A stretch of DNA of 64,000 bases, from NCBI GenBank assembly GCA_003669585.1, contig QWOQ01000017.1:1-64000 (forward strand), written 5' to 3'. The notes below the pieces were generated by a model. It was not told where the DNA came from, did no database searches, and saw only the letters and a list, made by a program, of their open reading frames with translations. Positions 1-64,000 of the stretch are shown piece by piece (position 1 is the first letter of the stretch; every line of letters starts with the position of its first letter). The position numbers were made by a program, and so were the translations under genes. This DNA is from Planctomycetota bacterium. GTDB taxonomy: Bacteria; Planctomycetota; Planctomycetia; Pirellulales; UBA1268.

Positions 1-2184
1 ACCAGTAATGGAAATCTCTCGGTCACCGGAAGTCTGACTGCCGGTACGGGGAATGTCACGCTCAACACCGCCACTGGAAGCGTTGCCACCACAGGACTCA
101 TCACCGGCAACGTTTTGAATGTCACTGCAATCAATACTTCCACGCTCACAACCAATGTCACCACGCTGGTGGCAAACGTTACCGGTGCGGCAAGTGCGCT
201 CACGGTCAACGAGACAAACGGCCTGATCATCGGAGCAGGAAATGTCGCCACCAATAATGGAAATATCTCGATCAATCTCGCCGCAGGTGCAATCACCTCT
301 GTCGGAACGATCACCGGCAACGCTCTCTCGGCAACCGCTCCAAATACATCCACGCTCAATACGAATGTCACGACACTTGTTGCAACAATTTCTGGAGCCG
401 CTCAAGGGCTCACGGTCAATGAGACAAACGGCTTGACAATCGGAGCGGGAAATGTCGCCACCAATAGTGGAAATATTTCGATCAATCTCGCCGCTGGTGC
501 AATCACCTCTCTCGGTCGAATCACCGGCAACGTTCTCTCGGCAACCGCTCCAAATACGTCCACGCTCAATACGAATGTCACCACGCTTGTTGCAACAATT
601 TCTGGAGCCGCTCAAGGGCTCACGGTCAATGAAACAAACGGCTTGGCAATCGGAGCGGGAAATGTCACCACTAATAGTGGAAACGTCTCAATTAATCTCG
701 CCGCAGGTGCAATCACCTCTCTCGGTCGAATCACCGGCAACGTTCTCTCGGCAACCGCTCCAAATACGTCCACGCTCAATACGAATATCACGACGATTGT
801 CGCAACAATTTCTGGAGCCTCTCAAGGGCTCACCCTCAACGAGATCGATGGACTCATCATCGGCTCTATCGCTGTCCAAGCCAATAATGGCAGCATCACG
901 CTCAATCTCGCTGCAGGAAACCTCACGAACGCTGTTGCGATCAATGCAGGCTCTTCTGGAAATGTCACGCTTCTTGCACCAGCGGGTTCGATCAACTCAA
1001 GTGGCCTCATCACAGCCAATGTGCTTTCTACAACGTCACTCAATAATGCGACGCTCAATACAAATGTTGCCGGCTTGAACAGCACCATTACGGCAGCAGG
1101 AAATCTTCTCGTGAATGAGGCCAACAACCTCACGGTCGTCAATGCCAAAACGTCGAATGGTTCAATTAATCTTACAACGCCTACAACAAGCAACATTTCG
1201 GTTACGTCCATCAATTCCGCCTCTGGAACGAGTGGTAATGTAACGCTGATCGGTGGCAATCTGACAATTGATGCCCCGGGCATCACGGCAACCAATATCG
1301 TTGACCTAAGAGGAATTATCGGGACGATTTCGATTGCCATCGGCGGTCGAATTAATGCACCGACAGTGCTGACGAATTCACCGATCTACTACACAATTTC
1401 ATCAAGTGCCGATTCCGGTCCAGGTTCGCTTCGCGATGCCCTAAACGGCATCAATTCGAGCAACTACAACACTGCGATTACAATTCTCACCCCCACCACG
1501 ATTAATCTCACCTCGCCACTGCCGGCGATGACCAAAACGTTGATTTTAGCTGGCAATAATCTTCTTACGCTAAACGGGGCTGCTGCTGGCGTTACGGCCT
1601 CTGGCCTTACGCTGACATCAACTGCCACCGGCAGCAGTATCACAGGCGTTGAGCTTCTGAATTTTGGTGGAGCCGGTATCGACATCATTGGGACGAAATC
1701 AACGATTGTCTCCAATGTCATTGTCACCAATAGCGGCAGCGGAGTTCGGGCCAGCGGCGATGTTGCAGGTACGAGCGTCACGCTGTCGACATTCAACTGG
1801 AATACTACCGGCATCGAACTCAATGCCGTACAAAATATGCAAGTTGGAAAAGCCAATCAACAAGGAAATATTATCAATGGTCGAATTAATTCCACGGGTG
1901 CTATTCGAACACTCGACGGCATCAAGATTTCCGGGCTCAGCACAGGCACAAAGGCCTATGGAAATCTGATCACAGGAGCCTCTCGAGGAATCAGCCTTAT
2001 TGGCGCAAGCAATCTCACTGTTGGCGGCTACACCGCGACGCAGGAAAACGAAATTGCTGCTTGCACAACGGGTGTCTATGCAACCGGTTTCTGCAACAAT
2101 TCTTTTGTGATTAAAACGAAAATCACAACCACGCCAACACCGTACAACGTCACCGGCTCTCGCTATCTGACGATCGTTCAGTAA
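1..2184 (+). CDS. Giant repeat-rich surface protein, 3' end only
   Basis: The reading frame is open from base 1, so the true start lies upstream; the TTG near 115 is internal. About 727 residues are visible. Residues before ~300 are near-identical 70-residue repeats rich in N, T, G and A (motifs TLVATISGA, LTVNETNGL, NISINLAAGAITS), typical of a beta-solenoid or haemagglutinin-like stalk. From ~460 the sequence changes to a right-handed beta-helix module opened by SADSGPGSLRDAL, the motif that precedes parallel beta-helices in Pmp/CSLREA-type proteins. The last ~40 residues (GVYATGFCNNS, then YNVTGSRYLTIVQ) recur almost unchanged at the end of the 4137-residue protein at 10274-22687. Inference: exported surface or adhesion protein with a shared C-terminal anchoring or sorting module. 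Function not demonstrated by sequence. Confidence 0.85.
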   Translation, partial: TSNGNLSVTGSLTAGTGNVTLNTATGSVATTGLITGNVLNVTAINTSTLTTNVTTLVANVTGAASALTVNETNGLIIGAGNVATNNGNISINLAAGAITSVGTITGNALSATAPNTSTLNTNVTTLVATISGAAQGLTVNETNGLTIGAGNVATNSGNISINLAAGAITSLGRITGNVLSATAPNTSTLNTNVTTLVATISGAAQGLTVNETNGLAIGAGNVTTNSGNVSINLAAGAITSLGRITGNVLSATAPNTSTLNTNITTIVATISGASQGLTLNEIDGLIIGSIAVQANNGSITLNLAAGNLTNAVAINAGSSGNVTLLAPAGSINSSGLITANVLSTTSLNNATLNTNVAGLNSTITAAGNLLVNEANNLTVVNAKTSNGSINLTTPTTSNISVTSINSASGTSGNVTLIGGNLTIDAPGITATNIVDLRGIIGTISIAIGGRINAPTVLTNSPIYYTISSSADSGPGSLRDALNGINSSNYNTAITILTPTTINLTSPLPAMTKTLILAGNNLLTLNGAAAGVTASGLTLTSTATGSSITGVELLNFGGAGIDIIGTKSTIVSNVIVTNSGSGVRASGDVAGTSVTLSTFNWNTTGIELNAVQNMQVGKANQQGNIINGRINSTGAIRTLDGIKISGLSTGTKAYGNLITGASRGISLIGASNLTVGGYTATQENEIAACTTGVYATGFCNNSFVIKTKITTTPTPYNVTGSRYLTIVQ
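141..860 (+). repeat. 210-bp in-frame tandem repeats
   Basis: The same 10-mer (cacgctcaat or cacgctcaca) recurs at 141, 351, 561 and 771, giving a 210-bp (70-codon) period with three full units and a partial fourth. Units 2 and 3 differ at only a few positions, which implies recent duplication or gene conversion inside the coding sequence. Confidence 0.85.
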
Positions 2185-2379
2185 TTGACCACGTGCATTG
2201 TCTGTGATCCTCTGTGCCGCACGCAGTGGGATGCACTGAAAGAAGCTTCGGTTGAAAATGTCAAAGCCGAAAGATACTCTGTGTGCGGGGATTTGGTTTC
2301 ACGGGCCGCGATTTCGCGAGAGGGCATCTATCGCTCCTGCACGCATCATTGGTCAATATTTTTTTAGGAGATTCGGAGC

Positions 2380-5300
2380 ATGACCCTCTTGAAACGCTTA
2401 CGCCACACATTTTTGCGTCGTCAAAAAGTTTATTCCAAAAAACGGCCTCTCCTCGCTGAATTTCTTGAAGCTCGTTCGATGCTGTCGGCCTCTTCAATCA
2501 ATCTCGACTCTGTGGACAACGCATACTGCTCCACATTGCCCGTGATCGATGACAATTTTCAATTTGCTTTCCAGCCCACAGCTTCCACTCTCCAACTGGC
2601 GCCTCTTGCGGAGACGTTTTTACTGCACAGCCGACCGAGTGCTACGAAAATTATTTATCTCGACTTCACGGGCCACACAACAACTGGCACTTCCTGGAGC
2701 AACGGCGCGACAATCGTAACGCCGGAGTATGACATCGATGACATCGCTGGGTTCAGCAACAGCGAACTTCAAAACGTCCAAGACGTCTGGGCTCGAGTGG
2801 TCGAAGACTTTGCCCCTTTTGATGTCGATGTGACGACGCAAGAGCCGGCGAGTCTTGAAGATCTTCGAAACTCCGGTGGAGCCGATGATCGCTGGGGAAT
2901 CCGAGTGGTTATCGGGGGCGACAACGGCTGGCTAGGGGCTGCGGCTGGTGGCGTCGCCTTCCTCACATCCTTCGATTGGGATAGCGACACGCCCTGCTTT
3001 GTCTTTACTGATAATCTTGGAAATGGAAATCCAAAAAATACTGCGGAAGCAACAAGCCACGAAGTCGGTCATACGCTTGGACTCGATCACGACGGTCGCA
3101 CGAGTCCCTCTGAGGGTTACTACTCTGGCCATGGTTCTGGTCCAACGGGCTGGGCTCCCATTATGGGTGTTGGTTACTCCAAAGAACTCGTGCAGTGGAG
3201 TTCGGGGCAATACCTCAGTGCCAATAACCCGGAAGACGATCTGACAATCATTACAACAACCAATGGTTTTGGATATCGAGTGGACGATTACGGGAGCACG
3301 ATTTCCACGGCCAACGAACCACCGTTGAAATCAGAAATACCGCTCTCTCTGACCGGTGTGATCGAGCAAAATACCGATATCGATCTGTTTCGCATCAGAA
3401 CCACCGGTTCACTCAAAGCAACCCTTACGCCTGCGGTCATCAGCCCCAATCTCGATATCCTTGCAGAAATTTGGGATGCAACCGGATCGGTCATCTTTAC
3501 GAGCAATCCTCTCGATGCCCTCAACGCTTCGTTTGATCTGATCGTAACGGCGGGCGATTATTTTCTGGCAATTCGTGGTGGCGGAAAGGGAGATCCGCTC
3601 GGCACCGGTTACACCAATTACGGGAGCCTCGGTCAGTATTCAATGACATTAACCGTGTCGTCAGATACAACGCCTCCTGTGGCAACGTTTGCAACCAGTC
3701 CGACACTGCGTAACACACCACTCGATTCGATCGGAATTGATTTTAGTCGCAGCGTAAGCGGTGTTTCGATCGGCGATTTGACGCTCTCGCGAAACGGCGT
3801 TCCGGTAAATCTCGCCGCGGCAACGCTCACAGGAAGTCGACTCAATTACACGCTTGCAAATCTGGGAACGGCCACTGCTCTCGACGGCGATTACACGCTC
3901 ACGCTCGTCGCCGCTGGCTCCGGAATTGTCGACATTGCCGGCATTCCTCTCCTTGTCAATGCGCGCGTTTCATGGACGCTTGATAAAACTTCGCCTGCAG
4001 TGATCCTTGCAACCAGCTCACCAAGTTTGACCAATCAATCGAGCATGGTTGTGACGGTGAATTTTTCTGAGTCGGTCTCAGGCCTTTCTCTCTCAGACAT
4101 TCTCGTTACCAACGCAGTCGCTTCCAACCTACTCGGCTCCGGAGCAAGCTATTCGTTTACCGTTTCACCCCTCACAGATGGCCCGGTTGTCATTGAGATT
4201 GGATCTGCTGCAGCGATGGATGCCGCCGGAAATCCGAATACGCAGTCAAACACTCTTTCGTTTGTTTCCGATCGTAGCAATCCAGCGACACCCACATTTT
4301 TGCTGGTCAACGATTCTGGCGTAAACCCCAGCGATCGCATTACCAACGACGGACGAATGATCGTTTCGGGTCTCGAACCGCTTGCCGTTTGGCAGTACAG
4401 TCTGACAGGTGGATTGCTATGGGTAACGGGAAGTGGAACGACGTTCGTGGTTCCAGATGGTCAGTATCTTTCGGGGATTATTCGCATTCGCCAGAGCGAT
4501 GCCGCCGGAAATCCGAGTTTTGAAGGATTCAATAGTGCTTCTGTTACGGTAGACACCGTCGCACCAGTTGTTTTGTTTGCACCGATTCGAAGTCCCGTTT
4601 CATCGTCTCTGAAATCAATTTCGTTCTCGTTTACCGAAACAACGTATGGTGTTGTTCCGAATGATTTTCGTCTTTTTCGAGATGGCGAGGCCGTTGCCTT
4701 GGTGGGCGCAGAAGTCACTGGCAGCGGCATGAATTGGGCAGTGAACAACCTTGCAAATTGCAATCGAATTCAGGGCGGTTATCGAATCGTGTTAACTGCC
4801 GCTGGCTCAGCAATCACGGATAGTGCCGGAAATTTTCTCTCGCTCAATGCTGATCGAGAGTGGCTTGTACAGTCGATCAAGCCGAGTGCCCCACGAACAC
4901 TCACCGGTATTCCTGGAGCCGGTCAGGTGCTCCTCTCGTGGAGCGCTCCTGCATCGAGCGGCTTGACCATTGTGCGCGACTACACGGTTCAGTATGCGAA
5001 TGCAGGAGGCCCTTGGATATCATTCAACGACGGCATATCGACGCTGACGACAGCGATGGTCACTGGGCTCACGAATGGATCGAGTTATACATTTCGCGTA
5101 GCAGCAATCAATTCTTTAGGTATTGGAATCTATTCATCGAACTCGCCTTCCATCACGCCTCTCTCAAAACCATCGACCCCCACGATTCTTTCCACCACAG
5201 CCAATGACGGTCTGGTTTCGCTGACGTGGAGAGTTCCTGTGTCAAACGGTGGTTCGTCGATCACCGATTATATTCTTCAGTTTTCTACCAATAGTGGGGC

Positions 5301-6045
5301 TTCTTGGGTGCAGTCGAACGACTCTGTTTCGATCAACACCGCCGCGACGGTGAGTTCTTTAACAAATGGAGTCACTTATCTTTTTCGTGTTGCAGCCGTG
5401 AATGCTGCAGGTGCTGGTGATTGGTCTTCACCATCGTCACCCATCACGCCTCGTTCTCTGGCAGGATCTGTTTCAGAACTTCTAGGTGTGGCAGGGAATA
5501 CTCAGGCCACGCTAACGTGGAACTCTCCCGCTTCTACAGGTGGATCGCCTATCACCGATTATATTATCCAGTTTGCGCCACTCAACCAGGCAACTTGGAC
5601 AACATTTGTGGATGGTATTTCTACAGTTCGATCGGCGACGGTCACCGGTCTGATTAATGGCACAGCGTATCGATTTCGCGTGGCATCGAAGACCGTCATG
5701 GGTGAAAGTCCTTTTTGTGACCCCAGCAATTCAGTAACGCCGGGTCTTTTTGTTCCGGAGGTTCCCACCAAACTCAAACTTATCGCATCGACAGGCAGCG
5801 CGTATCTCTTTTGGACCGCGCCACAATTTCTTGGCGGCACATCGCTTGTTGACTACGTTGTTCAATATTCTCTAGGCGGCAGTGGTTCTTGGACCACGTT
5901 TAACGATGGCGTCTCTGTGGCAACCTCGACCCGAGTCACAGGTCTGACCCCTGGCGGAAGCTACGTGTTTCGTGTGGCGGCAAAAAGTTCTCTCGGAACA
6001 GGTGCCTGGTCGGCGATTTCATCTCCAATCGTTCCCAAAGCCTGA
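2380..6045 (+). CDS. Secreted metzincin-type metalloprotease with Ig-like and FN3 repeats
   Basis: 1221 residues; ATG preceded by GGAG. The N-terminus is basic and has the LEPR-XLL-like motif LEARSMLSAS (29-38), a planctomycete export-associated signature. The catalytic domain (~80-290) has the full zinc motif HEVGHTLGLDH with H227, E228, H231 and H237, and a Met-turn at M262 (PIMGVGY), as in metzincins. Next come a PPC-like beta domain (~314-425), three or four Ig-like domains (~428-832; RNGVPVNL, RDGEAVAL patterns), and four fibronectin III repeats (~833-1221; SITDYILQFS, GTAYRFRVA). One of the Ig-like domain types is also found in the neighbouring subtilase. Likely an extracellular protein-degrading or surface-processing enzyme; substrate unknown. 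Stop is TGA, which matters for the next gene. Confidence 0.88.
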   Translation: MTLLKRLRHTFLRRQKVYSKKRPLLAEFLEARSMLSASSINLDSVDNAYCSTLPVIDDNFQFAFQPTASTLQLAPLAETFLLHSRPSATKIIYLDFTGHTTTGTSWSNGATIVTPEYDIDDIAGFSNSELQNVQDVWARVVEDFAPFDVDVTTQEPASLEDLRNSGGADDRWGIRVVIGGDNGWLGAAAGGVAFLTSFDWDSDTPCFVFTDNLGNGNPKNTAEATSHEVGHTLGLDHDGRTSPSEGYYSGHGSGPTGWAPIMGVGYSKELVQWSSGQYLSANNPEDDLTIITTTNGFGYRVDDYGSTISTANEPPLKSEIPLSLTGVIEQNTDIDLFRIRTTGSLKATLTPAVISPNLDILAEIWDATGSVIFTSNPLDALNASFDLIVTAGDYFLAIRGGGKGDPLGTGYTNYGSLGQYSMTLTVSSDTTPPVATFATSPTLRNTPLDSIGIDFSRSVSGVSIGDLTLSRNGVPVNLAAATLTGSRLNYTLANLGTATALDGDYTLTLVAAGSGIVDIAGIPLLVNARVSWTLDKTSPAVILATSSPSLTNQSSMVVTVNFSESVSGLSLSDILVTNAVASNLLGSGASYSFTVSPLTDGPVVIEIGSAAAMDAAGNPNTQSNTLSFVSDRSNPATPTFLLVNDSGVNPSDRITNDGRMIVSGLEPLAVWQYSLTGGLLWVTGSGTTFVVPDGQYLSGIIRIRQSDAAGNPSFEGFNSASVTVDTVAPVVLFAPIRSPVSSSLKSISFSFTETTYGVVPNDFRLFRDGEAVALVGAEVTGSGMNWAVNNLANCNRIQGGYRIVLTAAGSAITDSAGNFLSLNADREWLVQSIKPSAPRTLTGIPGAGQVLLSWSAPASSGLTIVRDYTVQYANAGGPWISFNDGISTLTTAMVTGLTNGSSYTFRVAAINSLGIGIYSSNSPSITPLSKPSTPTILSTTANDGLVSLTWRVPVSNGGSSITDYILQFSTNSGASWVQSNDSVSINTAATVSSLTNGVTYLFRVAAVNAAGAGDWSSPSSPITPRSLAGSVSELLGVAGNTQATLTWNSPASTGGSPITDYIIQFAPLNQATWTTFVDGISTVRSATVTGLINGTAYRFRVASKTVMGESPFCDPSNSVTPGLFVPEVPTKLKLIASTGSAYLFWTAPQFLGGTSLVDYVVQYSLGGSGSWTTFNDGVSVATSTRVTGLTPGGSYVFRVAAKSSLGTGAWSAISSPIVPKA

Positions 6046-6065
6046 CCTGCACAAATGTTGGCAGG
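6046..6065 (+). terminator. Hairpin directly after the metalloprotease gene
   Basis: CCTGC at 6046-6050 pairs with GCAGG at 6061-6065, and CAA pairs with TTG inside it around a bulged A and a three-base loop. No T-tract follows, so this is only a weak terminator candidate. Confidence 0.3.
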
Positions 6066-6340
6066 CTCACCTTGAGTCTCATTCGAACGTTGACTGTCGA
6101 TTTTCAAAAACTACGTAGCCCCCTACAACCGTGCAAAACGAAAATATTCGTCGAATGCTCAACTTTGCATAACAAAACGTTGCGTTCCCCCACCACAAAG
6201 GTAGAATCCAATGCGTAGGCTTGGGCGGCAGTGTGGATCGAACAATTTCGCGATTGAGTTTTTTCCGTGAGTGGATTTCTCGTTTGTTTTCGAGAATCTG
6301 TTTCTGATGGTCTGTTGGTTATTCCGAGGAGATTTTGTCG

Positions 6341-9300
6341 ATGAGTCTTAAAAAACAGGTTCATACCGTTCGATCGAGACAAAAGCAGAAAACTTTTCGC
6401 ACGCTCCTGTCGAGCGAAAGGCTTGAAGATCGGTGCATGCTCACGGCTTCCGTTGGTTCTGCGTATGATTCTGTTTCATCGACGTGGTTTGCTTCACTTT
6501 CTCACTCTGGCGGCCCCGCCTCGTCACTCGCAGTGGCAGTCAGCCAAGCTCCTTCTTCCTCGAACTCTGCTTCGGAAAACCTCAATGAATGGATCGTTCG
6601 ACTCAATTCGGAAGCGACAAAAACTATTCGTTCTGTTGCCGATGCTGCAAAAGCGTTTGCCAATGCACCGTACGGCATCCAAGTCGTAAAAGGGCTCGGC
6701 CTTACAGGGCAACTCTTACTTTCGGCAAATGCCTCTGCCGCGAAAGTTGGAGACTATCTGAAAGCGAATCCTTTGCTGGCGTATGCCGAACAAAACATGC
6801 GGGTTCAGGCACTGCAGGCAACCCCAAACGATCCCAAGTATACAAACGGTGATCTTTGGGGCCTCAATAATAGTGGCCAAAATGGCGGTGTCCCAGATGC
6901 CGACATTGATGCACCCGAGGCTTGGGATATTACTACCGGGAGTCGTTCCGTTGTGGTTGCTGTGATCGATACTGGCATCGACTACAATCATCCTGATTTA
7001 CGAGACAACATGTGGCGTAATCCCGGCGAAACACCGGGAGATAACATCGATAACGACGGCAATGGTTTCATTGACGATGTTTACGGCTGGGATTTTTATA
7101 ACAACGACGCATCCGTGTATGACAGTCCAGAAGACGATCATGGCACTCACGTCGCCGGAACCATCGCAGGCCGGGGAAATAATGAAATTGGTGTTGTGGG
7201 CGTTAATTGAGTTTCGTCCATCATGTCTATCAAATTTCTAGGCGATTTTGGCGGGACCACCAGTGGAGCCATAGCTTCTGTGAACTATGCAACCATGATG
7301 AAAGGCCGCGGAACGAATATTCGCGTTACGAGCAACAGCTGGGGCGGCGGGGGTTATAGCGAAGGACTCAAAAGCGCCATTGAAGCTGGAGGGCAAGCGA
7401 ATATCTTATTTGTTGCAGCAGCAGGAAATTCTGGAACAAACAATGATGTTATTCCTTCCTATCCCTCCGGCTATGACTCAGCATGTATTGTTTCAGTTGC
7501 GGCAACTGATAGAAATGACAAACTTGCCTCTTTTAGTCAATACGGTAAAACCAGTGTCGATATTGGTGCTCCGGGCGTGAGTATCTGGAGCACTCTTCCG
7601 GAAAATACGTATGGCTCTTACGATGGAACAAGTATGGCCACGCCGCATGTCTCCGGCGTGGCAGCGCTCGTGTTGGCGATCAATCCAACAATTAGTGTGA
7701 CCGACTTAAAGGCAGTGATTCTCGACTCTGTTGACAAGATATCAAGCCTCGCCGGTAAGACAGTGACCGGTGGCCGCCTGAATGCGTTTAAAGCACTTGA
7801 AAAAGCTCGTCCGTTTTTGAAACTTCTATCGGTGAGTCCAAGCGGAACCGTATTGCCGCCTTCCAGCGTGAGTCAAATCACGGTGCGATTCAGTGAAGAG
7901 GCTTTGGGGGCCTCGGTAGTGAAAGGGAATTTTCTGCTTGTTGGCGACGGGGATGACGGAGAATTTGGCTCTGAAACCGCTCCGGGCGATGATGTTTCAA
8001 TTTCGATAAGCGACTCGCAAATCTCTCAGGCTCTCGATGGCTCGCAAGGTGTTGTCACCATTTCTTTCAGTTCTCCACTTCTGCCGGATCGTTACCGACT
8101 CACGCTAAAAGGAACTGGAAGTAATCCACTTCGCAATGGAGCCGGGTTGCCGCTTTCAAACGGAAAAGATCTCTCGTCAATGTTTCTTATACGGGCTAAT
8201 GCAGAGGAGCCGAATGATTGGATGGACAATGCAATCAATGTCAGCAGAACCAGTGGTCGAATCGTTTTTGATGAAAATCTTGGCGACGGAGCCTATGGTT
8301 CCCGCGATGTTGATATGTTTAAAGTGACTCTTGCCCAGTCCCAGCTTTTTATTGCCGATATCGATGCGGTGCGGCTGTCCAAAACTTCCTTATTTAATAG
8401 CTACCTGAGGCTCTTTGATTCGAAAGGAAATCAGATTCTGGCCAACAACGATTTCGCCGAATCGGCTGATAGCTATCTTGAATTTCGGGCCAAAGAAGCT
8501 GGAACATACTATGTGGGCGTGTCGGGCTATGGAAACTCGTCCTATTTGGCCGTAAATGGTTTTGGAAGGCCAGGCTCCACCGGTGACTATCGACTTTCGT
8601 TGACGTTTCAGACAGTGGCCGCAACACCCTCCCCGCTGACACTCACTATCGTGAATATAACTCCCAATCCACGAACAGAGGCCGTTCCAGAGATCGTTCT
8701 GGAATTCAATCGCCCCGCCTCTGGGTTTGATATCGGTGATCTCGGTCTTACTCGCAATAATCAAACCGTCTCGCTGGTGGGAACAACGCTCGTCTCTTCC
8801 GACAACAAGCGATGGATTCTTTCCGGCCTAGCCACAAAGACATCCGATTCGGGAACATATTTTTTTACGGTAAACGTCGGTGGCAGCGGCATTCAAGATC
8901 AATTTGGATTGATGCTCTCGTCGAACGTTTCCAAGTCTTGGATAATGTCGGGCCCCGTTGTACCGCCGCCGTCGCTCGTTGCTGATTTTGGAGATGCCAT
9001 TCCGGATTCCTATAACGTGATATTTGCTTCGAATTCAAATATTCAAACGAAGTTGCTCTCCCAAAAAATTGGCGATGGAACGAATAAATCAAAAGATGTC
9101 GACATCCTCAAGTTCACGCTCTCTGTTGGCTCGCGACTAGACATTGATGTGAATGCCAGAAGTCTTTCCATACCGAGCAAGCTCGACAGCTTTGTGCGAC
9201 TTTTCGATTCGACAGGAAAGCAACTTGCTTACAACGATAACGACCGCCGAATCGGGAAAACATCTCCAGACAGCTTCCTCACATTTGAAGTGAAAACAGC

Positions 9301-9532
9301 GGGTGTTTACTACGTCGGAATTTCGGGCTCTGGAAACGCCGGGTACAATCCCGCAAAACCAGGCTCCGGGAAATCTGGTTCTTTGGGGGATTACACAGTA
9401 GAAATTTCTGTGTCGAGTGCCGCCATGACATCACCACAGGCAAGCGTTTTGCAATCGATGGCGTTCTCGCTCTGGCAGGCCTCGCAAAGCACATCATCTT
9501 CAACCCCAAAAGCGACTCGTCTCACCTTCTGA
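6341..9532 (+). pseudogene. Subtilisin-like serine protease interrupted by one in-frame TGA
   Basis: ATG at 6341 has GAGGAG upstream; a TTG two codons earlier is less likely. The frame continues to 9532 apart from TGA at 7208-7210 (codon 290), and the same frame resumes immediately. N-terminal LEPR-XLL-like LEDRCMLTA (28-36), an inhibitor-like propeptide, then the S8 triad in continuous numbering: D210 (VIDTGIDYNHPDL), H267 (DHGTHVAGT), S431 (GTSMATPHVSG). The TGA splits the domain between the His and Ser segments, after GVVGVN, where subtilases of this type have Trp (TGG), so one G-to-A change explains it. C-terminal: Ig-like domain plus two PPC-like domains (~621-757 and ~880-1023), for a total of ~1063 codons. 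Neither half would be active alone. Alternatives are a sequencing error or stop readthrough; TGA ends other genes here, so a changed genetic code is unlikely. Confidence 0.8.
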
Positions 9533-10250
9533 CAGGTTTTGACCCCTTCTGACCACAATCGTAAAAAGTCGGGAATAGTTCTGGCTCCGAATAGCGATTT
9601 TAAAAGAGTTCTGGCATAAAGAGGCAAGCTTTATCCCAGTTTTTCGAGATACTCGCATGCGTCTCTCTCTTTGGGACTTTATTTTCTCGGCTTTCCTTTT
9701 TCGTTTGGCTCGTTTGGAAGCAGGCTTCCGTTTTCAGGACCTCTTCTATGGCATCAAAGCCCGAGCCTTACGGCCGCTCATGATCTCTATTTTTGCCGGA
9801 AATTTGTCTTATCTTAGATCATCTGCTCGGCTTGTCCTCAAGAAAAAAAACTCTAAAGCATTTTCTTTGTCGAACCATCCACGCTGTTCATCGTCCAACT
9901 TGCGTTTTGGTGGTTCGATTGTGTCAAAAGCCAGACTTGAGCCAATCTGGACAAGAACTACTTTCAATTTTCTGCGTAAATACTTCTGTTTCCGTCACAT
10001 TGTGTCATCGAAACAAGGAAACGCGAAACTTGGGAAAACATTGGCTTATTGCGGCGGAAAAGTCGACCTCTCTCCCCTGAAGAACCGAACTAATGAACGT
10101 GTGTGCAAGTCCTCTTTTTCATTGCAGGTCGCGTTCACTCGTTGGTTTCCCACCTCCGTATTCCCACCTGTTTGTTTACTAACGCCCGCTCAATTGATCT
10201 GACTTCGAACTCTCTCCTGTATTCGTACTACTCCGGTTTCTAGTTCTGCA
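9533..10250. other. Intergenic region upstream of the giant gene
   Basis: About 720 bases without a credible gene. The + strand frame 9657-10202 encodes a low-complexity, basic peptide without a recognisable domain or a convincing ribosome binding site. The region probably carries the promoter and leader of the 12.4-kb gene that follows; no clear -35/-10 pair stands out. Confidence 0.5.
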
Positions 10251-10264
10251 CTTCCTTCGGAAGG
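10251..10264 (+). promoter_or_regulatory. Ribosome binding site inside a small hairpin
   Basis: The Shine-Dalgarno sequence GGAAGG (10259-10264) lies 9 bases before the ATG at 10274. CTTCC (10251-10255) can pair with GGAAG (10259-10263) around a TTC loop, so the site could be partly masked in mRNA. The pairing is visible; a regulatory role is inference. Confidence 0.4.
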
Positions 10265-10273
10265 ATTTGACTC

Positions 10274-13200
10274 ATGCTTTCCTACCTTTTCGATCCATTT
10301 CGCTCTGGCCGAACAGACAAGTCTCGTCAATCCAAAAGACGACGACTCCTTCGGCAAACGCGATCTGATCAAGCATCCGGGCGCGGACTCTCGCTTGCAG
10401 CTACCGTCGAGCAGTTAGAAGACCGCAGGCTTTTAGCATTTCAATATCTCGGATTCAGTCACACAAATGCCACTCCCGGTCAAGATGACAACGAAGCCTA
10501 TCAGTATCATTTCGAGATTTATAACGATCCTGCAACTCCAAATCTTCCGGCTGTCATGAACATGCGGCAGTCAAATGATTTTAATACATTACAATTCGAT
10601 TACGGTACAAACTTTAGTGGCTTAGTTCCAATTAATCTTTTTAATAAAAACTGGGGATTGTCTTGCCCTCCCGCCGGCGGCAGTGCTTTAACAAACCAGA
10701 TCGGCCCGGGAACTATTTTTTCGGCGAATTCTTTTCGCGCTGCTTTGAATGGCAATTTGGATACGTTTAATCTTGCCAAAATCAAGATTACCTGTGCCCC
10801 AGGCACGGTTGACCCGTCTTTTGTCTTCCAAACTGGAGACTCACTGCCAATTGCTCTTGAAGTTGATTTTAGCGCCGCGGCTGCTGGTAGCACCTCGACT
10901 GTCTCAATAAACGCCCCAATCAGTGACACCGCATACGCTGCAACATCCTTTGCTCCAAGTCTTTGCAGTTGGATTACAAGCGTTGAGTTAAAAGCTACAC
11001 ATATTTACGTTCAGGCTGGAATTACACCGCGATATTCCAACAATTACGCGGCCACAAATCTGATTCAGATTGAAAACGCTGTAACAGGCGGTCTCACAGC
11101 TCGCGTCTCTGACGGCAACTTTGTCATTGATCCCGGGGCGAGCGTCAGCGGCAACACAACGGTGCAGCTCGGCTTAGGAGTACCCGGTAATCTAGCCACG
11201 TCAAATGCATACGGTTACGGTGGAAATGGTGGAGATATTCTTATCAATGGAGAGCTTAAGAATGCTGGAGATGTTTTTCTCCAAATCAATTCACTCGATG
11301 CTCGCAATATCAAGACTGGCGCATCGGGTTTGATTTCAGGTATAGGAACTCTTGCGCTCTACAACTTCGGAGCCGACGGTGGAACTGTTGATGTTTCAAC
11401 TGCGAATTTTCAAGCCGTGAATATTCGAGCCGGAACTGCCGGCAATCAAATTCCTGACATTGGCATTACCGTCACTCAAACTGCTGGCAATCTTGTACTG
11501 AATTCATTGCCTACGTCTCGTGGTGCGATCACATTAAAGGCGACTGCTCCAGACGCACAAATCAATATTAATGCTAACTTTGACACTCAAGCCTCACTCA
11601 CGCTCGACGCTCAGGTGCTGAATATTACTCGTCCACTCTCGACGACCGCTGGCGACATTTCTCTCCTCGGCAATACAGTGACGATCGGCAGTAATCTGAT
11701 TGCTGGAAAGTCTGGCGTTGGCAATTTAAATGTGACAAGTAAAGCCGGCGCAATCACTCTTTCAAGTGCTGCCATAATTCAAGCGCCCGGCGATCGAATT
11801 GTGATGAATGCAAAAACGAATATTGTCAGTACCGCTCGGCTCGAAGCAACAAATCTCGTGCTTACTGCCGGTGGCACTATCTCCGCAGCGTCAAGCGTTG
11901 ACACGGTCAGCGCTTCGGCAGCAGGCAGCATCACGATTGCAGACATTGACGAACTGATTGTGACCGATGCCACAACAAGTGCCGGAACTATTACCATTAG
12001 TTCAAAGGGCTCTCTCGAGGTTCTCAGCGCTTCCCATACAGGCTCCGGCAATCTTGTCTTCTCGGCAACTTCTGCAGGTCTAGCAGTCAAGGACCTTCAG
12101 ACAAAGGATGGTTCGATCCTCCTCACAACATCTTCTGGAGACATTGTCGCCAGCGGTAATCTCGTGGCAGCGGATTTGGCAAAAACTGCTGTCAATGATA
12201 TTTCCATGACTGCGACTACCGGAAACATCCTTATTCGTTCAACCGCCATTGTCACTGCGGCAGATCAATTGATTGTCTACGCACCCAGCGGTCGAATTTT
12301 TACGCCTGGTGAAGTTTCTGCCGTTACTATTCTTTCCAGTGGCTCGGGATACACCACAGCACCGAGCGTCAGTTTTAATCCTGGCGGCGGTGCTGTTACA
12401 GTACCAGTTGTTGGTGATGGGCAAATTACTAATATCAAACTGACCAGCGGTGGCTCAGGATATACTACGCCCCCAACGGTGACGTTTCAAAACGCTGGCA
12501 CTGGTGGTTCCGGAGCGACTGCCACTGCACAAGTTTCCGGGGGCGTTGTCACAGGTATTACGATCTATAATCGAGGAAGCACGTATGCAACGGCCCCCAT
12601 TCTCGTGCTCGTTGGTGGATCGGGTTCAGGTGCTCAGGCAGTTGCCTCGGTAAGTGGATTGACGGCTATCACCGTTAATAATCCTGGCAGCGGTTATCAG
12701 GTGCCGCCTCAGGTTGTTATTTCAACCGGAGAGGGTGCCGGTTCTGCCGCTGTGAGCACTAATTCGCTCGGACAAATCACGAAGATCAATATTTCCGAAA
12801 TCGGGAATGGCTTCGATGTTCCCCCAACTGTTACTATTTCTGATTCAAGTGGTTCGGGATTTGGAGCAAGTGCAGTTGCCACTCTTACCGGAGGCATCAC
12901 ATCCGCGACTGTAGGAACTGGTGGCACGGGATACTCTGGTGCAACAACAGTCACTTTTGGTGCAGCTTCTGTCGGCGGAACAACCGCGACCGGAACGGCA
13001 ACTCTTGGTATTACACAAGCTTCCATTGAGCCAATTGTCGGAGCTGCTGGTGGGCAGTACTACCGCGTTGGCGACCTCCTTGAGGTTGTAGCGGGCTCCG
13101 GCTCACAGTTTCTAATCGATAATTCATCTGCCGGCAGTGTCACCAGCGTGAGCGTACGAAATGGCGGACAAAACTACACAGCAGGCGACACTCTCTACTT

Positions 13201-16200
13201 AAATGGCAGTGCGGGAAGTGGACTACGGCTTATTGTAGGTTCTGTCTCTGCCGGTGGTGTCATTGTATCTGCCAGTGTCATTCCACTCTTTGGCGGCACC
13301 GGATTTGCAAATGGGAACATTCTCAATCACGTCGGCGGCATTGGCGGACGAGTTCAGGTGACCGGAGTTACCACACCTACGACCGGCGGAGCCATCACGA
13401 GCTTGCAAGTGATTGCCGCTGGTTCTGGCTACACAAATAGACCCACCGGGGTCTTGGGTGGAAGTGGAAACTCATCCTTTATTTCTTTTAATGATACCGC
13501 CTATAGTGTGACGGGTGTCAATATTACATCGCCTGGTCGCGGCTACCCGGTCTCCTCTCCCACGGTAACCTTTTCTCCAACCACAGGCACTGCGGCAACG
13601 GCTTCTGCGTTTGTGAGCAACGTGGTTGATGTGATAACAGTCGTCAACTCTGGCCAAGGCTATAATTTAGCAACAACCGTCGTTGATTTGACCGCCGTAG
13701 CACTTGGTGGTGGTGCATCTTCTGGTCCGGTGAGCGTGAACGGACTTGGTGAAATCACGACAATCAACCTTTCTCTCCCCGGGGGAGGCTATACTGCTGC
13801 CCCAGCAGTTACAATTCTTGATGCAAGTCGTTCGGGTTCTGGAGCGACTGCAACAGCAAATCTTTCTGGCGGTGTCACAGAACTTGTTCTGACAAGCGGG
13901 GGCTCGGGATATTCGCAGACTTTGACTACAGTAACATTGAGCGCACCTGCTGGCGGTGGAGTGACGGCAACTGCAGAAGCGGTGGTGGGATCAACTGGTG
14001 CCACTCTTGGTGTTATTCAAAGCCTTCGTATTATAACACCCGGAAGTGGATACCTTCTCGGCGAGTCTGTCGGGATCACAATTTCTGCCCCTGGCACGGC
14101 GTCAGGTGCAACTGCAACTGCAGGCATCTCAAATGTCGTTACAGGATTTACACTGACGAGTTCAGGTTCTGGCTATAATCCAAGCACAACAACTGTTTTG
14201 GTTCGTTCGGTGGGCAACGGGGCAACTGCAACTGTAAATCTCACTGGTGGCGTCACTGCAATAGAGGTTCTCTCGGGAGGATCTGGCTATACAACAACCC
14301 TCGTGACTCTCGCTGCACCGGCAGCGGGCGGTGTTCGGGCGACGGCGACGGCCGTTGTAGCGGCCGGAGAAATTACTGGTTTTACAATAACAAATCCGGG
14401 TTCTGGATATGCCCGAGACGAATCGCCTGTTGTTACTATTACCGGCGGTGATGGTCTCGCGGATGGGGAATCTCATGTCTCGAATGTCATAGGGAGCCTG
14501 AGAATTACCAATTCTGGGGCTGGTTATGATACTGCCCATGCTCCAACGGTTCGCCTTGTACCATTTGGTGCTCAGGCGGCTGCGACATCCGAGATTGGAA
14601 GTGGTTCGCTGACTGGAATTACAATAGCCGACGGTGGCGCTGGATACGAAACGGCTCCATTGATTTCGATTGATCCACCTTCCAGCGGAACGACTGCCGA
14701 AGCCGTTGCGACAATTCTCGCGGGAGTTGTCATAAGCATTACGATCACCAACCCCGGGTCTGGGTATACCTCAACACCAAATATCAGCTTTGAAGGTGGT
14801 GGAGGCAGTAGCGCAAGCGCAGCGGCCTTGATCAGTGGAGTGAATAATGTTTTGATCACCAATCCTGGCGTCTTCTATGCAGTTCCGCCGACGGTCACCT
14901 TTTCATCACCCACAGTAGTCGGAGGGACTTCTGCTACAGGTGTGGCAGAACTCACTGGAACGGCTCAAATTTCTGCTGGCCGCTTACGTTGGACGGCTCT
15001 TGAACAGCCACTCGACTCGATTTTAAGCACGTTTTCCAGAGCCGCCATCTTTCTAACGGGTGAAGGCGATCTGATCATCGATCGACAGTCAGGCGATCTC
15101 ATTCTTGAAGGAGCATCGACCCTCAATGGCTCGATTTTTGTTACTGCACAGAAACTCACTCTCACGGGAGCGATAACAGCTGGTGATTCAAATTCGACAC
15201 GAACTGAAGATATTACACTTGCTGCTCTAGGCGGCGACCTCATTGTCGATGCTGCAATAACCGCTCCACGAACAGTCACACTTCTTGCTGAATCTGGAAA
15301 GATTACGGCGACAAATCTTGCGGCTGTCGGTCTGATAACGACCAACAATATTGTATTGTCTGCGTTCTCCGGAGCCACGATACGGTCAAATGTGCAGACA
15401 GTTCGAGGCGTTGTCTCTGAAGAGAACTCTCCTCTTACAATCACCGAGACGGATGATCTGCTCGCTGGAACTGATCTGGGCGATCTTCTTTCAACTAATG
15501 GAGTTATTACGATTACTGTCGGCGGTCTCTTGACTGTGGGTCGAATCGATGCAGGCTCACAAGGGACCGTTTCTCTCACGGCGAGTTCCAATATTGTACA
15601 GGGCACGGTCGATAACGAACCTGACATTGTTTCCGGAACTGCGAATTTGATTTCGACAGCAGGTAAGATCGATATCGACACCGACGTCGATTCTGTTTCA
15701 GCGACAGCGCCTCTGTCAACAATCGATCTGGACAACACCGGATCACGGTCTCTGACGCTTGCAACAATTCAGGCTCGAAACAACATTCGAGTCGAATCTG
15801 TTGGGCCAATGTCTGCCGTTGCTGTTGGGTCTACTCTTGGTCAAATCTTTCTGACGACAACCGGTACAGACACGGCCGCTCCGAGTAACATTCTTGTTGG
15901 CGATGTCAAAGCGCCTGTCGGTGTTGCAACCATTGTCTCTACCGGACGAGTTGGCTCGAATGATCCATTGGCTCTGAGCATCGATGTGACGGCAACGACT
16001 GCCCGCATTGCAGCTGCGATGGACATTGCTCTGCGAACAAAATTGAATTCCATTTCTGCCAAAGCCGGTACCGGGATTACGATCTCTGAATTTGATGCGA
16101 TCACGTTAGGAGAAGCCGCTGGACCGGCCGGCTGGAATACGGTGAAAAGTAATAACGGCGATATTACTTTTTCTGCCGGTGGCTCCATGAATGCTTTCAG

Positions 16201-19200
16201 TGTTGATGCTTCATCGAGTGGCCTCGATGTCGGTGGTAGCGTTTTCCTGAAGAACACCGTCGGCGACATCACTCTTGGGAACATTCTGGCAGAAACCAAG
16301 AACGGAACTGTTTCAATTCAGGCCTTTGGCTCCATTAACGATACCGACGCGGCCGTCGATATTACGGCACAAAGTGCTCTGCTTTACGCACAAACCGGTG
16401 GGATAGGAGCAGCCAGCGACCGACTCGATCTGAGCGTTGATGCGATTTTTGCCAATGCCATCAGTGACGTTCAAATTGTAAATTCTGGCAAGTCAACGGT
16501 TACTCTTTCGGGTATCGCAGCGCTCGGTGGCGATATTAATATCGCTGTTAGTGGAAGTGCCGTGATTGCGGGTCCCATTTCGGCATACGGTGCGGTGATT
16601 GGTTTTACTCCAGTTGTGAATGGTGCCGGATACAGCCAAGCAAATCCGCCATCCGTTACGATCACACCGTCAAACATTGCTGATCAAGTAACGCGATTTC
16701 AAATCGATCAGATCACTGCCGGAGGAACTGGTTATACCGCAGCACCACTGGTTACTTTTACACCAGCTCCTACCGGCGGCACGACGGCGACTGCAAATGC
16801 GGTGATCAGCGGAGGTCGCGTCGTTGGCCTGATTATTACAAATCCGGGCTCCGGATACACAGTCGCGCCTTCGATTACATTGACACCGGCCGCTGGCGAC
16901 ATGACAGGCACGGGAGCAATGGCCACTGCGTTCATCGGTGGAACTCAGGCCACCGCCACGGCCAACGTGAATTCTGCAGGTCGTGTTTCAGGACTCACTT
17001 CCACAAATACCGGTTCTGGTTATACCTCGGTACCAATTGTTACAATTGCCCCCGGAACTCCCACCGCCTCCGCGATTGCAACACTCGGCAAAGGAACGGT
17101 GTCTCTCTCTTCCAACGGAAACGTCACTCAGTCTCAACCCATCACAGCAAAAAGCTTCTCTCTGGTTTCAACACTTGGCACCGTTACCCTTGAGAATGCG
17201 AATAACGACGTCGATTCCCTCGCCATTACCAATGGTAATCGAGCTATTGCATTCACTGACAAAGATGATCTCGCGATCGGTGTCGGTGCTGCAGGTATCA
17301 CGGCCGGAGCAACGGTGTTGAAGGTCGGCGGAAACCTAACGCAGACTCAAGCGATTGTTGCTTCATCGCTCGATATCACCGCCACGGCAGGCACTGTCAC
17401 TCTTGATTCTATCGCCAATAACACTGGGTCTCTCGCTGTTCGAAATTCACAGTCAGGTCAGATAATCGGTGTCACTACAATCGTAGGTGGCTCGGGATAC
17501 ATAGTTGCACCAACAGTCACTTTCGGTGCGGCGCCTGCCGGCGGCGTAACGGCCACAGGAGTTGCTGTATTGGGCACCGGCTTACTAACAGGCCAAGTGA
17601 TCGGCATTACCATAACGAACTCAGGTTCCGGCTACGTTACAACTCCAACTATCACAATCAGTGCGGCTCCTGCTAGTGGAACAAATGCTTCAGCCACTGC
17701 CGTACTCGGCACAAAGCGTGGTATCGCGTTTACAAATTCCTCGGCTTTGTCGATCGGTGTCGGTGCTGCAGGCATCACGGCCGGAGCAACGGTGTTGAAG
17801 GTCGGCGGAAACCTAACGCAGACTCAAGCGATTGTTGCTTCATCGCTTGATATCACCGCCACGGCAGGCACTGTCACTCTTACGAATAGTGCCAACGATG
17901 TTGATTCAATTGCTGTTGTTAATATCGGACGGGCCGTTTCGTTCACTGACCAAGATGATCTCGCGATCGGTGTCGGTGCTGCAGGTATCACGGCCGGATC
18001 AACGGTGTTAAAGGTTGGTAGTTTTTTGACCCAAACTAAAGTGATTCTTGCCACGTCCCTCGATATCAGCACCACTTCGGGCGCGGTTGTGCTCGATTCC
18101 GACAATAACGTTACAACTCTAGCCTTCACGAATTCTCAATTTGGACAGGTTGCAAGCGTATCGGTGAGCAGTGGTTCAGGATACGCAGTTGCACCAACAG
18201 TCACTTTTGGTGCAGCGCCTGTCGGTGGCACAACCGCAACAGGAGTTGCCGTATTGGGCACCGGTCTACAGACAGGCCGAGTGATTAGCGTCACTATAAC
18301 GAACCCAGGGTCTGGTTATATTACATCCCCAAATATTACATTCAGTGCGGCCCCCGCGGGCGGAACAACCGCCACTGGTGTTGCAGTACTGAGCGGAAAC
18401 ATCTCTTTTAACAATGTTTCAGGTTTGTCAATCGGTGTTGGCAACACAGGAATCACAGCCCGAGATACAGCGCTAGTAGTCGGTGGGAATTTAACACAGA
18501 CAAAAGCAATTTCCGCCACGTCACTAAGCATCTATGCTACGGCTGGCACGATTTCCCTCAGTTCTGCTACCAATAAAGTTGCAACGCTGGGTATCGTAAA
18601 CTCTCAGCTTGGTCAGGTTGCAAGCGTATCGGTGAGCAGTGGCTCCGGATACACAGTTGCACCAACAGTCAACTTCGGTGCGGCGCCTGCCGGTGGCACA
18701 ACCGCAATCGGGGTTGCAGTACTGGGCACCGGAGTACAGGTAGGCCAAGTGATCGGCATTACCATAACGAACCCAGGTTCCGGCTACGTTATAGCTCCAA
18801 CTATCACAATAAGTGCGGCTCCCGCGGGCGGAACAAATGCTTCAGCAACTGCCGTTCTCGGCACAAAGCGTGACATTGCGTTTACAAATTCCTCAGCTTT
18901 GTCAATCGGTGTCGGAACCTCTGGAATCGCTGGAAAAGATGTCGTCCTTTCTGTGGGCGGAAATCTTTCGCAGACAGTTGCCCTTGAGGCCGATTCGCTC
19001 GCGGTCACCAACTCCACAGGCTCCGTCGTACTTGATGCTGCTTTCAATGATGTTGCTTCGCTTGCTGTTAGCAATGGCAATCGGCAGGTGTCGTTTACTG
19101 ACAAAAATACCCTTTCCATCGGTGTGGGTTCTGTAGGTATTGTCGGTGGTGGAGTCGATAACGTAGTCATTCGTTCTGTTGGCACACTCACGGTGAATCA

Positions 19201-22200
19201 ATCAGTGACGTCCGGCACTGTGGCCGATAATGATGGCAATATCTTGCTTGTTTCCGAGAATGGTGACATTCAAATCAATGCAAATCTAACTGCACAAAAT
19301 GACACTATCACACTGGAGGCGAAAAACGGCAATATCTCGCAGTCTAAATCATCAACCATTGATTGTGAAACTTTGGTTTGGTGGTCAAAAACTACTCCCA
19401 CTTTTTCTGGAACGCTTACAAACACAATTATTGCCCCGAATATTACCGGCAAGGGTGATATTTTTCTTCCCGGGCCAAACTCAACTGATCACTATCCGGG
19501 CATTCTTACAGTTGCCGGTGCTACCACCGCAGATGGAATTATTATCATTGATGCCGACGGTGTGAACATTACGGGTTTGATTAGCGCCAACACCGTTACT
19601 GTCTATGCAAGAACAAACAACATTTCTTTCACCGATTCTGGTGAAATTCAGACTCCATTCACATTCAATGGATCAGTGCTCTTGTCTGCAGCTCAAAATA
19701 TTATCGACGCTCATGTCGGTACTGATATTACTACCGCATCGGCAAGTCTTACCGCAGCGGCAGGCTCGATCGGATCAGCACTCGATTCGCTCGACTTGAG
19801 CATCAACACCATCACAAGCGCGGCTGCGGCAACGGGTGTTTATCTGACCAATAACAAGGCTGTTGCACTTTCAAGCGTCTCATCAACAACTGGGGATGTA
19901 TTTGTAACTGCCGCTGGAACACTCACTGCCACAAGCGTCATAGCAACTGCAGGAAATGTCAACTTGACTGCAAGTGGAGCCACAAGCGACATCGTGGCAG
20001 GATCAGTCATTGCCAGTTCCACAACCGGAATCGCAGCGCTCTTGGCTGGGCGTTCAATCACCGATGGTGATGGAAATGTCGACATCACCGCCGCATCGGC
20101 AAGTCTTACCGCAACCGCAGGCTCGATCGGATCAGCAGCAGATTCGCTCGATCTGAGCGTCGATGCCGTCACAAACGCCGCTGCGGCAACGGGTGTTTAT
20201 CTGACAAACGACAAGGCTGTTTTGCTCCCGAGCGTCTCGTCAACAACTGGGAATGTCGATATTCGAACGACTGCAGGGAGCATTGCTGTTGGAGCCATCA
20301 CAGCAACTCCAGGCGTTGTCACACTCGTCGCTGCAGCATCTATCACCGATGGTGATGCACTGGTCGACATCACTGCAGCATCGGCAAGTCTTACCGCAGC
20401 GGCAGGCTCGATCGGATCATTAGCAGATTCGCTCGACTTGAGCGTCAATGCCGTCACAAACGCCGCTGCGACAACGGGTGTTTATCTGACCAATAATAAG
20501 GCAGTTGCACTTTCGAGCGTCTCGTCAACAACTGGGAATGTCGATATTCGAACGACCGCAGGGAGCATTGCTGTTGGAGCCATCACAGCAACCCCAGGCG
20601 TTGTCACGCTCGTCGCTGCAGCATCAATCACCGATGGTGATGCACTGGTCGACATCACTGCAGCATCGGCAAGTCTTACTGCAGCGGCAGGCTCGATCGG
20701 ATCATTAGCAGATTCGCTCGACCTGAGCGTCAACACCATCACAAAAGCTGCTGCAACAACGGGTGTTTATCTGACCAATAATAAGGCTGTTGCACTTTCA
20801 AGCGTCTCGTCAACAACTGGGAATGTCGATATTCGAACGACCGCAGGGAACATTGCTGTTGGAGCCATCACAGCAACCCCAGGCGTTGTCACGCTCGTCG
20901 CTGCAGCATCAATTACCGATGGTGATGCGCTGCTCGACATCACCGCCGCATCGGCAAGCCTTACTGCAACGGCAGGCTCGATCGGATCAGCAGCAGATTC
21001 GCTCGACTTGAGCGTCAACACCATCACAAAAGCTGCTGCGGCAACGGGTGTTTATCTGACAAACGACAAGGCTGTTGCACTTTCAAGCGTCTCGTCAACA
21101 ACTGGGAATGTATTTGTGACTGCCGCTGGAATACTCACTGCCACAAGCGTCGTAGCAACTGGGGGAAATGTTAGCTTGACTGCAAGTGGAGCCACAAGCG
21201 ATATCGTGGCAGGATCAGTCATTGCCAGTTCCACAACCGGAATCGCATTGCTCTTGGCTGGGCGTTCTATCACCGATGGTGATGCGCTCGTCGACATTAC
21301 CGCCGCATCGGCAAGTCTTACTGCAACGGCAGGCTCGATCGGATCAGCAGCAGATTCGCTCGACTTGAGCGTCAACACTGTCACAAGCGCCGCCGCGGCA
21401 ACGGGTGTTTATCTGACCAACGACAAGGCTGTTGCACTTTCAAGCGTCTCGTCAACAACTGGGAATGTATTTGTAACTGCTGCTGGAATACTCACTGCGA
21501 CAAGCGTCGTAGCAACTGCGGGAAATGTCAGCTTGACTGCAAGTGGAGCCACAAGCGATATCGTGGCAGGATCGATCATTGCCAGTTCCACAACCGGAAT
21601 TGCAACGCTCTTGGCTGGGCGTTCTATCACCGATGGTGATGCGCTAGTCGACATCACCGCCGCATCGGCAAGTCTTACCGCAACGGCAGGCTCGATCGGA
21701 TCAGCAACAGATTCGCTCGACTTGAGCGTCAACACCATCACAAACGCCGCTGCGGCAACGGGTGTTTATCTGACGAATAACAAAGTAACGCTTGTTAGCA
21801 GCGCCACTGCCACAACAGGGGCGATTGTTCTTTCCACGCCATTTGCGGTAACCGTGAATCAGATGCAAGCAAATGGTACTGGTGGTAGCGTAACGATCGC
21901 AGCAACCAATCTTGTCGTTGGTCCGGTTGCGACGCCGACTCCACTTTTGAAGACGAGTGGTGTTGCTAATTTAACGAGCGTCACCGGTGTCGTTTCACTT
22001 GAAAATGGTGGAATGATTGTTGCAACCGGTGGCATCACGCTCAAGCCAAACGGAGCTATCAACTGGGTTGTCAATACAAATCCGACCGGCCCCGGGTCGC
22101 TGAACGCGGTCATCACTGCGGTGAACGCCACAGGAAGTCCGGCAACGATTTCGCTGCCGAGTAACACAACCCTGATTCTTCCGTCAGTGCTGCCAGCAGT

Positions 22201-22687
22201 GACCGTGCCGATCAATTTTCGAGGCACAAATCTTATTATCAATGGTTCAAGCATTGCTTCGACCACCGCGATCGGTCTTCAGTTACTCGCCGGCGCAAGC
22301 GGAAGCGTGATCTCAGGAGTTACATTTACTGGTTTTCGCGGAACTGGAGTATCGCTGATCGGTACGCAGAATACAGCGATTTCAAATATTGTCGTGAACG
22401 GTGGCTCTACAGGAATTGCTGTTTCTGGAACGCTCACTGGCTCAAGCGTGCGTGGCAGCACGTTTAACAATAATTCTACTGGGATCAGCTTAGTTTCAGC
22501 CGTAGGCATCACGGTCGGGGGAACGCTGGCTGGTCAGGCCAATACGATCAACGGAGCGATCACCGTCGGCGTATTCGCCAGCGGATTCTGCACCAACTCT
22601 TCCGTTGTCAAGACAGTATTTGTGAACGTGCCGACGGCCAAGCAATACAACGTAACTGGTTCGCGGTATCTGACAGTCATTCAGTAG
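10274..22687 (+). CDS. Giant 4137-residue repeat surface protein with LEPR-XLL N-terminus
   Basis: ATG with a well-spaced GGAAGG. Basic N-terminus, then LEDRRLLAF (48-56). A unique N-terminal domain (~55-270) is followed by beta-solenoid-like sequence, a long run of GSGY/PTVTF repeats (about 40-45 residues each, ~680-1570, recurring at ~2110-2270 and later), modules of the type SIGVGAAGITAG...GGNLTQT (~2320-2980), a seven-unit array of 95/119-residue repeats (~3155-3840), and a C-terminal beta-helix module starting near NPTGPGSL. The last residues (GVFASGFCTNS, YNVTGSRYLTVIQ) match the end of the gene at 1-2184. Almost free of Cys, rich in G/T/A/S/V. Likely an exported giant adhesin or cell-surface filament protein; no enzymatic motif seen. 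Repeat homology suggests recombination-driven length change. Confidence 0.85.
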   Translation: MLSYLFDPFRSGRTDKSRQSKRRRLLRQTRSDQASGRGLSLAATVEQLEDRRLLAFQYLGFSHTNATPGQDDNEAYQYHFEIYNDPATPNLPAVMNMRQSNDFNTLQFDYGTNFSGLVPINLFNKNWGLSCPPAGGSALTNQIGPGTIFSANSFRAALNGNLDTFNLAKIKITCAPGTVDPSFVFQTGDSLPIALEVDFSAAAAGSTSTVSINAPISDTAYAATSFAPSLCSWITSVELKATHIYVQAGITPRYSNNYAATNLIQIENAVTGGLTARVSDGNFVIDPGASVSGNTTVQLGLGVPGNLATSNAYGYGGNGGDILINGELKNAGDVFLQINSLDARNIKTGASGLISGIGTLALYNFGADGGTVDVSTANFQAVNIRAGTAGNQIPDIGITVTQTAGNLVLNSLPTSRGAITLKATAPDAQININANFDTQASLTLDAQVLNITRPLSTTAGDISLLGNTVTIGSNLIAGKSGVGNLNVTSKAGAITLSSAAIIQAPGDRIVMNAKTNIVSTARLEATNLVLTAGGTISAASSVDTVSASAAGSITIADIDELIVTDATTSAGTITISSKGSLEVLSASHTGSGNLVFSATSAGLAVKDLQTKDGSILLTTSSGDIVASGNLVAADLAKTAVNDISMTATTGNILIRSTAIVTAADQLIVYAPSGRIFTPGEVSAVTILSSGSGYTTAPSVSFNPGGGAVTVPVVGDGQITNIKLTSGGSGYTTPPTVTFQNAGTGGSGATATAQVSGGVVTGITIYNRGSTYATAPILVLVGGSGSGAQAVASVSGLTAITVNNPGSGYQVPPQVVISTGEGAGSAAVSTNSLGQITKINISEIGNGFDVPPTVTISDSSGSGFGASAVATLTGGITSATVGTGGTGYSGATTVTFGAASVGGTTATGTATLGITQASIEPIVGAAGGQYYRVGDLLEVVAGSGSQFLIDNSSAGSVTSVSVRNGGQNYTAGDTLYLNGSAGSGLRLIVGSVSAGGVIVSASVIPLFGGTGFANGNILNHVGGIGGRVQVTGVTTPTTGGAITSLQVIAAGSGYTNRPTGVLGGSGNSSFISFNDTAYSVTGVNITSPGRGYPVSSPTVTFSPTTGTAATASAFVSNVVDVITVVNSGQGYNLATTVVDLTAVALGGGASSGPVSVNGLGEITTINLSLPGGGYTAAPAVTILDASRSGSGATATANLSGGVTELVLTSGGSGYSQTLTTVTLSAPAGGGVTATAEAVVGSTGATLGVIQSLRIITPGSGYLLGESVGITISAPGTASGATATAGISNVVTGFTLTSSGSGYNPSTTTVLVRSVGNGATATVNLTGGVTAIEVLSGGSGYTTTLVTLAAPAAGGVRATATAVVAAGEITGFTITNPGSGYARDESPVVTITGGDGLADGESHVSNVIGSLRITNSGAGYDTAHAPTVRLVPFGAQAAATSEIGSGSLTGITIADGGAGYETAPLISIDPPSSGTTAEAVATILAGVVISITITNPGSGYTSTPNISFEGGGGSSASAAALISGVNNVLITNPGVFYAVPPTVTFSSPTVVGGTSATGVAELTGTAQISAGRLRWTALEQPLDSILSTFSRAAIFLTGEGDLIIDRQSGDLILEGASTLNGSIFVTAQKLTLTGAITAGDSNSTRTEDITLAALGGDLIVDAAITAPRTVTLLAESGKITATNLAAVGLITTNNIVLSAFSGATIRSNVQTVRGVVSEENSPLTITETDDLLAGTDLGDLLSTNGVITITVGGLLTVGRIDAGSQGTVSLTASSNIVQGTVDNEPDIVSGTANLISTAGKIDIDTDVDSVSATAPLSTIDLDNTGSRSLTLATIQARNNIRVESVGPMSAVAVGSTLGQIFLTTTGTDTAAPSNILVGDVKAPVGVATIVSTGRVGSNDPLALSIDVTATTARIAAAMDIALRTKLNSISAKAGTGITISEFDAITLGEAAGPAGWNTVKSNNGDITFSAGGSMNAFSVDASSSGLDVGGSVFLKNTVGDITLGNILAETKNGTVSIQAFGSINDTDAAVDITAQSALLYAQTGGIGAASDRLDLSVDAIFANAISDVQIVNSGKSTVTLSGIAALGGDINIAVSGSAVIAGPISAYGAVIGFTPVVNGAGYSQANPPSVTITPSNIADQVTRFQIDQITAGGTGYTAAPLVTFTPAPTGGTTATANAVISGGRVVGLIITNPGSGYTVAPSITLTPAAGDMTGTGAMATAFIGGTQATATANVNSAGRVSGLTSTNTGSGYTSVPIVTIAPGTPTASAIATLGKGTVSLSSNGNVTQSQPITAKSFSLVSTLGTVTLENANNDVDSLAITNGNRAIAFTDKDDLAIGVGAAGITAGATVLKVGGNLTQTQAIVASSLDITATAGTVTLDSIANNTGSLAVRNSQSGQIIGVTTIVGGSGYIVAPTVTFGAAPAGGVTATGVAVLGTGLLTGQVIGITITNSGSGYVTTPTITISAAPASGTNASATAVLGTKRGIAFTNSSALSIGVGAAGITAGATVLKVGGNLTQTQAIVASSLDITATAGTVTLTNSANDVDSIAVVNIGRAVSFTDQDDLAIGVGAAGITAGSTVLKVGSFLTQTKVILATSLDISTTSGAVVLDSDNNVTTLAFTNSQFGQVASVSVSSGSGYAVAPTVTFGAAPVGGTTATGVAVLGTGLQTGRVISVTITNPGSGYITSPNITFSAAPAGGTTATGVAVLSGNISFNNVSGLSIGVGNTGITARDTALVVGGNLTQTKAISATSLSIYATAGTISLSSATNKVATLGIVNSQLGQVASVSVSSGSGYTVAPTVNFGAAPAGGTTAIGVAVLGTGVQVGQVIGITITNPGSGYVIAPTITISAAPAGGTNASATAVLGTKRDIAFTNSSALSIGVGTSGIAGKDVVLSVGGNLSQTVALEADSLAVTNSTGSVVLDAAFNDVASLAVSNGNRQVSFTDKNTLSIGVGSVGIVGGGVDNVVIRSVGTLTVNQSVTSGTVADNDGNILLVSENGDIQINANLTAQNDTITLEAKNGNISQSKSSTIDCETLVWWSKTTPTFSGTLTNTIIAPNITGKGDIFLPGPNSTDHYPGILTVAGATTADGIIIIDADGVNITGLISANTVTVYARTNNISFTDSGEIQTPFTFNGSVLLSAAQNIIDAHVGTDITTASASLTAAAGSIGSALDSLDLSINTITSAAAATGVYLTNNKAVALSSVSSTTGDVFVTAAGTLTATSVIATAGNVNLTASGATSDIVAGSVIASSTTGIAALLAGRSITDGDGNVDITAASASLTATAGSIGSAADSLDLSVDAVTNAAAATGVYLTNDKAVLLPSVSSTTGNVDIRTTAGSIAVGAITATPGVVTLVAAASITDGDALVDITAASASLTAAAGSIGSLADSLDLSVNAVTNAAATTGVYLTNNKAVALSSVSSTTGNVDIRTTAGSIAVGAITATPGVVTLVAAASITDGDALVDITAASASLTAAAGSIGSLADSLDLSVNTITKAAATTGVYLTNNKAVALSSVSSTTGNVDIRTTAGNIAVGAITATPGVVTLVAAASITDGDALLDITAASASLTATAGSIGSAADSLDLSVNTITKAAAATGVYLTNDKAVALSSVSSTTGNVFVTAAGILTATSVVATGGNVSLTASGATSDIVAGSVIASSTTGIALLLAGRSITDGDALVDITAASASLTATAGSIGSAADSLDLSVNTVTSAAAATGVYLTNDKAVALSSVSSTTGNVFVTAAGILTATSVVATAGNVSLTASGATSDIVAGSIIASSTTGIATLLAGRSITDGDALVDITAASASLTATAGSIGSATDSLDLSVNTITNAAAATGVYLTNNKVTLVSSATATTGAIVLSTPFAVTVNQMQANGTGGSVTIAATNLVVGPVATPTPLLKTSGVANLTSVTGVVSLENGGMIVATGGITLKPNGAINWVVNTNPTGPGSLNAVITAVNATGSPATISLPSNTTLILPSVLPAVTVPINFRGTNLIINGSSIASTTAIGLQLLAGASGSVISGVTFTGFRGTGVSLIGTQNTAISNIVVNGGSTGIAVSGTLTGSSVRGSTFNNNSTGISLVSAVGITVGGTLAGQANTINGAITVGVFASGFCTNSSVVKTVFVNVPTAKQYNVTGSRYLTVIQ
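12320..14980 (+). repeat. Coding GSGY / PTVTF repeat tract
   Basis: Degenerate 40-45-codon repeats inside the giant gene. Each has a GSGYxxxPxVTF-like strand, a G/A/T-rich linker (ATATA, GGTTATG) and an ITNPGSGY-like return. Well over fifteen copies occur here, and further copies are interspersed at about 16.6-17.1, 17.46-17.71, 18.15-18.39 and 18.62-18.87 kb. The periodicity suggests a beta-solenoid or stacked beta-hairpin fibre. Confidence 0.75.
17274..17881 (+). repeat. Near-identical 131-bp repeat pair in the giant gene
   Basis: Bases 17274-17404 and 17751-17881 match at all but two positions that I could find (caggta/caggca and gctcga/gcttga). They encode the same module around GITAGATVLKVGGNLTQT. 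A third, diverged copy begins near 17974. The near-identity at DNA level points to recent duplication or gene conversion. Confidence 0.8.
19735..21790 (+). repeat. Tandem array built from two interchangeable coding cassettes
   Basis: The anchor encoding GVYLTN recurs at 19835, 20192, 20477, 20762, 21047, 21404 and 21761, so successive units are 357, 285, 285, 285, 357 and 357 bp (119 or 95 codons). Units share the flanks SITDGD...ASASLTA.AGSIGS..DSLDLSV and KAVALSSVSSTTGN. They differ only in the middle: a short cassette (DIRTTAGSIAVGAITATPG...) or one 24 codons longer (FVTAAGTLTATSV...SDIVAGS). Order: long, short, short, short, long, long. All units keep frame. Confidence 0.9.
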
Positions 22688-22713
22688 CACATCCTTCGAC
22701 AAAGCACTCTTGT

Positions 22714-22737
22714 GTAGAATCTTGAATGCTTTTCTAC
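22714..22737. terminator. Inverted repeat between convergent genes
   Basis: GTAGAA (22714-22719) and TTCTAC (22732-22737) can pair around a 12-base loop in the 72-base gap between the giant gene and the convergent ThuA-like gene. It is short, and no strong T-tract adjoins it; at best a weak bidirectional terminator. Confidence 0.25.
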
Positions 22738-22759
22738 GTTGCAGACCATTCGCTTTTTG

Positions 22760-23797
22760 TTACTTGTAGTCGATCGGTTTGAGTCCCTTTTTGCCGCCAT
22801 TGAATCCAAACTTGGTCGGCTCAAAAATTCCGACAAGTTCGACGTTGGTCAACGGTGAGATTTTGTCTTCGAGACCAACTCCCCAGTAGCAGGCGTTCAC
22901 GAGCATTCGACGAGTGCCTTCAGCCAACAAATCCGTTGCGGCTCCCATCGTTGTTGTGAACACACGTCCTTTTGGACTTCCATCAACACTGTAAGTCTTC
23001 ACCCACGCCACCGGCATCATCGGCACATTTTTCTCACCTACAACCGGTTTCGAATCTGGCGTCATGCCGGCGAGCACCGCTCCGAGCACCAACACCTTCG
23101 AATCACCGGGCAACGGCAAACGAACTCCATAAACATCGGTTGGGCCCCAGATATCTCCATCTTTTATTCCGCGAAGAATCGGATGATTTTTGGCATCAGC
23201 GTCAGGTGAAATCATGCCACCGGTACTCTCCGATCCATGGCCACCGTGATGGCTGATCCATTTTTCGCCAAGCACCGCACGGCCAAATCCGTCGATCCAA
23301 TCTTTTTTGTCACCGTCGTAGCCATTGCCATAGTGAGCATAGGAGCGTTCCTTCGGAATATTGAAGGCGTGCGTCGCTGTCCGCATTCCAATCACAGGCT
23401 TTCCGGCCTTGAGAAAAGAATCAATTTCCTTCATCTGTTCGTCGGAGAGATTTCGAAAACGAGTGGCGATGACCATCAAATCAGCTGAACGAAGTGCTTC
23501 AAGGCCAGGAATGTTGTCGTTTTTATTGGAATCGATCTGACCGGTGGTTGGATCGATCGCAAAAAGAACGGTGCACGAAAAACCATGCCGCTTTGCAAGA
23601 ATTTTTGCCAACTGCGGCAGCGCCTCTTCGCTGCGATATTCCTCGTCCCCGCTGATGAATACCACTCGTTTCCCTTTCCCTGGCCCATCGCCCCCATCGA
23701 TCACGAGCGTCTGCTCGCCATGGCCCGTCGATGAAAAACAGGCAGCCAGACAAAAGATCACGAAAAAGAAAATGCGGAAATCTGGTCGGATGTTCAT
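22760..23797 (-). CDS. Secreted ThuA-domain protein
   Basis: The start at 23797 (MNIRPDF) is chosen over an upstream ATG at 23869 because it has a TTGGAG-type ribosome binding site and begins a hydrophobic signal peptide (FFFVIFCLAACFSS). 345 residues. The mature protein has the class I glutamine amidotransferase-like ThuA fold: KRVVFISGDEEYRSEEALPQ at the N-terminus, SADLMVIATRFRNLSDEQM in the middle, and GRVFTTTMGAATDLL near the C-terminus. ThuA domains are named for trehalose utilisation; in planctomycetes many exported versions have no known substrate. It is on the same strand as the DUF1501 gene upstream but 301 bases away, so it is probably transcribed separately. The exact role is inference. 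Confidence 0.8.
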   Translation of the reverse strand: MNIRPDFRIFFFVIFCLAACFSSTGHGEQTLVIDGGDGPGKGKRVVFISGDEEYRSEEALPQLAKILAKRHGFSCTVLFAIDPTTGQIDSNKNDNIPGLEALRSADLMVIATRFRNLSDEQMKEIDSFLKAGKPVIGMRTATHAFNIPKERSYAHYGNGYDGDKKDWIDGFGRAVLGEKWISHHGGHGSESTGGMISPDADAKNHPILRGIKDGDIWGPTDVYGVRLPLPGDSKVLVLGAVLAGMTPDSKPVVGEKNVPMMPVAWVKTYSVDGSPKGRVFTTTMGAATDLLAEGTRRMLVNACYWGVGLEDKISPLTNVELVGIFEPTKFGFNGGKKGLKPIDYK

Positions 23798-24098
23798 GGC
23801 GACTCCAAGAGGTGGAACTCGAACACGGAAATACGTAAGGCGACCGATCAGGTCACCATCGAAGTGCAAGTCGAAACGACTTTCTTATTCAGTCATTCTC
23901 GAATGCGGAAGCCTAGTGTGGGGCCGCACAGTATGCCAGAGATCATAAAACTTCCAAGAAAAAACGCATGCCTTCTGTCAGAAAGAGCAAAGGAACAGCG
24001 TTCTTCGGATCTCTAAAATCATTTCTGGCCTTTCGCAAAATTTCAAATATTCTCGGGAGGTATCGACCGAGAACATAAATTGCTGCGAGACATTTCCC

Positions 24099-25580
24099 CT
24101 ACGACAAAATACCTTTTACGATCTGACCATGCACATCTGTCAGACGAAAATCTCGTCCTTGATAGGGATACGTCAGCCGCAAATGATCAATTCCCATGAG
24201 ATGCAGAATCGTTGCGTTTAAGTCGTGCACGTGCACCGGATCACGAACAATGTTGTAGCAATAGTCGTCGGTCTCTCCCCATGTAAGACCGCTCTTGATA
24301 CCAGCACCCGCCATGAGCAGCGTAAAGCACAACGGATGGTGATCCCGGCCGTAGTTGGTCTCTGTCAGGGCTCCCTGTGAATAGATCGTACGTCCAAACT
24401 CACCGCCCCAGACAATGAGCGTTTCGTCAAGGAGTCCACGTCGCGCGAGATCATCGAGAAGGGCGCCTGTCGCCTGATCGGTATCGCGACACTGTCCCTT
24501 GATCGCATCCGGCAGACCACCGTGATGATCCCACCCCATATGAAACAGTTGAACAAATCGAACGCCCCTTTCACTGAGTCGTCGACTGAGCAAACAGTTG
24601 AATGCATAACTGCCGGGCCGCTTTACATCTGGTCCGTAGGATTCGAGCACATGTGCCGGTTCATCACTGAAATCGACGAGGTCGGGAACACTTGTCTGCA
24701 TGCGAAACGCCATCTCGTACTGACTCGAACGGGCGGCTATTTCTGGATCGCCCAGCAACGCGTGACGTTTTTCATTGAGGGTTGTAATTCTATCGAGCGT
24801 GCCTCGACGAGTCTGTCGGTCAACGCCCGGAGGATCGGTGAGATAGAGTACCGGATCACCTGAATTTCGAAACTTTACACCTTGATGACGGCTCGGAAGA
24901 AATCCGGCGCCCCAAAGACGATCGTAGAGCGGCTGATCGTCCGGCCGGCCGCTACCAAAGCTTGTGAGCACAATGTAAGCCGGCAGATCGGTATTTTCAC
25001 TGCCCAGACCATAGCTTGCCCACGCGCCAATGCTCGGTCGACCCGCAAGTTGGTTACCTGTTTGAAAAAATGTGATGGCCGGATCGTGATTGATGGCCTC
25101 TGTTTTCATCGATCGAATCATACACCAGCGATCGGAATGCCTCGCCATGTTCGGCATGATATCGCTCCACCACATCCCGCTTTCACCATGCTGTTTGAAT
25201 TGAAACATCGAAGGAGCCACCGGGAATTTCGACTGCCCGCTCGTCATCGTGGTTAATCGCTGACCCTTGCGAATCGAGGCGGGCAAATCTTCCCCTCTGC
25301 GTGCCACCATAAGCGGCTTGGGATCAAACAGATCCATCTGCGACGGAGCACCCGATTGAAAGAGATAAATGATTCGCTTTGCCTTCGGCGGAAATGTTGG
25401 AAACGTGTGAGCCGCTGCACTCGATGACGCGGACTCTGATTCTCCGTAAACCTTTTGCACCGACGGCATAGTCTGCATGATTGTTGCAAGCGCCGTCGAT
25501 CCAATAAAACCAGCAGAACCTTTGAGAAAGATCCGGCGGTTGAGCCAATCTTGCATACGGTGGGATTCAGATGCGTTCAT
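24099..25580 (-). CDS. Tat-exported DUF1501 protein
   Basis: 493 residues. The ATG has a good AAAGGAAA site, which overlaps the stop of the upstream cytochrome-type gene 11 bases away, so translation is probably coupled. A twin-arginine signal starts at NRRIFLKGS, followed by a hydrophobic stretch. Family hallmarks: YLFQSGAPSQMDLFDPKP, GQSKFPVAPSMFQF, LIVWGGEFGRTIYSQG, GRDHHPLCFTLLMAGAGIKSG and VHVHDLNATILHLMGIDH. DUF1501 proteins are related to the alkaline phosphatase/sulfatase superfamily. They are almost always encoded next to PSCyt1/DUF1549/DUF1553 proteins in planctomycetes; their reaction is not established. Last gene of the probable four-gene operon from 34.0 kb. Confidence 0.88.
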   Translation of the reverse strand: MNASESHRMQDWLNRRIFLKGSAGFIGSTALATIMQTMPSVQKVYGESESASSSAAAHTFPTFPPKAKRIIYLFQSGAPSQMDLFDPKPLMVARRGEDLPASIRKGQRLTTMTSGQSKFPVAPSMFQFKQHGESGMWWSDIMPNMARHSDRWCMIRSMKTEAINHDPAITFFQTGNQLAGRPSIGAWASYGLGSENTDLPAYIVLTSFGSGRPDDQPLYDRLWGAGFLPSRHQGVKFRNSGDPVLYLTDPPGVDRQTRRGTLDRITTLNEKRHALLGDPEIAARSSQYEMAFRMQTSVPDLVDFSDEPAHVLESYGPDVKRPGSYAFNCLLSRRLSERGVRFVQLFHMGWDHHGGLPDAIKGQCRDTDQATGALLDDLARRGLLDETLIVWGGEFGRTIYSQGALTETNYGRDHHPLCFTLLMAGAGIKSGLTWGETDDYCYNIVRDPVHVHDLNATILHLMGIDHLRLTYPYQGRDFRLTDVHGQIVKGILS

Positions 25581-25591
25581 ACGTATTTCCT

Positions 25592-28500
25592 TTATTCCCG
25601 CATGACAAATTCATCGAGGTTCACTATGACATTCGCCGAAAGTGAATAGGCTGCAAGTTCTATAGGCAAAAGATCGGCTGGCTTTTGCACTGTTCCAAAG
25701 GAGAGGTACTTCTCGGCAGCCTCGGGATCGGCTGAGAATCTTTCGAGATCTGTAACAAAACCCTTCAGAAGCGTTGAAAGCTCGTCGGAACTTGGACTGC
25801 GATGAAGTGCGACGCGAAATCCGTGCGAGAGTCGTTCGGCGGGAGACGGGCCGCTTTCGGTCATCATGCGAAGAGCAAGTGCGTGGGCGACTTCAATGAA
25901 CGTCTTCTCATTTAAAATCGCAAGTGCCTGAAGAGGAGTATTGGTACGAGATCGTTTGACGGTGCATGTCTCTCGGTTTGGCGCATCAAAAAGAAGCATC
26001 GTTGGCGGTGCAGCGGTGCGTTTCCAAATGGTGTACATGCTGCGTCGATACCGGCCTTCGCCAGTGTCTGCTTTATAGCCGCGCAGATCACCATATTTAC
26101 TCGTCTCATCCCACACCCCTTCTGGCATCCACGGCCGAACGCTCGGCCCTCCAATTTTCGGCACCAGTAAGCCCGATATTCCAATCGCACTGTCTCGCAC
26201 AATTTCACCGGTCAGCCGAATTCTTGGAGAGCGAGAAAGAAGCCTATTCTCTGGATCGATTGCTCGCTTTTCAGGATCAATGACAGCGCTTTGACGATAG
26301 GTCGCGCTTGTCACGATCAACCTGAAAAAACTTTTCATACTCCACGACTGAGCGGTGGCACCGTCAATCGTTGTACGAGATTGGATCACCGTCGGATCCA
26401 TAAACTCTGCCGCAAGCCAGTCGAGAAGTTCTGGGTGACTTGGAAACTCAGCCTGGCTTCCAAAATTTTCGCTCGTTTTTACCAATCCCGTTCCGAAGAG
26501 CCGTTCCCACTGTCGATTCACCCAGACTCTCGATGCAAGCGGATTTTCGCGAGAGACGATCCATCGAGCAAGCGTGAGCCGATTGGGAAGCGAACCATCT
26601 GGAATCTTTGGCAAAAACGCCGGCAGCACAGGATCGATTTTTTCACCCGGCTGATCGTACTGCCCACGTGTAAGCACAAATGCTTGGCGGGGCTGCCCTT
26701 CTTTCATCACCATTGCGCTGGGAAGATGATCGATGTAGTTCTGACGCGATTTCGTCGCTTCGTCTCGCTGTATTCTGAATTTTTTCAAAGGTCCATCGAC
26801 GTTTTCCGAATAATGTTTGACGATGGCGTCGAGCTGTTCCTTTGATCGCTCGGCATAAGGTACTTTGAAAATCGCTGCAATCGCATCGGGAACCTTTCCG
26901 CCGTTGAGTGTCACCTTTTCGGTCGGTGACGATGATACCGCCAGACGAAATCTTCCGATGGCATGTTCGCCGAGTGTCTTGTGAATGAGCCTCACGGTCA
27001 GCGTGGAATTTTCGGGAACTTCCACTGATTGTTCGAGCACAAAAAGCGCCGTTCGTTCAAGCCGCTTTGTCGGGTCGTTGCCGTCAACTGCCCAGCCCTG
27101 TCCAGGATTGTCATCCACGACAAACTGAATGTCCCAACCGCTTTGGGAGTAGTCAGCCTCGGCTCTCTTCAATATCAGTGAGATCGGTTTCACTGCGAGT
27201 AATGAATGCATCTCAGCTTCCACTTTTGAAAGCACGAAGTTTCCATTTGGAGCCCGACCAAGGCTCTGATTTGGAAGACTCCCGTCTGGAATGGCAGAGA
27301 GTTTGATCGCAGAAAACTTTCCCGAAGGCAGCGGCAACACGATTTCGTATGTTTCATGAACTGGCGTGGGGCCAGAGGCCAGCCACGATCCGTCTGCCTG
27401 ACGGGTTACGATCGCACCACCGAGACTTTTGACAAACAGTGGTTCGACGACCGTCCAAATTTTTGATGCGTCAAGAAGGTTCGCCTGAGCATCCTTCTCC
27501 CATGCGACAACAAGGTCATTGATGTTTTTGAATTCTGCTTCAACACTTTTTTCAGCCGAGACGATTGCCTCAGCCAGACGCACCATCTCTGTTTCTTGCT
27601 CACGACTGGCGACAATTTGCAGTGGATCTGAATTGCCGCCCGAGCGATTGCTGTCACCAACATTCGTTCCAGATTCCGGAACGTTATTAAAGAGCGAGAA
27701 GAGACCGTAAAATTCTTTCTGCGTGAGTGGGTCGTACTTATGATCGTGGCACCGTGCGCAACCGACTGTCAGACCAAGCCATGTTTGCCCGGTTGTCTCT
27801 ACTCGATCGATTATCGTTTCAACTCGCCACTCTTCGGCGATAATTCCTCCTTCACCATTGATGCGATGATTGCGATTAAATCCAGTCGCGACGATCTGGT
27901 CGCGCGATGCACTTGGAAGCATGTCACCGGCGATTTGCTCAATCGTGAACTGATCAAACGGCATATCTGAGTTGAACGCGCTGATCACCCAATCTCGCCA
28001 CGGCCAATTGCTGCGACTCGAGTCGGTTTGATAACCATGACTGTCGGCATACCTTGCCGCGTCGAGCCATTCGATCGCCATGCGTTCACCAAAATGTTCG
28101 CTTGCCAACAATCGATCGACATACCGTTCGTAGGCGCCCTCCTGTCGATCGTTGACAAAGGCATCTACGTCGGCAAGTGTTGGCGGCAGACCGATCAGAT
28201 CAAGTGAAACTCTTCGTGCGAGCGTTTCCTGCTGGGCCTGTGAACTTGGAAGAATCCCTTCCTCTTCCAATCTCGCGAGCACAAATGAATCCACCGGATT
28301 TTTGGGCCACGCTTTGTTTTGAACATCCGGTATTGCTGGCCGACGAACTGCTTCGAACGCCCAGTGCCCGCGGTACTGGGCCCCTTCTTTGATCCATTGA
28401 CTGATCATTGCCGCCTCACGAGGCGTAACAGGCTTGCCAATGTGCGGCGGCGGCATCACGGTCTCTGGGTCATTGCTTGTCACGCGAGCGAGCAACGCAC

Positions 28501-28810
28501 TTGTTTCGGGGTTGCCGCTTACAATCGCAGTAGAACCACTGGAAAGCGCCGCAGTGGCAATCTCTCGCAGATCAAGTCGCAACCCTGCCTGTCGATCTTC
28601 GTGATCGGGCCCGTGACAGGTAAAGCAGCGGTCTGAGAGAATCGGACGAATGTCACGATTAAAATCGATGTCTCGCTTTGAAGGATCGACGGCACGCGCG
28701 TGACTGGCATTCAGGAATGCCAGTACATAAACGAGATGTGCAATTGTTCTGATCGTTGCTTTTGCACTGCGCATTCGACTCGCGCATACATCACATGGTT
28801 GAATGAACAT
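25592..28810 (-). CDS. PSCyt1-DUF1549-DUF1553 cytochrome-type exported protein
   Basis: About 1072 residues from the ATG at 28810; an ATG at 28774 that begins a compact signal peptide (MRSAKATIRTI...) is an equally good start. Domains: PSCyt1 with the haem-binding motif CFTCH (C62, C65, H66) after DIDFNRDIRPILS; DUF1549 with a second CxxCH-type motif in GCARCHDHKYDP; a middle beta domain; and DUF1553 with LPNRLTLARWIVSRENPLASRVWVN and CTVKRSRTNTPLQAL. Planctomycete-specific secreted family, thought to act in the periplasm, possibly in polysaccharide breakdown with DUF1501 partners, but the biochemistry is unknown. It lies 32 bases downstream of one DUF1501 gene and 11 upstream of another. Confidence 0.88.
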   Translation of the reverse strand: MFIQPCDVCASRMRSAKATIRTIAHLVYVLAFLNASHARAVDPSKRDIDFNRDIRPILSDRCFTCHGPDHEDRQAGLRLDLREIATAALSSGSTAIVSGNPETSALLARVTSNDPETVMPPPHIGKPVTPREAAMISQWIKEGAQYRGHWAFEAVRRPAIPDVQNKAWPKNPVDSFVLARLEEEGILPSSQAQQETLARRVSLDLIGLPPTLADVDAFVNDRQEGAYERYVDRLLASEHFGERMAIEWLDAARYADSHGYQTDSSRSNWPWRDWVISAFNSDMPFDQFTIEQIAGDMLPSASRDQIVATGFNRNHRINGEGGIIAEEWRVETIIDRVETTGQTWLGLTVGCARCHDHKYDPLTQKEFYGLFSLFNNVPESGTNVGDSNRSGGNSDPLQIVASREQETEMVRLAEAIVSAEKSVEAEFKNINDLVVAWEKDAQANLLDASKIWTVVEPLFVKSLGGAIVTRQADGSWLASGPTPVHETYEIVLPLPSGKFSAIKLSAIPDGSLPNQSLGRAPNGNFVLSKVEAEMHSLLAVKPISLILKRAEADYSQSGWDIQFVVDDNPGQGWAVDGNDPTKRLERTALFVLEQSVEVPENSTLTVRLIHKTLGEHAIGRFRLAVSSSPTEKVTLNGGKVPDAIAAIFKVPYAERSKEQLDAIVKHYSENVDGPLKKFRIQRDEATKSRQNYIDHLPSAMVMKEGQPRQAFVLTRGQYDQPGEKIDPVLPAFLPKIPDGSLPNRLTLARWIVSRENPLASRVWVNRQWERLFGTGLVKTSENFGSQAEFPSHPELLDWLAAEFMDPTVIQSRTTIDGATAQSWSMKSFFRLIVTSATYRQSAVIDPEKRAIDPENRLLSRSPRIRLTGEIVRDSAIGISGLLVPKIGGPSVRPWMPEGVWDETSKYGDLRGYKADTGEGRYRRSMYTIWKRTAAPPTMLLFDAPNRETCTVKRSRTNTPLQALAILNEKTFIEVAHALALRMMTESGPSPAERLSHGFRVALHRSPSSDELSTLLKGFVTDLERFSADPEAAEKYLSFGTVQKPADLLPIELAAYSLSANVIVNLDEFVMRE

Positions 28811-28842
28811 GCTCAATGATTCTCGCGATACTTTCGATGTTT

Positions 28843-30303
28843 TTATCCCAGAATGCCCTGTACAATTTTTCCGTGCACGTCGGTGAGGCGAAAATCACGT
28901 CCGGCCAATCGAAATGTCAGACGCTCGTGATCGAGCCCCAAAAGGTGCAGAATCGTCGCCTGTAAATCGTGCACATGAACTTCGTTTTCAACAACATGAA
29001 AACCGAGTTCATCGGTAGCGCCCCATGTCACTCCACCCTTGATTCCTCCACCGGCCAACCACATCGAATAGGCATTGGGGTGATGATCGCGCCCCATTGA
29101 TCGACCGAGCACGGCGCTCGCTTCGACCATTGGAGTTCTTCCAAATTCTCCTCCCCAGACTACCAGCGTGTTGTCGAGCATGCCGCGATCTTTCAGATCT
29201 CGAATGAGTCCGGCACTTGCTTGATCGGTCTTTAAACAATTGTTCTTGACGTTCCCGGCAACGTCGGAATGCGCATCCCAGCCCTCATGGTAAATCGTCA
29301 CGCATCGCACGCCGCGTTCCACAAGGCGTCTGGCAATCAGGCAAGCCCGAGCGAAACTCGCCTCCTCTGGTTTGCAGCCATACAGCGAAAGCGTTTCGGC
29401 AGATTCTTGTGCAAGGTCCATCAACTCTGGCGCGGAGGTCTGGAGCCGATGAGCCATTTCATAATTTGCAATCCGAGTTGCAATCTCTGGATCTCCATCG
29501 GCCTGGAGACGGCGCTGATTCAGTTGCGAAACCATCTTGAGCGTATCGCTCGCCAATTGATCATCGACTCCGCTGGGTGATCCAACATTTAAAATAGGAT
29601 CTCCTGTGTTTCGAAAACGGGTGCCCGTGTAGACGCTCGGCAGAAATCCACTCGACCAATTCGCACTCCCGCCGCTGATGCCATTTCCGGTACTCATCAC
29701 AACAAACGCGGGAAGATCGTCGGTTTCTGCTCCGAGTCCATACGTGAGCCACGATCCGAGGCTTGGTCGTCCGGGCTGCGCGAATCCTGTATTCATAAAA
29801 AGTTGTGCGGGTGCGTGATTGAACTGGTCGGTTCGACAGCTCTTGATAATCGCAATCTCGTCAACCACCTCCGCAAGCTTTGGCAACATTTCTGAAAGCT
29901 CAGCGCCGCATTGACCGTGTCGGGCAAACGCATACCGTGGACCGAGGACCGCGGCATCAGGACGGATGAACGCATAGCGCTGACCTCCTATCACCTCTGG
30001 CGGAATCGGTTTGCCCTCGAGCTCGGCGAGTTTCGGTTTCGAATCAAAGAGTTCCAATTGACTCGGCGCACCGGCCATAAAAAGCTGAATGACAGCTCGA
30101 GCCTTTGCAGGATGATGCGGTGGTTTTGGGCCAAGAGAATCGCTGCGTGGGTGTTCATTCGCATCGGCATTTCTCCACGCACTGCTCAAAAGTCCAGCCA
30201 GTGCAATTTTTCCAACACCAATACCGCAGTCTCTAAAAAAATGTCGCCGAGTCTCCTCAAGCAACTGTTCTTGGCGGTTTTTTAGGCTGTTAAAATTTTT
30301 CAT
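28843..30303 (-). CDS. Tat-exported DUF1501 protein (upstream module)
   Basis: About 486 residues. ATG at 30303; a GTG two codons upstream (30309) is an alternative. Twin-arginine signal TRRHFFRDCGIGVGKIALAGLL. Family motifs: LFMAGAPSQLELFDSKP, LVVWGGEFGRTPMVEA, GRDHHPNAYSMWLAGGGIKGG, VHVHDLQATILHLLGLDHERL. It ends in DVHGKIVQGILG, almost the same as the paralogue at 24099-25580, which indicates module duplication. It follows the larger cytochrome-type gene by 70 bases and precedes the second by 32. Confidence 0.87.
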   Translation of the reverse strand: MKNFNSLKNRQEQLLEETRRHFFRDCGIGVGKIALAGLLSSAWRNADANEHPRSDSLGPKPPHHPAKARAVIQLFMAGAPSQLELFDSKPKLAELEGKPIPPEVIGGQRYAFIRPDAAVLGPRYAFARHGQCGAELSEMLPKLAEVVDEIAIIKSCRTDQFNHAPAQLFMNTGFAQPGRPSLGSWLTYGLGAETDDLPAFVVMSTGNGISGGSANWSSGFLPSVYTGTRFRNTGDPILNVGSPSGVDDQLASDTLKMVSQLNQRRLQADGDPEIATRIANYEMAHRLQTSAPELMDLAQESAETLSLYGCKPEEASFARACLIARRLVERGVRCVTIYHEGWDAHSDVAGNVKNNCLKTDQASAGLIRDLKDRGMLDNTLVVWGGEFGRTPMVEASAVLGRSMGRDHHPNAYSMWLAGGGIKGGVTWGATDELGFHVVENEVHVHDLQATILHLLGLDHERLTFRLAGRDFRLTDVHGKIVQGILG

Positions 30304-30373
30304 TTTCACACCACTCTATTTCTTGAAGACAGACCTCTTTACGGACTTCTTCGAGGCTTGCTGCAGATCGCTT

Positions 30374-33300
30374 TTATCGTTTCACAACAGTCTCATCCAG
30401 ATTCATGACCACTCGAGCAACCAACATCCAGACGGCGCGATCGACAGCTTCTGGGCCTGACCCATCGGCCTCATTTCCAGAAAGCTTTCCGACATCCAGA
30501 GCCCCCTGCTGCAATCGTTTTGTCTGCACATCGGCGAAAGCGACAATCTCCTGAATTTCCGCGGATGACGGTTCTCGCGAAAGAACCCTGCGAATCATTT
30601 CGCGCACTCGGATCTCGGGCGTATTGCCTGCTTCAATCGCACGAGCACTAAGCGCCTGCGCCATTTCCAAAAACATCGGGTCGTTTAAAAGTGTGAGCGC
30701 CTGCAGAGGCGAATTCGATGCTTCGCGCCGAGCCACGCAATTTTCACCGGTTGGCCCGTCAAAAGTTGTCACCATCGCAAACGGTGCGGTGCGTTTGATA
30801 AATGTGTAAATGCTGCGGCGATACCGGTCTTCTCCCTCGCTGGGATTCCATCCGGCTCCGCCGTAGGCAACTTCCATCACACCGGCTGGCTGCGGCGGGC
30901 GCACCCCTGGACCAAATCGTTTGTGCGACAAAAGTCCAGCGGCGTGTAAAAGCCCGTCACGAATTTGCTCGGCCTCCAGTCGCACTCTTGGCCCACGCGA
31001 AAGAAAGACATTGTCTGAGTCACGATTCTGTTTCTCTATGTCCATCGCTGAATCCTGCCTGTAGGTCGAACTCATCACGATCTGCCTGTGAAGTTTTTGA
31101 ATCGACCAACCCTGCTGCACAAATTCGATCGCGAGCGCATCAAGCAACTCCGGGTGCGACGGTGGATCACTCTGATATCCAAAATCCTCCACTGTTTTAA
31201 CGATACCCCTTCCAAAAAAAGCCGCCCAGTGACGATTCACCGTTACCCGCGCAGTCAGTGGATGTTCGGGCGACACAAGCCACTTCGCAAGGCTCAGACG
31301 ATCAGCAACGGATCCTTCTGGAAGTGGCACACTAAGAAAATGTGGCACTCCTCCGGCAACAAGTTCTCGGGGCTGTAAGTATTCACCACGATGATGCCGA
31401 TGAGTTTTTCGCGGATGCGATGCGGGACGCTGGCGCATGACAAGTGTCGAAGTCCCTTCGTACAGCGATTGTTCCAGTCGATCAATCTCCGTTACAAAAG
31501 CAGAAAGTTCTGGTGACTGCTGAAGAAATGCCGCGAATACAGTCTGCTTTTGGGACGCTGTTCGATTCTGACTCTCGACAGACAACGCCTCTTCAACCGC
31601 TGCGACAAATGGCTTTGCTTTTACTGCGACGGCGTTGCTGGTGCTCACGCGAAAGCATCCCAGCGGACAGGCAAAATGTCGTTCAAAACGCATCACAAGC
31701 GTCCACGGCACTCCGGGTGGTATCGGATCGGTGCAGCAAAACACAGCCGTATCGGATCGTCCTTGTCGACCGTTTGTACTCCAGCCACTCGACATATTTC
31801 CGTCGATAGCAGCCGCTGCCCGATTTCCTCCCGACGCAAACGATTCGCTTGCATCTGCAAGCACTACGTTTTTTTCTCCCGCCGTGACTTCACACTCAGA
31901 TAAGAAAAAATCTCCCTTTGGTCCCTCGTACGCCGTCATTCCCGGCCCCCGTGCCGGCAGGCTCTCGTGCGGAAATACTTCCAATCGAATCCCGCGTATT
32001 TCCTGAGTGCTCGCAGGAAAAGAGAGTTTATACATATCGCTCTTAGTGACATCACCTCCAGCAAGGATTGTGCCGTCAGTCTGTACGTCGAGCGAGGGCA
32101 TCGATGAGGTAAGCGCGGTCGGTTTTGCAACGTTCCACGAAATGGCGGCGGCCGATTGCTCCGCATCCCATACCGAAAACTTTGCCTCGACCGCTTGGTC
32201 ACGACGAACCTCGATGGACTGATCGTCCATTACGGGACTTCCCAGCTTCAAACGAAATCTTCCAAGGGTGTGACGCGTTCCGAACGTCTGTCGAATGGTA
32301 ATCGTCAGGCGAAAAGGCTCGTCGGTGCGCAGCGGAGCATCAAAATAAAAATCTGCCCATCTCGAACGCACTCCGTCATCGCCGTCAATTCCCCATCCGG
32401 TCTCTGGAGCATCATCGATTGCCGCTGAAACATCAAAACCCTTCTGCGAAAACTCCGCGGCCGCACGTGCAAGGCGAACGGGCTTTGTCGCAGTGGCAAG
32501 ATCGCTCCCTCCAGAGCTCTGAGAAACCGTCACGTCGCTGACGACAAAATTTCCGTGCGCAGTTCGTCCAGGCCCCTCCACTTGCTTCTTCGTACCACCT
32601 GAGTCTTTGACGCGAATGGCTTCGAGTCGCAACCGATCAATCGAACGACCTGTTCCCGCTGGCACGGTGAGCGTAACCGAATACACATCAACGGCAGAGC
32701 CGTCGCTGGTTGCCGTGGCAATGCCGTCGGAAGCAATTTCGAATTTCTCGCCTGAGTCTGAAACGATCGTTGGCGTCGGTATGATCCACTCGACATCCTG
32801 AGAAACTTCCCACTTTTCTCGCAAGTGACTTTTTCTCTCGGCGAGCGTTTCACTGATTTGTTCCCGACGATGGGCTACTTCAGGAGTCTCAATACGATAG
32901 TCGGGTTCATCGGCGTTGTTCATCATCGCCATCAGACGGAAGTAGTCAGTGTGCGTGATCGGATCAAATTTGTGCGTGTGACACTGCGCGCAGCCAGTCG
33001 TGAGTCCTAACCATGCTGTTCCCGTGGTTGCCACTCGATCGACCATGGCCAGATAACGGAACTCAAGCGGATCGATGCCCCCCTCCTCGTTCAGCATCGT
33101 GTTGCGATGAAAACCAGTGGCAATCAGATCGTCCGGTGTTGGATTATCAAGCATGTCCCCGGCGAGTTGACGAATGGTGAACTCATCAAACGGCATGTCG
33201 GCTTCAATCGCGCGGATCACCCAGTCTCGGTAGGGCCATATATCGCGAGGCCGGTCTTTTTCATATCCGTTGGTATCGGCGTAGCGGGCCAAATCCAACC

Positions 33301-34039
33301 ACCGCCTAGCCCATCGCTCGCCGTAATCGGGACTCGCGAGCAAGCGTTCCACCACACGCTCATACGCACCGTCTAGAGTATCCTGACAGAACGCATCGAG
33401 TTCTTGTGGCGTTGGGGGAAGGCCGATCAAATCGTAAAAGATTCGTCGCAGGAGCGTCGGACGATCGGCTTGGCGACTTGGAAGGAGTCCTTCTTGTTGC
33501 ATTTTTGCAAGTACAAAACGGTCTATATCATTTCGAATCCAATTCGAGACTGACGCTCCAGATTCGTCTTCGTGGATCGAAGGGATCGCAGGTTTTACGG
33601 GAGGCACAAAAGCCCAGTGCGGACGGTAAACTGCCTCCTGACGAATCCATTCTCGAAGCAGTTTTTTTTCTTGCGCCGTCAGCATCGCTTTCGTCGACGG
33701 CGGCGGCATGATCGTATCGGGGTCATCGCTGGAGATTCTCGCCACGAGTTCGCTCTCAAGTGGATTGCCTGGCACGATCGCCGTTTTGCCACTTTCCAGC
33801 CGACTGACAGCGCTCTGCCGATGATCCAGACGAAGTCCTGCTTCTCGTTTATCGTCGTCGGGGCCGTGGCATTTAAAGCAGCGATTGGAAAGAATCGGTC
33901 GAATATCGCGAGCAAAGTCGATCGATTCATCTGCTCGCGAGAAACGTTCGATCGAAATCGCAGCAACGATTGCTAGCACAGTGCTGCAAAAGACTCTCCT
34001 CTTCGTTTTTGTGAAGAGTCTGTATGGAGAAGAATGCAT
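30374..34039 (-). CDS. PSCyt1-DUF1549-DUF1553 protein, enlarged
   Basis: About 1221 residues from the ATG at 34039, which has an AGG site and begins a standard signal peptide (KTKRRVFCSTVLAIVAAISI); a longer frame starts at 34096. PSCyt1 has CFKCH (C54, C57, H58). DUF1549 has GCAQCHTHKFDP. DUF1553 has VADRLSLAKWLVSPEHPLTARVTVNRHW and CVARREASNSPLQALTLL. It is ~150 residues longer than the paralogue at 25592-28810, because the middle region carries two galactose-binding-like segments (around AHGNFVVSDVTV and PKGDFFLSECEV) instead of one. First gene of the probable operon 34.0 to 24.1 kb. Exported, presumably haem-containing; substrate unknown. Confidence 0.86.
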   Translation of the reverse strand: MHSSPYRLFTKTKRRVFCSTVLAIVAAISIERFSRADESIDFARDIRPILSNRCFKCHGPDDDKREAGLRLDHRQSAVSRLESGKTAIVPGNPLESELVARISSDDPDTIMPPPSTKAMLTAQEKKLLREWIRQEAVYRPHWAFVPPVKPAIPSIHEDESGASVSNWIRNDIDRFVLAKMQQEGLLPSRQADRPTLLRRIFYDLIGLPPTPQELDAFCQDTLDGAYERVVERLLASPDYGERWARRWLDLARYADTNGYEKDRPRDIWPYRDWVIRAIEADMPFDEFTIRQLAGDMLDNPTPDDLIATGFHRNTMLNEEGGIDPLEFRYLAMVDRVATTGTAWLGLTTGCAQCHTHKFDPITHTDYFRLMAMMNNADEPDYRIETPEVAHRREQISETLAERKSHLREKWEVSQDVEWIIPTPTIVSDSGEKFEIASDGIATATSDGSAVDVYSVTLTVPAGTGRSIDRLRLEAIRVKDSGGTKKQVEGPGRTAHGNFVVSDVTVSQSSGGSDLATATKPVRLARAAAEFSQKGFDVSAAIDDAPETGWGIDGDDGVRSRWADFYFDAPLRTDEPFRLTITIRQTFGTRHTLGRFRLKLGSPVMDDQSIEVRRDQAVEAKFSVWDAEQSAAAISWNVAKPTALTSSMPSLDVQTDGTILAGGDVTKSDMYKLSFPASTQEIRGIRLEVFPHESLPARGPGMTAYEGPKGDFFLSECEVTAGEKNVVLADASESFASGGNRAAAAIDGNMSSGWSTNGRQGRSDTAVFCCTDPIPPGVPWTLVMRFERHFACPLGCFRVSTSNAVAVKAKPFVAAVEEALSVESQNRTASQKQTVFAAFLQQSPELSAFVTEIDRLEQSLYEGTSTLVMRQRPASHPRKTHRHHRGEYLQPRELVAGGVPHFLSVPLPEGSVADRLSLAKWLVSPEHPLTARVTVNRHWAAFFGRGIVKTVEDFGYQSDPPSHPELLDALAIEFVQQGWSIQKLHRQIVMSSTYRQDSAMDIEKQNRDSDNVFLSRGPRVRLEAEQIRDGLLHAAGLLSHKRFGPGVRPPQPAGVMEVAYGGAGWNPSEGEDRYRRSIYTFIKRTAPFAMVTTFDGPTGENCVARREASNSPLQALTLLNDPMFLEMAQALSARAIEAGNTPEIRVREMIRRVLSREPSSAEIQEIVAFADVQTKRLQQGALDVGKLSGNEADGSGPEAVDRAVWMLVARVVMNLDETVVKR

Positions 34040-34200
34040 GGCAACCTGTTTCATGAAACAGTTTTTTCGTTTTGGGAACGTGATACACCTGTTCACGCTT
34101 CAATCGTAACTCGTCGGGCTGCCACTCGCTATCTCATGCAATACAGAAGAGACGCAGTTATGAACATCTCTTCTATTTACGTGTTCCTGCAGAGCGAGTG

Positions 34201-35316
34201 CTATTGCAGGCATCGCTCCCATCGCTTGAGTATTTCGGGAAATCTGGCTGAACCGAATCCCACTCGCAGCCACGGGCCTTTCACGCCGAAAAGCGCCGCG
34301 GGAAACGCCAGCATCTGTTCTTGCTGCGCAACTTTGCGAGCATGCTCAAACGGATCCTCCACCAATAACTTGACGACTCCTGTAAGCCCTGCTGCAGGCC
34401 GCGAGCACTCCACCTGCAGGGGATATTTCTTACACAACGCCAAAGCGCTTGCAATATTTTCAAAACGAATTTTATTGTTGCGCTCCAGCAGAGGCCCCGA
34501 TCGCGAAAATAGTTCGGTCGCAACCATCTGATCGAGACGACTTGGACAGATCGAAAGGTAGCCTTTGGCCTGCATGAGCTTCTCTCGCCACTGCTGATTT
34601 CTGACAACGAGCCAACCGATTCGAATGCCAGGCAGACCAAAACTTTTTGATAAGACCCCGAGCGACATTGCCTGCTGGGAATGTTCGCACATTCGCATCG
34701 GCTCCGGTGCTGATGGATCGTGAGAAAACGTGCCCACTTCGTCAGATAAAAGAGGTATGCCGAGAAATTCTGCTTGCGAGCACAAGGCTTTCGCATCGTC
34801 CTTTGCAAGCACTGCGCCGGTCGGATTGTGGGGACTGTTTACGACCATAAGCCGAGTGCGCGGCGAGAGCAACGCAGGCAACTGCCGAATATCAAAACGC
34901 CATGGATCGGACTGAACTTCGAGAGTCTTAAACTGTATCTTCATCGAGAGAACGGTGCGGGTGAGTGTTGGATATCCCGGACCTATCACAACCACTTCGT
35001 CGCCTGATTGTAAAATCGCAAGTTGTGTTGCAAAAATTGCTTCCTGTGCCCCGCAAAAGACGATGACCTCCTCTGCAGAAATGTCACGATACATGCTGGC
35101 GATTGCTGATCGCAGTCGCTCATCGCCAGCCATAGGAGCGTAGGAAAGCGGCATGTTGGCCAGCAGTTGGCAATCGACCCCCAGATCCGCAAGCGTTGAA
35201 AGAGCCGCGCTCGAATCGCTCAGGTTCCACGACAAACCATTTCCCAGCGACTGTATGAACAGATGGAGCGGCAGTGGCTCAAGCTGGTGACAATCTAGTT
35301 TTTGTTTTTGCGCCAC
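34201..35316 (-). CDS. ovoB: PLP-dependent aminotransferase-fold enzyme, probable OvoB sulfoxide lyase
   Basis: 371 residues. GTG start inside the end of ovoA (22-base overlap) with GGAG eight bases upstream, so translation is coupled. Fold-type I PLP enzyme: GAQEAIF substrate loop, NSPHNPTGAVL, LLSDEV with the cofactor-binding Asp, and the Schiff-base lysine K224 in LSKSFGLPGIRIGW. Generic aminotransferases share these motifs. The specific call rests on context: ovothiol synthesis needs OvoB, a PLP enzyme that cleaves the C-S bond of 5-histidylcysteine sulfoxide to 4-mercaptohistidine, and this gene directly follows and overlaps ovoA. Last gene of the six-gene operon. Alternative: an amino-acid aminotransferase unrelated to ovothiol. 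Confidence 0.72.
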   Translation of the reverse strand: MAQKQKLDCHQLEPLPLHLFIQSLGNGLSWNLSDSSAALSTLADLGVDCQLLANMPLSYAPMAGDERLRSAIASMYRDISAEEVIVFCGAQEAIFATQLAILQSGDEVVVIGPGYPTLTRTVLSMKIQFKTLEVQSDPWRFDIRQLPALLSPRTRLMVVNSPHNPTGAVLAKDDAKALCSQAEFLGIPLLSDEVGTFSHDPSAPEPMRMCEHSQQAMSLGVLSKSFGLPGIRIGWLVVRNQQWREKLMQAKGYLSICPSRLDQMVATELFSRSGPLLERNNKIRFENIASALALCKKYPLQVECSRPAAGLTGVVKLLVEDPFEHARKVAQQEQMLAFPAALFGVKGPWLRVGFGSARFPEILKRWERCLQ

Positions 35317-37526
35317 ACTGTCATCTCCGCGATCGTGTGCTGATGTTTTCTTGCAGTCTCTCTGATTACAAATGGCAGATCCTCGCGAGCGACCAGCGTG
35401 AATGTCTCGGAGAGAAGCCTTTCGAGTCCTTCGAACGTCGTCAGCGGTTCACCATGCTCACGTCGACCGCCAAGCCAATGCGATTTTTGCGTGTATTCCT
35501 CGAGCCATGTATACGGAGAGGTAATCACAAGATGGCCACCGGGCAGCAGTCGAGATGAGATTCCACGAAGAAAAAGCGCAGGGTCATAGAGCCGATCAAT
35601 CAGATTTCCTGCAAAAACAAGATCGTAATCAGAGTACTGTGGCTTCAGGTTGCAAGCATCTCCCTGCATGAATCCAACGCGGTTTCCAACCTGATCGAGC
35701 CCGAGTGATTGAAGTGAAATAGCTCTGGAAGTTGTGAGATCGCCTTCGGTTTGAATTTCGTAAAGCACCTGTTCTCCCTGTTGCAGACGCACTCCCGCCT
35801 GAATAAAACGTGCTGAAAAATCGATGGCATCCACATGGGCAAAGTATTGTGCTAGCTCAAAACTCGATCGACCAACGGAACAGCCAATATCGAGGCAGCG
35901 TTCACGATTGTGCCCGGCGGAATGCTGCATTGCACGTTCGATGCATGCCACGGGGAAGTTTCGAACACCGAGTGCCTCCGGACCATAATGAAACTCGAGG
36001 TACTGCGTCACAGATTGGTCGGTTTCATAAATTTTCGAGCCCTCAGTAATGGCAGACTCAACTGAATCATCAATAACCATTCGAAATCCTGCATGCTGAA
36101 AGAAGTGTCGACGAAATGCATAGCGGGCACTTTTCATGGATTCATTTCCTGTCGAAATCCAAGACCCACCCTTCATGAGATTATGGCGACCATCAAATGT
36201 TGGCACTGAAAAATCGTCATAGAGCGAATGCACTTCAAATCCAGGAAACGGTTGGATCGGCGTACGAGTCCACTGCCAGACATTGCCGATGATGTCGAAA
36301 AACTCCCCTTGCAGGAAATGATCGACCGGTGATGGCGAAGCAAAGTGTTCCAGATTGATATTTCCTGGCGCATTTTCCCAATACGGTTGATCGGTGAGAA
36401 GCGTTTCCCGTATCGCGTGCCACTGTGATTCTGAGGGCAACTTCACACCCAGTCCGGTTTGAGCAGCCTTCCACGCACAATATGCCTGCGCTTCCAGACA
36501 GTTCACCTCCACGGGCCAGTTGAGCGGCAGTGGCGTTTCATCGAGCAGATGCCGCTGATGCATTGCTCCATCGCGAAGGATCCAGAAACGAGGGTGCTGG
36601 GCATGCGTGTATGCCAGCCACCCAAGGCCTTCCTCGGTCCACCACTGCTTTTGTTCGTATCCACCATTTTCAACAAATTCAAAATATTCCTGATTGCTGA
36701 CAAGCTGTCGGGAGGCTTGAAACGAATTCACTTTCACATCCAGCACGCCGTATTCATTATCCCAGCCAAACGTCGCGTCATCGGCCCGCTTCCCCAGTCG
36801 AACTGTGTGCGCAGAGACCTCTTTCCATGTATTGCCCGGAGATGTTCCATGAAAGGGACATCTCGCCCAGAGTTTCTGTTCTACGAAAGAGAGTTCATTG
36901 CCGCTGCGCAATTCTGCCAGTGGCATCTGGCGCATAATCATGCTGGAAGTTTCAAGATGAATTCTTTCGTGTTCGATTCCCATGAGCACGATCCATGCAG
37001 CCGATTCCTGTCGAATGGGCAATTCGATCGGCATGGCCAGAATGAATTCATCGACTCGCGCCCGCACCGCCATGCGATAGGCCCGCACTTCCTCCACCGT
37101 CGGCCAAGCGTAATTGTGTGTGTTGAGATCGTCCCACGACATCTCGTCCACACCAACAGCCATCATCGCCTCGATCGCAGGGTCGAGGCGCTTGCTGATA
37201 AATCTCCCCGCAATGAGTTTATTGATATAGAACACAGCCGGATGAGCAAAGTAGAAAATCAACGGATGACGCAGCGGTTCATACCGGTTAAAAAATGAAT
37301 CCTCATTTTTGATCAGCGCAAGCAAACCGTCGTAGAGCTGGCAGGTCTGATGAAAATAGCGTCGAATCTCCTGCCGCTTGGTTTCGACGTTGTCGCCAGT
37401 CAGCAGGAGTGTTTTTGTGGGGACTAAAGGGAATGCCAAAGCTTTATGTTGCCCCGACACATCCTCCTCGCGATCAGATACATTCGGGACACCGAGACGT
37501 TTTGTTTTCGTAATGGCAGCATGCAT
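35295..37526 (-). CDS. ovoA: OvoA: 5-histidylcysteine sulfoxide synthase / 4-mercaptohistidine N1-methyltransferase
   Basis: 743 residues, full OvoA length and order. N-terminal DinB-like domain (~40-210) with RHPLIFYFAHPAVF, VGVDEMSWDDL and the iron ligands H186, H190 and E192 in HERIHLE (HX3HXE). Then an FGE/sulfatase-modifying-type domain (~215-470; MKGGSWISTGNE, FRRHFFQHAGFRMV). Then a SAM methyltransferase (~490-743) with motif I LDIGCSVGRSS around D546-G548. The added methyltransferase and the VGVDEMSWDDL block separate OvoA from the ergothioneine enzyme EgtB. Family knowledge: OvoA couples Cys to the His imidazole with O2, and the C-terminal domain methylates the mercaptohistidine. AAGGA site overlaps the stop of the gene before it (10-base gap). 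Cytoplasmic; no signal peptide. Confidence 0.92.
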   Translation of the reverse strand: MHAAITKTKRLGVPNVSDREEDVSGQHKALAFPLVPTKTLLLTGDNVETKRQEIRRYFHQTCQLYDGLLALIKNEDSFFNRYEPLRHPLIFYFAHPAVFYINKLIAGRFISKRLDPAIEAMMAVGVDEMSWDDLNTHNYAWPTVEEVRAYRMAVRARVDEFILAMPIELPIRQESAAWIVLMGIEHERIHLETSSMIMRQMPLAELRSGNELSFVEQKLWARCPFHGTSPGNTWKEVSAHTVRLGKRADDATFGWDNEYGVLDVKVNSFQASRQLVSNQEYFEFVENGGYEQKQWWTEEGLGWLAYTHAQHPRFWILRDGAMHQRHLLDETPLPLNWPVEVNCLEAQAYCAWKAAQTGLGVKLPSESQWHAIRETLLTDQPYWENAPGNINLEHFASPSPVDHFLQGEFFDIIGNVWQWTRTPIQPFPGFEVHSLYDDFSVPTFDGRHNLMKGGSWISTGNESMKSARYAFRRHFFQHAGFRMVIDDSVESAITEGSKIYETDQSVTQYLEFHYGPEALGVRNFPVACIERAMQHSAGHNRERCLDIGCSVGRSSFELAQYFAHVDAIDFSARFIQAGVRLQQGEQVLYEIQTEGDLTTSRAISLQSLGLDQVGNRVGFMQGDACNLKPQYSDYDLVFAGNLIDRLYDPALFLRGISSRLLPGGHLVITSPYTWLEEYTQKSHWLGGRREHGEPLTTFEGLERLLSETFTLVAREDLPFVIRETARKHQHTIAEMTVWRKNKN

Positions 37527-37536
37527 GAAACAATCC

Positions 37537-38520
37537 TTAGACAGAGAGACTCGAAGGTTTTATCACTCGTTTATGACTCTTGAGACCGTTGATCCATTGC
37601 GATGGAATGCCGCCGGACGCCAGCAGCGAACCGACAACTGCCCCGCGGTGGCAATTGTCACCGCCCACCTGGGCATTGGCGCACACGCCAGCGGTAAAAT
37701 TTCCGGCGTAACGGTAGGAGAGGTAAAGGGCTGCTGGAAAAGCATCGGGGATATAACAGGCCGAACTCAGAATGCCCCCCACCACCTCTCGGTCAGAATG
37801 TTTTTCTAGCTTCCGAATTGCAGCCGCTGAAATCCAGTCTGGGGCTTCCTCTAGAATGGCTACTCGCAGGTCATCTCCCTTCCCTGTTCGCATCAATATT
37901 CGCACCAGCACATCGGCAGCACGCAGCACGCCCTCATCGCGGTGCGTGAGCGATACATGTTTTTGAACGACCGCTCTCAAAGACGGATCAGAATTGCCAA
38001 GCGTGGCAACCAGCGCCGGCACGGCGGCAAGACCGCCGATATGAACGTCGGACACACCGCAAGCATCCGGTTTTTTTCCGGAGGCGTAGTTCGTAAAAAA
38101 GTGTCTGTGGTACTCCTCGCAATACGTGTCGCGATGCTTTCCTGGAGTGAGCATGAAGTTGATGTAACGCTGCAGCCATCGATTTGAGTCATAGCCTCGA
38201 AGCTCCTCGATCATTTCCGCGAGTTCGAGTGCGAGCTGGAAATTAAGCGTATTTTCGCCGGCCGTGAGGAACTGGTGATAGTGCACGCCACGCTTACCCC
38301 ACCATTCTGCCTGCTCTCGCAAAATATCGCCGCGATCATTGATCGGCGTGTAGTTCGATCGCCAGAGAATGCTATCGGCATGCGGAGAACGGGGCGAAAG
38401 ATAGTCGTTGATAAGACCGTAGTCTCGCTCGAGAGCATTTTGATCGTAGTACCAATGCACGGGCATGCTCATCGCATCGGCAATCAGCGAACCCACGAGC
38501 GGCGAGAATGTCGGGTTCAT
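37537..38520 (-). CDS. ADP-ribosylglycohydrolase-family protein
   Basis: 327 residues. ATG overlaps the transporter ATPase stop by 4 bases (ATGA), and the gene ends 10 bases before ovoA. DraG/ADP-ribosylglycohydrolase features: the N-terminal GSLIADAMSMPVHWYYD, a central DVHIGGLAAVPALVA, and the C-terminal metal-binding box GGDNCHRGAVVGSLLAS (in place of the usual GGDTDT). The Asn-Cys-His variant of that box suggests altered metal binding or substrate. The family removes ADP-ribose from proteins or hydrolyses related N-glycosidic bonds. Its place inside an ovothiol operon is unexplained; it may act on a nucleoside- or imidazole-linked compound, but that is speculation. Confidence 0.8.
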   Translation of the reverse strand: MNPTFSPLVGSLIADAMSMPVHWYYDQNALERDYGLINDYLSPRSPHADSILWRSNYTPINDRGDILREQAEWWGKRGVHYHQFLTAGENTLNFQLALELAEMIEELRGYDSNRWLQRYINFMLTPGKHRDTYCEEYHRHFFTNYASGKKPDACGVSDVHIGGLAAVPALVATLGNSDPSLRAVVQKHVSLTHRDEGVLRAADVLVRILMRTGKGDDLRVAILEEAPDWISAAAIRKLEKHSDREVVGGILSSACYIPDAFPAALYLSYRYAGNFTAGVCANAQVGGDNCHRGAVVGSLLASGGIPSQWINGLKSHKRVIKPSSLSV

Positions 38521-39245
38521 GCGAGGATACTTTCAAAAAAGGACCGCATGCGCGGTGATGGGCAGTTTGAAAACATCTCTTTGCCACTGCCGTGAGCAAC
38601 CACTTCCCCATCGGCAATGCAGGCGATTTCATCCGCAACATGTCGGGCAAAGTTCATTTCATGCGTGACAAGCACAAACCGAGTGCCAATCGACTTGAGG
38701 TCTTGAATCATGCGCAGCACCTCGGCCGTCATCTCTGGATCGAGCGCAGAGGTGGGCTCATCGAGAAAGAGCATCTGTGGCTTCGTGACCAGTGCCCGAA
38801 GAATGGCTATCCGCTGTTTCTGTCCTCCCGAAAGTTCTGCCGGGCGCTTGTGTGCGTGGTCACTGAGTTGAAATCTATCCAATGGCTCGCGCACCCTCTC
38901 TCTGGCCTGTTCTTGAGAGAGTCCATGCACATGAATGAGCGGCAAGAGGAGATTGTCAAAAGCCGAAAGATGCGGGAAAAGATTAAACCCTTGAAATACT
39001 GTTCCGACCTGCTTGCGATAGAAAAAAAGTCCCATCTCGTTTTGAGGCAAGAAAGTTTTATCAAAGCTCACGCTTCCAGCTTTTGGGATATCGAGTCCGG
39101 CGAGAATACGCAGCAGCGTTGACTTGCCACCACCCGATGGACCCACCAGCACAAGCGATTGGATATTTCCAGTACACAGTGAGACTTGGCGGAGCACCGC
39201 CGGGCCACCAAAATCTTGGCAGAGACCTTTGATTTCAAGTTTCAT
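38517..39245 (-). CDS. Polar amino-acid ABC transporter ATPase
   Basis: 242 residues, GlnQ/HisP-type ATP-binding subunit. Walker A GPSGGGKST, Q-loop GTVFQGFNLFPHLSA, signature LSGGQKQRIAILRAL, Walker B MLFLDEPTSALD, H-loop LVTHEMNFA. Complete and of normal length. Start overlaps the permease stop by 11 bases; stop overlaps the ADP-ribosylglycohydrolase-family start by 4. Energises the permease and binding protein upstream. Confidence 0.9.
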   Translation of the reverse strand: MKLEIKGLCQDFGGPAVLRQVSLCTGNIQSLVLVGPSGGGKSTLLRILAGLDIPKAGSVSFDKTFLPQNEMGLFFYRKQVGTVFQGFNLFPHLSAFDNLLLPLIHVHGLSQEQARERVREPLDRFQLSDHAHKRPAELSGGQKQRIAILRALVTKPQMLFLDEPTSALDPEMTAEVLRMIQDLKSIGTRFVLVTHEMNFARHVADEIACIADGEVVAHGSGKEMFSNCPSPRMRSFFESILA

Positions 39246-39969
39246 AACGAAACCTGCTTTCGAGCAGTCGCGCCAACCAAGACAGTGGTAGCGTCAGCAT
39301 CAGATAGCCCGCTGCCAGCGGCAAATAGCTTTCGAGCGCCGAATACGTAAACGAGTTCACCTCCTGGGCATTGAGCGTGAACTCCGAAATGGCAATCACT
39401 GACAAAAGTGATGAATCCTTGATGAGTGAAACCAGTTGCCCTGCGATCGGTGGAAGCACAAGTCGTAGTGCCTGCGGTAAAATCACCAAACGCATTGACT
39501 GCCACTGCGAGAGTCCGATCGCACGGGCAGCATCTCGCTGCGTCTGCGGAATCGCAGCCAACCCACCGCGAAATATTTCCGCCATGTAGGCGCCGCTAAA
39601 CAGGGACAGGCTCAGCACTCCAACCACGAATCGATTATCGAGGCCAACAGCACTTGCCACGACGTAAAATCCGATCAGAAGTTGCACCAGCAGAGGCGTA
39701 CCTCTGACAAGTTCCACATACACTCTTGCCAATGCCTGCACAAATTCACGCCGACTTTGCAGCATCATGGCAGCGACCATGCCAATCACAATGCTTCCCA
39801 CCAAGGCTGCCACGCTCAGCACGAGGGTCGTCACCCATCCTTGAATGAATTTCTGGCGATACTCCCAGACTCCGTCCCAGTTCCAAGTGTAATTCACGCG
39901 CATAAAAGCCACTGCAACGAGTGCTGCGAGCATAGCAATCACAAGAATATGCGCAGTAGTTTTCCCCAT
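39235..39969 (-). CDS. Polar amino-acid ABC transporter permease
   Basis: 244 residues, HisM/GlnP family. N-terminal membrane segment (HILVIAMLAALVAVAFM), then further hydrophobic segments and the EAA loop RDAARAIGLSQWQSMRLVILPQA that contacts the ATPase. FRGGLAAIPQTQ and LIKDSSLLSVI are typical of polar amino-acid permeases. Only one permease gene is present, so it probably works as a homodimer. It lies 25 bases after the binding-protein gene and overlaps the ATPase gene. Confidence 0.9.
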   Translation of the reverse strand: MGKTTAHILVIAMLAALVAVAFMRVNYTWNWDGVWEYRQKFIQGWVTTLVLSVAALVGSIVIGMVAAMMLQSRREFVQALARVYVELVRGTPLLVQLLIGFYVVASAVGLDNRFVVGVLSLSLFSGAYMAEIFRGGLAAIPQTQRDAARAIGLSQWQSMRLVILPQALRLVLPPIAGQLVSLIKDSSLLSVIAISEFTLNAQEVNSFTYSALESYLPLAAGYLMLTLPLSWLARLLESRFRYET

Positions 39970-39994
39970 AAATGAAATGAATTTTGAAAGTCAC

Positions 39995-40846
39995 TTAGAA
40001 ATAGAATGGGATATCCTGTTCTCGAAAAAACTTTTTTTCCTCCATAAGAAACTCATCGCCAAGTTTCTCGAACCCGCCGTCCTGCCTGAACTTTTTCAGA
40101 AATGCGTTCACTTCAGCCTTGAACTCGGTGTCGGAGAGCCTTAATCCGATCGCCCACGATTCCTCTTTAAAAGGACGCAGGATGGCTCGCGTTTGCTTGG
40201 GATGTCGACGATGATTTTGAAACACCGACATCGAGTCATAGATAAACGCGTGCGCTTTCCCTTGAACGACTTCCAAAACGGCAGCCGCCTCTTTATCGAC
40301 CACCAGCACCTTGGCCTCCTTAAGAGTACTGACAGCAAACTGATGGCCTGTGGTTCCTTTTTTCACTACGATCACCCGCCCTTTGACATTGAGATCGACC
40401 GATGAGTTCACCGGCGAGTCGGTCCCAACCAAGAGCGAGAGACCCGTTTTGAGATAAGGATCTGAAAACGCGATCGACTTGGCTCGCTCCGGCGTGGCGG
40501 TCATCGATGAAATAATGAGATCGATCTTTCCAATTTTAAGCGCCGGAATGAGACCATCGAACGAAAAGTTTTCGACAACGACTTCTCGCTTCAGATATTG
40601 TCCAAGCGACTTGGCAATTGCAACGCTCACGCCGGCAGGCTTTCCTTGCGGATCGGTCATCTCGAACGGCGGGTAGGAGAGTTCCATGCCAACCTTGAGA
40701 GACAGTTTTTCTTCTGCCATCGCCCGCTCGCAAGACATTGCACTGGCAAAACCAATCACGCATGCGATGAGCGCGACCCCACGCATGCACCCACTGAGAA
40801 AACTCCCTGCGCGGCAGCTCCTGCATGTTGTCTGTATCGCGGTCAT
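39995..40846 (-). CDS. Amino-acid-binding periplasmic protein (SBP family 3)
   Basis: 283 residues from 40846; an internal ATG at 40786 (MRGVALIACVIGFASA) also makes a good signal peptide and may be the real start. The mature part shows the family 3 signature: LKVGMELSYPPFEMTDPQGKPAGVSVAIAK in pieces, DLIISSMTATPERAKSIAFSDPY, and VVKKGTTGHQFA. First gene of the operon that continues through ovoA and ovoB. By context the ligand may be histidine, cysteine or a thiol-imidazole compound; the sequence alone gives only 'polar amino acid'. Confidence 0.88.
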   Translation of the reverse strand: MTAIQTTCRSCRAGSFLSGCMRGVALIACVIGFASAMSCERAMAEEKLSLKVGMELSYPPFEMTDPQGKPAGVSVAIAKSLGQYLKREVVVENFSFDGLIPALKIGKIDLIISSMTATPERAKSIAFSDPYLKTGLSLLVGTDSPVNSSVDLNVKGRVIVVKKGTTGHQFAVSTLKEAKVLVVDKEAAAVLEVVQGKAHAFIYDSMSVFQNHRRHPKQTRAILRPFKEESWAIGLRLSDTEFKAEVNAFLKKFRQDGGFEKLGDEFLMEEKKFFREQDIPFYF

Positions 40847-40926
40847 AGAAATCTACGGTTGCCTCGTGAAAGACTGGCTCGGTGAATGATCTTGACAAAA
40901 AGATGATAGCCATCGAAGTCTTTCGA

Positions 40927-40945
40927 GACGAGGAGCACCTCGGTC
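40927..40945 (-). terminator. Hairpin between esterase gene and ovothiol operon
   Basis: On the minus strand CGAGG and CCTCG pair around TGCT, extended by GA/TC past a bulge, 17 bases after the stop of the esterase gene. No T-tract follows. It may separate that gene from the operon downstream. Confidence 0.3.
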
Positions 40946-40961
40946 ACGCTGCCAATCCCTG

Positions 40962-43463
40962 TTATTGGTCGGAGTTCTTGTCGAACGGCTTGCCGGTTGC
41001 CTTGGCGCTACCGAGTTTCGCGGGTATTGCCGCGTTGAAGTCGGTTGACCGGACGATCGTCGTGTCGTCTGTAATATTGGCATAGCCAAAGACGTAGTCG
41101 TCGATATTCAGCACCGGCATTTTCCCAATCCAGTGTGGCCCCTGCCTGACACTCGGAGTGTCTCGCCACGATCTCGAAAAACTGACTGGATTTTTCAGTG
41201 CATAAAATATCTCTACGGTGCGCACCGTGTCGGGCGATGCAGGCGTGACGACGAGTTCCGGCACACCGTCAGCATCCAAACGGATTTCGGACTGTGGGTG
41301 CTCAGGCCACGTATGATCTTTGCCGAGCACATGTTTTTCCAACCAGAACTTTGTGTTTTGCTCAATCTTGTCGGTATCGTGATGACCGCGAACTTGAATT
41401 GCAAACGACCACGGCACGTCGCGCGGAAAATTTTTAAAACTCTCCAACCCGCGTTCGTGACCGCCGTGGTGGTCGTTCGAGCCATTGAGAAACAGTGTTG
41501 CAGCCGTGATGAACGGAACGTGGGCCTCTGGAGCAATCGAGGCGAGAATGATCTCTTCGCCAGGAGACTTTGCCGGTTCGAGATACGGCACGTTGTAAAG
41601 CCAGACCTGCTGATCGCGGTAATAGTCGTTGTAGCCGATACCGAAATACGCCACGACGGCTTTCACTCGCGGGTCGGTGGCGAGATTCCACATGAGCGTA
41701 CCGCCATACGAGTAACCCGTCGCTCCAAGTCGCGTGCGATCGACTTCCTTCTGCTGTTCAAGATAGCTCAGCACTCGCCGTTGAATCGCATACCACAAGT
41801 AGTCGGATGTCTGTTTGGGATCGGTGATGAACTCCCCATCCAACGTCTTGGAACGCACCGGTCCTGCGACCTTGGCGTCCATGTTCCCGTGCCGCAGAGC
41901 ATCGGGATATTTTGTAAAGTGCTGACGATCTCCGGTTTTCCCGCAGTAATCATGCGCCATCACGGCCCAGCCGTCATCGACAAACTTTCGATCGGTGTTT
42001 GGCGATCCCATCCAACCATGCACCACAATCAACCCTGGGGCTTTCGTCGCACCGGCCTTCACGCTGTACCGGCAGTACACGCGAATCTCTTCTCCGAGCA
42101 CATACGCGCTGACGTAGGAATCGCGATGGAAGATGCCATTTTGCATTTCCTGTTTAATGATCTCCTCTTTGAAATCGCCTTTGTCGGGGTCGTAGTCTTG
42201 CCAGAGTGACGTTGGCGAAATCTGAGTTCGACCTTGAAGCTTGACCCATGGAACAATTTTCTCTGCCCATTGTGCACCGTGTTCACGGAGTCCTTTCGCG
42301 CTGAAGTGCACGCCCTGACCGCCGCGTTCGCGAAGATCGCCCTTCATCGCATCGCTATCAGGCCCTTCCAGAGCGATGCCATCTTTCCAGAGCGAGGCCT
42401 GAGCCGAGCGGATGTCCGGCGAAGCTTCGTCTCCGGGAACGTGATAGCTCACCTGCGCTACAAACCACGGAGCCTCCCAACCGATATCGCGACGCGAATC
42501 GCGGATGAGCTTTTCGAGATACTCGCGGTAAAGATTTCCTGAGAGCGTTCGAGTCGGGTCTTGTTGATTCGCATCGCTCTCGCCCTGATGCCACAGCACC
42601 GCGCGAAAGCCATGAACTCCGAATGGTTTGATCCTCTTGATAAACATTGCATAGGCATCCCCTTTGCTAGCCCATTGGCCACTGTCCAGCTTTTCAATGC
42701 GACTTTCAATCGTCGGAGGATTCGGAAATGTTGAGCCCTTTGGCAACCACTCGCGTATGCTCGTTGCGCCAATACCGCAGGCAACAATTCCAACGGGCAG
42801 ATCACATGTTTCAACGACGGCATCGCCAAAAAAAGGAATGAAACTGCCTCCGTTTCCGCTGGCACCGGGCTGGGGATCATTTGCAATCTGCCACGTGAGG
42901 CCATCAAACGAGGCAACTCGTCCTGTTTGGGAAGTACACTTTTCCTCGCCGTGATTGGCCGAATTGGATTGTCCTGCAACCACAAACACCTCGCCGATAC
43001 CGACGTGCTCAACGACGGCATGAAGAGTTTCTTGTCCCACTTGTGACACGCGGACTTCCAGCCGGTGCCATCCTCCAGCGACGTCTATTCTCTGCGCCCG
43101 GAAAGAACGCCCCTCAATATTTGCATCGAGTTTTTGCCAAGCAGTCTCGGAGGCACCGACCATCAGGCGAGCTTCGATGACCGAGTCATTCATTATTTTT
43201 TCAGAAAGCGTTCCGGCAATGTGCACCGCTGCTTTTCCATCGGATGCCCGCTGAATGACCTGATAGTCCAAAGGCATACTCAGCATGAGTTCACTTGCAT
43301 GCAGCGATGCCAGCGGCGCTACAAATACAAAGGCGAATATCACGGCGAACAAAAAGGAAACGCAGCGGTCACAGATCTTTTTTGCCGATCGCAAAAAAAG
43401 GAGATTGCTGAAATGCCACACAGACCACGCTTCTGGCAGGCCTACGATCATGATTTTAATCAT
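40962..43463 (-). CDS. Fused SGNH carbohydrate esterase and alpha/beta-hydrolase
   Basis: 833 residues. A hydrophobic signal segment (VSFLFAVIFAFVFVAPLASLHA, ~35-57) shows export; the true start may be nearer to it than M1. The N-terminal half resembles sialate O-acetylesterase: VVAGQSNSANHG with S166, VLWHQGESDANQQ, and a C-terminal GVHFSAKGLREHG with the likely catalytic His. The C-terminal half (~445-833) is a dienelactone/acetylxylan-esterase-like alpha/beta hydrolase: LIVVHGWMGSPNTD, nucleophile elbow GYSYGG with S585, and RGHHDTDKIEQN with a probable catalytic His. Two hydrolase domains in one chain suggest removal of acyl groups from complex polysaccharide. Same strand as the ovothiol operon, 115 bases upstream of it; probably a separate unit. 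Confidence 0.82.
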   Translation of the reverse strand: MIKIMIVGLPEAWSVWHFSNLLFLRSAKKICDRCVSFLFAVIFAFVFVAPLASLHASELMLSMPLDYQVIQRASDGKAAVHIAGTLSEKIMNDSVIEARLMVGASETAWQKLDANIEGRSFRAQRIDVAGGWHRLEVRVSQVGQETLHAVVEHVGIGEVFVVAGQSNSANHGEEKCTSQTGRVASFDGLTWQIANDPQPGASGNGGSFIPFFGDAVVETCDLPVGIVACGIGATSIREWLPKGSTFPNPPTIESRIEKLDSGQWASKGDAYAMFIKRIKPFGVHGFRAVLWHQGESDANQQDPTRTLSGNLYREYLEKLIRDSRRDIGWEAPWFVAQVSYHVPGDEASPDIRSAQASLWKDGIALEGPDSDAMKGDLRERGGQGVHFSAKGLREHGAQWAEKIVPWVKLQGRTQISPTSLWQDYDPDKGDFKEEIIKQEMQNGIFHRDSYVSAYVLGEEIRVYCRYSVKAGATKAPGLIVVHGWMGSPNTDRKFVDDGWAVMAHDYCGKTGDRQHFTKYPDALRHGNMDAKVAGPVRSKTLDGEFITDPKQTSDYLWYAIQRRVLSYLEQQKEVDRTRLGATGYSYGGTLMWNLATDPRVKAVVAYFGIGYNDYYRDQQVWLYNVPYLEPAKSPGEEIILASIAPEAHVPFITAATLFLNGSNDHHGGHERGLESFKNFPRDVPWSFAIQVRGHHDTDKIEQNTKFWLEKHVLGKDHTWPEHPQSEIRLDADGVPELVVTPASPDTVRTVEIFYALKNPVSFSRSWRDTPSVRQGPHWIGKMPVLNIDDYVFGYANITDDTTIVRSTDFNAAIPAKLGSAKATGKPFDKNSDQ

Positions 43464-43798
43464 TCACAATCCATTCATATATTTGGAAGCGATTCGTCGG
43501 AGCGTCATTCGCGGCACGCCATGCGAAAATCATTCTATAAATAGCCGTCGATTCGTTGAATCTTTTCAGCCATCGCATCAGCCCACTCCTTGCAAGCTCG
43601 CAATCATCACTTTGAAGCAGTCGTAAATGCCGGTTGAAAATCCGACCCAGAATCCGAAGCAACGACAGCGCACAATCGAGCGCAGCAAGCATCCGCGATA
43701 AAATGCACGGGATTACAATCGCGAAAGAATGTCTCCATAATTCCTCCGGGAAATCGCAGATTTACTGAACAATATTGACATAGCATACGGACGGAAAG
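43464..43798. other. Intergenic region left of the island
   Basis: About 335 bases with no supported gene. It contains the upstream region of the fused esterase and ends at the left copy of the 23-bp tRNA-end repeat. Confidence 0.5.
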
Positions 43799-43821
43799 TA
43801 GGCCCGGTAGGACTCGAACCT
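43799..43821. repeat. Left attachment-site copy (attL-like)
   Basis: This is identical to the 23 bases that end the tRNA-Met gene (55698-55720) and lies in the same orientation. The rest of the tRNA is absent here, so this is a partial duplicate, not a tRNA gene. Confidence 0.8.
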
Positions 43822-44017
43822 GACATGGAATCATCGGGAAAAAAAGAGGTCTGTCACACAAGGCGGCACACAAGGCGGCACACAAGGCGGCACATCAAAA
43901 GCAATCGCTATAGATCCAGCCCTTGCCGAGGTAATCGCCGCTTGGCTTGAAGTACCAAAAGAAATCAGAAGCGCCATCCTTACAATGGTCCATATGAGTC
44001 GTCGATCGTCTGGGTGA
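43811..44017 (+). pseudogene. Short coding fragment with (TQGG)3 repeat
   Basis: An open frame with no start codon, running straight out of the att core to TGA at 44015-44017. It encodes three TQGG units, then DPALAEVIAAWLEVPKEI and RSAILTMVH. The three units are perfect 12-bp repeats (43857-43892). I associate this tail pattern with planctomycete integrase loci, from memory only. Probably a vestige of a recombinase-associated gene cut at the attachment site. Confidence 0.35.
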
Positions 44018-44371
44018 CCTCACACTCAACGGAATTTAAAATTCAAATATCGAGTCTGTTTTTAGTTTTTTTACGAAGAAAAACAGAATCCCTACGGACA
44101 CGGATCTTTTTTGCTGCCACTTATATATAGCGGCACCACTTTCAGAGAGAGAATCTCCTACGCTTGACGCTCGAAAATACTCCACCGAAACCTACGCGGG
44201 TCGCATGGTACGAAAGATGTTCGGGTGGCGCAAGTCAAGCGGAGGGCACGCTGGCAATTTCTGGGATGCTTATCACTCTTGCTTTGCGTAGCATGATGCG
44301 CGTCAATAAATGGACCTGTCCCCTTTCTTTGCCCTGATGGTACCATCTGTCTGTCACAACAACGAGGCAAT
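44018..44371. other. Intergenic, IS-end-like repeat
   Basis: No supported gene. Bases 44128-44156 repeat, with one mismatch, the 29 bases at 48501-48529 that lie before the IS3-type remnant. Bases 44308-44323 are an inverted copy of 46667-46682. The 3' end holds the hicB leader, with GAGG five bases before the ATG. Confidence 0.5.
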
Positions 44372-44596
44372 ATGATGACAAAGCAACTCACCGCGATCAT
44401 TGAACGCGAAGGCAACGGGTACGTTGCCTTATGCCCCGAAGTCGACGTGGCTAGTCAAGGTGACACCGTTGACGAGGCACGCACAAACCTCCAAGAAGCC
44501 CTAGAACTTTTCTTCGAGACGGCATCACCTGAGGAAATCAAAACACGCTTTCATCATGAAGTTTACATTACGCAGGTAGAGGTTGCCTTTGGCTAA
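44372..44596 (+). CDS. hicB: HicB-type antitoxin
   Basis: 74 residues, a short HicB of the partial RNase-H-fold type: LTAIIEREGNGYVALCPEVDVASQGDTVDEARTNL in pieces, then EALELFFETASPEEI. HicB normally binds and neutralises the HicA mRNA interferase and can repress its own promoter. The order hicB-hicA with an 8-base overlap is a known arrangement. Its partner here is broken, so it may be an orphan antitoxin. Confidence 0.85.
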   Translation: MMTKQLTAIIEREGNGYVALCPEVDVASQGDTVDEARTNLQEALELFFETASPEEIKTRFHHEVYITQVEVAFG

Positions 44597-44807
44597 ACTG
44601 CGAGTCGTTTCTGGTGCCGATGTTTGCAAGATCCTAGAGCGGCATGGATTCCATCAGGTTCGGCAACGCGGAAGCTAGGTTGTGATGCAACTGAAAACAG
44701 AAAGCACGACGGTGACTGTTCCTGTTCCCAACCACCGCGAGCTTCGTAACGGGACACTGCTTTCTATCATTCGGCAATCCGGACTTCCCCGATCTGATTT
44801 CGAATAG
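44589..44807 (+). pseudogene. hicA: HicA-type toxin with stop at the catalytic His position
   Basis: TTG start overlapping hicB by 8 bases; 72 codons. The frame reads LAKLRVVSGADVCKILERHG, then FHQVRQRGS, then TAG at 44676-44678 (codon 30), then VVMQLKTESTTVTVPVPNH and RELRNGTLLSIIRQSGL. In HicA the residue after RQRGS is the catalytic histidine of the dsRBD-like fold. Everything else is intact. The toxin is therefore probably inactive. A His codon needs two changes to become TAG, so a Gln intermediate or a sequencing fault is possible. Confidence 0.8.
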
Positions 44808-44814
44808 CCAATAA

Positions 44815-44842
44815 TCAGGAGGATCCATTTTGGACCTCCTGA
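44815..44842 (+). terminator. Strong hairpin after hicBA
   Basis: TCAGGAGG and TCCA pair with TGGA and CCTCCTGA around a TTT loop, with one bulged A: 12 base pairs, eight bases after the hicA stop. No long T-tract follows, but position and strength fit transcription termination or an mRNA-stabilising end. Confidence 0.5.
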
Positions 44843-45404
44843 GCCGAGCTTTCATGAAGGGAAAAGGATAGCCCTGTCAACCGCACTTCCGCAATCGTTC
44901 CACGGGCGATGAGCGATCGATGAGGCAACGCCGAGACCGCAAGCCGCACTGCGGGTGCTGATATGAGCCCCGAAATCTCACCAAGCTGCCGCGTGCCCGG
45001 TTCCTGCTGACGGTCTGCACAGCTGCTTGGGTGTCAATGTGATCAGCCGAATGTCGCCGCCGCGGGAAAGGGCATAGAAGCGGAAACTCCTCCCCCACTC
45101 GCGCCATGACTTTGGCACAAGCGATCCGTGACGTGTCGTGGGAGCGGGGGTTTGGATTCGTACGCCGTGTGACTTCCACCCGCATGCCGAAGCCCCCCCT
45201 TTGCCACTGGGCTGCAGGCGTGGCAGCCCAGTGCGTTGGCAGGGCGTGCGTCTCAGCAAACGCACGGGGCTAGTCTATTGGAGGGCACAATCCTATCGTA
45301 AGAACATAGTGTCATTCATCGGGGCAGGTCATTCAATGCTACCTATTCCTAAAGTTTGTCAGAGTACGGGGTGAACACTTTTCTGGAATCACGAAAGAAG
45401 AGAT
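44843..45404. other. GC-rich intergenic tract with hairpin
   Basis: About 560 bases with no supported gene; minus-strand frames at 44877-45265 have no recognisable domain. A perfect 11-bp inverted repeat (CACTGGGCTGC at 45205-45215, GCAGCCCAGTG at 45223-45233) forms a hairpin. The end (45261-45330) is one of a pair of inverted dispersed repeats. Confidence 0.5.
45261..45330 (+). repeat. Dispersed ~70-bp repeat, copy 1
   Basis: It matches the reverse complement of 55187-55255: the first 35 bases match with two differences, then a diverged stretch, then gtcattcat and gggcaggtc. The copies are inverted and both lie inside the island. It could be a mobile-element end or a structured intergenic repeat. 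Confidence 0.6.
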
Positions 45405-45578
45405 ATGGATACTTTTGAGAATGCTACACAGCCGCAGGAACAGCCAGAGATGGTTTTGGCTCAATGCTGGGAGTGCGGCGAAAAGAAAATGTGTCACGAG
45501 CATCTCGTTTGCTGCACGGGAACCCGCTTCCACACCTGCCCGGAGTGTCGCAAGGAAATTGAACGCAGGGTCGCATGA
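45405..45578 (+). CDS. 57-residue Cys-rich zinc-ribbon-like protein
   Basis: ATG at 45405. The product has CWECG (C21, C24), C30-H31, H33, CC (C36, C37) and CPEC (C45, C48), so two CxxC knuckles with extra Cys/His between them, fitting one or two zinc sites. Acidic/Gln-rich N-terminus, basic C-terminus. It overlaps the deaminase start by 4 bases (ATGA), which implies co-translation. No family recognised. It could be a zinc-binding accessory or regulator for the deaminase; that is inference from the coupling. Confidence 0.65.
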   Translation: MDTFENATQPQEQPEMVLAQCWECGEKKMCHEHLVCCTGTRFHTCPECRKEIERRVA

Positions 45579-46078
45579 ACGATCACGAACTCTACATGCG
45601 CCGGGCCATCGCACTGGCGGCGAATGTGCCCGATCTGCCCTTTGGGGCTTTGATCGTGGATGGCGACAGCGGCACAATCCTCTCAGAAGGCTGGAACAAG
45701 ACTTCAGTCAATCCAACGTGGCACGGCGAAATCGACGCTATCAACGGGCTGGCTTCATCAGGTGTTTTAGTCGAAGGGAAGCACCTCGTCTTGTACACGA
45801 CCGCTGAGCCGTGTCCCATGTGCCAAGCAGCGGCGTTGTGGAGCGGAATTGAAATGGTCGTCTTCGGCACTTCCATTCGCTCGCTTCAACGGTCGGGCTG
45901 GCGGCAAATCGACATTCTGGCAGAAGAAGTCGTTCGTTGTAGCCCGGCGTGGAACTGCAAACTGATCGGCGGGGTGTTGGAGCGAGACTGTGACGCTCTG
46001 TTCCAGAAGGCGATGTTCCATCGTGTGTCATCGAGTGACCTAATTTCCCTAGTATCATCAGGAGGGAGTGTCGAATGA
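45575..46078 (+). CDS. Nucleoside/base deaminase (CDA fold)
   Basis: 167 residues. Zinc-dependent cytidine deaminase-like fold: HGE (H50, E52) in place of the usual HAE, and PCPMC (C80, C83). FGALIVDGDSGTILSEGWN and MVVFGTSI are typical of guanine/cytosine/tRNA-adenosine deaminase-type proteins. The substrate cannot be told from sequence; the HGE spacing and length fit free nucleoside or guanine deaminases better than TadA. Middle gene of three overlapping genes (ATGA at both ends). Confidence 0.8.
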   Translation: MNDHELYMRRAIALAANVPDLPFGALIVDGDSGTILSEGWNKTSVNPTWHGEIDAINGLASSGVLVEGKHLVLYTTAEPCPMCQAAALWSGIEMVVFGTSIRSLQRSGWRQIDILAEEVVRCSPAWNCKLIGGVLERDCDALFQKAMFHRVSSSDLISLVSSGGSVE

Positions 46079-46650
46079 AACTTGCATACTTATCAGGCTG
46101 TTTGGCCTTATTGATGGTGACAACGGCGATGGCTGAAGACACACCGATACCCTTGTTCGACTTCACCGGAGCCGACTCTGCAAAGGAATGGCAGACGGTC
46201 AATGACGGCGTGATGGGCGGAGTCTCCGAGGGTAAGTTCAAAATCACCGACACGAAGACGATGGAATTCTTGGGCACGCTGTCTTTAGCAAACAATGGCG
46301 GCTTCGCTTCCGTGCGAACGAAGGCCAAGAAGCTCGGTCTGGAAAAAGGTGATACGCTGGTCGCCAAGGTGAAAGGCGATGGGCGTGAGTACCACATGAA
46401 TCTTTCTGTGCCGACATTCCAGATCGCTTACAACTACCGAGCGGTTTTTCAGACCAAGAAAGATGAATGGATTGAGGTCAAATTGCCTTTGGACAAGTTT
46501 GAGGCAACGTCTTTCGGGCAAGTCGTCAAGAACGCCGGGCAAGTCAAGCCAACTTCTGTCAACGGTCTGGGCTTCATGCTCAGCGACAAGAAAGCCGGAC
46601 CGTTCAAGATGGAAGTTGAGTCGATCAAGGTGGAGCGGGCGGGGAAGTGA
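46075..46650 (+). CDS. Exported CIA30-domain protein
   Basis: 191 residues with a signal peptide (MKLAYLSGCLALLMVTTAMA). The mature part is a CIA30-like galactose-binding beta-sandwich: FDFTGADSAKEW, VNDGVMGGVSEG, GTLSLANNGGFASVR, WIEVKLPLDKFEATSFG. Mitochondrial CIA30 is a complex I assembly factor; bacterial exported members are mostly uncharacterised. It overlaps the deaminase stop by 4 bases although its product should leave the cytoplasm, so the operon mixes compartments. Confidence 0.8.
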   Translation: MKLAYLSGCLALLMVTTAMAEDTPIPLFDFTGADSAKEWQTVNDGVMGGVSEGKFKITDTKTMEFLGTLSLANNGGFASVRTKAKKLGLEKGDTLVAKVKGDGREYHMNLSVPTFQIAYNYRAVFQTKKDEWIEVKLPLDKFEATSFGQVVKNAGQVKPTSVNGLGFMLSDKKAGPFKMEVESIKVERAGK

Positions 46651-46939
46651 TTCCAGGGGGGACAAGGGGGACAGGTCCATTTAATTGTCTGAACAACTGC
46701 CGTCGTCCAACACCCCGATTGAGCACATGAAAAAGCCCGCGTTTCATCACGCCGCTTTCGAAGACTTGACCAGCGTCGTTGCTGCGATGTTGTTTTGTAC
46801 GCCAGTATTCGCACAGGGCGAGGATCACGCCTAACAGCGTTTGAGACTCAAAAGGTATTCAGCGCCAGTGCCTTGGCGAAAGCATAAAACAGATCATGAT
46901 CTGTTTTATGTGACTCATCTGTATATCAACGGCCAGTCG
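46651..46939. other. Intergenic, inverted repeat
   Basis: No supported gene. Bases 46667-46682 are the reverse complement of 44308-44323, so the pair brackets hicBA plus the three-gene operon. A second inverted repeat around 46885-46910 (acagatcatgatctgt core) may act in termination between convergent genes. Confidence 0.45.
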
Positions 46940-48238
46940 CTATGGTTGCTCTGCGATATATTCAAAGAAACCGCCACCAACGCCGGGACTGAACGGGCCT
47001 CCGTCCTTTCGCAACCGGGACACGCAATGCCGCTCCAAGACGGCAAAAGCTTCATCGGTCTGGCAGAAACCAATTGCCTTCCGCTGATCGGCGGACAGTG
47101 ACTTAAAGAGCAAAAGTGCTTCCATCGACGAGTCTACGTTCATGATGCCCTTGCTCGTGAATTCTTTATTCCGAGCCTGCATGGCTGCTCGTATCGACAT
47201 AGCAATCGACTCTCGGTTGGTGGCATCGTCAGGGAGTACGGCGAACAGCGCAGTCAGCCCACGAACCATAATGTAATGGTAGGCAGGACGAGCATTGTGC
47301 TGATCGGCCCAGCGTCCCTTGTAGGGGCCGTCTTGAAGTTGGCCCGGTAGAACGCCGAGGCGGGCCTTTTCCTTTGCGGCTTGGAGATACTTCGATTCGT
47401 GCGTGACTCGATAAGCGGTCGCCAACAAGTAGACGCTGAAACTGTTGTAGTTCCAGTTGGTCACGCAGGAACGCTTCGCTGCCCAATCAGCAGTGGCGAT
47501 GGCTCCCGTGAGAAAGCGTTTCTCATTGCTGACCTCGTAGAGTTCAAACAACGCCACCCCGCAAAGTCCGTTGTCGAATTGAAGCCCACCATCCGTGAGA
47601 TCATCAAAAGACCAACCGTTTTTCACCACTTCGTCCAAACGCCCGGATTCCTTTGCCAGTCGCAGAAACCGATCCGCCGCCTGAAAAGCCTTATTCTTGC
47701 CTCCCCGATAAGCCGGAAAAGGAATCACACCGGTTCCAGCCTGTTGCTGAGTCCAGAGAAGATAGTCACCGGCCTCAACGGCTTCTTTGAGCAGGGCATC
47801 TTTATTGGGTGCATTCGCCCGGCATCCAGCCAGACAACCCATCATGCAAGTCGCTACTTCCCGTGGAAGGTGTTCGGTTTCCGTCGGGTCCAGATCAATC
47901 CGCCACCATTTGTTCTTCTGGACGAATTGGAGAATCTTCTCAAAGCCGGCCAACGCCTCGGCCTTGGTCAGCGGTTCGACTTGTTCGGGAGCCTGCCGGT
48001 ATTCATCGGCCACTTCTGGAACACCTGCAAGATTCCCGAGCATGAAGACAGACTCAGCGGCCAGCTTCCGAACAGCCACTTCGTCTTTCGACCGCAAAGC
48101 CTGGGCAAGTTGTTGAGCGGTCTGCTTGAGAGACTCCTGAGAATTCCGCACAGGCTTGGGTTGTTGAGCGTGCAATAATTGAAGACAAAACACGACAACA
48201 ATGCCAATGCAGAAAATCGGAAAAGGACGGTGGTGCAT
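46940..48238 (-). CDS. Secreted protein of unknown function, possibly alpha/alpha-toroid
   Basis: The start at 48238 (MHHRPFPIF) is chosen because it follows an AAGG site and begins a signal peptide (FCIGIVVVFCLQLLHA); a longer frame begins at 48265. 432 residues. The mature part is mostly helical with repeated aromatic/Gly motifs (DAGDYLLWTQQ-like, DGGLQFDNGLCGVALFELYE, WNYNSFSVYLLATAYR, GGPFSPGVGGGFFEYI), resembling six-hairpin glycosidase or pectate-lyase-like toroids. No catalytic signature I can name. Convergent with the CIA30 operon. Confidence 0.6.
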   Translation of the reverse strand: MHHRPFPIFCIGIVVVFCLQLLHAQQPKPVRNSQESLKQTAQQLAQALRSKDEVAVRKLAAESVFMLGNLAGVPEVADEYRQAPEQVEPLTKAEALAGFEKILQFVQKNKWWRIDLDPTETEHLPREVATCMMGCLAGCRANAPNKDALLKEAVEAGDYLLWTQQQAGTGVIPFPAYRGGKNKAFQAADRFLRLAKESGRLDEVVKNGWSFDDLTDGGLQFDNGLCGVALFELYEVSNEKRFLTGAIATADWAAKRSCVTNWNYNSFSVYLLATAYRVTHESKYLQAAKEKARLGVLPGQLQDGPYKGRWADQHNARPAYHYIMVRGLTALFAVLPDDATNRESIAMSIRAAMQARNKEFTSKGIMNVDSSMEALLLFKSLSADQRKAIGFCQTDEAFAVLERHCVSRLRKDGGPFSPGVGGGFFEYIAEQP

Positions 48239-48559
48239 CGAATCGCCTTTCTGCAAGTAACTCACTGGAATCTACTCGTTCTTTGCAGCAGAGGTTTCAT
48301 TATTTTTCCACCGTGATCCACTCGATTTACAGTTTGAACGGCCCGGCCTTCTTGTCGTCGAACATGAAGCCCACGGCATTGATCTCTTAGTAGTAACGTG
48401 AATACTCACAATGCTACTGGCTTCAATGGGGCCGCGGCTTCTCAGCCGCTCGTTTAGGGTTCACCCCCGTGCATACGGGAAAGAGTGACCTGCCCCCTTC
48501 TAGCGGCACCACTTCCAGAGAGAGAATCTGTCAGTGTGAAAACCAAAGGAGGACATTCC
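48239..48559. other. Intergenic with IS-end-like sequence
   Basis: Upstream region of the secreted protein. It contains a GCGGCT/AGCCGC hairpin near 48435 and, at 48486-48529, a candidate IS terminal sequence; 48501-48529 recurs at 44128-44156 with one mismatch. Confidence 0.4.
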
Positions 48560-48780
48560 ATGCCACGCGGAAAGAAAGAACCCGCCGAGTAGATCATCCC
48601 CTATGCTGCGAGGTCGAAGTCGAGGTGGGGCGAGACAAGAAGGTTATCAATGGCGATCAAGAAGAGTAGGTGTGACGGAGCAGACGTACTTTTGAAAAGA
48701 AGAAGCAGTACGGTGGCCTCCGAAAAAGACCACAGCCCAATCGGCTGAAGGATCTCGAGAAGGAGAATAGCCGACTGCCT
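48560..48780 (+). pseudogene. IS3-type transposase OrfA remnant
   Basis: ATG with a strong AAAGGAGG site begins MPRGKKEPAE, then TAG at 48590, then IIP, a frameshift, LREVEVEVGRDKKVI, more shifts, and QYGGLRKRPQPNRLKDLEKE. This matches the OrfA pattern of IS3-family elements (MPRGKK..AEQIIPKLREVEV and YGGLR...LKDLEKEN), which I recall from family knowledge. It is cut at the end of the DUF1559 gene. Nonfunctional; marks past IS insertion in the island. Confidence 0.65.
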
Positions 48781-49749
48781 TCATGGCACCGCGGCAACTT
48801 CGCCGCCTGCCCGGCTGGTCAGCGATTCTAGCAGTTCGACCGAGATGCCCTCGGCCACGGACCGCACCCCACCGTCGCCCGCGAGCACCTGAAAAACGCC
48901 CCCCGGCAACCGCGACCGCGGCTTGAGCGAGGTTTCCATCGGAGTCGCCCCGATTCCCGCCCCCAGGCCCGTGTAACGGCCGACGTCGGAAATGTAGGGC
49001 CAGGAGTAGCGAGGCTTCGTCCATGTGCTGCCGCCATTGACCGTGTAGTCGTTGCACTCGGAGAGCACTAGGGTGTTCGAAAGTCCGTCGGTGATATCAG
49101 CCATCTGGATCGGCTGGCTGCGGATCGGTGTCGCATACGCACCGGTGGCATCGTTCCAGCCAAGGCCCTCAGGCACGAGGACGCCGCTGAAGTCGGTGGT
49201 CGGTGGATTGGCACCGTAGAACCAGCCGTCGAGCCGCCGATCTGGATCAGGAGACGCGGGACCCGGGCCAAGCAGTGCCGCAAAATCGACGGCTCCACCT
49301 ATCTTCGAGTTGGAGTTGTAGACCGCGATTCTGGCCGCCACAATGCCTTCCTCCTGACTTTCCGGAGGACAGGCCAGGCAGTAGGAGTTGTACATACTCG
49401 CCAACAACCCCTCCTCGATATAGGGCAGGATGGAGATGGCCCAAGACTGTGGCCGGATGTAGTCGATGCCCTCTTCCGGCCTATCTTCGAGATGGGCCAC
49501 CGTGCCGATCCGCGGCCGACCCGCAGCGAACGGAAGCCCGCGACGAACATCGGCGTAGCTGACCATCGCGATGCCGATCTGCCGCAGATTGCTCTGGCAC
49601 TGGCTGCGGGCGGCAGCCTGCCGGGCTTGCTGCACCGCCGGCAGAAGCAGGCCAATCAACGTGCCCACGATCGCGATCACGACCAAGAGCTCGATGAGAG
49701 TAAAGCCGTGCACGGGCACGCTGCGTTTCTTTATGGCACTGCATCTCAT
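48781..49749 (-). CDS. DUF1559 pseudopilin-like protein
   Basis: 322 residues. Type IV prepilin-like N-terminus: short basic leader, then GFTLIELLVVIAIVGTLIGLLLPAVQQAR with cleavage after the Gly. DUF1559 body: CQSNLRQIGIAMVSYAD, PQSWAISILPYIEEGLL, ADITDGLSNTLVLSE. The C-terminal H-X9-DG motif is degenerate (LPGGVFQVLAGDGGVRS, no His). These are abundant, multi-copy planctomycete proteins of unknown function. It starts 63 bases after the multicopper oxidase gene on the same strand and may be co-transcribed with it. Confidence 0.88.
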   Translation of the reverse strand: MRCSAIKKRSVPVHGFTLIELLVVIAIVGTLIGLLLPAVQQARQAAARSQCQSNLRQIGIAMVSYADVRRGLPFAAGRPRIGTVAHLEDRPEEGIDYIRPQSWAISILPYIEEGLLASMYNSYCLACPPESQEEGIVAARIAVYNSNSKIGGAVDFAALLGPGPASPDPDRRLDGWFYGANPPTTDFSGVLVPEGLGWNDATGAYATPIRSQPIQMADITDGLSNTLVLSECNDYTVNGGSTWTKPRYSWPYISDVGRYTGLGAGIGATPMETSLKPRSRLPGGVFQVLAGDGGVRSVAEGISVELLESLTSRAGGEVAAVP

Positions 49750-49812
49750 GGCGAGCTGTTCCTCTATCAGTCTTTCTACTCATGCAACAATAATTCGCAC
49801 CGAATGCCCTGT

Positions 49813-52800
49813 CTAGAACAGACGTCTCACCGTCTGCGGCTTGTTGTCGAGTCCGATCGCCGTAAAAGCCACCTCGCGAGGCGTCTGCCAGGCCGCGATC
49901 ACCGCCTGGGCCTGCCCGCCCAACTGGCGCTGGTAGGTGGCGGCAAAATCCACGGCACCGCCACGGGCCCCGAAGGGACGAAACGTCGCCACGGGCATGG
50001 CGGGCTCTTCGGCGCTGCTGTTCTCCATCGCAGCCATGCCTGACATGGAGTGGCTTTCCGTGGAGCAACCGCAGATGTCTTCCATGTTCCATACGCTCAC
50101 AGTACCAACATTTAATCCTGCTTCCGGGGTCGTGATCAGGTTCGGCTTGTAGCTAGGCACCGTCGAGGGTGCCACGAAGCCGACGGCCACCTTGACGCCA
50201 TCGAGGCTTCCGCCTGGGGCGGTGAACGTAAAGCACTTCTCCGGATCGGCGACACCGTTGACGATGTCACGGCCACTCAGCGCGGTGATGATCGCCTCCC
50301 GGCCAGCCCCCGCAGAGACGATGACGTCGTCGTAGTTGTCGCCGTCCACGTCACCGACGGCCACGTTCACGCCGTTAGGAAAACTGCCTGGCAGCACGCC
50401 CTTGAACTCCCGGACCAGCGTGCCCTTGGTGTCAAAAAGACGGACATTGGCGGCGCCGGCGGTGCGGGAGCCGACGACGATATTCACGGTGCCATAGGGG
50501 CCAAGCGCCCCCACCGCCAGGCTCACACCGCTGGTCTCGCCTGCGAAGGCACTGAATTCGGCGGATGGCACCAGCAAGCCGTTCTCATAGACCTTCACAC
50601 CCGAGTCCTGTGACCCCTTGCCGACGGCCATCGTCTGCTTGGTGTATTTCGCCCTGAAGTAGGCATTGATCTGCTCGGCAGTCCCAGCGAAGGGTGGCGC
50701 CTGTGGTGCTGGCTCGGTCGATGTGCCAATGCCGGAGGCCGTCACCACGGGGCCTTGGTAACCGGGGAAAGGCGTGATGGTGCCGACCTCGTTGCCCTTG
50801 CCATTGAGGACGAGCGTCGACTGAGACGTTGTTCCCAGCCCCAGCCGCAGGCCCTCTGTGTTGCCGAACTGGAAAACCGGCGACATCATTCCCTCGTCTT
50901 CATGCTCGAGGATGTGGCAGTGGAAGACGTACTTTCCCGGGAAGTCGAGCACCCGGAATCGAATGGTGATACTGCCAAACGCCGGCACCATGCGCACGTC
51001 GTACGGCGATACATAGTTTGCGGCATTGGCATTCGGGAACGTCATGTCGGGATCAATCGGGAAACCGTTGATCTTCGTGACGATGAACACACCCTGGTGG
51101 ATGTGAAACGGATGGTTGAGCGGGCCGGCATTGAGGATCGTCCACTCCTCGACCGTCCCGATCTCAAGCTGGGGCATGACCCCTTCGCCAAACTTCTTGC
51201 CGTTGACATAGAAGTTGTCGATGTTGATGACCCCGCCATCCTCCACCTGAGCCAACTGTTCCAGCGAGAACACGCGAGTGACATCCGGCGTCTCCTTCCA
51301 GAGAGGATCTGCCTCCTGAGGGGCAAACACCGGTGCCGCGGTGGTGACGGGATCTCCTTCCACGACGAGGGTCGCCAGCACGTAGTAGTAGCCAGTGCCG
51401 CTTGCGTTGAGTCGCGCCTCTTCGCCGCCCCATCCATCCATAAAATAGTAGGTGCCGGGCGTCGTGGGGGCGGTCACCGCCATCGACATCCGGTTGCCTG
51501 GGCTGAGCACGGTGAGCGCGGAGATGTCGTTCATCCGTAGTTCACTGGCGCTGAGCGTCACGTTGTACGGGTGGATGAATGCGCTGGCACCGTCGTTAGA
51601 GAGAATCGTGGCATTCCAAGGGTTCTGCAAATTGTCGTCGGCGATGACAAAGTTCGTAGCGCCGCGGGCGCCGAACTGGCCCATGTTAAAGACCTGCGTC
51701 TCGCCGGGGCGGACGCGGATGATCGGATTCATCTGGCCGTTGACCCGCTTCTGCCAGCCTGTGGTGTAGCCGTCACCATAATAATCGCTGCTGTCAGTAC
51801 CAGTCATCATTTTATACTGGCCCTCGACGGAGATATTGACCTCCGAGAAAACCAGGTTCACCTGCTTGAGTTCGTCCTTGTACTGTGGCCACGGCTCAAG
51901 TGGGTTGCCGACCATGATCATGCCGGCCAAACCACCCTCAACCTGCGGCTTGGTCTCCTCGTGCACGTGCGGGTGATACCAGTTGACACCTACGCTATTT
52001 TCGTAGGTGGAGATCGGAATGCTAATCTCTGACGTTTCGCCTGGCTCGATGTGGACATAGACATTATCCGCCGCGCTCAGGTCGGGCGCGTGCGAACCGT
52101 GGTAGTGGAAATTGGTCCCAAAGACCGGATTGGAGGGATCGTGGCCAACGGCAAGATTATTTGTGAGGTGAAGATTGAGCGTGTCGCCGCTATTTATCTG
52201 CAGCATCGTGCCCGGAAAGCCCGCCGGGTACGACGTGCCGTAGGCGTCGAACTGGTATGCCATGGCGTAGGAGTTGTAGTCACGGTCATCATCCGGGAGG
52301 CTGCTGTAGACTTGCTGTCCGCCGTAGAGGATCGGATCGGATGCAAAGCCCGCCGTGACCATCTTCACGTTGGCCTCAAGCACGCCGTTTTGGCTCCTGA
52401 TCACGTCCAACGGCCGCAGATCTGTCTGCTGGAATTGAAATCCATCCATAGGAAAAATGACGTTTTCCGCCGCTATCCCCAATGTTACCGGTGCGGAGTT
52501 CGCCGATGGCAGACTGTTGCCGACGGCGTTCTTAGCGATAACTTTGATCAGATACGTTGTGCCGCTGGTCAGACCCGTGACGTTGCATGAGAGAGCTGTC
52601 GATACAGGATCGGAGAACGTTGTCCACGACGAACCACCCGTGCTCGAATACTTCACCTGATAGTCGGTGATTGCCGAGCCGCCGTTGCTGACAGGAGCGG
52701 TCCACCTTACGGCGATGCTTTTGTTGCCGCTGACGGCCACGACCGATGTCGGACTGCCGGGCACGGTGGCGACGACCGGTGTAACCGGTGCTGAATTCGA

Positions 52801-53697
52801 CGACGGCCGGCTGATGCCAACGGCGTTCTTAGCGATCACTTTGATCACATAGCTTGTGCCGTTGGGCAGGCCCGTGACGGTGCATGAGGTCGCTGTGATT
52901 GGCGAGCCTGTATTGAACCGCGTCCATGACCCCGCAACACCGTTGTTGCTCGAATACTTCACCAGATATTCGGTGATCGGCATTTCGCCGTTGCTGGCAG
53001 GAGCGTTCCACGTCACGGCCAGTTGGGTGTTGCCGCGGACGGCTACTACGCCTGTCGGCTTGCCGGGCACGGTGGCGGCGGCCGGTGTAACAACCAGTGC
53101 TGAATACGACGTCGGACTGCCGGGCACGGTGGCGGCCGGTGTAACCGGTGCTGAATTCGACGACGGCAGGCTGATGCCAACGGCGTTCTTAGCGATCACT
53201 TTAATCACATAGCTTGTGCCGTTGGGCAGGTCCGTGACGGTGCATGAGGTCGCTGTGATTGGCGAGCCTGTCCTATACCGCGTCCATGACCCCGCAACAC
53301 CGTTGTTGCTCGAATACTTCACCAGATATTCGGTGATTGCCGAGCTGCCGGTGCTGGCAGGAGCGGCCCACGTCACATCTAGTTGCGTGTTGCGGCTGAT
53401 GGCTACTACCGCTGTCGGACTGGTGGGCACTGCGGCCAGAATACCGATCGTGTTTTGTGAAACGAATGCCGCGATGTTTGAGTTGTCATTGGCCGAACTG
53501 GCAGACGAGCCACTCGACGCATGATTCACTGACATCATCTGCCGTGGCTCCAGCGACTCAAGGGAAATCCGCTGGGCGTGCCGCTTTGAGCGACGGCGAC
53601 GAGTGGAAACTCCACGAGAATAGAAAACGTTCGTAAACGTTTTTTGAAATGCCCTTTGAAATGCTGCAGCTGGCGAGTTGGATGGCGGCATCGACAT
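49813..53697 (-). CDS. LEPR-XLL multicopper oxidase with FN3 repeats and FG-GAP-like tail
   Basis: 1294 residues; AAGGA eight bases before the ATG. The basic N-terminus has a true LEPR motif (SLEPRQMMSV, to ~57). Three fibronectin III repeats follow (~90-405), two nearly identical in DNA. Cupredoxin domains then carry all copper motifs: HYH (H531, H533), HPHVH (H575, H577, H579), HPFHIH (H862, H865, H867) and HCHILEH (H926, C927, H928, H932) with axial M937. The C-terminal ~300 residues have an integrin/FG-GAP-like VAVGDVDGDNYDDVIV calcium loop. Exported laccase or copper/phenol oxidase type; substrate unknown. Visibly GC-richer than flanking chromosomal genes, in keeping with island origin. 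Confidence 0.9.
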   Translation of the reverse strand: MSMPPSNSPAAAFQRAFQKTFTNVFYSRGVSTRRRRSKRHAQRISLESLEPRQMMSVNHASSGSSASSANDNSNIAAFVSQNTIGILAAVPTSPTAVVAISRNTQLDVTWAAPASTGSSAITEYLVKYSSNNGVAGSWTRYRTGSPITATSCTVTDLPNGTSYVIKVIAKNAVGISLPSSNSAPVTPAATVPGSPTSYSALVVTPAAATVPGKPTGVVAVRGNTQLAVTWNAPASNGEMPITEYLVKYSSNNGVAGSWTRFNTGSPITATSCTVTGLPNGTSYVIKVIAKNAVGISRPSSNSAPVTPVVATVPGSPTSVVAVSGNKSIAVRWTAPVSNGGSAITDYQVKYSSTGGSSWTTFSDPVSTALSCNVTGLTSGTTYLIKVIAKNAVGNSLPSANSAPVTLGIAAENVIFPMDGFQFQQTDLRPLDVIRSQNGVLEANVKMVTAGFASDPILYGGQQVYSSLPDDDRDYNSYAMAYQFDAYGTSYPAGFPGTMLQINSGDTLNLHLTNNLAVGHDPSNPVFGTNFHYHGSHAPDLSAADNVYVHIEPGETSEISIPISTYENSVGVNWYHPHVHEETKPQVEGGLAGMIMVGNPLEPWPQYKDELKQVNLVFSEVNISVEGQYKMMTGTDSSDYYGDGYTTGWQKRVNGQMNPIIRVRPGETQVFNMGQFGARGATNFVIADDNLQNPWNATILSNDGASAFIHPYNVTLSASELRMNDISALTVLSPGNRMSMAVTAPTTPGTYYFMDGWGGEEARLNASGTGYYYVLATLVVEGDPVTTAAPVFAPQEADPLWKETPDVTRVFSLEQLAQVEDGGVINIDNFYVNGKKFGEGVMPQLEIGTVEEWTILNAGPLNHPFHIHQGVFIVTKINGFPIDPDMTFPNANAANYVSPYDVRMVPAFGSITIRFRVLDFPGKYVFHCHILEHEDEGMMSPVFQFGNTEGLRLGLGTTSQSTLVLNGKGNEVGTITPFPGYQGPVVTASGIGTSTEPAPQAPPFAGTAEQINAYFRAKYTKQTMAVGKGSQDSGVKVYENGLLVPSAEFSAFAGETSGVSLAVGALGPYGTVNIVVGSRTAGAANVRLFDTKGTLVREFKGVLPGSFPNGVNVAVGDVDGDNYDDVIVSAGAGREAIITALSGRDIVNGVADPEKCFTFTAPGGSLDGVKVAVGFVAPSTVPSYKPNLITTPEAGLNVGTVSVWNMEDICGCSTESHSMSGMAAMENSSAEEPAMPVATFRPFGARGGAVDFAATYQRQLGGQAQAVIAAWQTPREVAFTAIGLDNKPQTVRRLF

Positions 53698-54396
53698 TGG
53701 AAAATCCTTCTCTGTCTCGATGGGTGCTTGGCCGGGAAAAATTTGGTTTAAAGAGTTTTAGCGCGGTCGTACTGAGAGGCAAATAATCGGCGTGGCAAAT
53801 TAGGCCCACGTGCGAAATATAGAACGATGTCTCTAATTGTCAAGAAAAAAGAACAGCATGCAGCCATAGCACCTTAAGGACCAGAGGATCTGTTTTTGGC
53901 TTTTTTAGACTTTGCGAGGCTAATTTTGTGCTTCGGATTGTCTGGAAATGCCTGCTAATCCAAATGAATTTCATTAAAAAAAGACATAAAAAATCCAGAC
54001 AGTGCGATGACTGGCTTTTCCGGACTAAATTCAGCCAACAACCCATCGGGGACGAGTCAATCGGCTAAACGCCCAAAATAGAGGCAAAGCTTCTGTTACG
54101 AAACTAGAGCAATGCCTTTGATATATGTGTGCCAAGTGTTTGGTTGGCTCTCTTTTTTCGCACCTGCGAGCGCGCAAGCCCAGAAGGGGGAATACTGGCC
54201 GATTCTCGAGTCAGTGCCGCTTGCGGGAGCTGACCCCCGGTGACTGAATCGAGGGCCGTGTCTCAAATACAAAATGTCCACCGCAGTAAGCCGGTTGCGG
54301 AAGATTACCAATGGTGACTGAATCGAGTGCCGGGTGACGGAAGACTTCGCCAGAGGGCTGTGCAAGACCGGGTGCCCGATCTGCCGAACAGTGCGA
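53698..54396. other. Intergenic between oxidase and regulator
   Basis: About 700 bases, AT-rich near the oxidase gene; no supported gene. A 15-bp direct repeat (ggtgactgaatcgag) occurs near 54238 and 54310, 72 bases apart. The part next to 53700 is the likely promoter region of the oxidase gene. Confidence 0.5.
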
Positions 54397-55032
54397 TCAG
54401 CGTTTCGCTGGGGCTGCCTTGAGGTAGACCGCAAGACAGCATGCGATTTCGTGCACCAGCGCCGGGATGGTCATCGGCACGCCGCTGACTTCCTGGTCGT
54501 CGAACATCATCTGCTGGGCTAAAGCCGCAAACACCATCCGCCAGACCAGGTCGGTCGCGGTCTCCGGGTGGGCATGTGCGATCTCCTCGCGGTGGCTCAG
54601 CACGAGCGTGGTGAAGATGCTGGCGAACACCGCATTCGCCCGAATGCCCTGGGCCCGCAGGTTCGGGTCGGACGAACGGTGGAGAACGAAGAAGCGGGCT
54701 GAATTGCGGTACTCTTGCGTGGCGGTGAAGACGTGCGAGAGGAACACCTCGATCGCGCCTGCCAGGGTCTTTTCGTTGCCGGCTGCTGCGACCGCCACGT
54801 GCGCCGCGCCTCCGAGCCGCAAGATAAACCGCTCGTGCATTGCTCGGAGCAGGCCGTCGCGGTCGCCGAAGCGGCCGTAGAAGTTTCCTACCGATGTTTT
54901 CGCACGAGTTATAACGGCTTCCACAGAGAGGGCGTTATCCCCGCCCTCTGCGAAAATGGCCTCAGCGGCGTCAAGCATTCTGGCCATCGAAAGAATGCTG
55001 CGGGCTTGCTGCGGTTTACTGCCCATGCTCAT
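54397..55032 (-). CDS. TetR-family transcriptional regulator
   Basis: 211 residues from the ATG at 55032 (MSMGSKPQQ); a longer frame to 55329 runs through a dispersed repeat and is rejected. N-terminal TetR helix-turn-helix: ILDAAEAIFAEGG-like start (MLDAAEAIF), then LSVEAVITRAKTSVGNFYGRFGDRDGLL. The C-terminal ligand domain is generic. It lies ~0.7 kb upstream of the oxidase gene on the same strand and could control island genes, but no operator was identified. Confidence 0.82.
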   Translation of the reverse strand: MSMGSKPQQARSILSMARMLDAAEAIFAEGGDNALSVEAVITRAKTSVGNFYGRFGDRDGLLRAMHERFILRLGGAAHVAVAAAGNEKTLAGAIEVFLSHVFTATQEYRNSARFFVLHRSSDPNLRAQGIRANAVFASIFTTLVLSHREEIAHAHPETATDLVWRMVFAALAQQMMFDDQEVSGVPMTIPALVHEIACCLAVYLKAAPAKR

Positions 55033-55366
55033 ACACAATGTGTTCTCTGGGTAATGATCCAGCCTGGGTCCAGCCCGGGCGATTGCGGGAACGTTAGCAG
55101 GGGTGGGCAATGTCGCACAAGACGTCGAGATAATCATTTGGACAGGAACTCTAAAATGGTCGCATGCTTGCCGGTCGAAGCACCGCGACCTGCCCACATG
55201 AATGACGCCAGTTTTTTTGTTAGGATTTTGCCCTCCAATAGACCAGCCCCGTGCGTACGAAGAGCACCTTGGCCTCGAGCAGCGTGTCAAATGCTTCCCG
55301 CTAGAGCAATTCGTCTCGAAGCAATACAAAAAGAAGCTCTCGATGTAACCATTCTCCCTTCGTCTG
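55033..55366. other. Upstream region of the TetR gene with dispersed repeat
   Basis: No supported gene. It contains the inverted dispersed repeat (55187-55255) and the left breakpoint of the integrase fragment. Confidence 0.45.
55187..55255 (-). repeat. Dispersed ~70-bp repeat, copy 2
   Basis: Inverted copy of 45261-45330; see that entry. It lies between the TetR gene and the integrase fragment. Confidence 0.6.
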
Positions 55367-55697
55367 GCTAAAGTCAGATTTTGGCCGAAGGTGTTTCAAA
55401 ACTTAAGAGCGAGTCGAGCAACGGAACTTGGGGCCGAGTATCCGTCGCACGTGACGGCAGCATGGCTAGGCCACTCAACGATCGTGGCGCAGAAGCACTA
55501 CTGGCAAGTGACGGATGCCGATTTCGAGAAGGCCACAAAGTGTGTGGAATCGCTCGAAGAAAAAGCGGCACAGAATGCGGCACAGTCAGTGCACGCAAGG
55601 AGCCGTTTTGCCACGCAAGCCAGCAGGGTATCGCATGAGGAACAACCTGTTTTGCAGGAGTTTGCTTCATCATGCGATACCCCACTAGTGAGTGAGA
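55367..55697 (+). pseudogene. Tyrosine recombinase (integrase), C-terminal fragment
   Basis: The frame encodes FWPKVFQNLRASRATELGA, then EYPSHVTAAWLGHSTIVAQKH and YWQVTDADFEKA, the last part of a tyrosine recombinase catalytic domain: the second Arg box (NLRASRATE), the W/H box (AWLGHS) and the Tyr nucleophile in KHYWQV. Nothing of the first ~300 residues is present. The frame runs on into the tRNA, giving the familiar artefact GLEPTTKG. It points toward the tRNA and lies just inside the right att copy, as expected for an integrase that used this site. Confidence 0.8.
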
Positions 55698-55771
55698 TAG
55701 GCCCGGTAGGACTCGAACCTACGACCAAAGGATTATGAGTCCTCTGCTCTAACCAACTGAGCTACGGGCCC
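55698..55771 (-). tRNA. tRNA-Met (anticodon CAT)
   Basis: 74 nt without encoded CCA. The 5' acceptor strand GGGCCCG pairs with CGGGCCT (G-U at the first pair). D-arm AGCTCAGTTGGTTAGAGC, anticodon loop CTCATAA in a GAGGA/TCCTT stem, and T-loop TTCGAGT are all present. The loop reads CAT, so elongator Met (or, if modified, Ile). The 3' 23 bases are duplicated at 43799-43821. Confidence 0.93.
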
Positions 55772-55874
55772 TAATGATGGGAAGACGCAGTCTATCCGCT
55801 CACCACGTTCTGGTTCAATTCACCGAAGCAATTTGGAAAGCCTCGTCGATTTTTGAATCAAACCTGAAGAGTCG

Positions 55875-58208
55875 TTAAGGCTTTTGAGCAAATGCGGAAG
55901 GCTCGGTAAGAACAAAAAGATGACCATGATCGCTCGTGACAATGACCACACTATCGTTCCACGCTTTGCGATGATCGATCCATTCAACGATCGCCCGAAA
56001 GGCGTCGTCGCCACTTTTCACGGCACCAATAGCGGTGTCGATGTTGTTGGCATGCGAAGCCCAGTCAACGTCTCCCGCCTCCACCATGCACCAAAATCGT
56101 TGCTGTTTTCCAAGCACATCGAGTGCCGTCGTGGTCATGTCAGCAAGCGTTGGATTTTCGTCGATGTCGGATTTTGTATAGGGAGTGATTGGAGCGTATT
56201 TCTTTTTTAAGACATCCGCCGAGGGATCATCGCTTCGACCCGCGACCGGATCAAAGTCACCGTTCGCCGTTCGGTAAGGCAAGTGCCCTTCGGTCGTACC
56301 AAAAAAACCAAAAAGTCGAAGATTGTTTTTTTTGGCATCAAGGGCTGCTTCGGCAAGAACATCTTTTCCCGTACGGCCAGCCGTACGCATCGCAAGGCGA
56401 TAGGATCCTCCACGCGAAACGTCGATGGCCGCAAGCGTTGAGTCGGCCACATATTTATTCCCCGATTCAAAGTTGTTTCCCTGGTCTGATTCCTGATCGC
56501 GGTGCACGCCGAAGCCGCACCCAATCAAAACATCGAGGCCCTTGAGTGATTTATCCCGATGCGCGATAGAGCGTTGTCCGAGAAGATCGCGAGAGATGTC
56601 TTGATAGTCATCGCGGCTCACATTATTGGCGTATGCACAAGCAGGCGTTGCGTGCGATACCGGAACACTGGTGACGACGCCAACGGCATAGCCCTGGGCC
56701 TGTAAGCTGCGGGCAATCGGCTCGACATGCTCCCCCTGCACGCCAACATTGATCGAGTCGTTATAAGTTTTGCAACCACTGCAAAGAGACGTTGCTGATG
56801 CCGCGGAATCGGTGACGGCGTGCGGCCGAGAACGAGCGCGCCCCATGAGATAGCGATTGTCGACTGGGATGGACCACGCCGTTTGTCCGCCGAGGAGCGG
56901 ATCGTAACCGCCGGGTGTTGTGCCACCAGGAGTGCGCACTGCTTGCGCATTCACGTCGATGGTTGTGCCGTCATTGGCTGGACTCGTGACGCAAAGCCCA
57001 AAATCAGTCGGGGCTCCACGATAATCCTGAAACGCAAACCCTGTTCCTCGACCTTCTCGGTACGCGTCGATACCCGTTGTGGCAATGGCAGCCGCTCGCG
57101 TTGTCTGCCAATCCAGACCATCAAAAACAACCAGTATGATAAATTTTTTCCCCGCCTCAGCGGCCATTTGCTGTAATCGATAGACATCGGTTTGATCAAA
57201 GTAGTTGGCGGCGATGTTCAACGTGCCTGCCGGTTCATTGCCATATAATTTTTTTAATTGTTGGCTATTTCGATAGACGCTGTTATTTCCAGCGACCGCA
57301 TCAAGCGTCATGCCAAATGTGTAAACCGGAATCAGCCGATTACTGTGATTCGAATACGAAGCGTACTGCTCGGGCTGATCACCCCAGTATCCCCATGAAG
57401 CTCGATCGGTTGCTTCAGCAAGAATCTGCATCTGTCGAATCGGGTCTCTGTGCGTTTGTTCTTGAACATCATTGCGAACATCATCCGCCGCATTTTGTGA
57501 CGGAGGTGAGATCCAGATCTCGGTAAGAAGCTGAAAGATTTCTGGTTCGGCTTCTTGAAGTTCGGCCCGATTAAACGGGAAGAAATCGTTGACGCCGAAG
57601 AACGATTCTGTCATTTCAGCAAAAAATTCCATCTGGTTTGTCAGGCCATAATGTTTCACTCGCTGGCCGTTGTAGAGCAGTGCCGCGTTGCCGTGGCCGC
57701 TGGCCTTAAACTTCTCATAAGCCGATTTTATGCGGGGCTCATCGAAGCTCAATTGTTGATCGTGAAAGGCATGGGCCAATTCATGCAGAATCACCCATGG
57801 TTGTTCGTTGATATTGCGTTGCGTCGACACATCCTCGGCCCGGGGTAGATGGACACACTTTGCAAGGTCGGTTTGAAATCCATTTGCACGGAGCCAGCCA
57901 GCATCCGGGTGATACTGCATCGATGTCAGAGAACCGCAGTGGAGATCGAGTACGATTGTGACCGCCTGCAGATCTTTCAGGCGATCTGCCGGCACGACCG
58001 CTTTTATTTCAACAAGCTTGGCCTCGAGAAAACGCAGGGCTCGCGCGCCAAGCACTGCGTCGGGTGCATCAGCGAGTAATCGATCATCCACCCGAACGGT
58101 CCACCCCTCGACGTCTCGCAATGAGCGGGAATCGGGCTGCGAAACCTCGGCAGCACCAACAAAAGCGATCAGCAGACACGAAATAATGAAAACCAAAACG
58201 GAGCTCAT
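55875..58208 (-). CDS. Fusion of HExxH metallopeptidase-like domain and alkaline phosphatase
   Basis: 777 residues with signal peptide MSSVLVFIISCLLIAFVGA. The N-terminal ~300 residues have a gluzincin-like site: HELAH (H142, E143, H146) and, ~50 residues on, EFFAE (E194, E198), followed by SFFGVNDFFPF. The C-terminal part (~355-770) is a PhoA-family alkaline phosphatase: D363 (VVFDGLDW), the Ser nucleophile S468 in TDSAASATS, EAGDVDWASHANN and TSDHGH metal ligands. Both active sites look complete. Either a phosphatase with a binding/processing domain or a truly two-headed enzyme. Exported; phosphate scavenging is the likely phosphatase role. Confidence 0.85.
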   Translation of the reverse strand: MSSVLVFIISCLLIAFVGAAEVSQPDSRSLRDVEGWTVRVDDRLLADAPDAVLGARALRFLEAKLVEIKAVVPADRLKDLQAVTIVLDLHCGSLTSMQYHPDAGWLRANGFQTDLAKCVHLPRAEDVSTQRNINEQPWVILHELAHAFHDQQLSFDEPRIKSAYEKFKASGHGNAALLYNGQRVKHYGLTNQMEFFAEMTESFFGVNDFFPFNRAELQEAEPEIFQLLTEIWISPPSQNAADDVRNDVQEQTHRDPIRQMQILAEATDRASWGYWGDQPEQYASYSNHSNRLIPVYTFGMTLDAVAGNNSVYRNSQQLKKLYGNEPAGTLNIAANYFDQTDVYRLQQMAAEAGKKFIILVVFDGLDWQTTRAAAIATTGIDAYREGRGTGFAFQDYRGAPTDFGLCVTSPANDGTTIDVNAQAVRTPGGTTPGGYDPLLGGQTAWSIPVDNRYLMGRARSRPHAVTDSAASATSLCSGCKTYNDSINVGVQGEHVEPIARSLQAQGYAVGVVTSVPVSHATPACAYANNVSRDDYQDISRDLLGQRSIAHRDKSLKGLDVLIGCGFGVHRDQESDQGNNFESGNKYVADSTLAAIDVSRGGSYRLAMRTAGRTGKDVLAEAALDAKKNNLRLFGFFGTTEGHLPYRTANGDFDPVAGRSDDPSADVLKKKYAPITPYTKSDIDENPTLADMTTTALDVLGKQQRFWCMVEAGDVDWASHANNIDTAIGAVKSGDDAFRAIVEWIDHRKAWNDSVVIVTSDHGHLFVLTEPSAFAQKP

Positions 58209-58298
58209 AAACTGCCTGTTGCATCAGAGTTTTTGTGAGTCGAGATGTCGGTAGCATCCCACTTCGATTCCGGGAACATTCATGTCACACCGGTTGAT

Positions 58299-59300
58299 CT
58301 ATTTCAGTCGCACGAGCTTCATGATGCGGCCTGAAATATTCCAGTCTTGAACATACAGGTTGCCTTCATTATCCCAAGACGAACCATGAGTGCCGTTGAA
58401 GATGCCTTCGATCCACTTGTCTTGCGGAACATTGTGGTTGACCCGTGTTGTCGGGTCGGCGTTGTGGCCGAGAACTGCGACAATGGTGTTACTTTTGTCA
58501 AGAATAACCACTCTGCCGTGCAAATCTGGAACGGAAACGTAGTCACCTTGAACGGATGCCGAAGTTGGCATGCCCAAGCCGGTTACAACTTCATCAATAA
58601 AATTTCCATCGAGATCGTAATGCAGCAGGCGGCCTTTGGGCGTGTGGTTGCGGTCGCAAATCAGCAGGCGAGCCGGGTCGTAGCGAGTATCTAGCGTCAT
58701 GCCGTGCGCGGTGTTGAATTCCTTCAGATTATTGCCTTTGGTGCCAAAGTGCATTAGATACTTGCCCATCTTGTCGAACTTAAAAATGTGGTTGCTCGCG
58801 TAACCGTCTGCCAGAATGATGTCTCCATTGGGCGCAACAGTGATCGCTGTTGGACTCCACGCGGTGAGCTTCAATCCAGATTCTTCTGGGATGGCCAGCT
58901 TTAATACGATGTCTCCGGTCACGGAATGAAACTTGATTCCTTCGCCGGCAGCGTTGCGAGCGCCGTAGAGAAACTCATCATTTCCTTCGGCACGAATTTC
59001 CAGGTCGTGAATATTCGCATACTTGTCTCCAAGAAAACGCCGAATGACTTTCCCCTCGGGCGAGAAGACAAACACGCCCAGACTCGAACTGGTGTAAATG
59101 CTTCCTGTTTTGTCGACCACAACCCCGCCGTGAGTCGATCCCAGAACACTCTTGCCATCTTCGCCGAGGCCCCAACCGGGAACCGTGTCAAAGGTCATCG
59201 TCCCGCAACCCATTCGCACCGGCTGAACGTTGTCGGCCGAAAACGCTGACGCTCCACAACCGATTGCCAATGCGATCGAAAGAAAAAATCGTTTGATCAT
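58299..59300 (-). CDS. Exported NHL-type beta-propeller protein
   Basis: 333 residues; signal peptide MIKRFFLSIALAIGCGASAFSA (cleavage near FSA-DN). Repeated blade motifs of the NHL/6-bladed propeller type: GGVVVDKTGSIYTSSS, PTAITVAPNGDIILADGY, KFDKMGKYLMHFG, GSSWDNEGNLYVQDWN. No catalytic residues that I can name; such proteins often bind ligands or act as lactonase-like enzymes. It lies 90 bases upstream of the phosphatase fusion on the same strand, so the two may be co-transcribed. Confidence 0.8.
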   Translation of the reverse strand: MIKRFFLSIALAIGCGASAFSADNVQPVRMGCGTMTFDTVPGWGLGEDGKSVLGSTHGGVVVDKTGSIYTSSSLGVFVFSPEGKVIRRFLGDKYANIHDLEIRAEGNDEFLYGARNAAGEGIKFHSVTGDIVLKLAIPEESGLKLTAWSPTAITVAPNGDIILADGYASNHIFKFDKMGKYLMHFGTKGNNLKEFNTAHGMTLDTRYDPARLLICDRNHTPKGRLLHYDLDGNFIDEVVTGLGMPTSASVQGDYVSVPDLHGRVVILDKSNTIVAVLGHNADPTTRVNHNVPQDKWIEGIFNGTHGSSWDNEGNLYVQDWNISGRIMKLVRLK

Positions 59301-59635
59301 TTGAACTCCTTGTGATTTTCCGGCAAGTACTCTACCACCAAGGGTACCACAGCGCAGACGCAGAACTTTCTCTTGGATTTCGGGGTTTCCGGCACAATGA
59401 AAATTGGCCCGTTGAAACTGTTCGCAGTCTTGCTGTTTTTTTCATCTCAGTTTTTTTAACTGCCGATTCTGCGGAACCGTTGACCGTCGATTCTGAATTC
59501 GAAGGGGGCTCAATCCGATTTGTTAAAAGAGCCGATGATCAGCCTGCGCGACCGCTTCATCGAATTGGCCCATGCGCGCATCAGCAAAGATCAAGCCCGA
59601 GGATGTTCGGGGCCACCACCCCTTCCCTGCCCCCC
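59301..59635. other. Intergenic region
   Basis: About 335 bases, no supported gene. It holds the promoter side of the beta-propeller gene and the 3' flank of the STN-like gene; no clear terminator. Confidence 0.45.
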
Positions 59636-60694
59636 TCACTCATGGTCCTCGGTCACTGCCCCGGAAAAGTCTGTCTGTGGATTTTTTATTCCTTGAAGCG
59701 ATCGAATCACTTCTGCAGCATACACCTGGAAAGCGCGCACCGCCGATTGAACAACGAGTGTATTTCCGATTCTCGTAATCTTGGCATTCGGATCGCTCTG
59801 TTCACCTAAAGCCGCACTACAAATCTCGATCACTTTTTTCTCGACATCTGGAAGCAGGCTTGCATCCGTAATTTGATACGTTCTTGTGATGACTGAACCA
59901 TCCGTAGAAAAGGCATCTGTGTCGATAATATTGCGAAACAAATCCAAGATCTCTTCGTGCACTTCTTCTGTTTGCGAAATAACAATCTCGTTGTTGAGCG
60001 GATAGAGTTGGAGAACGCCATTTGCCCCGACTATGTTCCACGACTGCGGGGAAATTGTGTTGTGAATGAGATCCGCGAGCACTTGATAATCGCAACTCCA
60101 TACAACGGGGTAGGAAACAATAGTCGGATTTTCAGAAGCCTTGTCTTTTGTGGTGATGAGCAACACATCGTCTTTGATCAGATACGTCAAATCCATGTCC
60201 CCTAAAATCAGGTGCAAGGCTGATCGCAGGGAGATGCCAGCAAGACTTTTCGTGACAGGAGTTTCCGGATCCAGACCAGCATCTTCAAGGGCTCTGCTGT
60301 CGAGTTCCACTTGAATTCCGTAGTCATCTTCAATTTGCTCTGCAACATCCAGAAGAGACGTTTCATTAAAATCAAATGTCTCTACTTGGCTTTCAAGAGC
60401 TTCGCTTATTTTCTTTTCATGCGTGCTGCAGTTGAGTCGCCTTGGCTCATAGGTATTGGTTGCATGGAATATATTTGGTTGTGGGTAAATGAGTTCAACT
60501 TGATTTCGAACTTCTTTCATCTCCTTGCGATGCTTCGGTATTTCGGAACTGACTGGTTGGTTCTCCGATTTTGATTGGCCTTCCGGCTTGACTTGCTTTT
60601 CTCGATCGCTTGCATTCTTCTCCACGATATTTTTATCGTCTGCAAAAATCGAGCTACATAAAAAGACTGTAACGACGACAGCAGCAACTCGCAT
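59636..60694 (-). CDS. Exported STN/secretin-N-like protein without a secretin pore domain
   Basis: 352 residues; GGGAG before the ATG and signal peptide MRVAAVVVTVFLCSSIFA. A Lys/Glu/Gln-rich linker (~20-65) precedes an STN-like domain (~107-190): FDFNETSLLDVAEQIEDDYG, VTKSLAGISLRSALHLILG, LTYLIKDDVLLITTKD. Then NolW/secretin-N-like segments with VVWSCDYQVLADLIHN and NEIVISQTEEVHEEILDLFRNI. The beta-barrel secretin domain is absent. Similar stand-alone proteins are common in planctomycetes; a role in secretion or envelope scaffolding is possible but unproven. Confidence 0.75.
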   Translation of the reverse strand: MRVAAVVVTVFLCSSIFADDKNIVEKNASDREKQVKPEGQSKSENQPVSSEIPKHRKEMKEVRNQVELIYPQPNIFHATNTYEPRRLNCSTHEKKISEALESQVETFDFNETSLLDVAEQIEDDYGIQVELDSRALEDAGLDPETPVTKSLAGISLRSALHLILGDMDLTYLIKDDVLLITTKDKASENPTIVSYPVVWSCDYQVLADLIHNTISPQSWNIVGANGVLQLYPLNNEIVISQTEEVHEEILDLFRNIIDTDAFSTDGSVITRTYQITDASLLPDVEKKVIEICSAALGEQSDPNAKITRIGNTLVVQSAVRAFQVYAAEVIRSLQGIKNPQTDFSGAVTEDHE

Positions 60695-60848
60695 TTTGAT
60701 TCTCCCAATTTATTGAGTGTGTGATGGTGATCGGTATGAGAATACCCTCGGGCGAGGGAGCATGGGAGATCCCCGCTGCGACAACATCTGCTGAGTCACT
60801 CGCTCGCACGATACCTTGCGCTTGCGCAGACAACTGCGAATCTTTTAT

Positions 60849-62321
60849 TTATGCAAGAAGTTCTTGGATAACGTGGCCGTGCACGTCGGTCAGACGTCGG
60901 GCGATGCCGTTGTGATAGAAGCTGAGATGCTCATGATCGAGGCCCAAGAGATGGAGTGCTGTCGCGTGCAAGTCGTAGCTGTAGCTCGGATTTTCGGCTG
61001 CATGCCAACCGAGGTCATCGCTCGTACCGTAGCCGGTGCCACCTTTGATACCGCCGCCGACGAGCCATGTGGTAAAGACGCCGGGGTTGTGATCGCGTCC
61101 TTTTTGCGAGCCCTGCATGAACGGCTGCCGCCCGAATTCAGACGTGCAAATGACAAGCGTTGAATCGAGAAGCCCTCGCTGTTTCAAATCGGTGATGAGC
61201 GCGCTTGCTCCAGTGTCGAGCACTCGGCCCCAGTAGCCGTGATCACGGACAATATCTTCATGGCTGTCCCAATTCGGACGGATTTTTTTCGACCCGGTAT
61301 TTTCCGCGCCGCAGAAAATCTGGACAAAGCGGACGCCTCGCTCAACCAGCCGTCGAGCAAGCAGACATTGTCGTCCAAACGGCCCCACATCGGGATCCTC
61401 GAGTTCGTACGGTTTGAGTGTCGCCGCATTCTCGCTCGACAGATCGACCGCTTCGGGAGCACTCATCTGCAATCGTGCGGCCAACTCGTAAGCCGCGATG
61501 CGAGCTTCCAGCAACGAATCCCCTCGTCGATTTGCATGAGCGACATTGAGCATTCGAAGAAATTCGCGGCCGTCTTGTTCCGCGTCAGGTGCCACGGCTC
61601 GATCCAAAGGTGGAAAAAGATCTGCAATGGGAGGCCGCGCGGCGGAGGTTTCAAGAACCGTTCCTTGATGTACGGCCGGAAGAAAACCCGCAGCCCAATT
61701 CGCCAATCCGCCGGGAGGCAGCCCGCGTGTGTCGGGCAACACAACAAACGCCGGTAAATTATCGCTCTCGCTTCCCAATCCATACGTCACCCACGCCCCC
61801 ATGCTTGGAAAGCCAGGACGAATGAACCCGCTGTTCGCCATGAACATCGCCGGTCCATGCAACGCCGATTTACTTTGCATTGAATAAATGAACGCCATCT
61901 CATCGACGTGATTCGATAACTTTGGAAACAATTCGCTCAGCCAGCGACCGCACTGGCCATGCTGACGAAACTTCCAGAAACTCTTGGCGTAGTTTCCGCC
62001 GACACCGGCAAACGTCTGCTTTCCAAGTTCGGCATCAAACGCTTCACCATGCCGTCGTTCCAACTCCGGTTTGTAATCCCACGTGTCGACATGACTCAGT
62101 CCTCCAGGGCAAAAAATCTGCACGACATTGGTCGCCTTTGCCGCGAAGTGAGCCTTCCGACTCGCCAGCGGATGCTTCGACGATATCGACTGCGTCGCGA
62201 GCAACCGATCTTTGTGCAGCATTGCTGAAAGCGCCACCCCACCCAATCCACCGCCAACGTCCCAGAGGAATTGACGTCGCGTGTGAATCCTGGAAATGTT
62301 CGTTGAGTCTTCAGTCCACAT
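60849..62321 (-). CDS. Tat-exported DUF1501 protein (third module)
   Basis: 490 residues from the ATG at 62321 (MWTEDSTN), which overlaps the stop of the upstream DUF1553 gene by 11 bases; a frame to 62372 exists but lies wholly inside that gene. Twin-arginine signal TRRQFLWDVGGGLGGVALSAML. Family motifs: FCPGGLSHVDTWDYKPELE, LVICTSEFGRQPFMQG, GRDHNPGVFTTWLVGGGIKGG, YSYDLHATALHLLGLDHEHL. More divergent from the two other copies than those are from each other. Confidence 0.87.
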   Translation of the reverse strand: MWTEDSTNISRIHTRRQFLWDVGGGLGGVALSAMLHKDRLLATQSISSKHPLASRKAHFAAKATNVVQIFCPGGLSHVDTWDYKPELERRHGEAFDAELGKQTFAGVGGNYAKSFWKFRQHGQCGRWLSELFPKLSNHVDEMAFIYSMQSKSALHGPAMFMANSGFIRPGFPSMGAWVTYGLGSESDNLPAFVVLPDTRGLPPGGLANWAAGFLPAVHQGTVLETSAARPPIADLFPPLDRAVAPDAEQDGREFLRMLNVAHANRRGDSLLEARIAAYELAARLQMSAPEAVDLSSENAATLKPYELEDPDVGPFGRQCLLARRLVERGVRFVQIFCGAENTGSKKIRPNWDSHEDIVRDHGYWGRVLDTGASALITDLKQRGLLDSTLVICTSEFGRQPFMQGSQKGRDHNPGVFTTWLVGGGIKGGTGYGTSDDLGWHAAENPSYSYDLHATALHLLGLDHEHLSFYHNGIARRLTDVHGHVIQELLA

Positions 62322-64000
62322 ACACAAACTCGTTGGCGTTGAAAAGCATTCGACACAACTCCGTGAGATCACGTTTCTCTACGAGCAACGTCGCAGCAGC
62401 AACCTCCGTCGAGGATGCGTCACGACCAAAAGCCAACTGGAACGCGCGAATCACTTGTGCGGCCGGATCTGTTCCGGCATCGAGCTTCACGCGGCTGGCA
62501 AAGTATCCGCTTTGACGCAGCATAAAATCGTTGTTGAGCAATGTCAGCGATTGTAGCGCCGTAGTCGTCACGTTGCGAACAGGGACGAAGTTTGCGGGAC
62601 TCGGACAATCGAGCATCGTTAAAAATTGATGCGTTGTCGTCCGCACGACAAAGCGATACACGCTGCGCCGCCATAGGTCGGGGGAGTCGGGCGTGATGTA
62701 GCGATACACCGGAGCGTATTCCTCCTGATACTCGAAGTCGCGGTAGCCAGGACCGAACATCGTACTATTGAGCGTGCCGCTCACCGATAACACGGAATCT
62801 CGCAACGATTCGGCATCGATTCGACGCGGGTTCATCCTCCATAAAAGGCGGTTGCTGGCGTCGATGCTTTGGCCTCGAATGGAGTTCTGTGACGTATCGG
62901 TTAACGATTGCTGGCGATACGCTGCGCTGGTGCAAATCAGGCGATGGATAGCTTTCAACGACCATCGCTGCGTGAGCAATTCATTGGCCAACCAATCGAG
63001 CAACTCCGGATGCGAGGAATGGCTGCCACCGAGTCCGAAGTCGCTGGTTGTTTCCACCAACCCGGCACCAAAGTGGTAATGCCACAGCCGATTCACGATG
63101 ACTCGGCGAGTCAGCGGATTCGCAGGAGAGGTGACCCAATCGGCGAATGCTTTGCGACGGTCACTGTCGGACGACTGCGACGTGCCGAGTTCCGGCTGCA
63201 GACCAATAACACATGAAATAGAAATTGGTGAAACTTCATCCGCTGGTTGTTCAGGGTCACCTCGTTTCAGCAGAGCGACCGGCGGCGGAGTTTCGGTAAT
63301 GACCGCATACACCTTCGTTGGCGTGGGAAACGCTGCGAGTTCTTTTTCCAACTCCTGACGACGTTGTTGCAATCTCGCGAGTTCAGTTTTTTCGGTATCG
63401 GAAATCGTTGACAACTCAGCGGCAACAAGCCGCGGATCGGCAAAACAAATCTGATCATGACCGATGCCGTTGTCGCCATCAGTGGACATCAATGTGAGAA
63501 ACCGAGAAGTGTTCGGAAGCATCACTTCGAGTACGAGACCACCGTCGTCTCGGCCGATGTTTTCCTGATGAGCCTTTAATTCACCATCGACATACACAAA
63601 GTAGCTCGCGCCGTTCTGGGGTGTCTGACCGAAGTACCCAGCGGTCGCTGTAAACTTCATCTCCGCAGGAGCACCTGCTTCGCGTAGCGCCGCAAGATCA
63701 AAGGTGATGGCGGCGTTGGCGTGTAACGACAGCAGGGAGTGGCCGTCGGCAGCGTAATCGACGCCGTCGAGTTTTGTTGAAAATTGCGAGTTCACCGGGC
63801 CGAAGCGAATCGCATCCCACGATTGACCAGAAGTACGCGGTGACTTCATTACCTTCAGACCGGTCGAAGAAATTTGAGTTCCTTCCGGTGAGAGATCGGG
63901 GATAACCACTCCATCCACGAATTTCACCGTCGAACGCGCAAAGATATTCGGCTTGGCTTCTTCGAGGAAACCTCGTTTCGCGGTTGAAGGCTTGCCGGTG
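62311..64000 (-). CDS. DUF1553 (PSCyt1-DUF1549-DUF1553 family) protein, C-terminal part
   Basis: The frame is open to the right edge, so the start and the PSCyt1/DUF1549 part lie outside; a GTG at 63927 is internal. About 562 residues are visible. First a galactose-binding-like region (FDLAALREAGAPAEMKFTA, SYFVYVDGEL), then DUF1553: RKAFADWVTSPANPLTRRVIVNRLWHYHF in pieces, LRDSVLSVSGTLN, and the NFVPVRNVTTTALQSLTLLN block. Ends in NEFVYVD, overlapping the DUF1501 gene by 11 bases. Confidence 0.85.
   Translation of the reverse strand, partial: TGKPSTAKRGFLEEAKPNIFARSTVKFVDGVVIPDLSPEGTQISSTGLKVMKSPRTSGQSWDAIRFGPVNSQFSTKLDGVDYAADGHSLLSLHANAAITFDLAALREAGAPAEMKFTATAGYFGQTPQNGASYFVYVDGELKAHQENIGRDDGGLVLEVMLPNTSRFLTLMSTDGDNGIGHDQICFADPRLVAAELSTISDTEKTELARLQQRRQELEKELAAFPTPTKVYAVITETPPPVALLKRGDPEQPADEVSPISISCVIGLQPELGTSQSSDSDRRKAFADWVTSPANPLTRRVIVNRLWHYHFGAGLVETTSDFGLGGSHSSHPELLDWLANELLTQRWSLKAIHRLICTSAAYRQQSLTDTSQNSIRGQSIDASNRLLWRMNPRRIDAESLRDSVLSVSGTLNSTMFGPGYRDFEYQEEYAPVYRYITPDSPDLWRRSVYRFVVRTTTHQFLTMLDCPSPANFVPVRNVTTTALQSLTLLNNDFMLRQSGYFASRVKLDAGTDPAAQVIRAFQLAFGRDASSTEVAAATLLVEKRDLTELCRMLFNANEFVYVD

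Follow-up and report, generated by a model that had tools for sequence, protein, structure and literature searches.

The six-unit tandem array of long and short units in the gene for a giant, 4137-aa protein of a freshwater planctomycete probably arose when a stalk module with a beta-solenoid fold, part of an exported protein, was amplified in tandem in one lineage, with the long unit as the ancestral form and the short unit as a form that has lost about one rung of the solenoid. The DNA analysed (the window) covers 64 kb at the start of a contig of 478 kb, from a draft genome of 4.27 Mb in 18 contigs. The argument draws on the anatomy of the array, on single-copy orthologues, on divergence among units and on structure prediction.

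Anatomy of the array and its host gene

The boundaries of the units were anchored on the DSLDLS motif. The host gene and its relevant features, given in window coordinates, are:

10274-22687, + strand: open reading frame of the giant repeat protein, 4137 aa, with an open frame, an export motif and long homologues in sister genera
16049-16639, + strand: a single, diverged module copy whose place is colinear with that of the sole copy in orthologues
17273-19327, + strand: another array of long and short units within this gene, 159, 71, 155, 158 and 71 aa in length, followed by a diverged end unit
about 19721-19783, + strand: partial linker opening the six-unit array (TDITTASASLTAAAGSIGSAL)
19784-20140, + strand: unit L1, long, 119 aa / 357 bp
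20141-20425, + strand: unit S1, short, 95 aa / 285 bp
20426-20710, + strand: unit S2, short, 95 aa / 285 bp
20711-20995, + strand: unit S3, short, 95 aa / 285 bp
20996-21352, + strand: unit L2, long, 119 aa / 357 bp
21353-21709, + strand: unit L3, long, 119 aa / 357 bp
21710 to about 21784, + strand: partial linker closing the array
21785-22684, + strand: C-terminal region, matched in 29 of the 72 family genomes, the host's own counted

The six units thus delimited span 19784-21709 in the order L-S-S-S-L-L, every one of them in frame, and the unit lengths, order, retained frame and location reported in a first-pass annotation of this DNA are all confirmed, the lengths and order exactly. The array is real and far above chance: its TRF scores are 1703 and 1552, against a maximum of 51 among 30 codon-shuffled versions of the gene. 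Draft assemblies, such as this one of 18 contigs, often contain errors in repeats, and a repeat collapsed or expanded during assembly was therefore considered; such an artefact is very improbable, since the units differ throughout, the longest exact repeat (63 bp) is below usual read lengths and the frame is open across all 4137 codons.

The N-terminus of the protein carries a planctomycete export-type motif, LEDRRLL (residues 48-54), and the Pfam model Planc_extracel (PF07595) also matches there, at residues 44-55, with 12.2 bits, under its cut-off of 25.5. The protein is probably exported and surface-exposed. Since no Pfam or NCBIfam model passed its cut-off against the whole protein, a role as an adhesin or stalk is one that we infer; no adhesive domain was recognised with either collection, nor did either match a TPS secretion domain at the N-terminus, where the LEDRRLL motif sits instead. 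A PADLOC scan of the protein, a promoter scan upstream of the gene and a sequence search of the array region against solved structures returned nothing, nothing and nothing meaningful, respectively. What stands of the earlier description as a surface-protein array is a giant, probably exported repeat protein with an array enlarged by in-frame tandem duplication.

Three side observations concern other parts of the window. The C-terminal region is also present in a truncated paralogue at the start of the contig (window 1-2184), which contains a 210-bp tandem array at 133-844 (3.4 copies, 89% matches). A subtilase (Peptidase_S8) frame at 6335-9532 is split by an in-frame stop codon (7208-7210) that has half of the domain on each side; the stop is either a real break or a sequencing error. 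At 52483-53115, a 306-bp tandem repeat (2.1 copies) lies in a predicted multicopper oxidase/FN3 protein (ORF 49813-53697, - strand).

Origin of the module and of its two forms

With the array as query, eight of 72 family genomes matched, the host genome included; in the genomes searched, the host's genus was represented by the host alone. The module is single copy in orthologues from sister genera: the linker motif occurs once each in L009, L010, L012, L026 and L027. In L011, which shares its record with L040, the motif has changed (GSIGAVDAPIQL) within a region that is still colinear. L012, which ends at a contig edge, and G017, for which the match is weak, are less informative. In the host gene itself, the diverged copy at 16049-16639 is the presumed ancestor of the six-unit array. 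Colinearity between the L011 and host proteins covers residues 1-2105 and resumes at the C-terminus; the stretch between these two blocks, 873 aa in L011 and about 1730 aa in the host protein, thus differs greatly in length.

No array of this module was found in family relatives within a 297-genome sample of the order, and a GTDB scan with the unit alignment detected no relative; two to four weak module matches were found in a few genomes, for example the more distant G279, G170 and G299, and G004 within the family. A second GTDB scan, this time using the protein's conserved middle, recovered six MAG loci (five planctomycete MAGs and one labelled Kuenenia), and isolate names suggest that several of these relatives come from lakes and reservoirs. 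Homologous giant genes in L029, L030 and L032 have their own tandem arrays with periods of 204-207 bp, some with higher-order periods of 414 bp or 612 bp; arrays of this kind were absent from L009, L010, L011, L026 and L027. While the C-terminal region is kept in the 29 family genomes counted above, arrays vary between species. Given the single-copy orthologues, the colinear diverged copy, the absence of a family array and the longer stretch relative to L011, the six-unit array is most readily understood as an extra stretch amplified in this lineage, so far known from the host genome alone.

The relation between the two unit forms was examined against the single-copy contexts of orthologues. 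Aligned with the context in L037, the long cassette needs no gap over 59 aa (score 96, versus 27.6 +/- 7.2 for shuffles); it fits that of L035 almost as well, and for this reason looks ancestral. The short cassette aligns with these contexts (L037 and L035) only across a large gap and with weak scores of 27.5 and 24.0 (p about 0.04-0.05), and more clearly with the diverged copy in its own gene. The short unit is 24 aa shorter than the long unit, and the simplest reading of the alignments would be that the long unit is ancestral and that the short form lost these 24 aa. The best alignment of the short cassette moves with the partner chosen, making the identity of the absent rung ambiguous.

An origin of the two cassettes from separate sources, each inserted into a common scaffold as proposed for DDxP proteins, would account for short and long middles that are hard to align as DNA, and the long form of the upstream array does clearly hold an added segment. 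Yet the middles align with a score of 44.8, above shuffles at 26.8 +/- 5.9, and the short cassette retains a weak, detectable match to the orthologue context; the colinearity of the long cassette with the context in orthologues shows that it was not inserted, and no target-site duplication was noticed. Separate origins are accordingly unlikely. The first-pass annotation had described two interchangeable cassettes, and although their difference in length is borne out, their middles are not unrelated: a better description is one module with or without about one extra rung.

Structure prediction is consistent with this description. An AlphaFold2 model of the segment from S3 through L2 to half of L3, built on a 10-row alignment, is all-beta without helix (pLDDT 91.6, pTM 0.88), and the first strands of successive turns are about 20-24 residues apart. 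By our own reading of the strand list of this model, L2 is predicted to have one turn more than S3, and we infer that the 24-aa difference corresponds to about one rung of a predicted beta-solenoid. These values are to be read with the reported tendency of AlphaFold2 to assign undue confidence to beta-solenoid models of repeats (PMC11795689); the model from a single sequence was poor and unusable (pLDDT 41.6). A Foldseek search of the 10-row model against the PDB found nothing significant, with EtpA as the best match (E=3.4).

In the proposed amplification, the ancestral long module would have contained two rungs between conserved linkers, and the short unit would have been derived from it by loss of about one rung (24 aa). 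If every rung completes one turn of the coil by itself and keeps the frame, units of both lengths would fit in any order with the solenoid unbroken, and both forms could therefore have persisted during growth. Linkers may have driven this growth through slippage or unequal crossing-over, which would probably have given a longer stalk with a varied surface and thereby a changed reach or binding area.

Divergence and possible exchange between units

Pairwise comparison of the 204-nt linkers from the five internal junctions shows 11-30 differing sites (5-15%), corresponding to identities of 85-95%, with dS values of 0.15-0.35, and the longest exact repeat anywhere in the array is the 63-bp match noted above. 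The flanks had been called identical or nearly identical in the first-pass annotation, which these values contradict. The same annotation had proposed that the array is built to vary in length or antigenicity and had itself singled out synonymous divergence as evidence against it; dS of 0.15-0.35 between linkers is such divergence, and it argues against recent homogenisation of the units. An antigenic role in particular has no basis, the named relatives with the gene being environmental MAGs. The copies are too far drifted to resemble a rapidly switching variation device, and recent or ongoing length or antigenic variation of the array is possible but unsupported.

Among units, 5.6% of sites differ between cassettes of the same type, 9.0% between linkers of same-type units and 11.1% between linkers of unlike units, so that divergence between cassettes of one type does not exceed that between linkers. 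Greater divergence of linkers than of cassettes was significant for short units only (p=0.016); with p=0.86 for long units, it is not claimed as a general feature. Linker distance was significantly related neither to unit position (p=0.38) nor to cassette type (p=0.10).

Shared linker variants are clustered according to the Sawyer sum-of-squares test (p=0.001 on nucleotides, p=0.006 on codons), and a 42-bp patch is common to S1 and L2, which are of unlike cassette type. Restricted to synonymous codons (17 characters), the test shows no clustering (p=0.62), for which reason the evidence for old exchange between units is moderate at best; a neighbour incompatibility test on the linkers was likewise not significant (p=0.29).

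The long units of the upstream array at 17273-19327 carry an added SGSGY-type segment. Its first long and first short units share a flank of 131 bp (17274-17404 versus 17751-17881) with two mismatches and a longest exact match of 74 bp, after which the units diverge. The upstream array is the better place to seek recent exchange.

This shared flank, the clustered variants common to S1 and L2, and the tandem in-frame arrangement with exact repeats of up to 63 bp are what would be expected if recombination between linkers still altered the number and order of units within a population, in a periscope-like manner. Such active variation of length or cassettes is nevertheless unlikely for the six-unit array, given linkers that have diverged by 5-15% with dS of 0.15-0.35, and known periscope proteins in which the greatest length variation accompanies the highest repeat identity (PMC8201768). 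Quite doubtful, too, is a more elaborate proposal whereby stalk length would be tuned in steps of one solenoid turn, long and short units being exchanged via their shared linkers, with the upstream array behaving likewise with a different insert. The lineage-specific amplification set out above is preferred to both.

Comparison with known systems

Periscope proteins, including SasG, Rib, Sgo_0707 and CdrA (PMC8201768), form a surface stalk from similar, tandem in-frame units whose number sets its length, and this stalk projects a functional domain; the 4137-aa protein, as a putative surface protein of tandem in-frame units, may work like a periscope stalk. They are composed mostly of globular domains, with very high DNA identity between repeats and copy-number change at the level of strains, whereas the units of the host array are predicted solenoid turns and, in place of highly identical tandem DNA repeats, have linkers of 85-95% identity and exact repeats no longer than 63 bp.

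EtpA and other beta-helical adhesins of two-partner secretion (PMC11463764) are long, exported and made of tandem modules that form one unbroken beta-helix, an organisation that the host protein, long and probably exported, is predicted to resemble. The modules of EtpA are 228 aa in length, and sequence and fold searches link the host array to it without significance. Adhesins of this kind (FHA, EtpA, HxuA) possess an N-terminal TPS domain, in contrast to the host protein, in which none was recognised.

A combination of short and long module types in giant proteins, with homologues that lack the repeats, is known from DDxP proteins (PMC7730722). Those proteins have modules with a terminal DDxP, whose insertion is attributed to endonuclease cuts, whereas the long and short units of the host array look like one module with and without a rung, and the DDxP motif is absent from the unit sequences. 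No record of a long/short array differing by a rung was found in the literature searched.

The huge proteins of Planctomycetota (PMC11573180) share with the host protein a planctomycete origin, very large size and construction from repeats. The array is ordinary in kind and unusual in detail. Because a module that relatives have once has been amplified in one lineage, with its diverged copy still visible and one form shorter by about a turn of the predicted coil, growth can be traced step by step, and the array provides, rather than a new variation system, a concrete case of how the giant stalk proteins of planctomycetes may grow.
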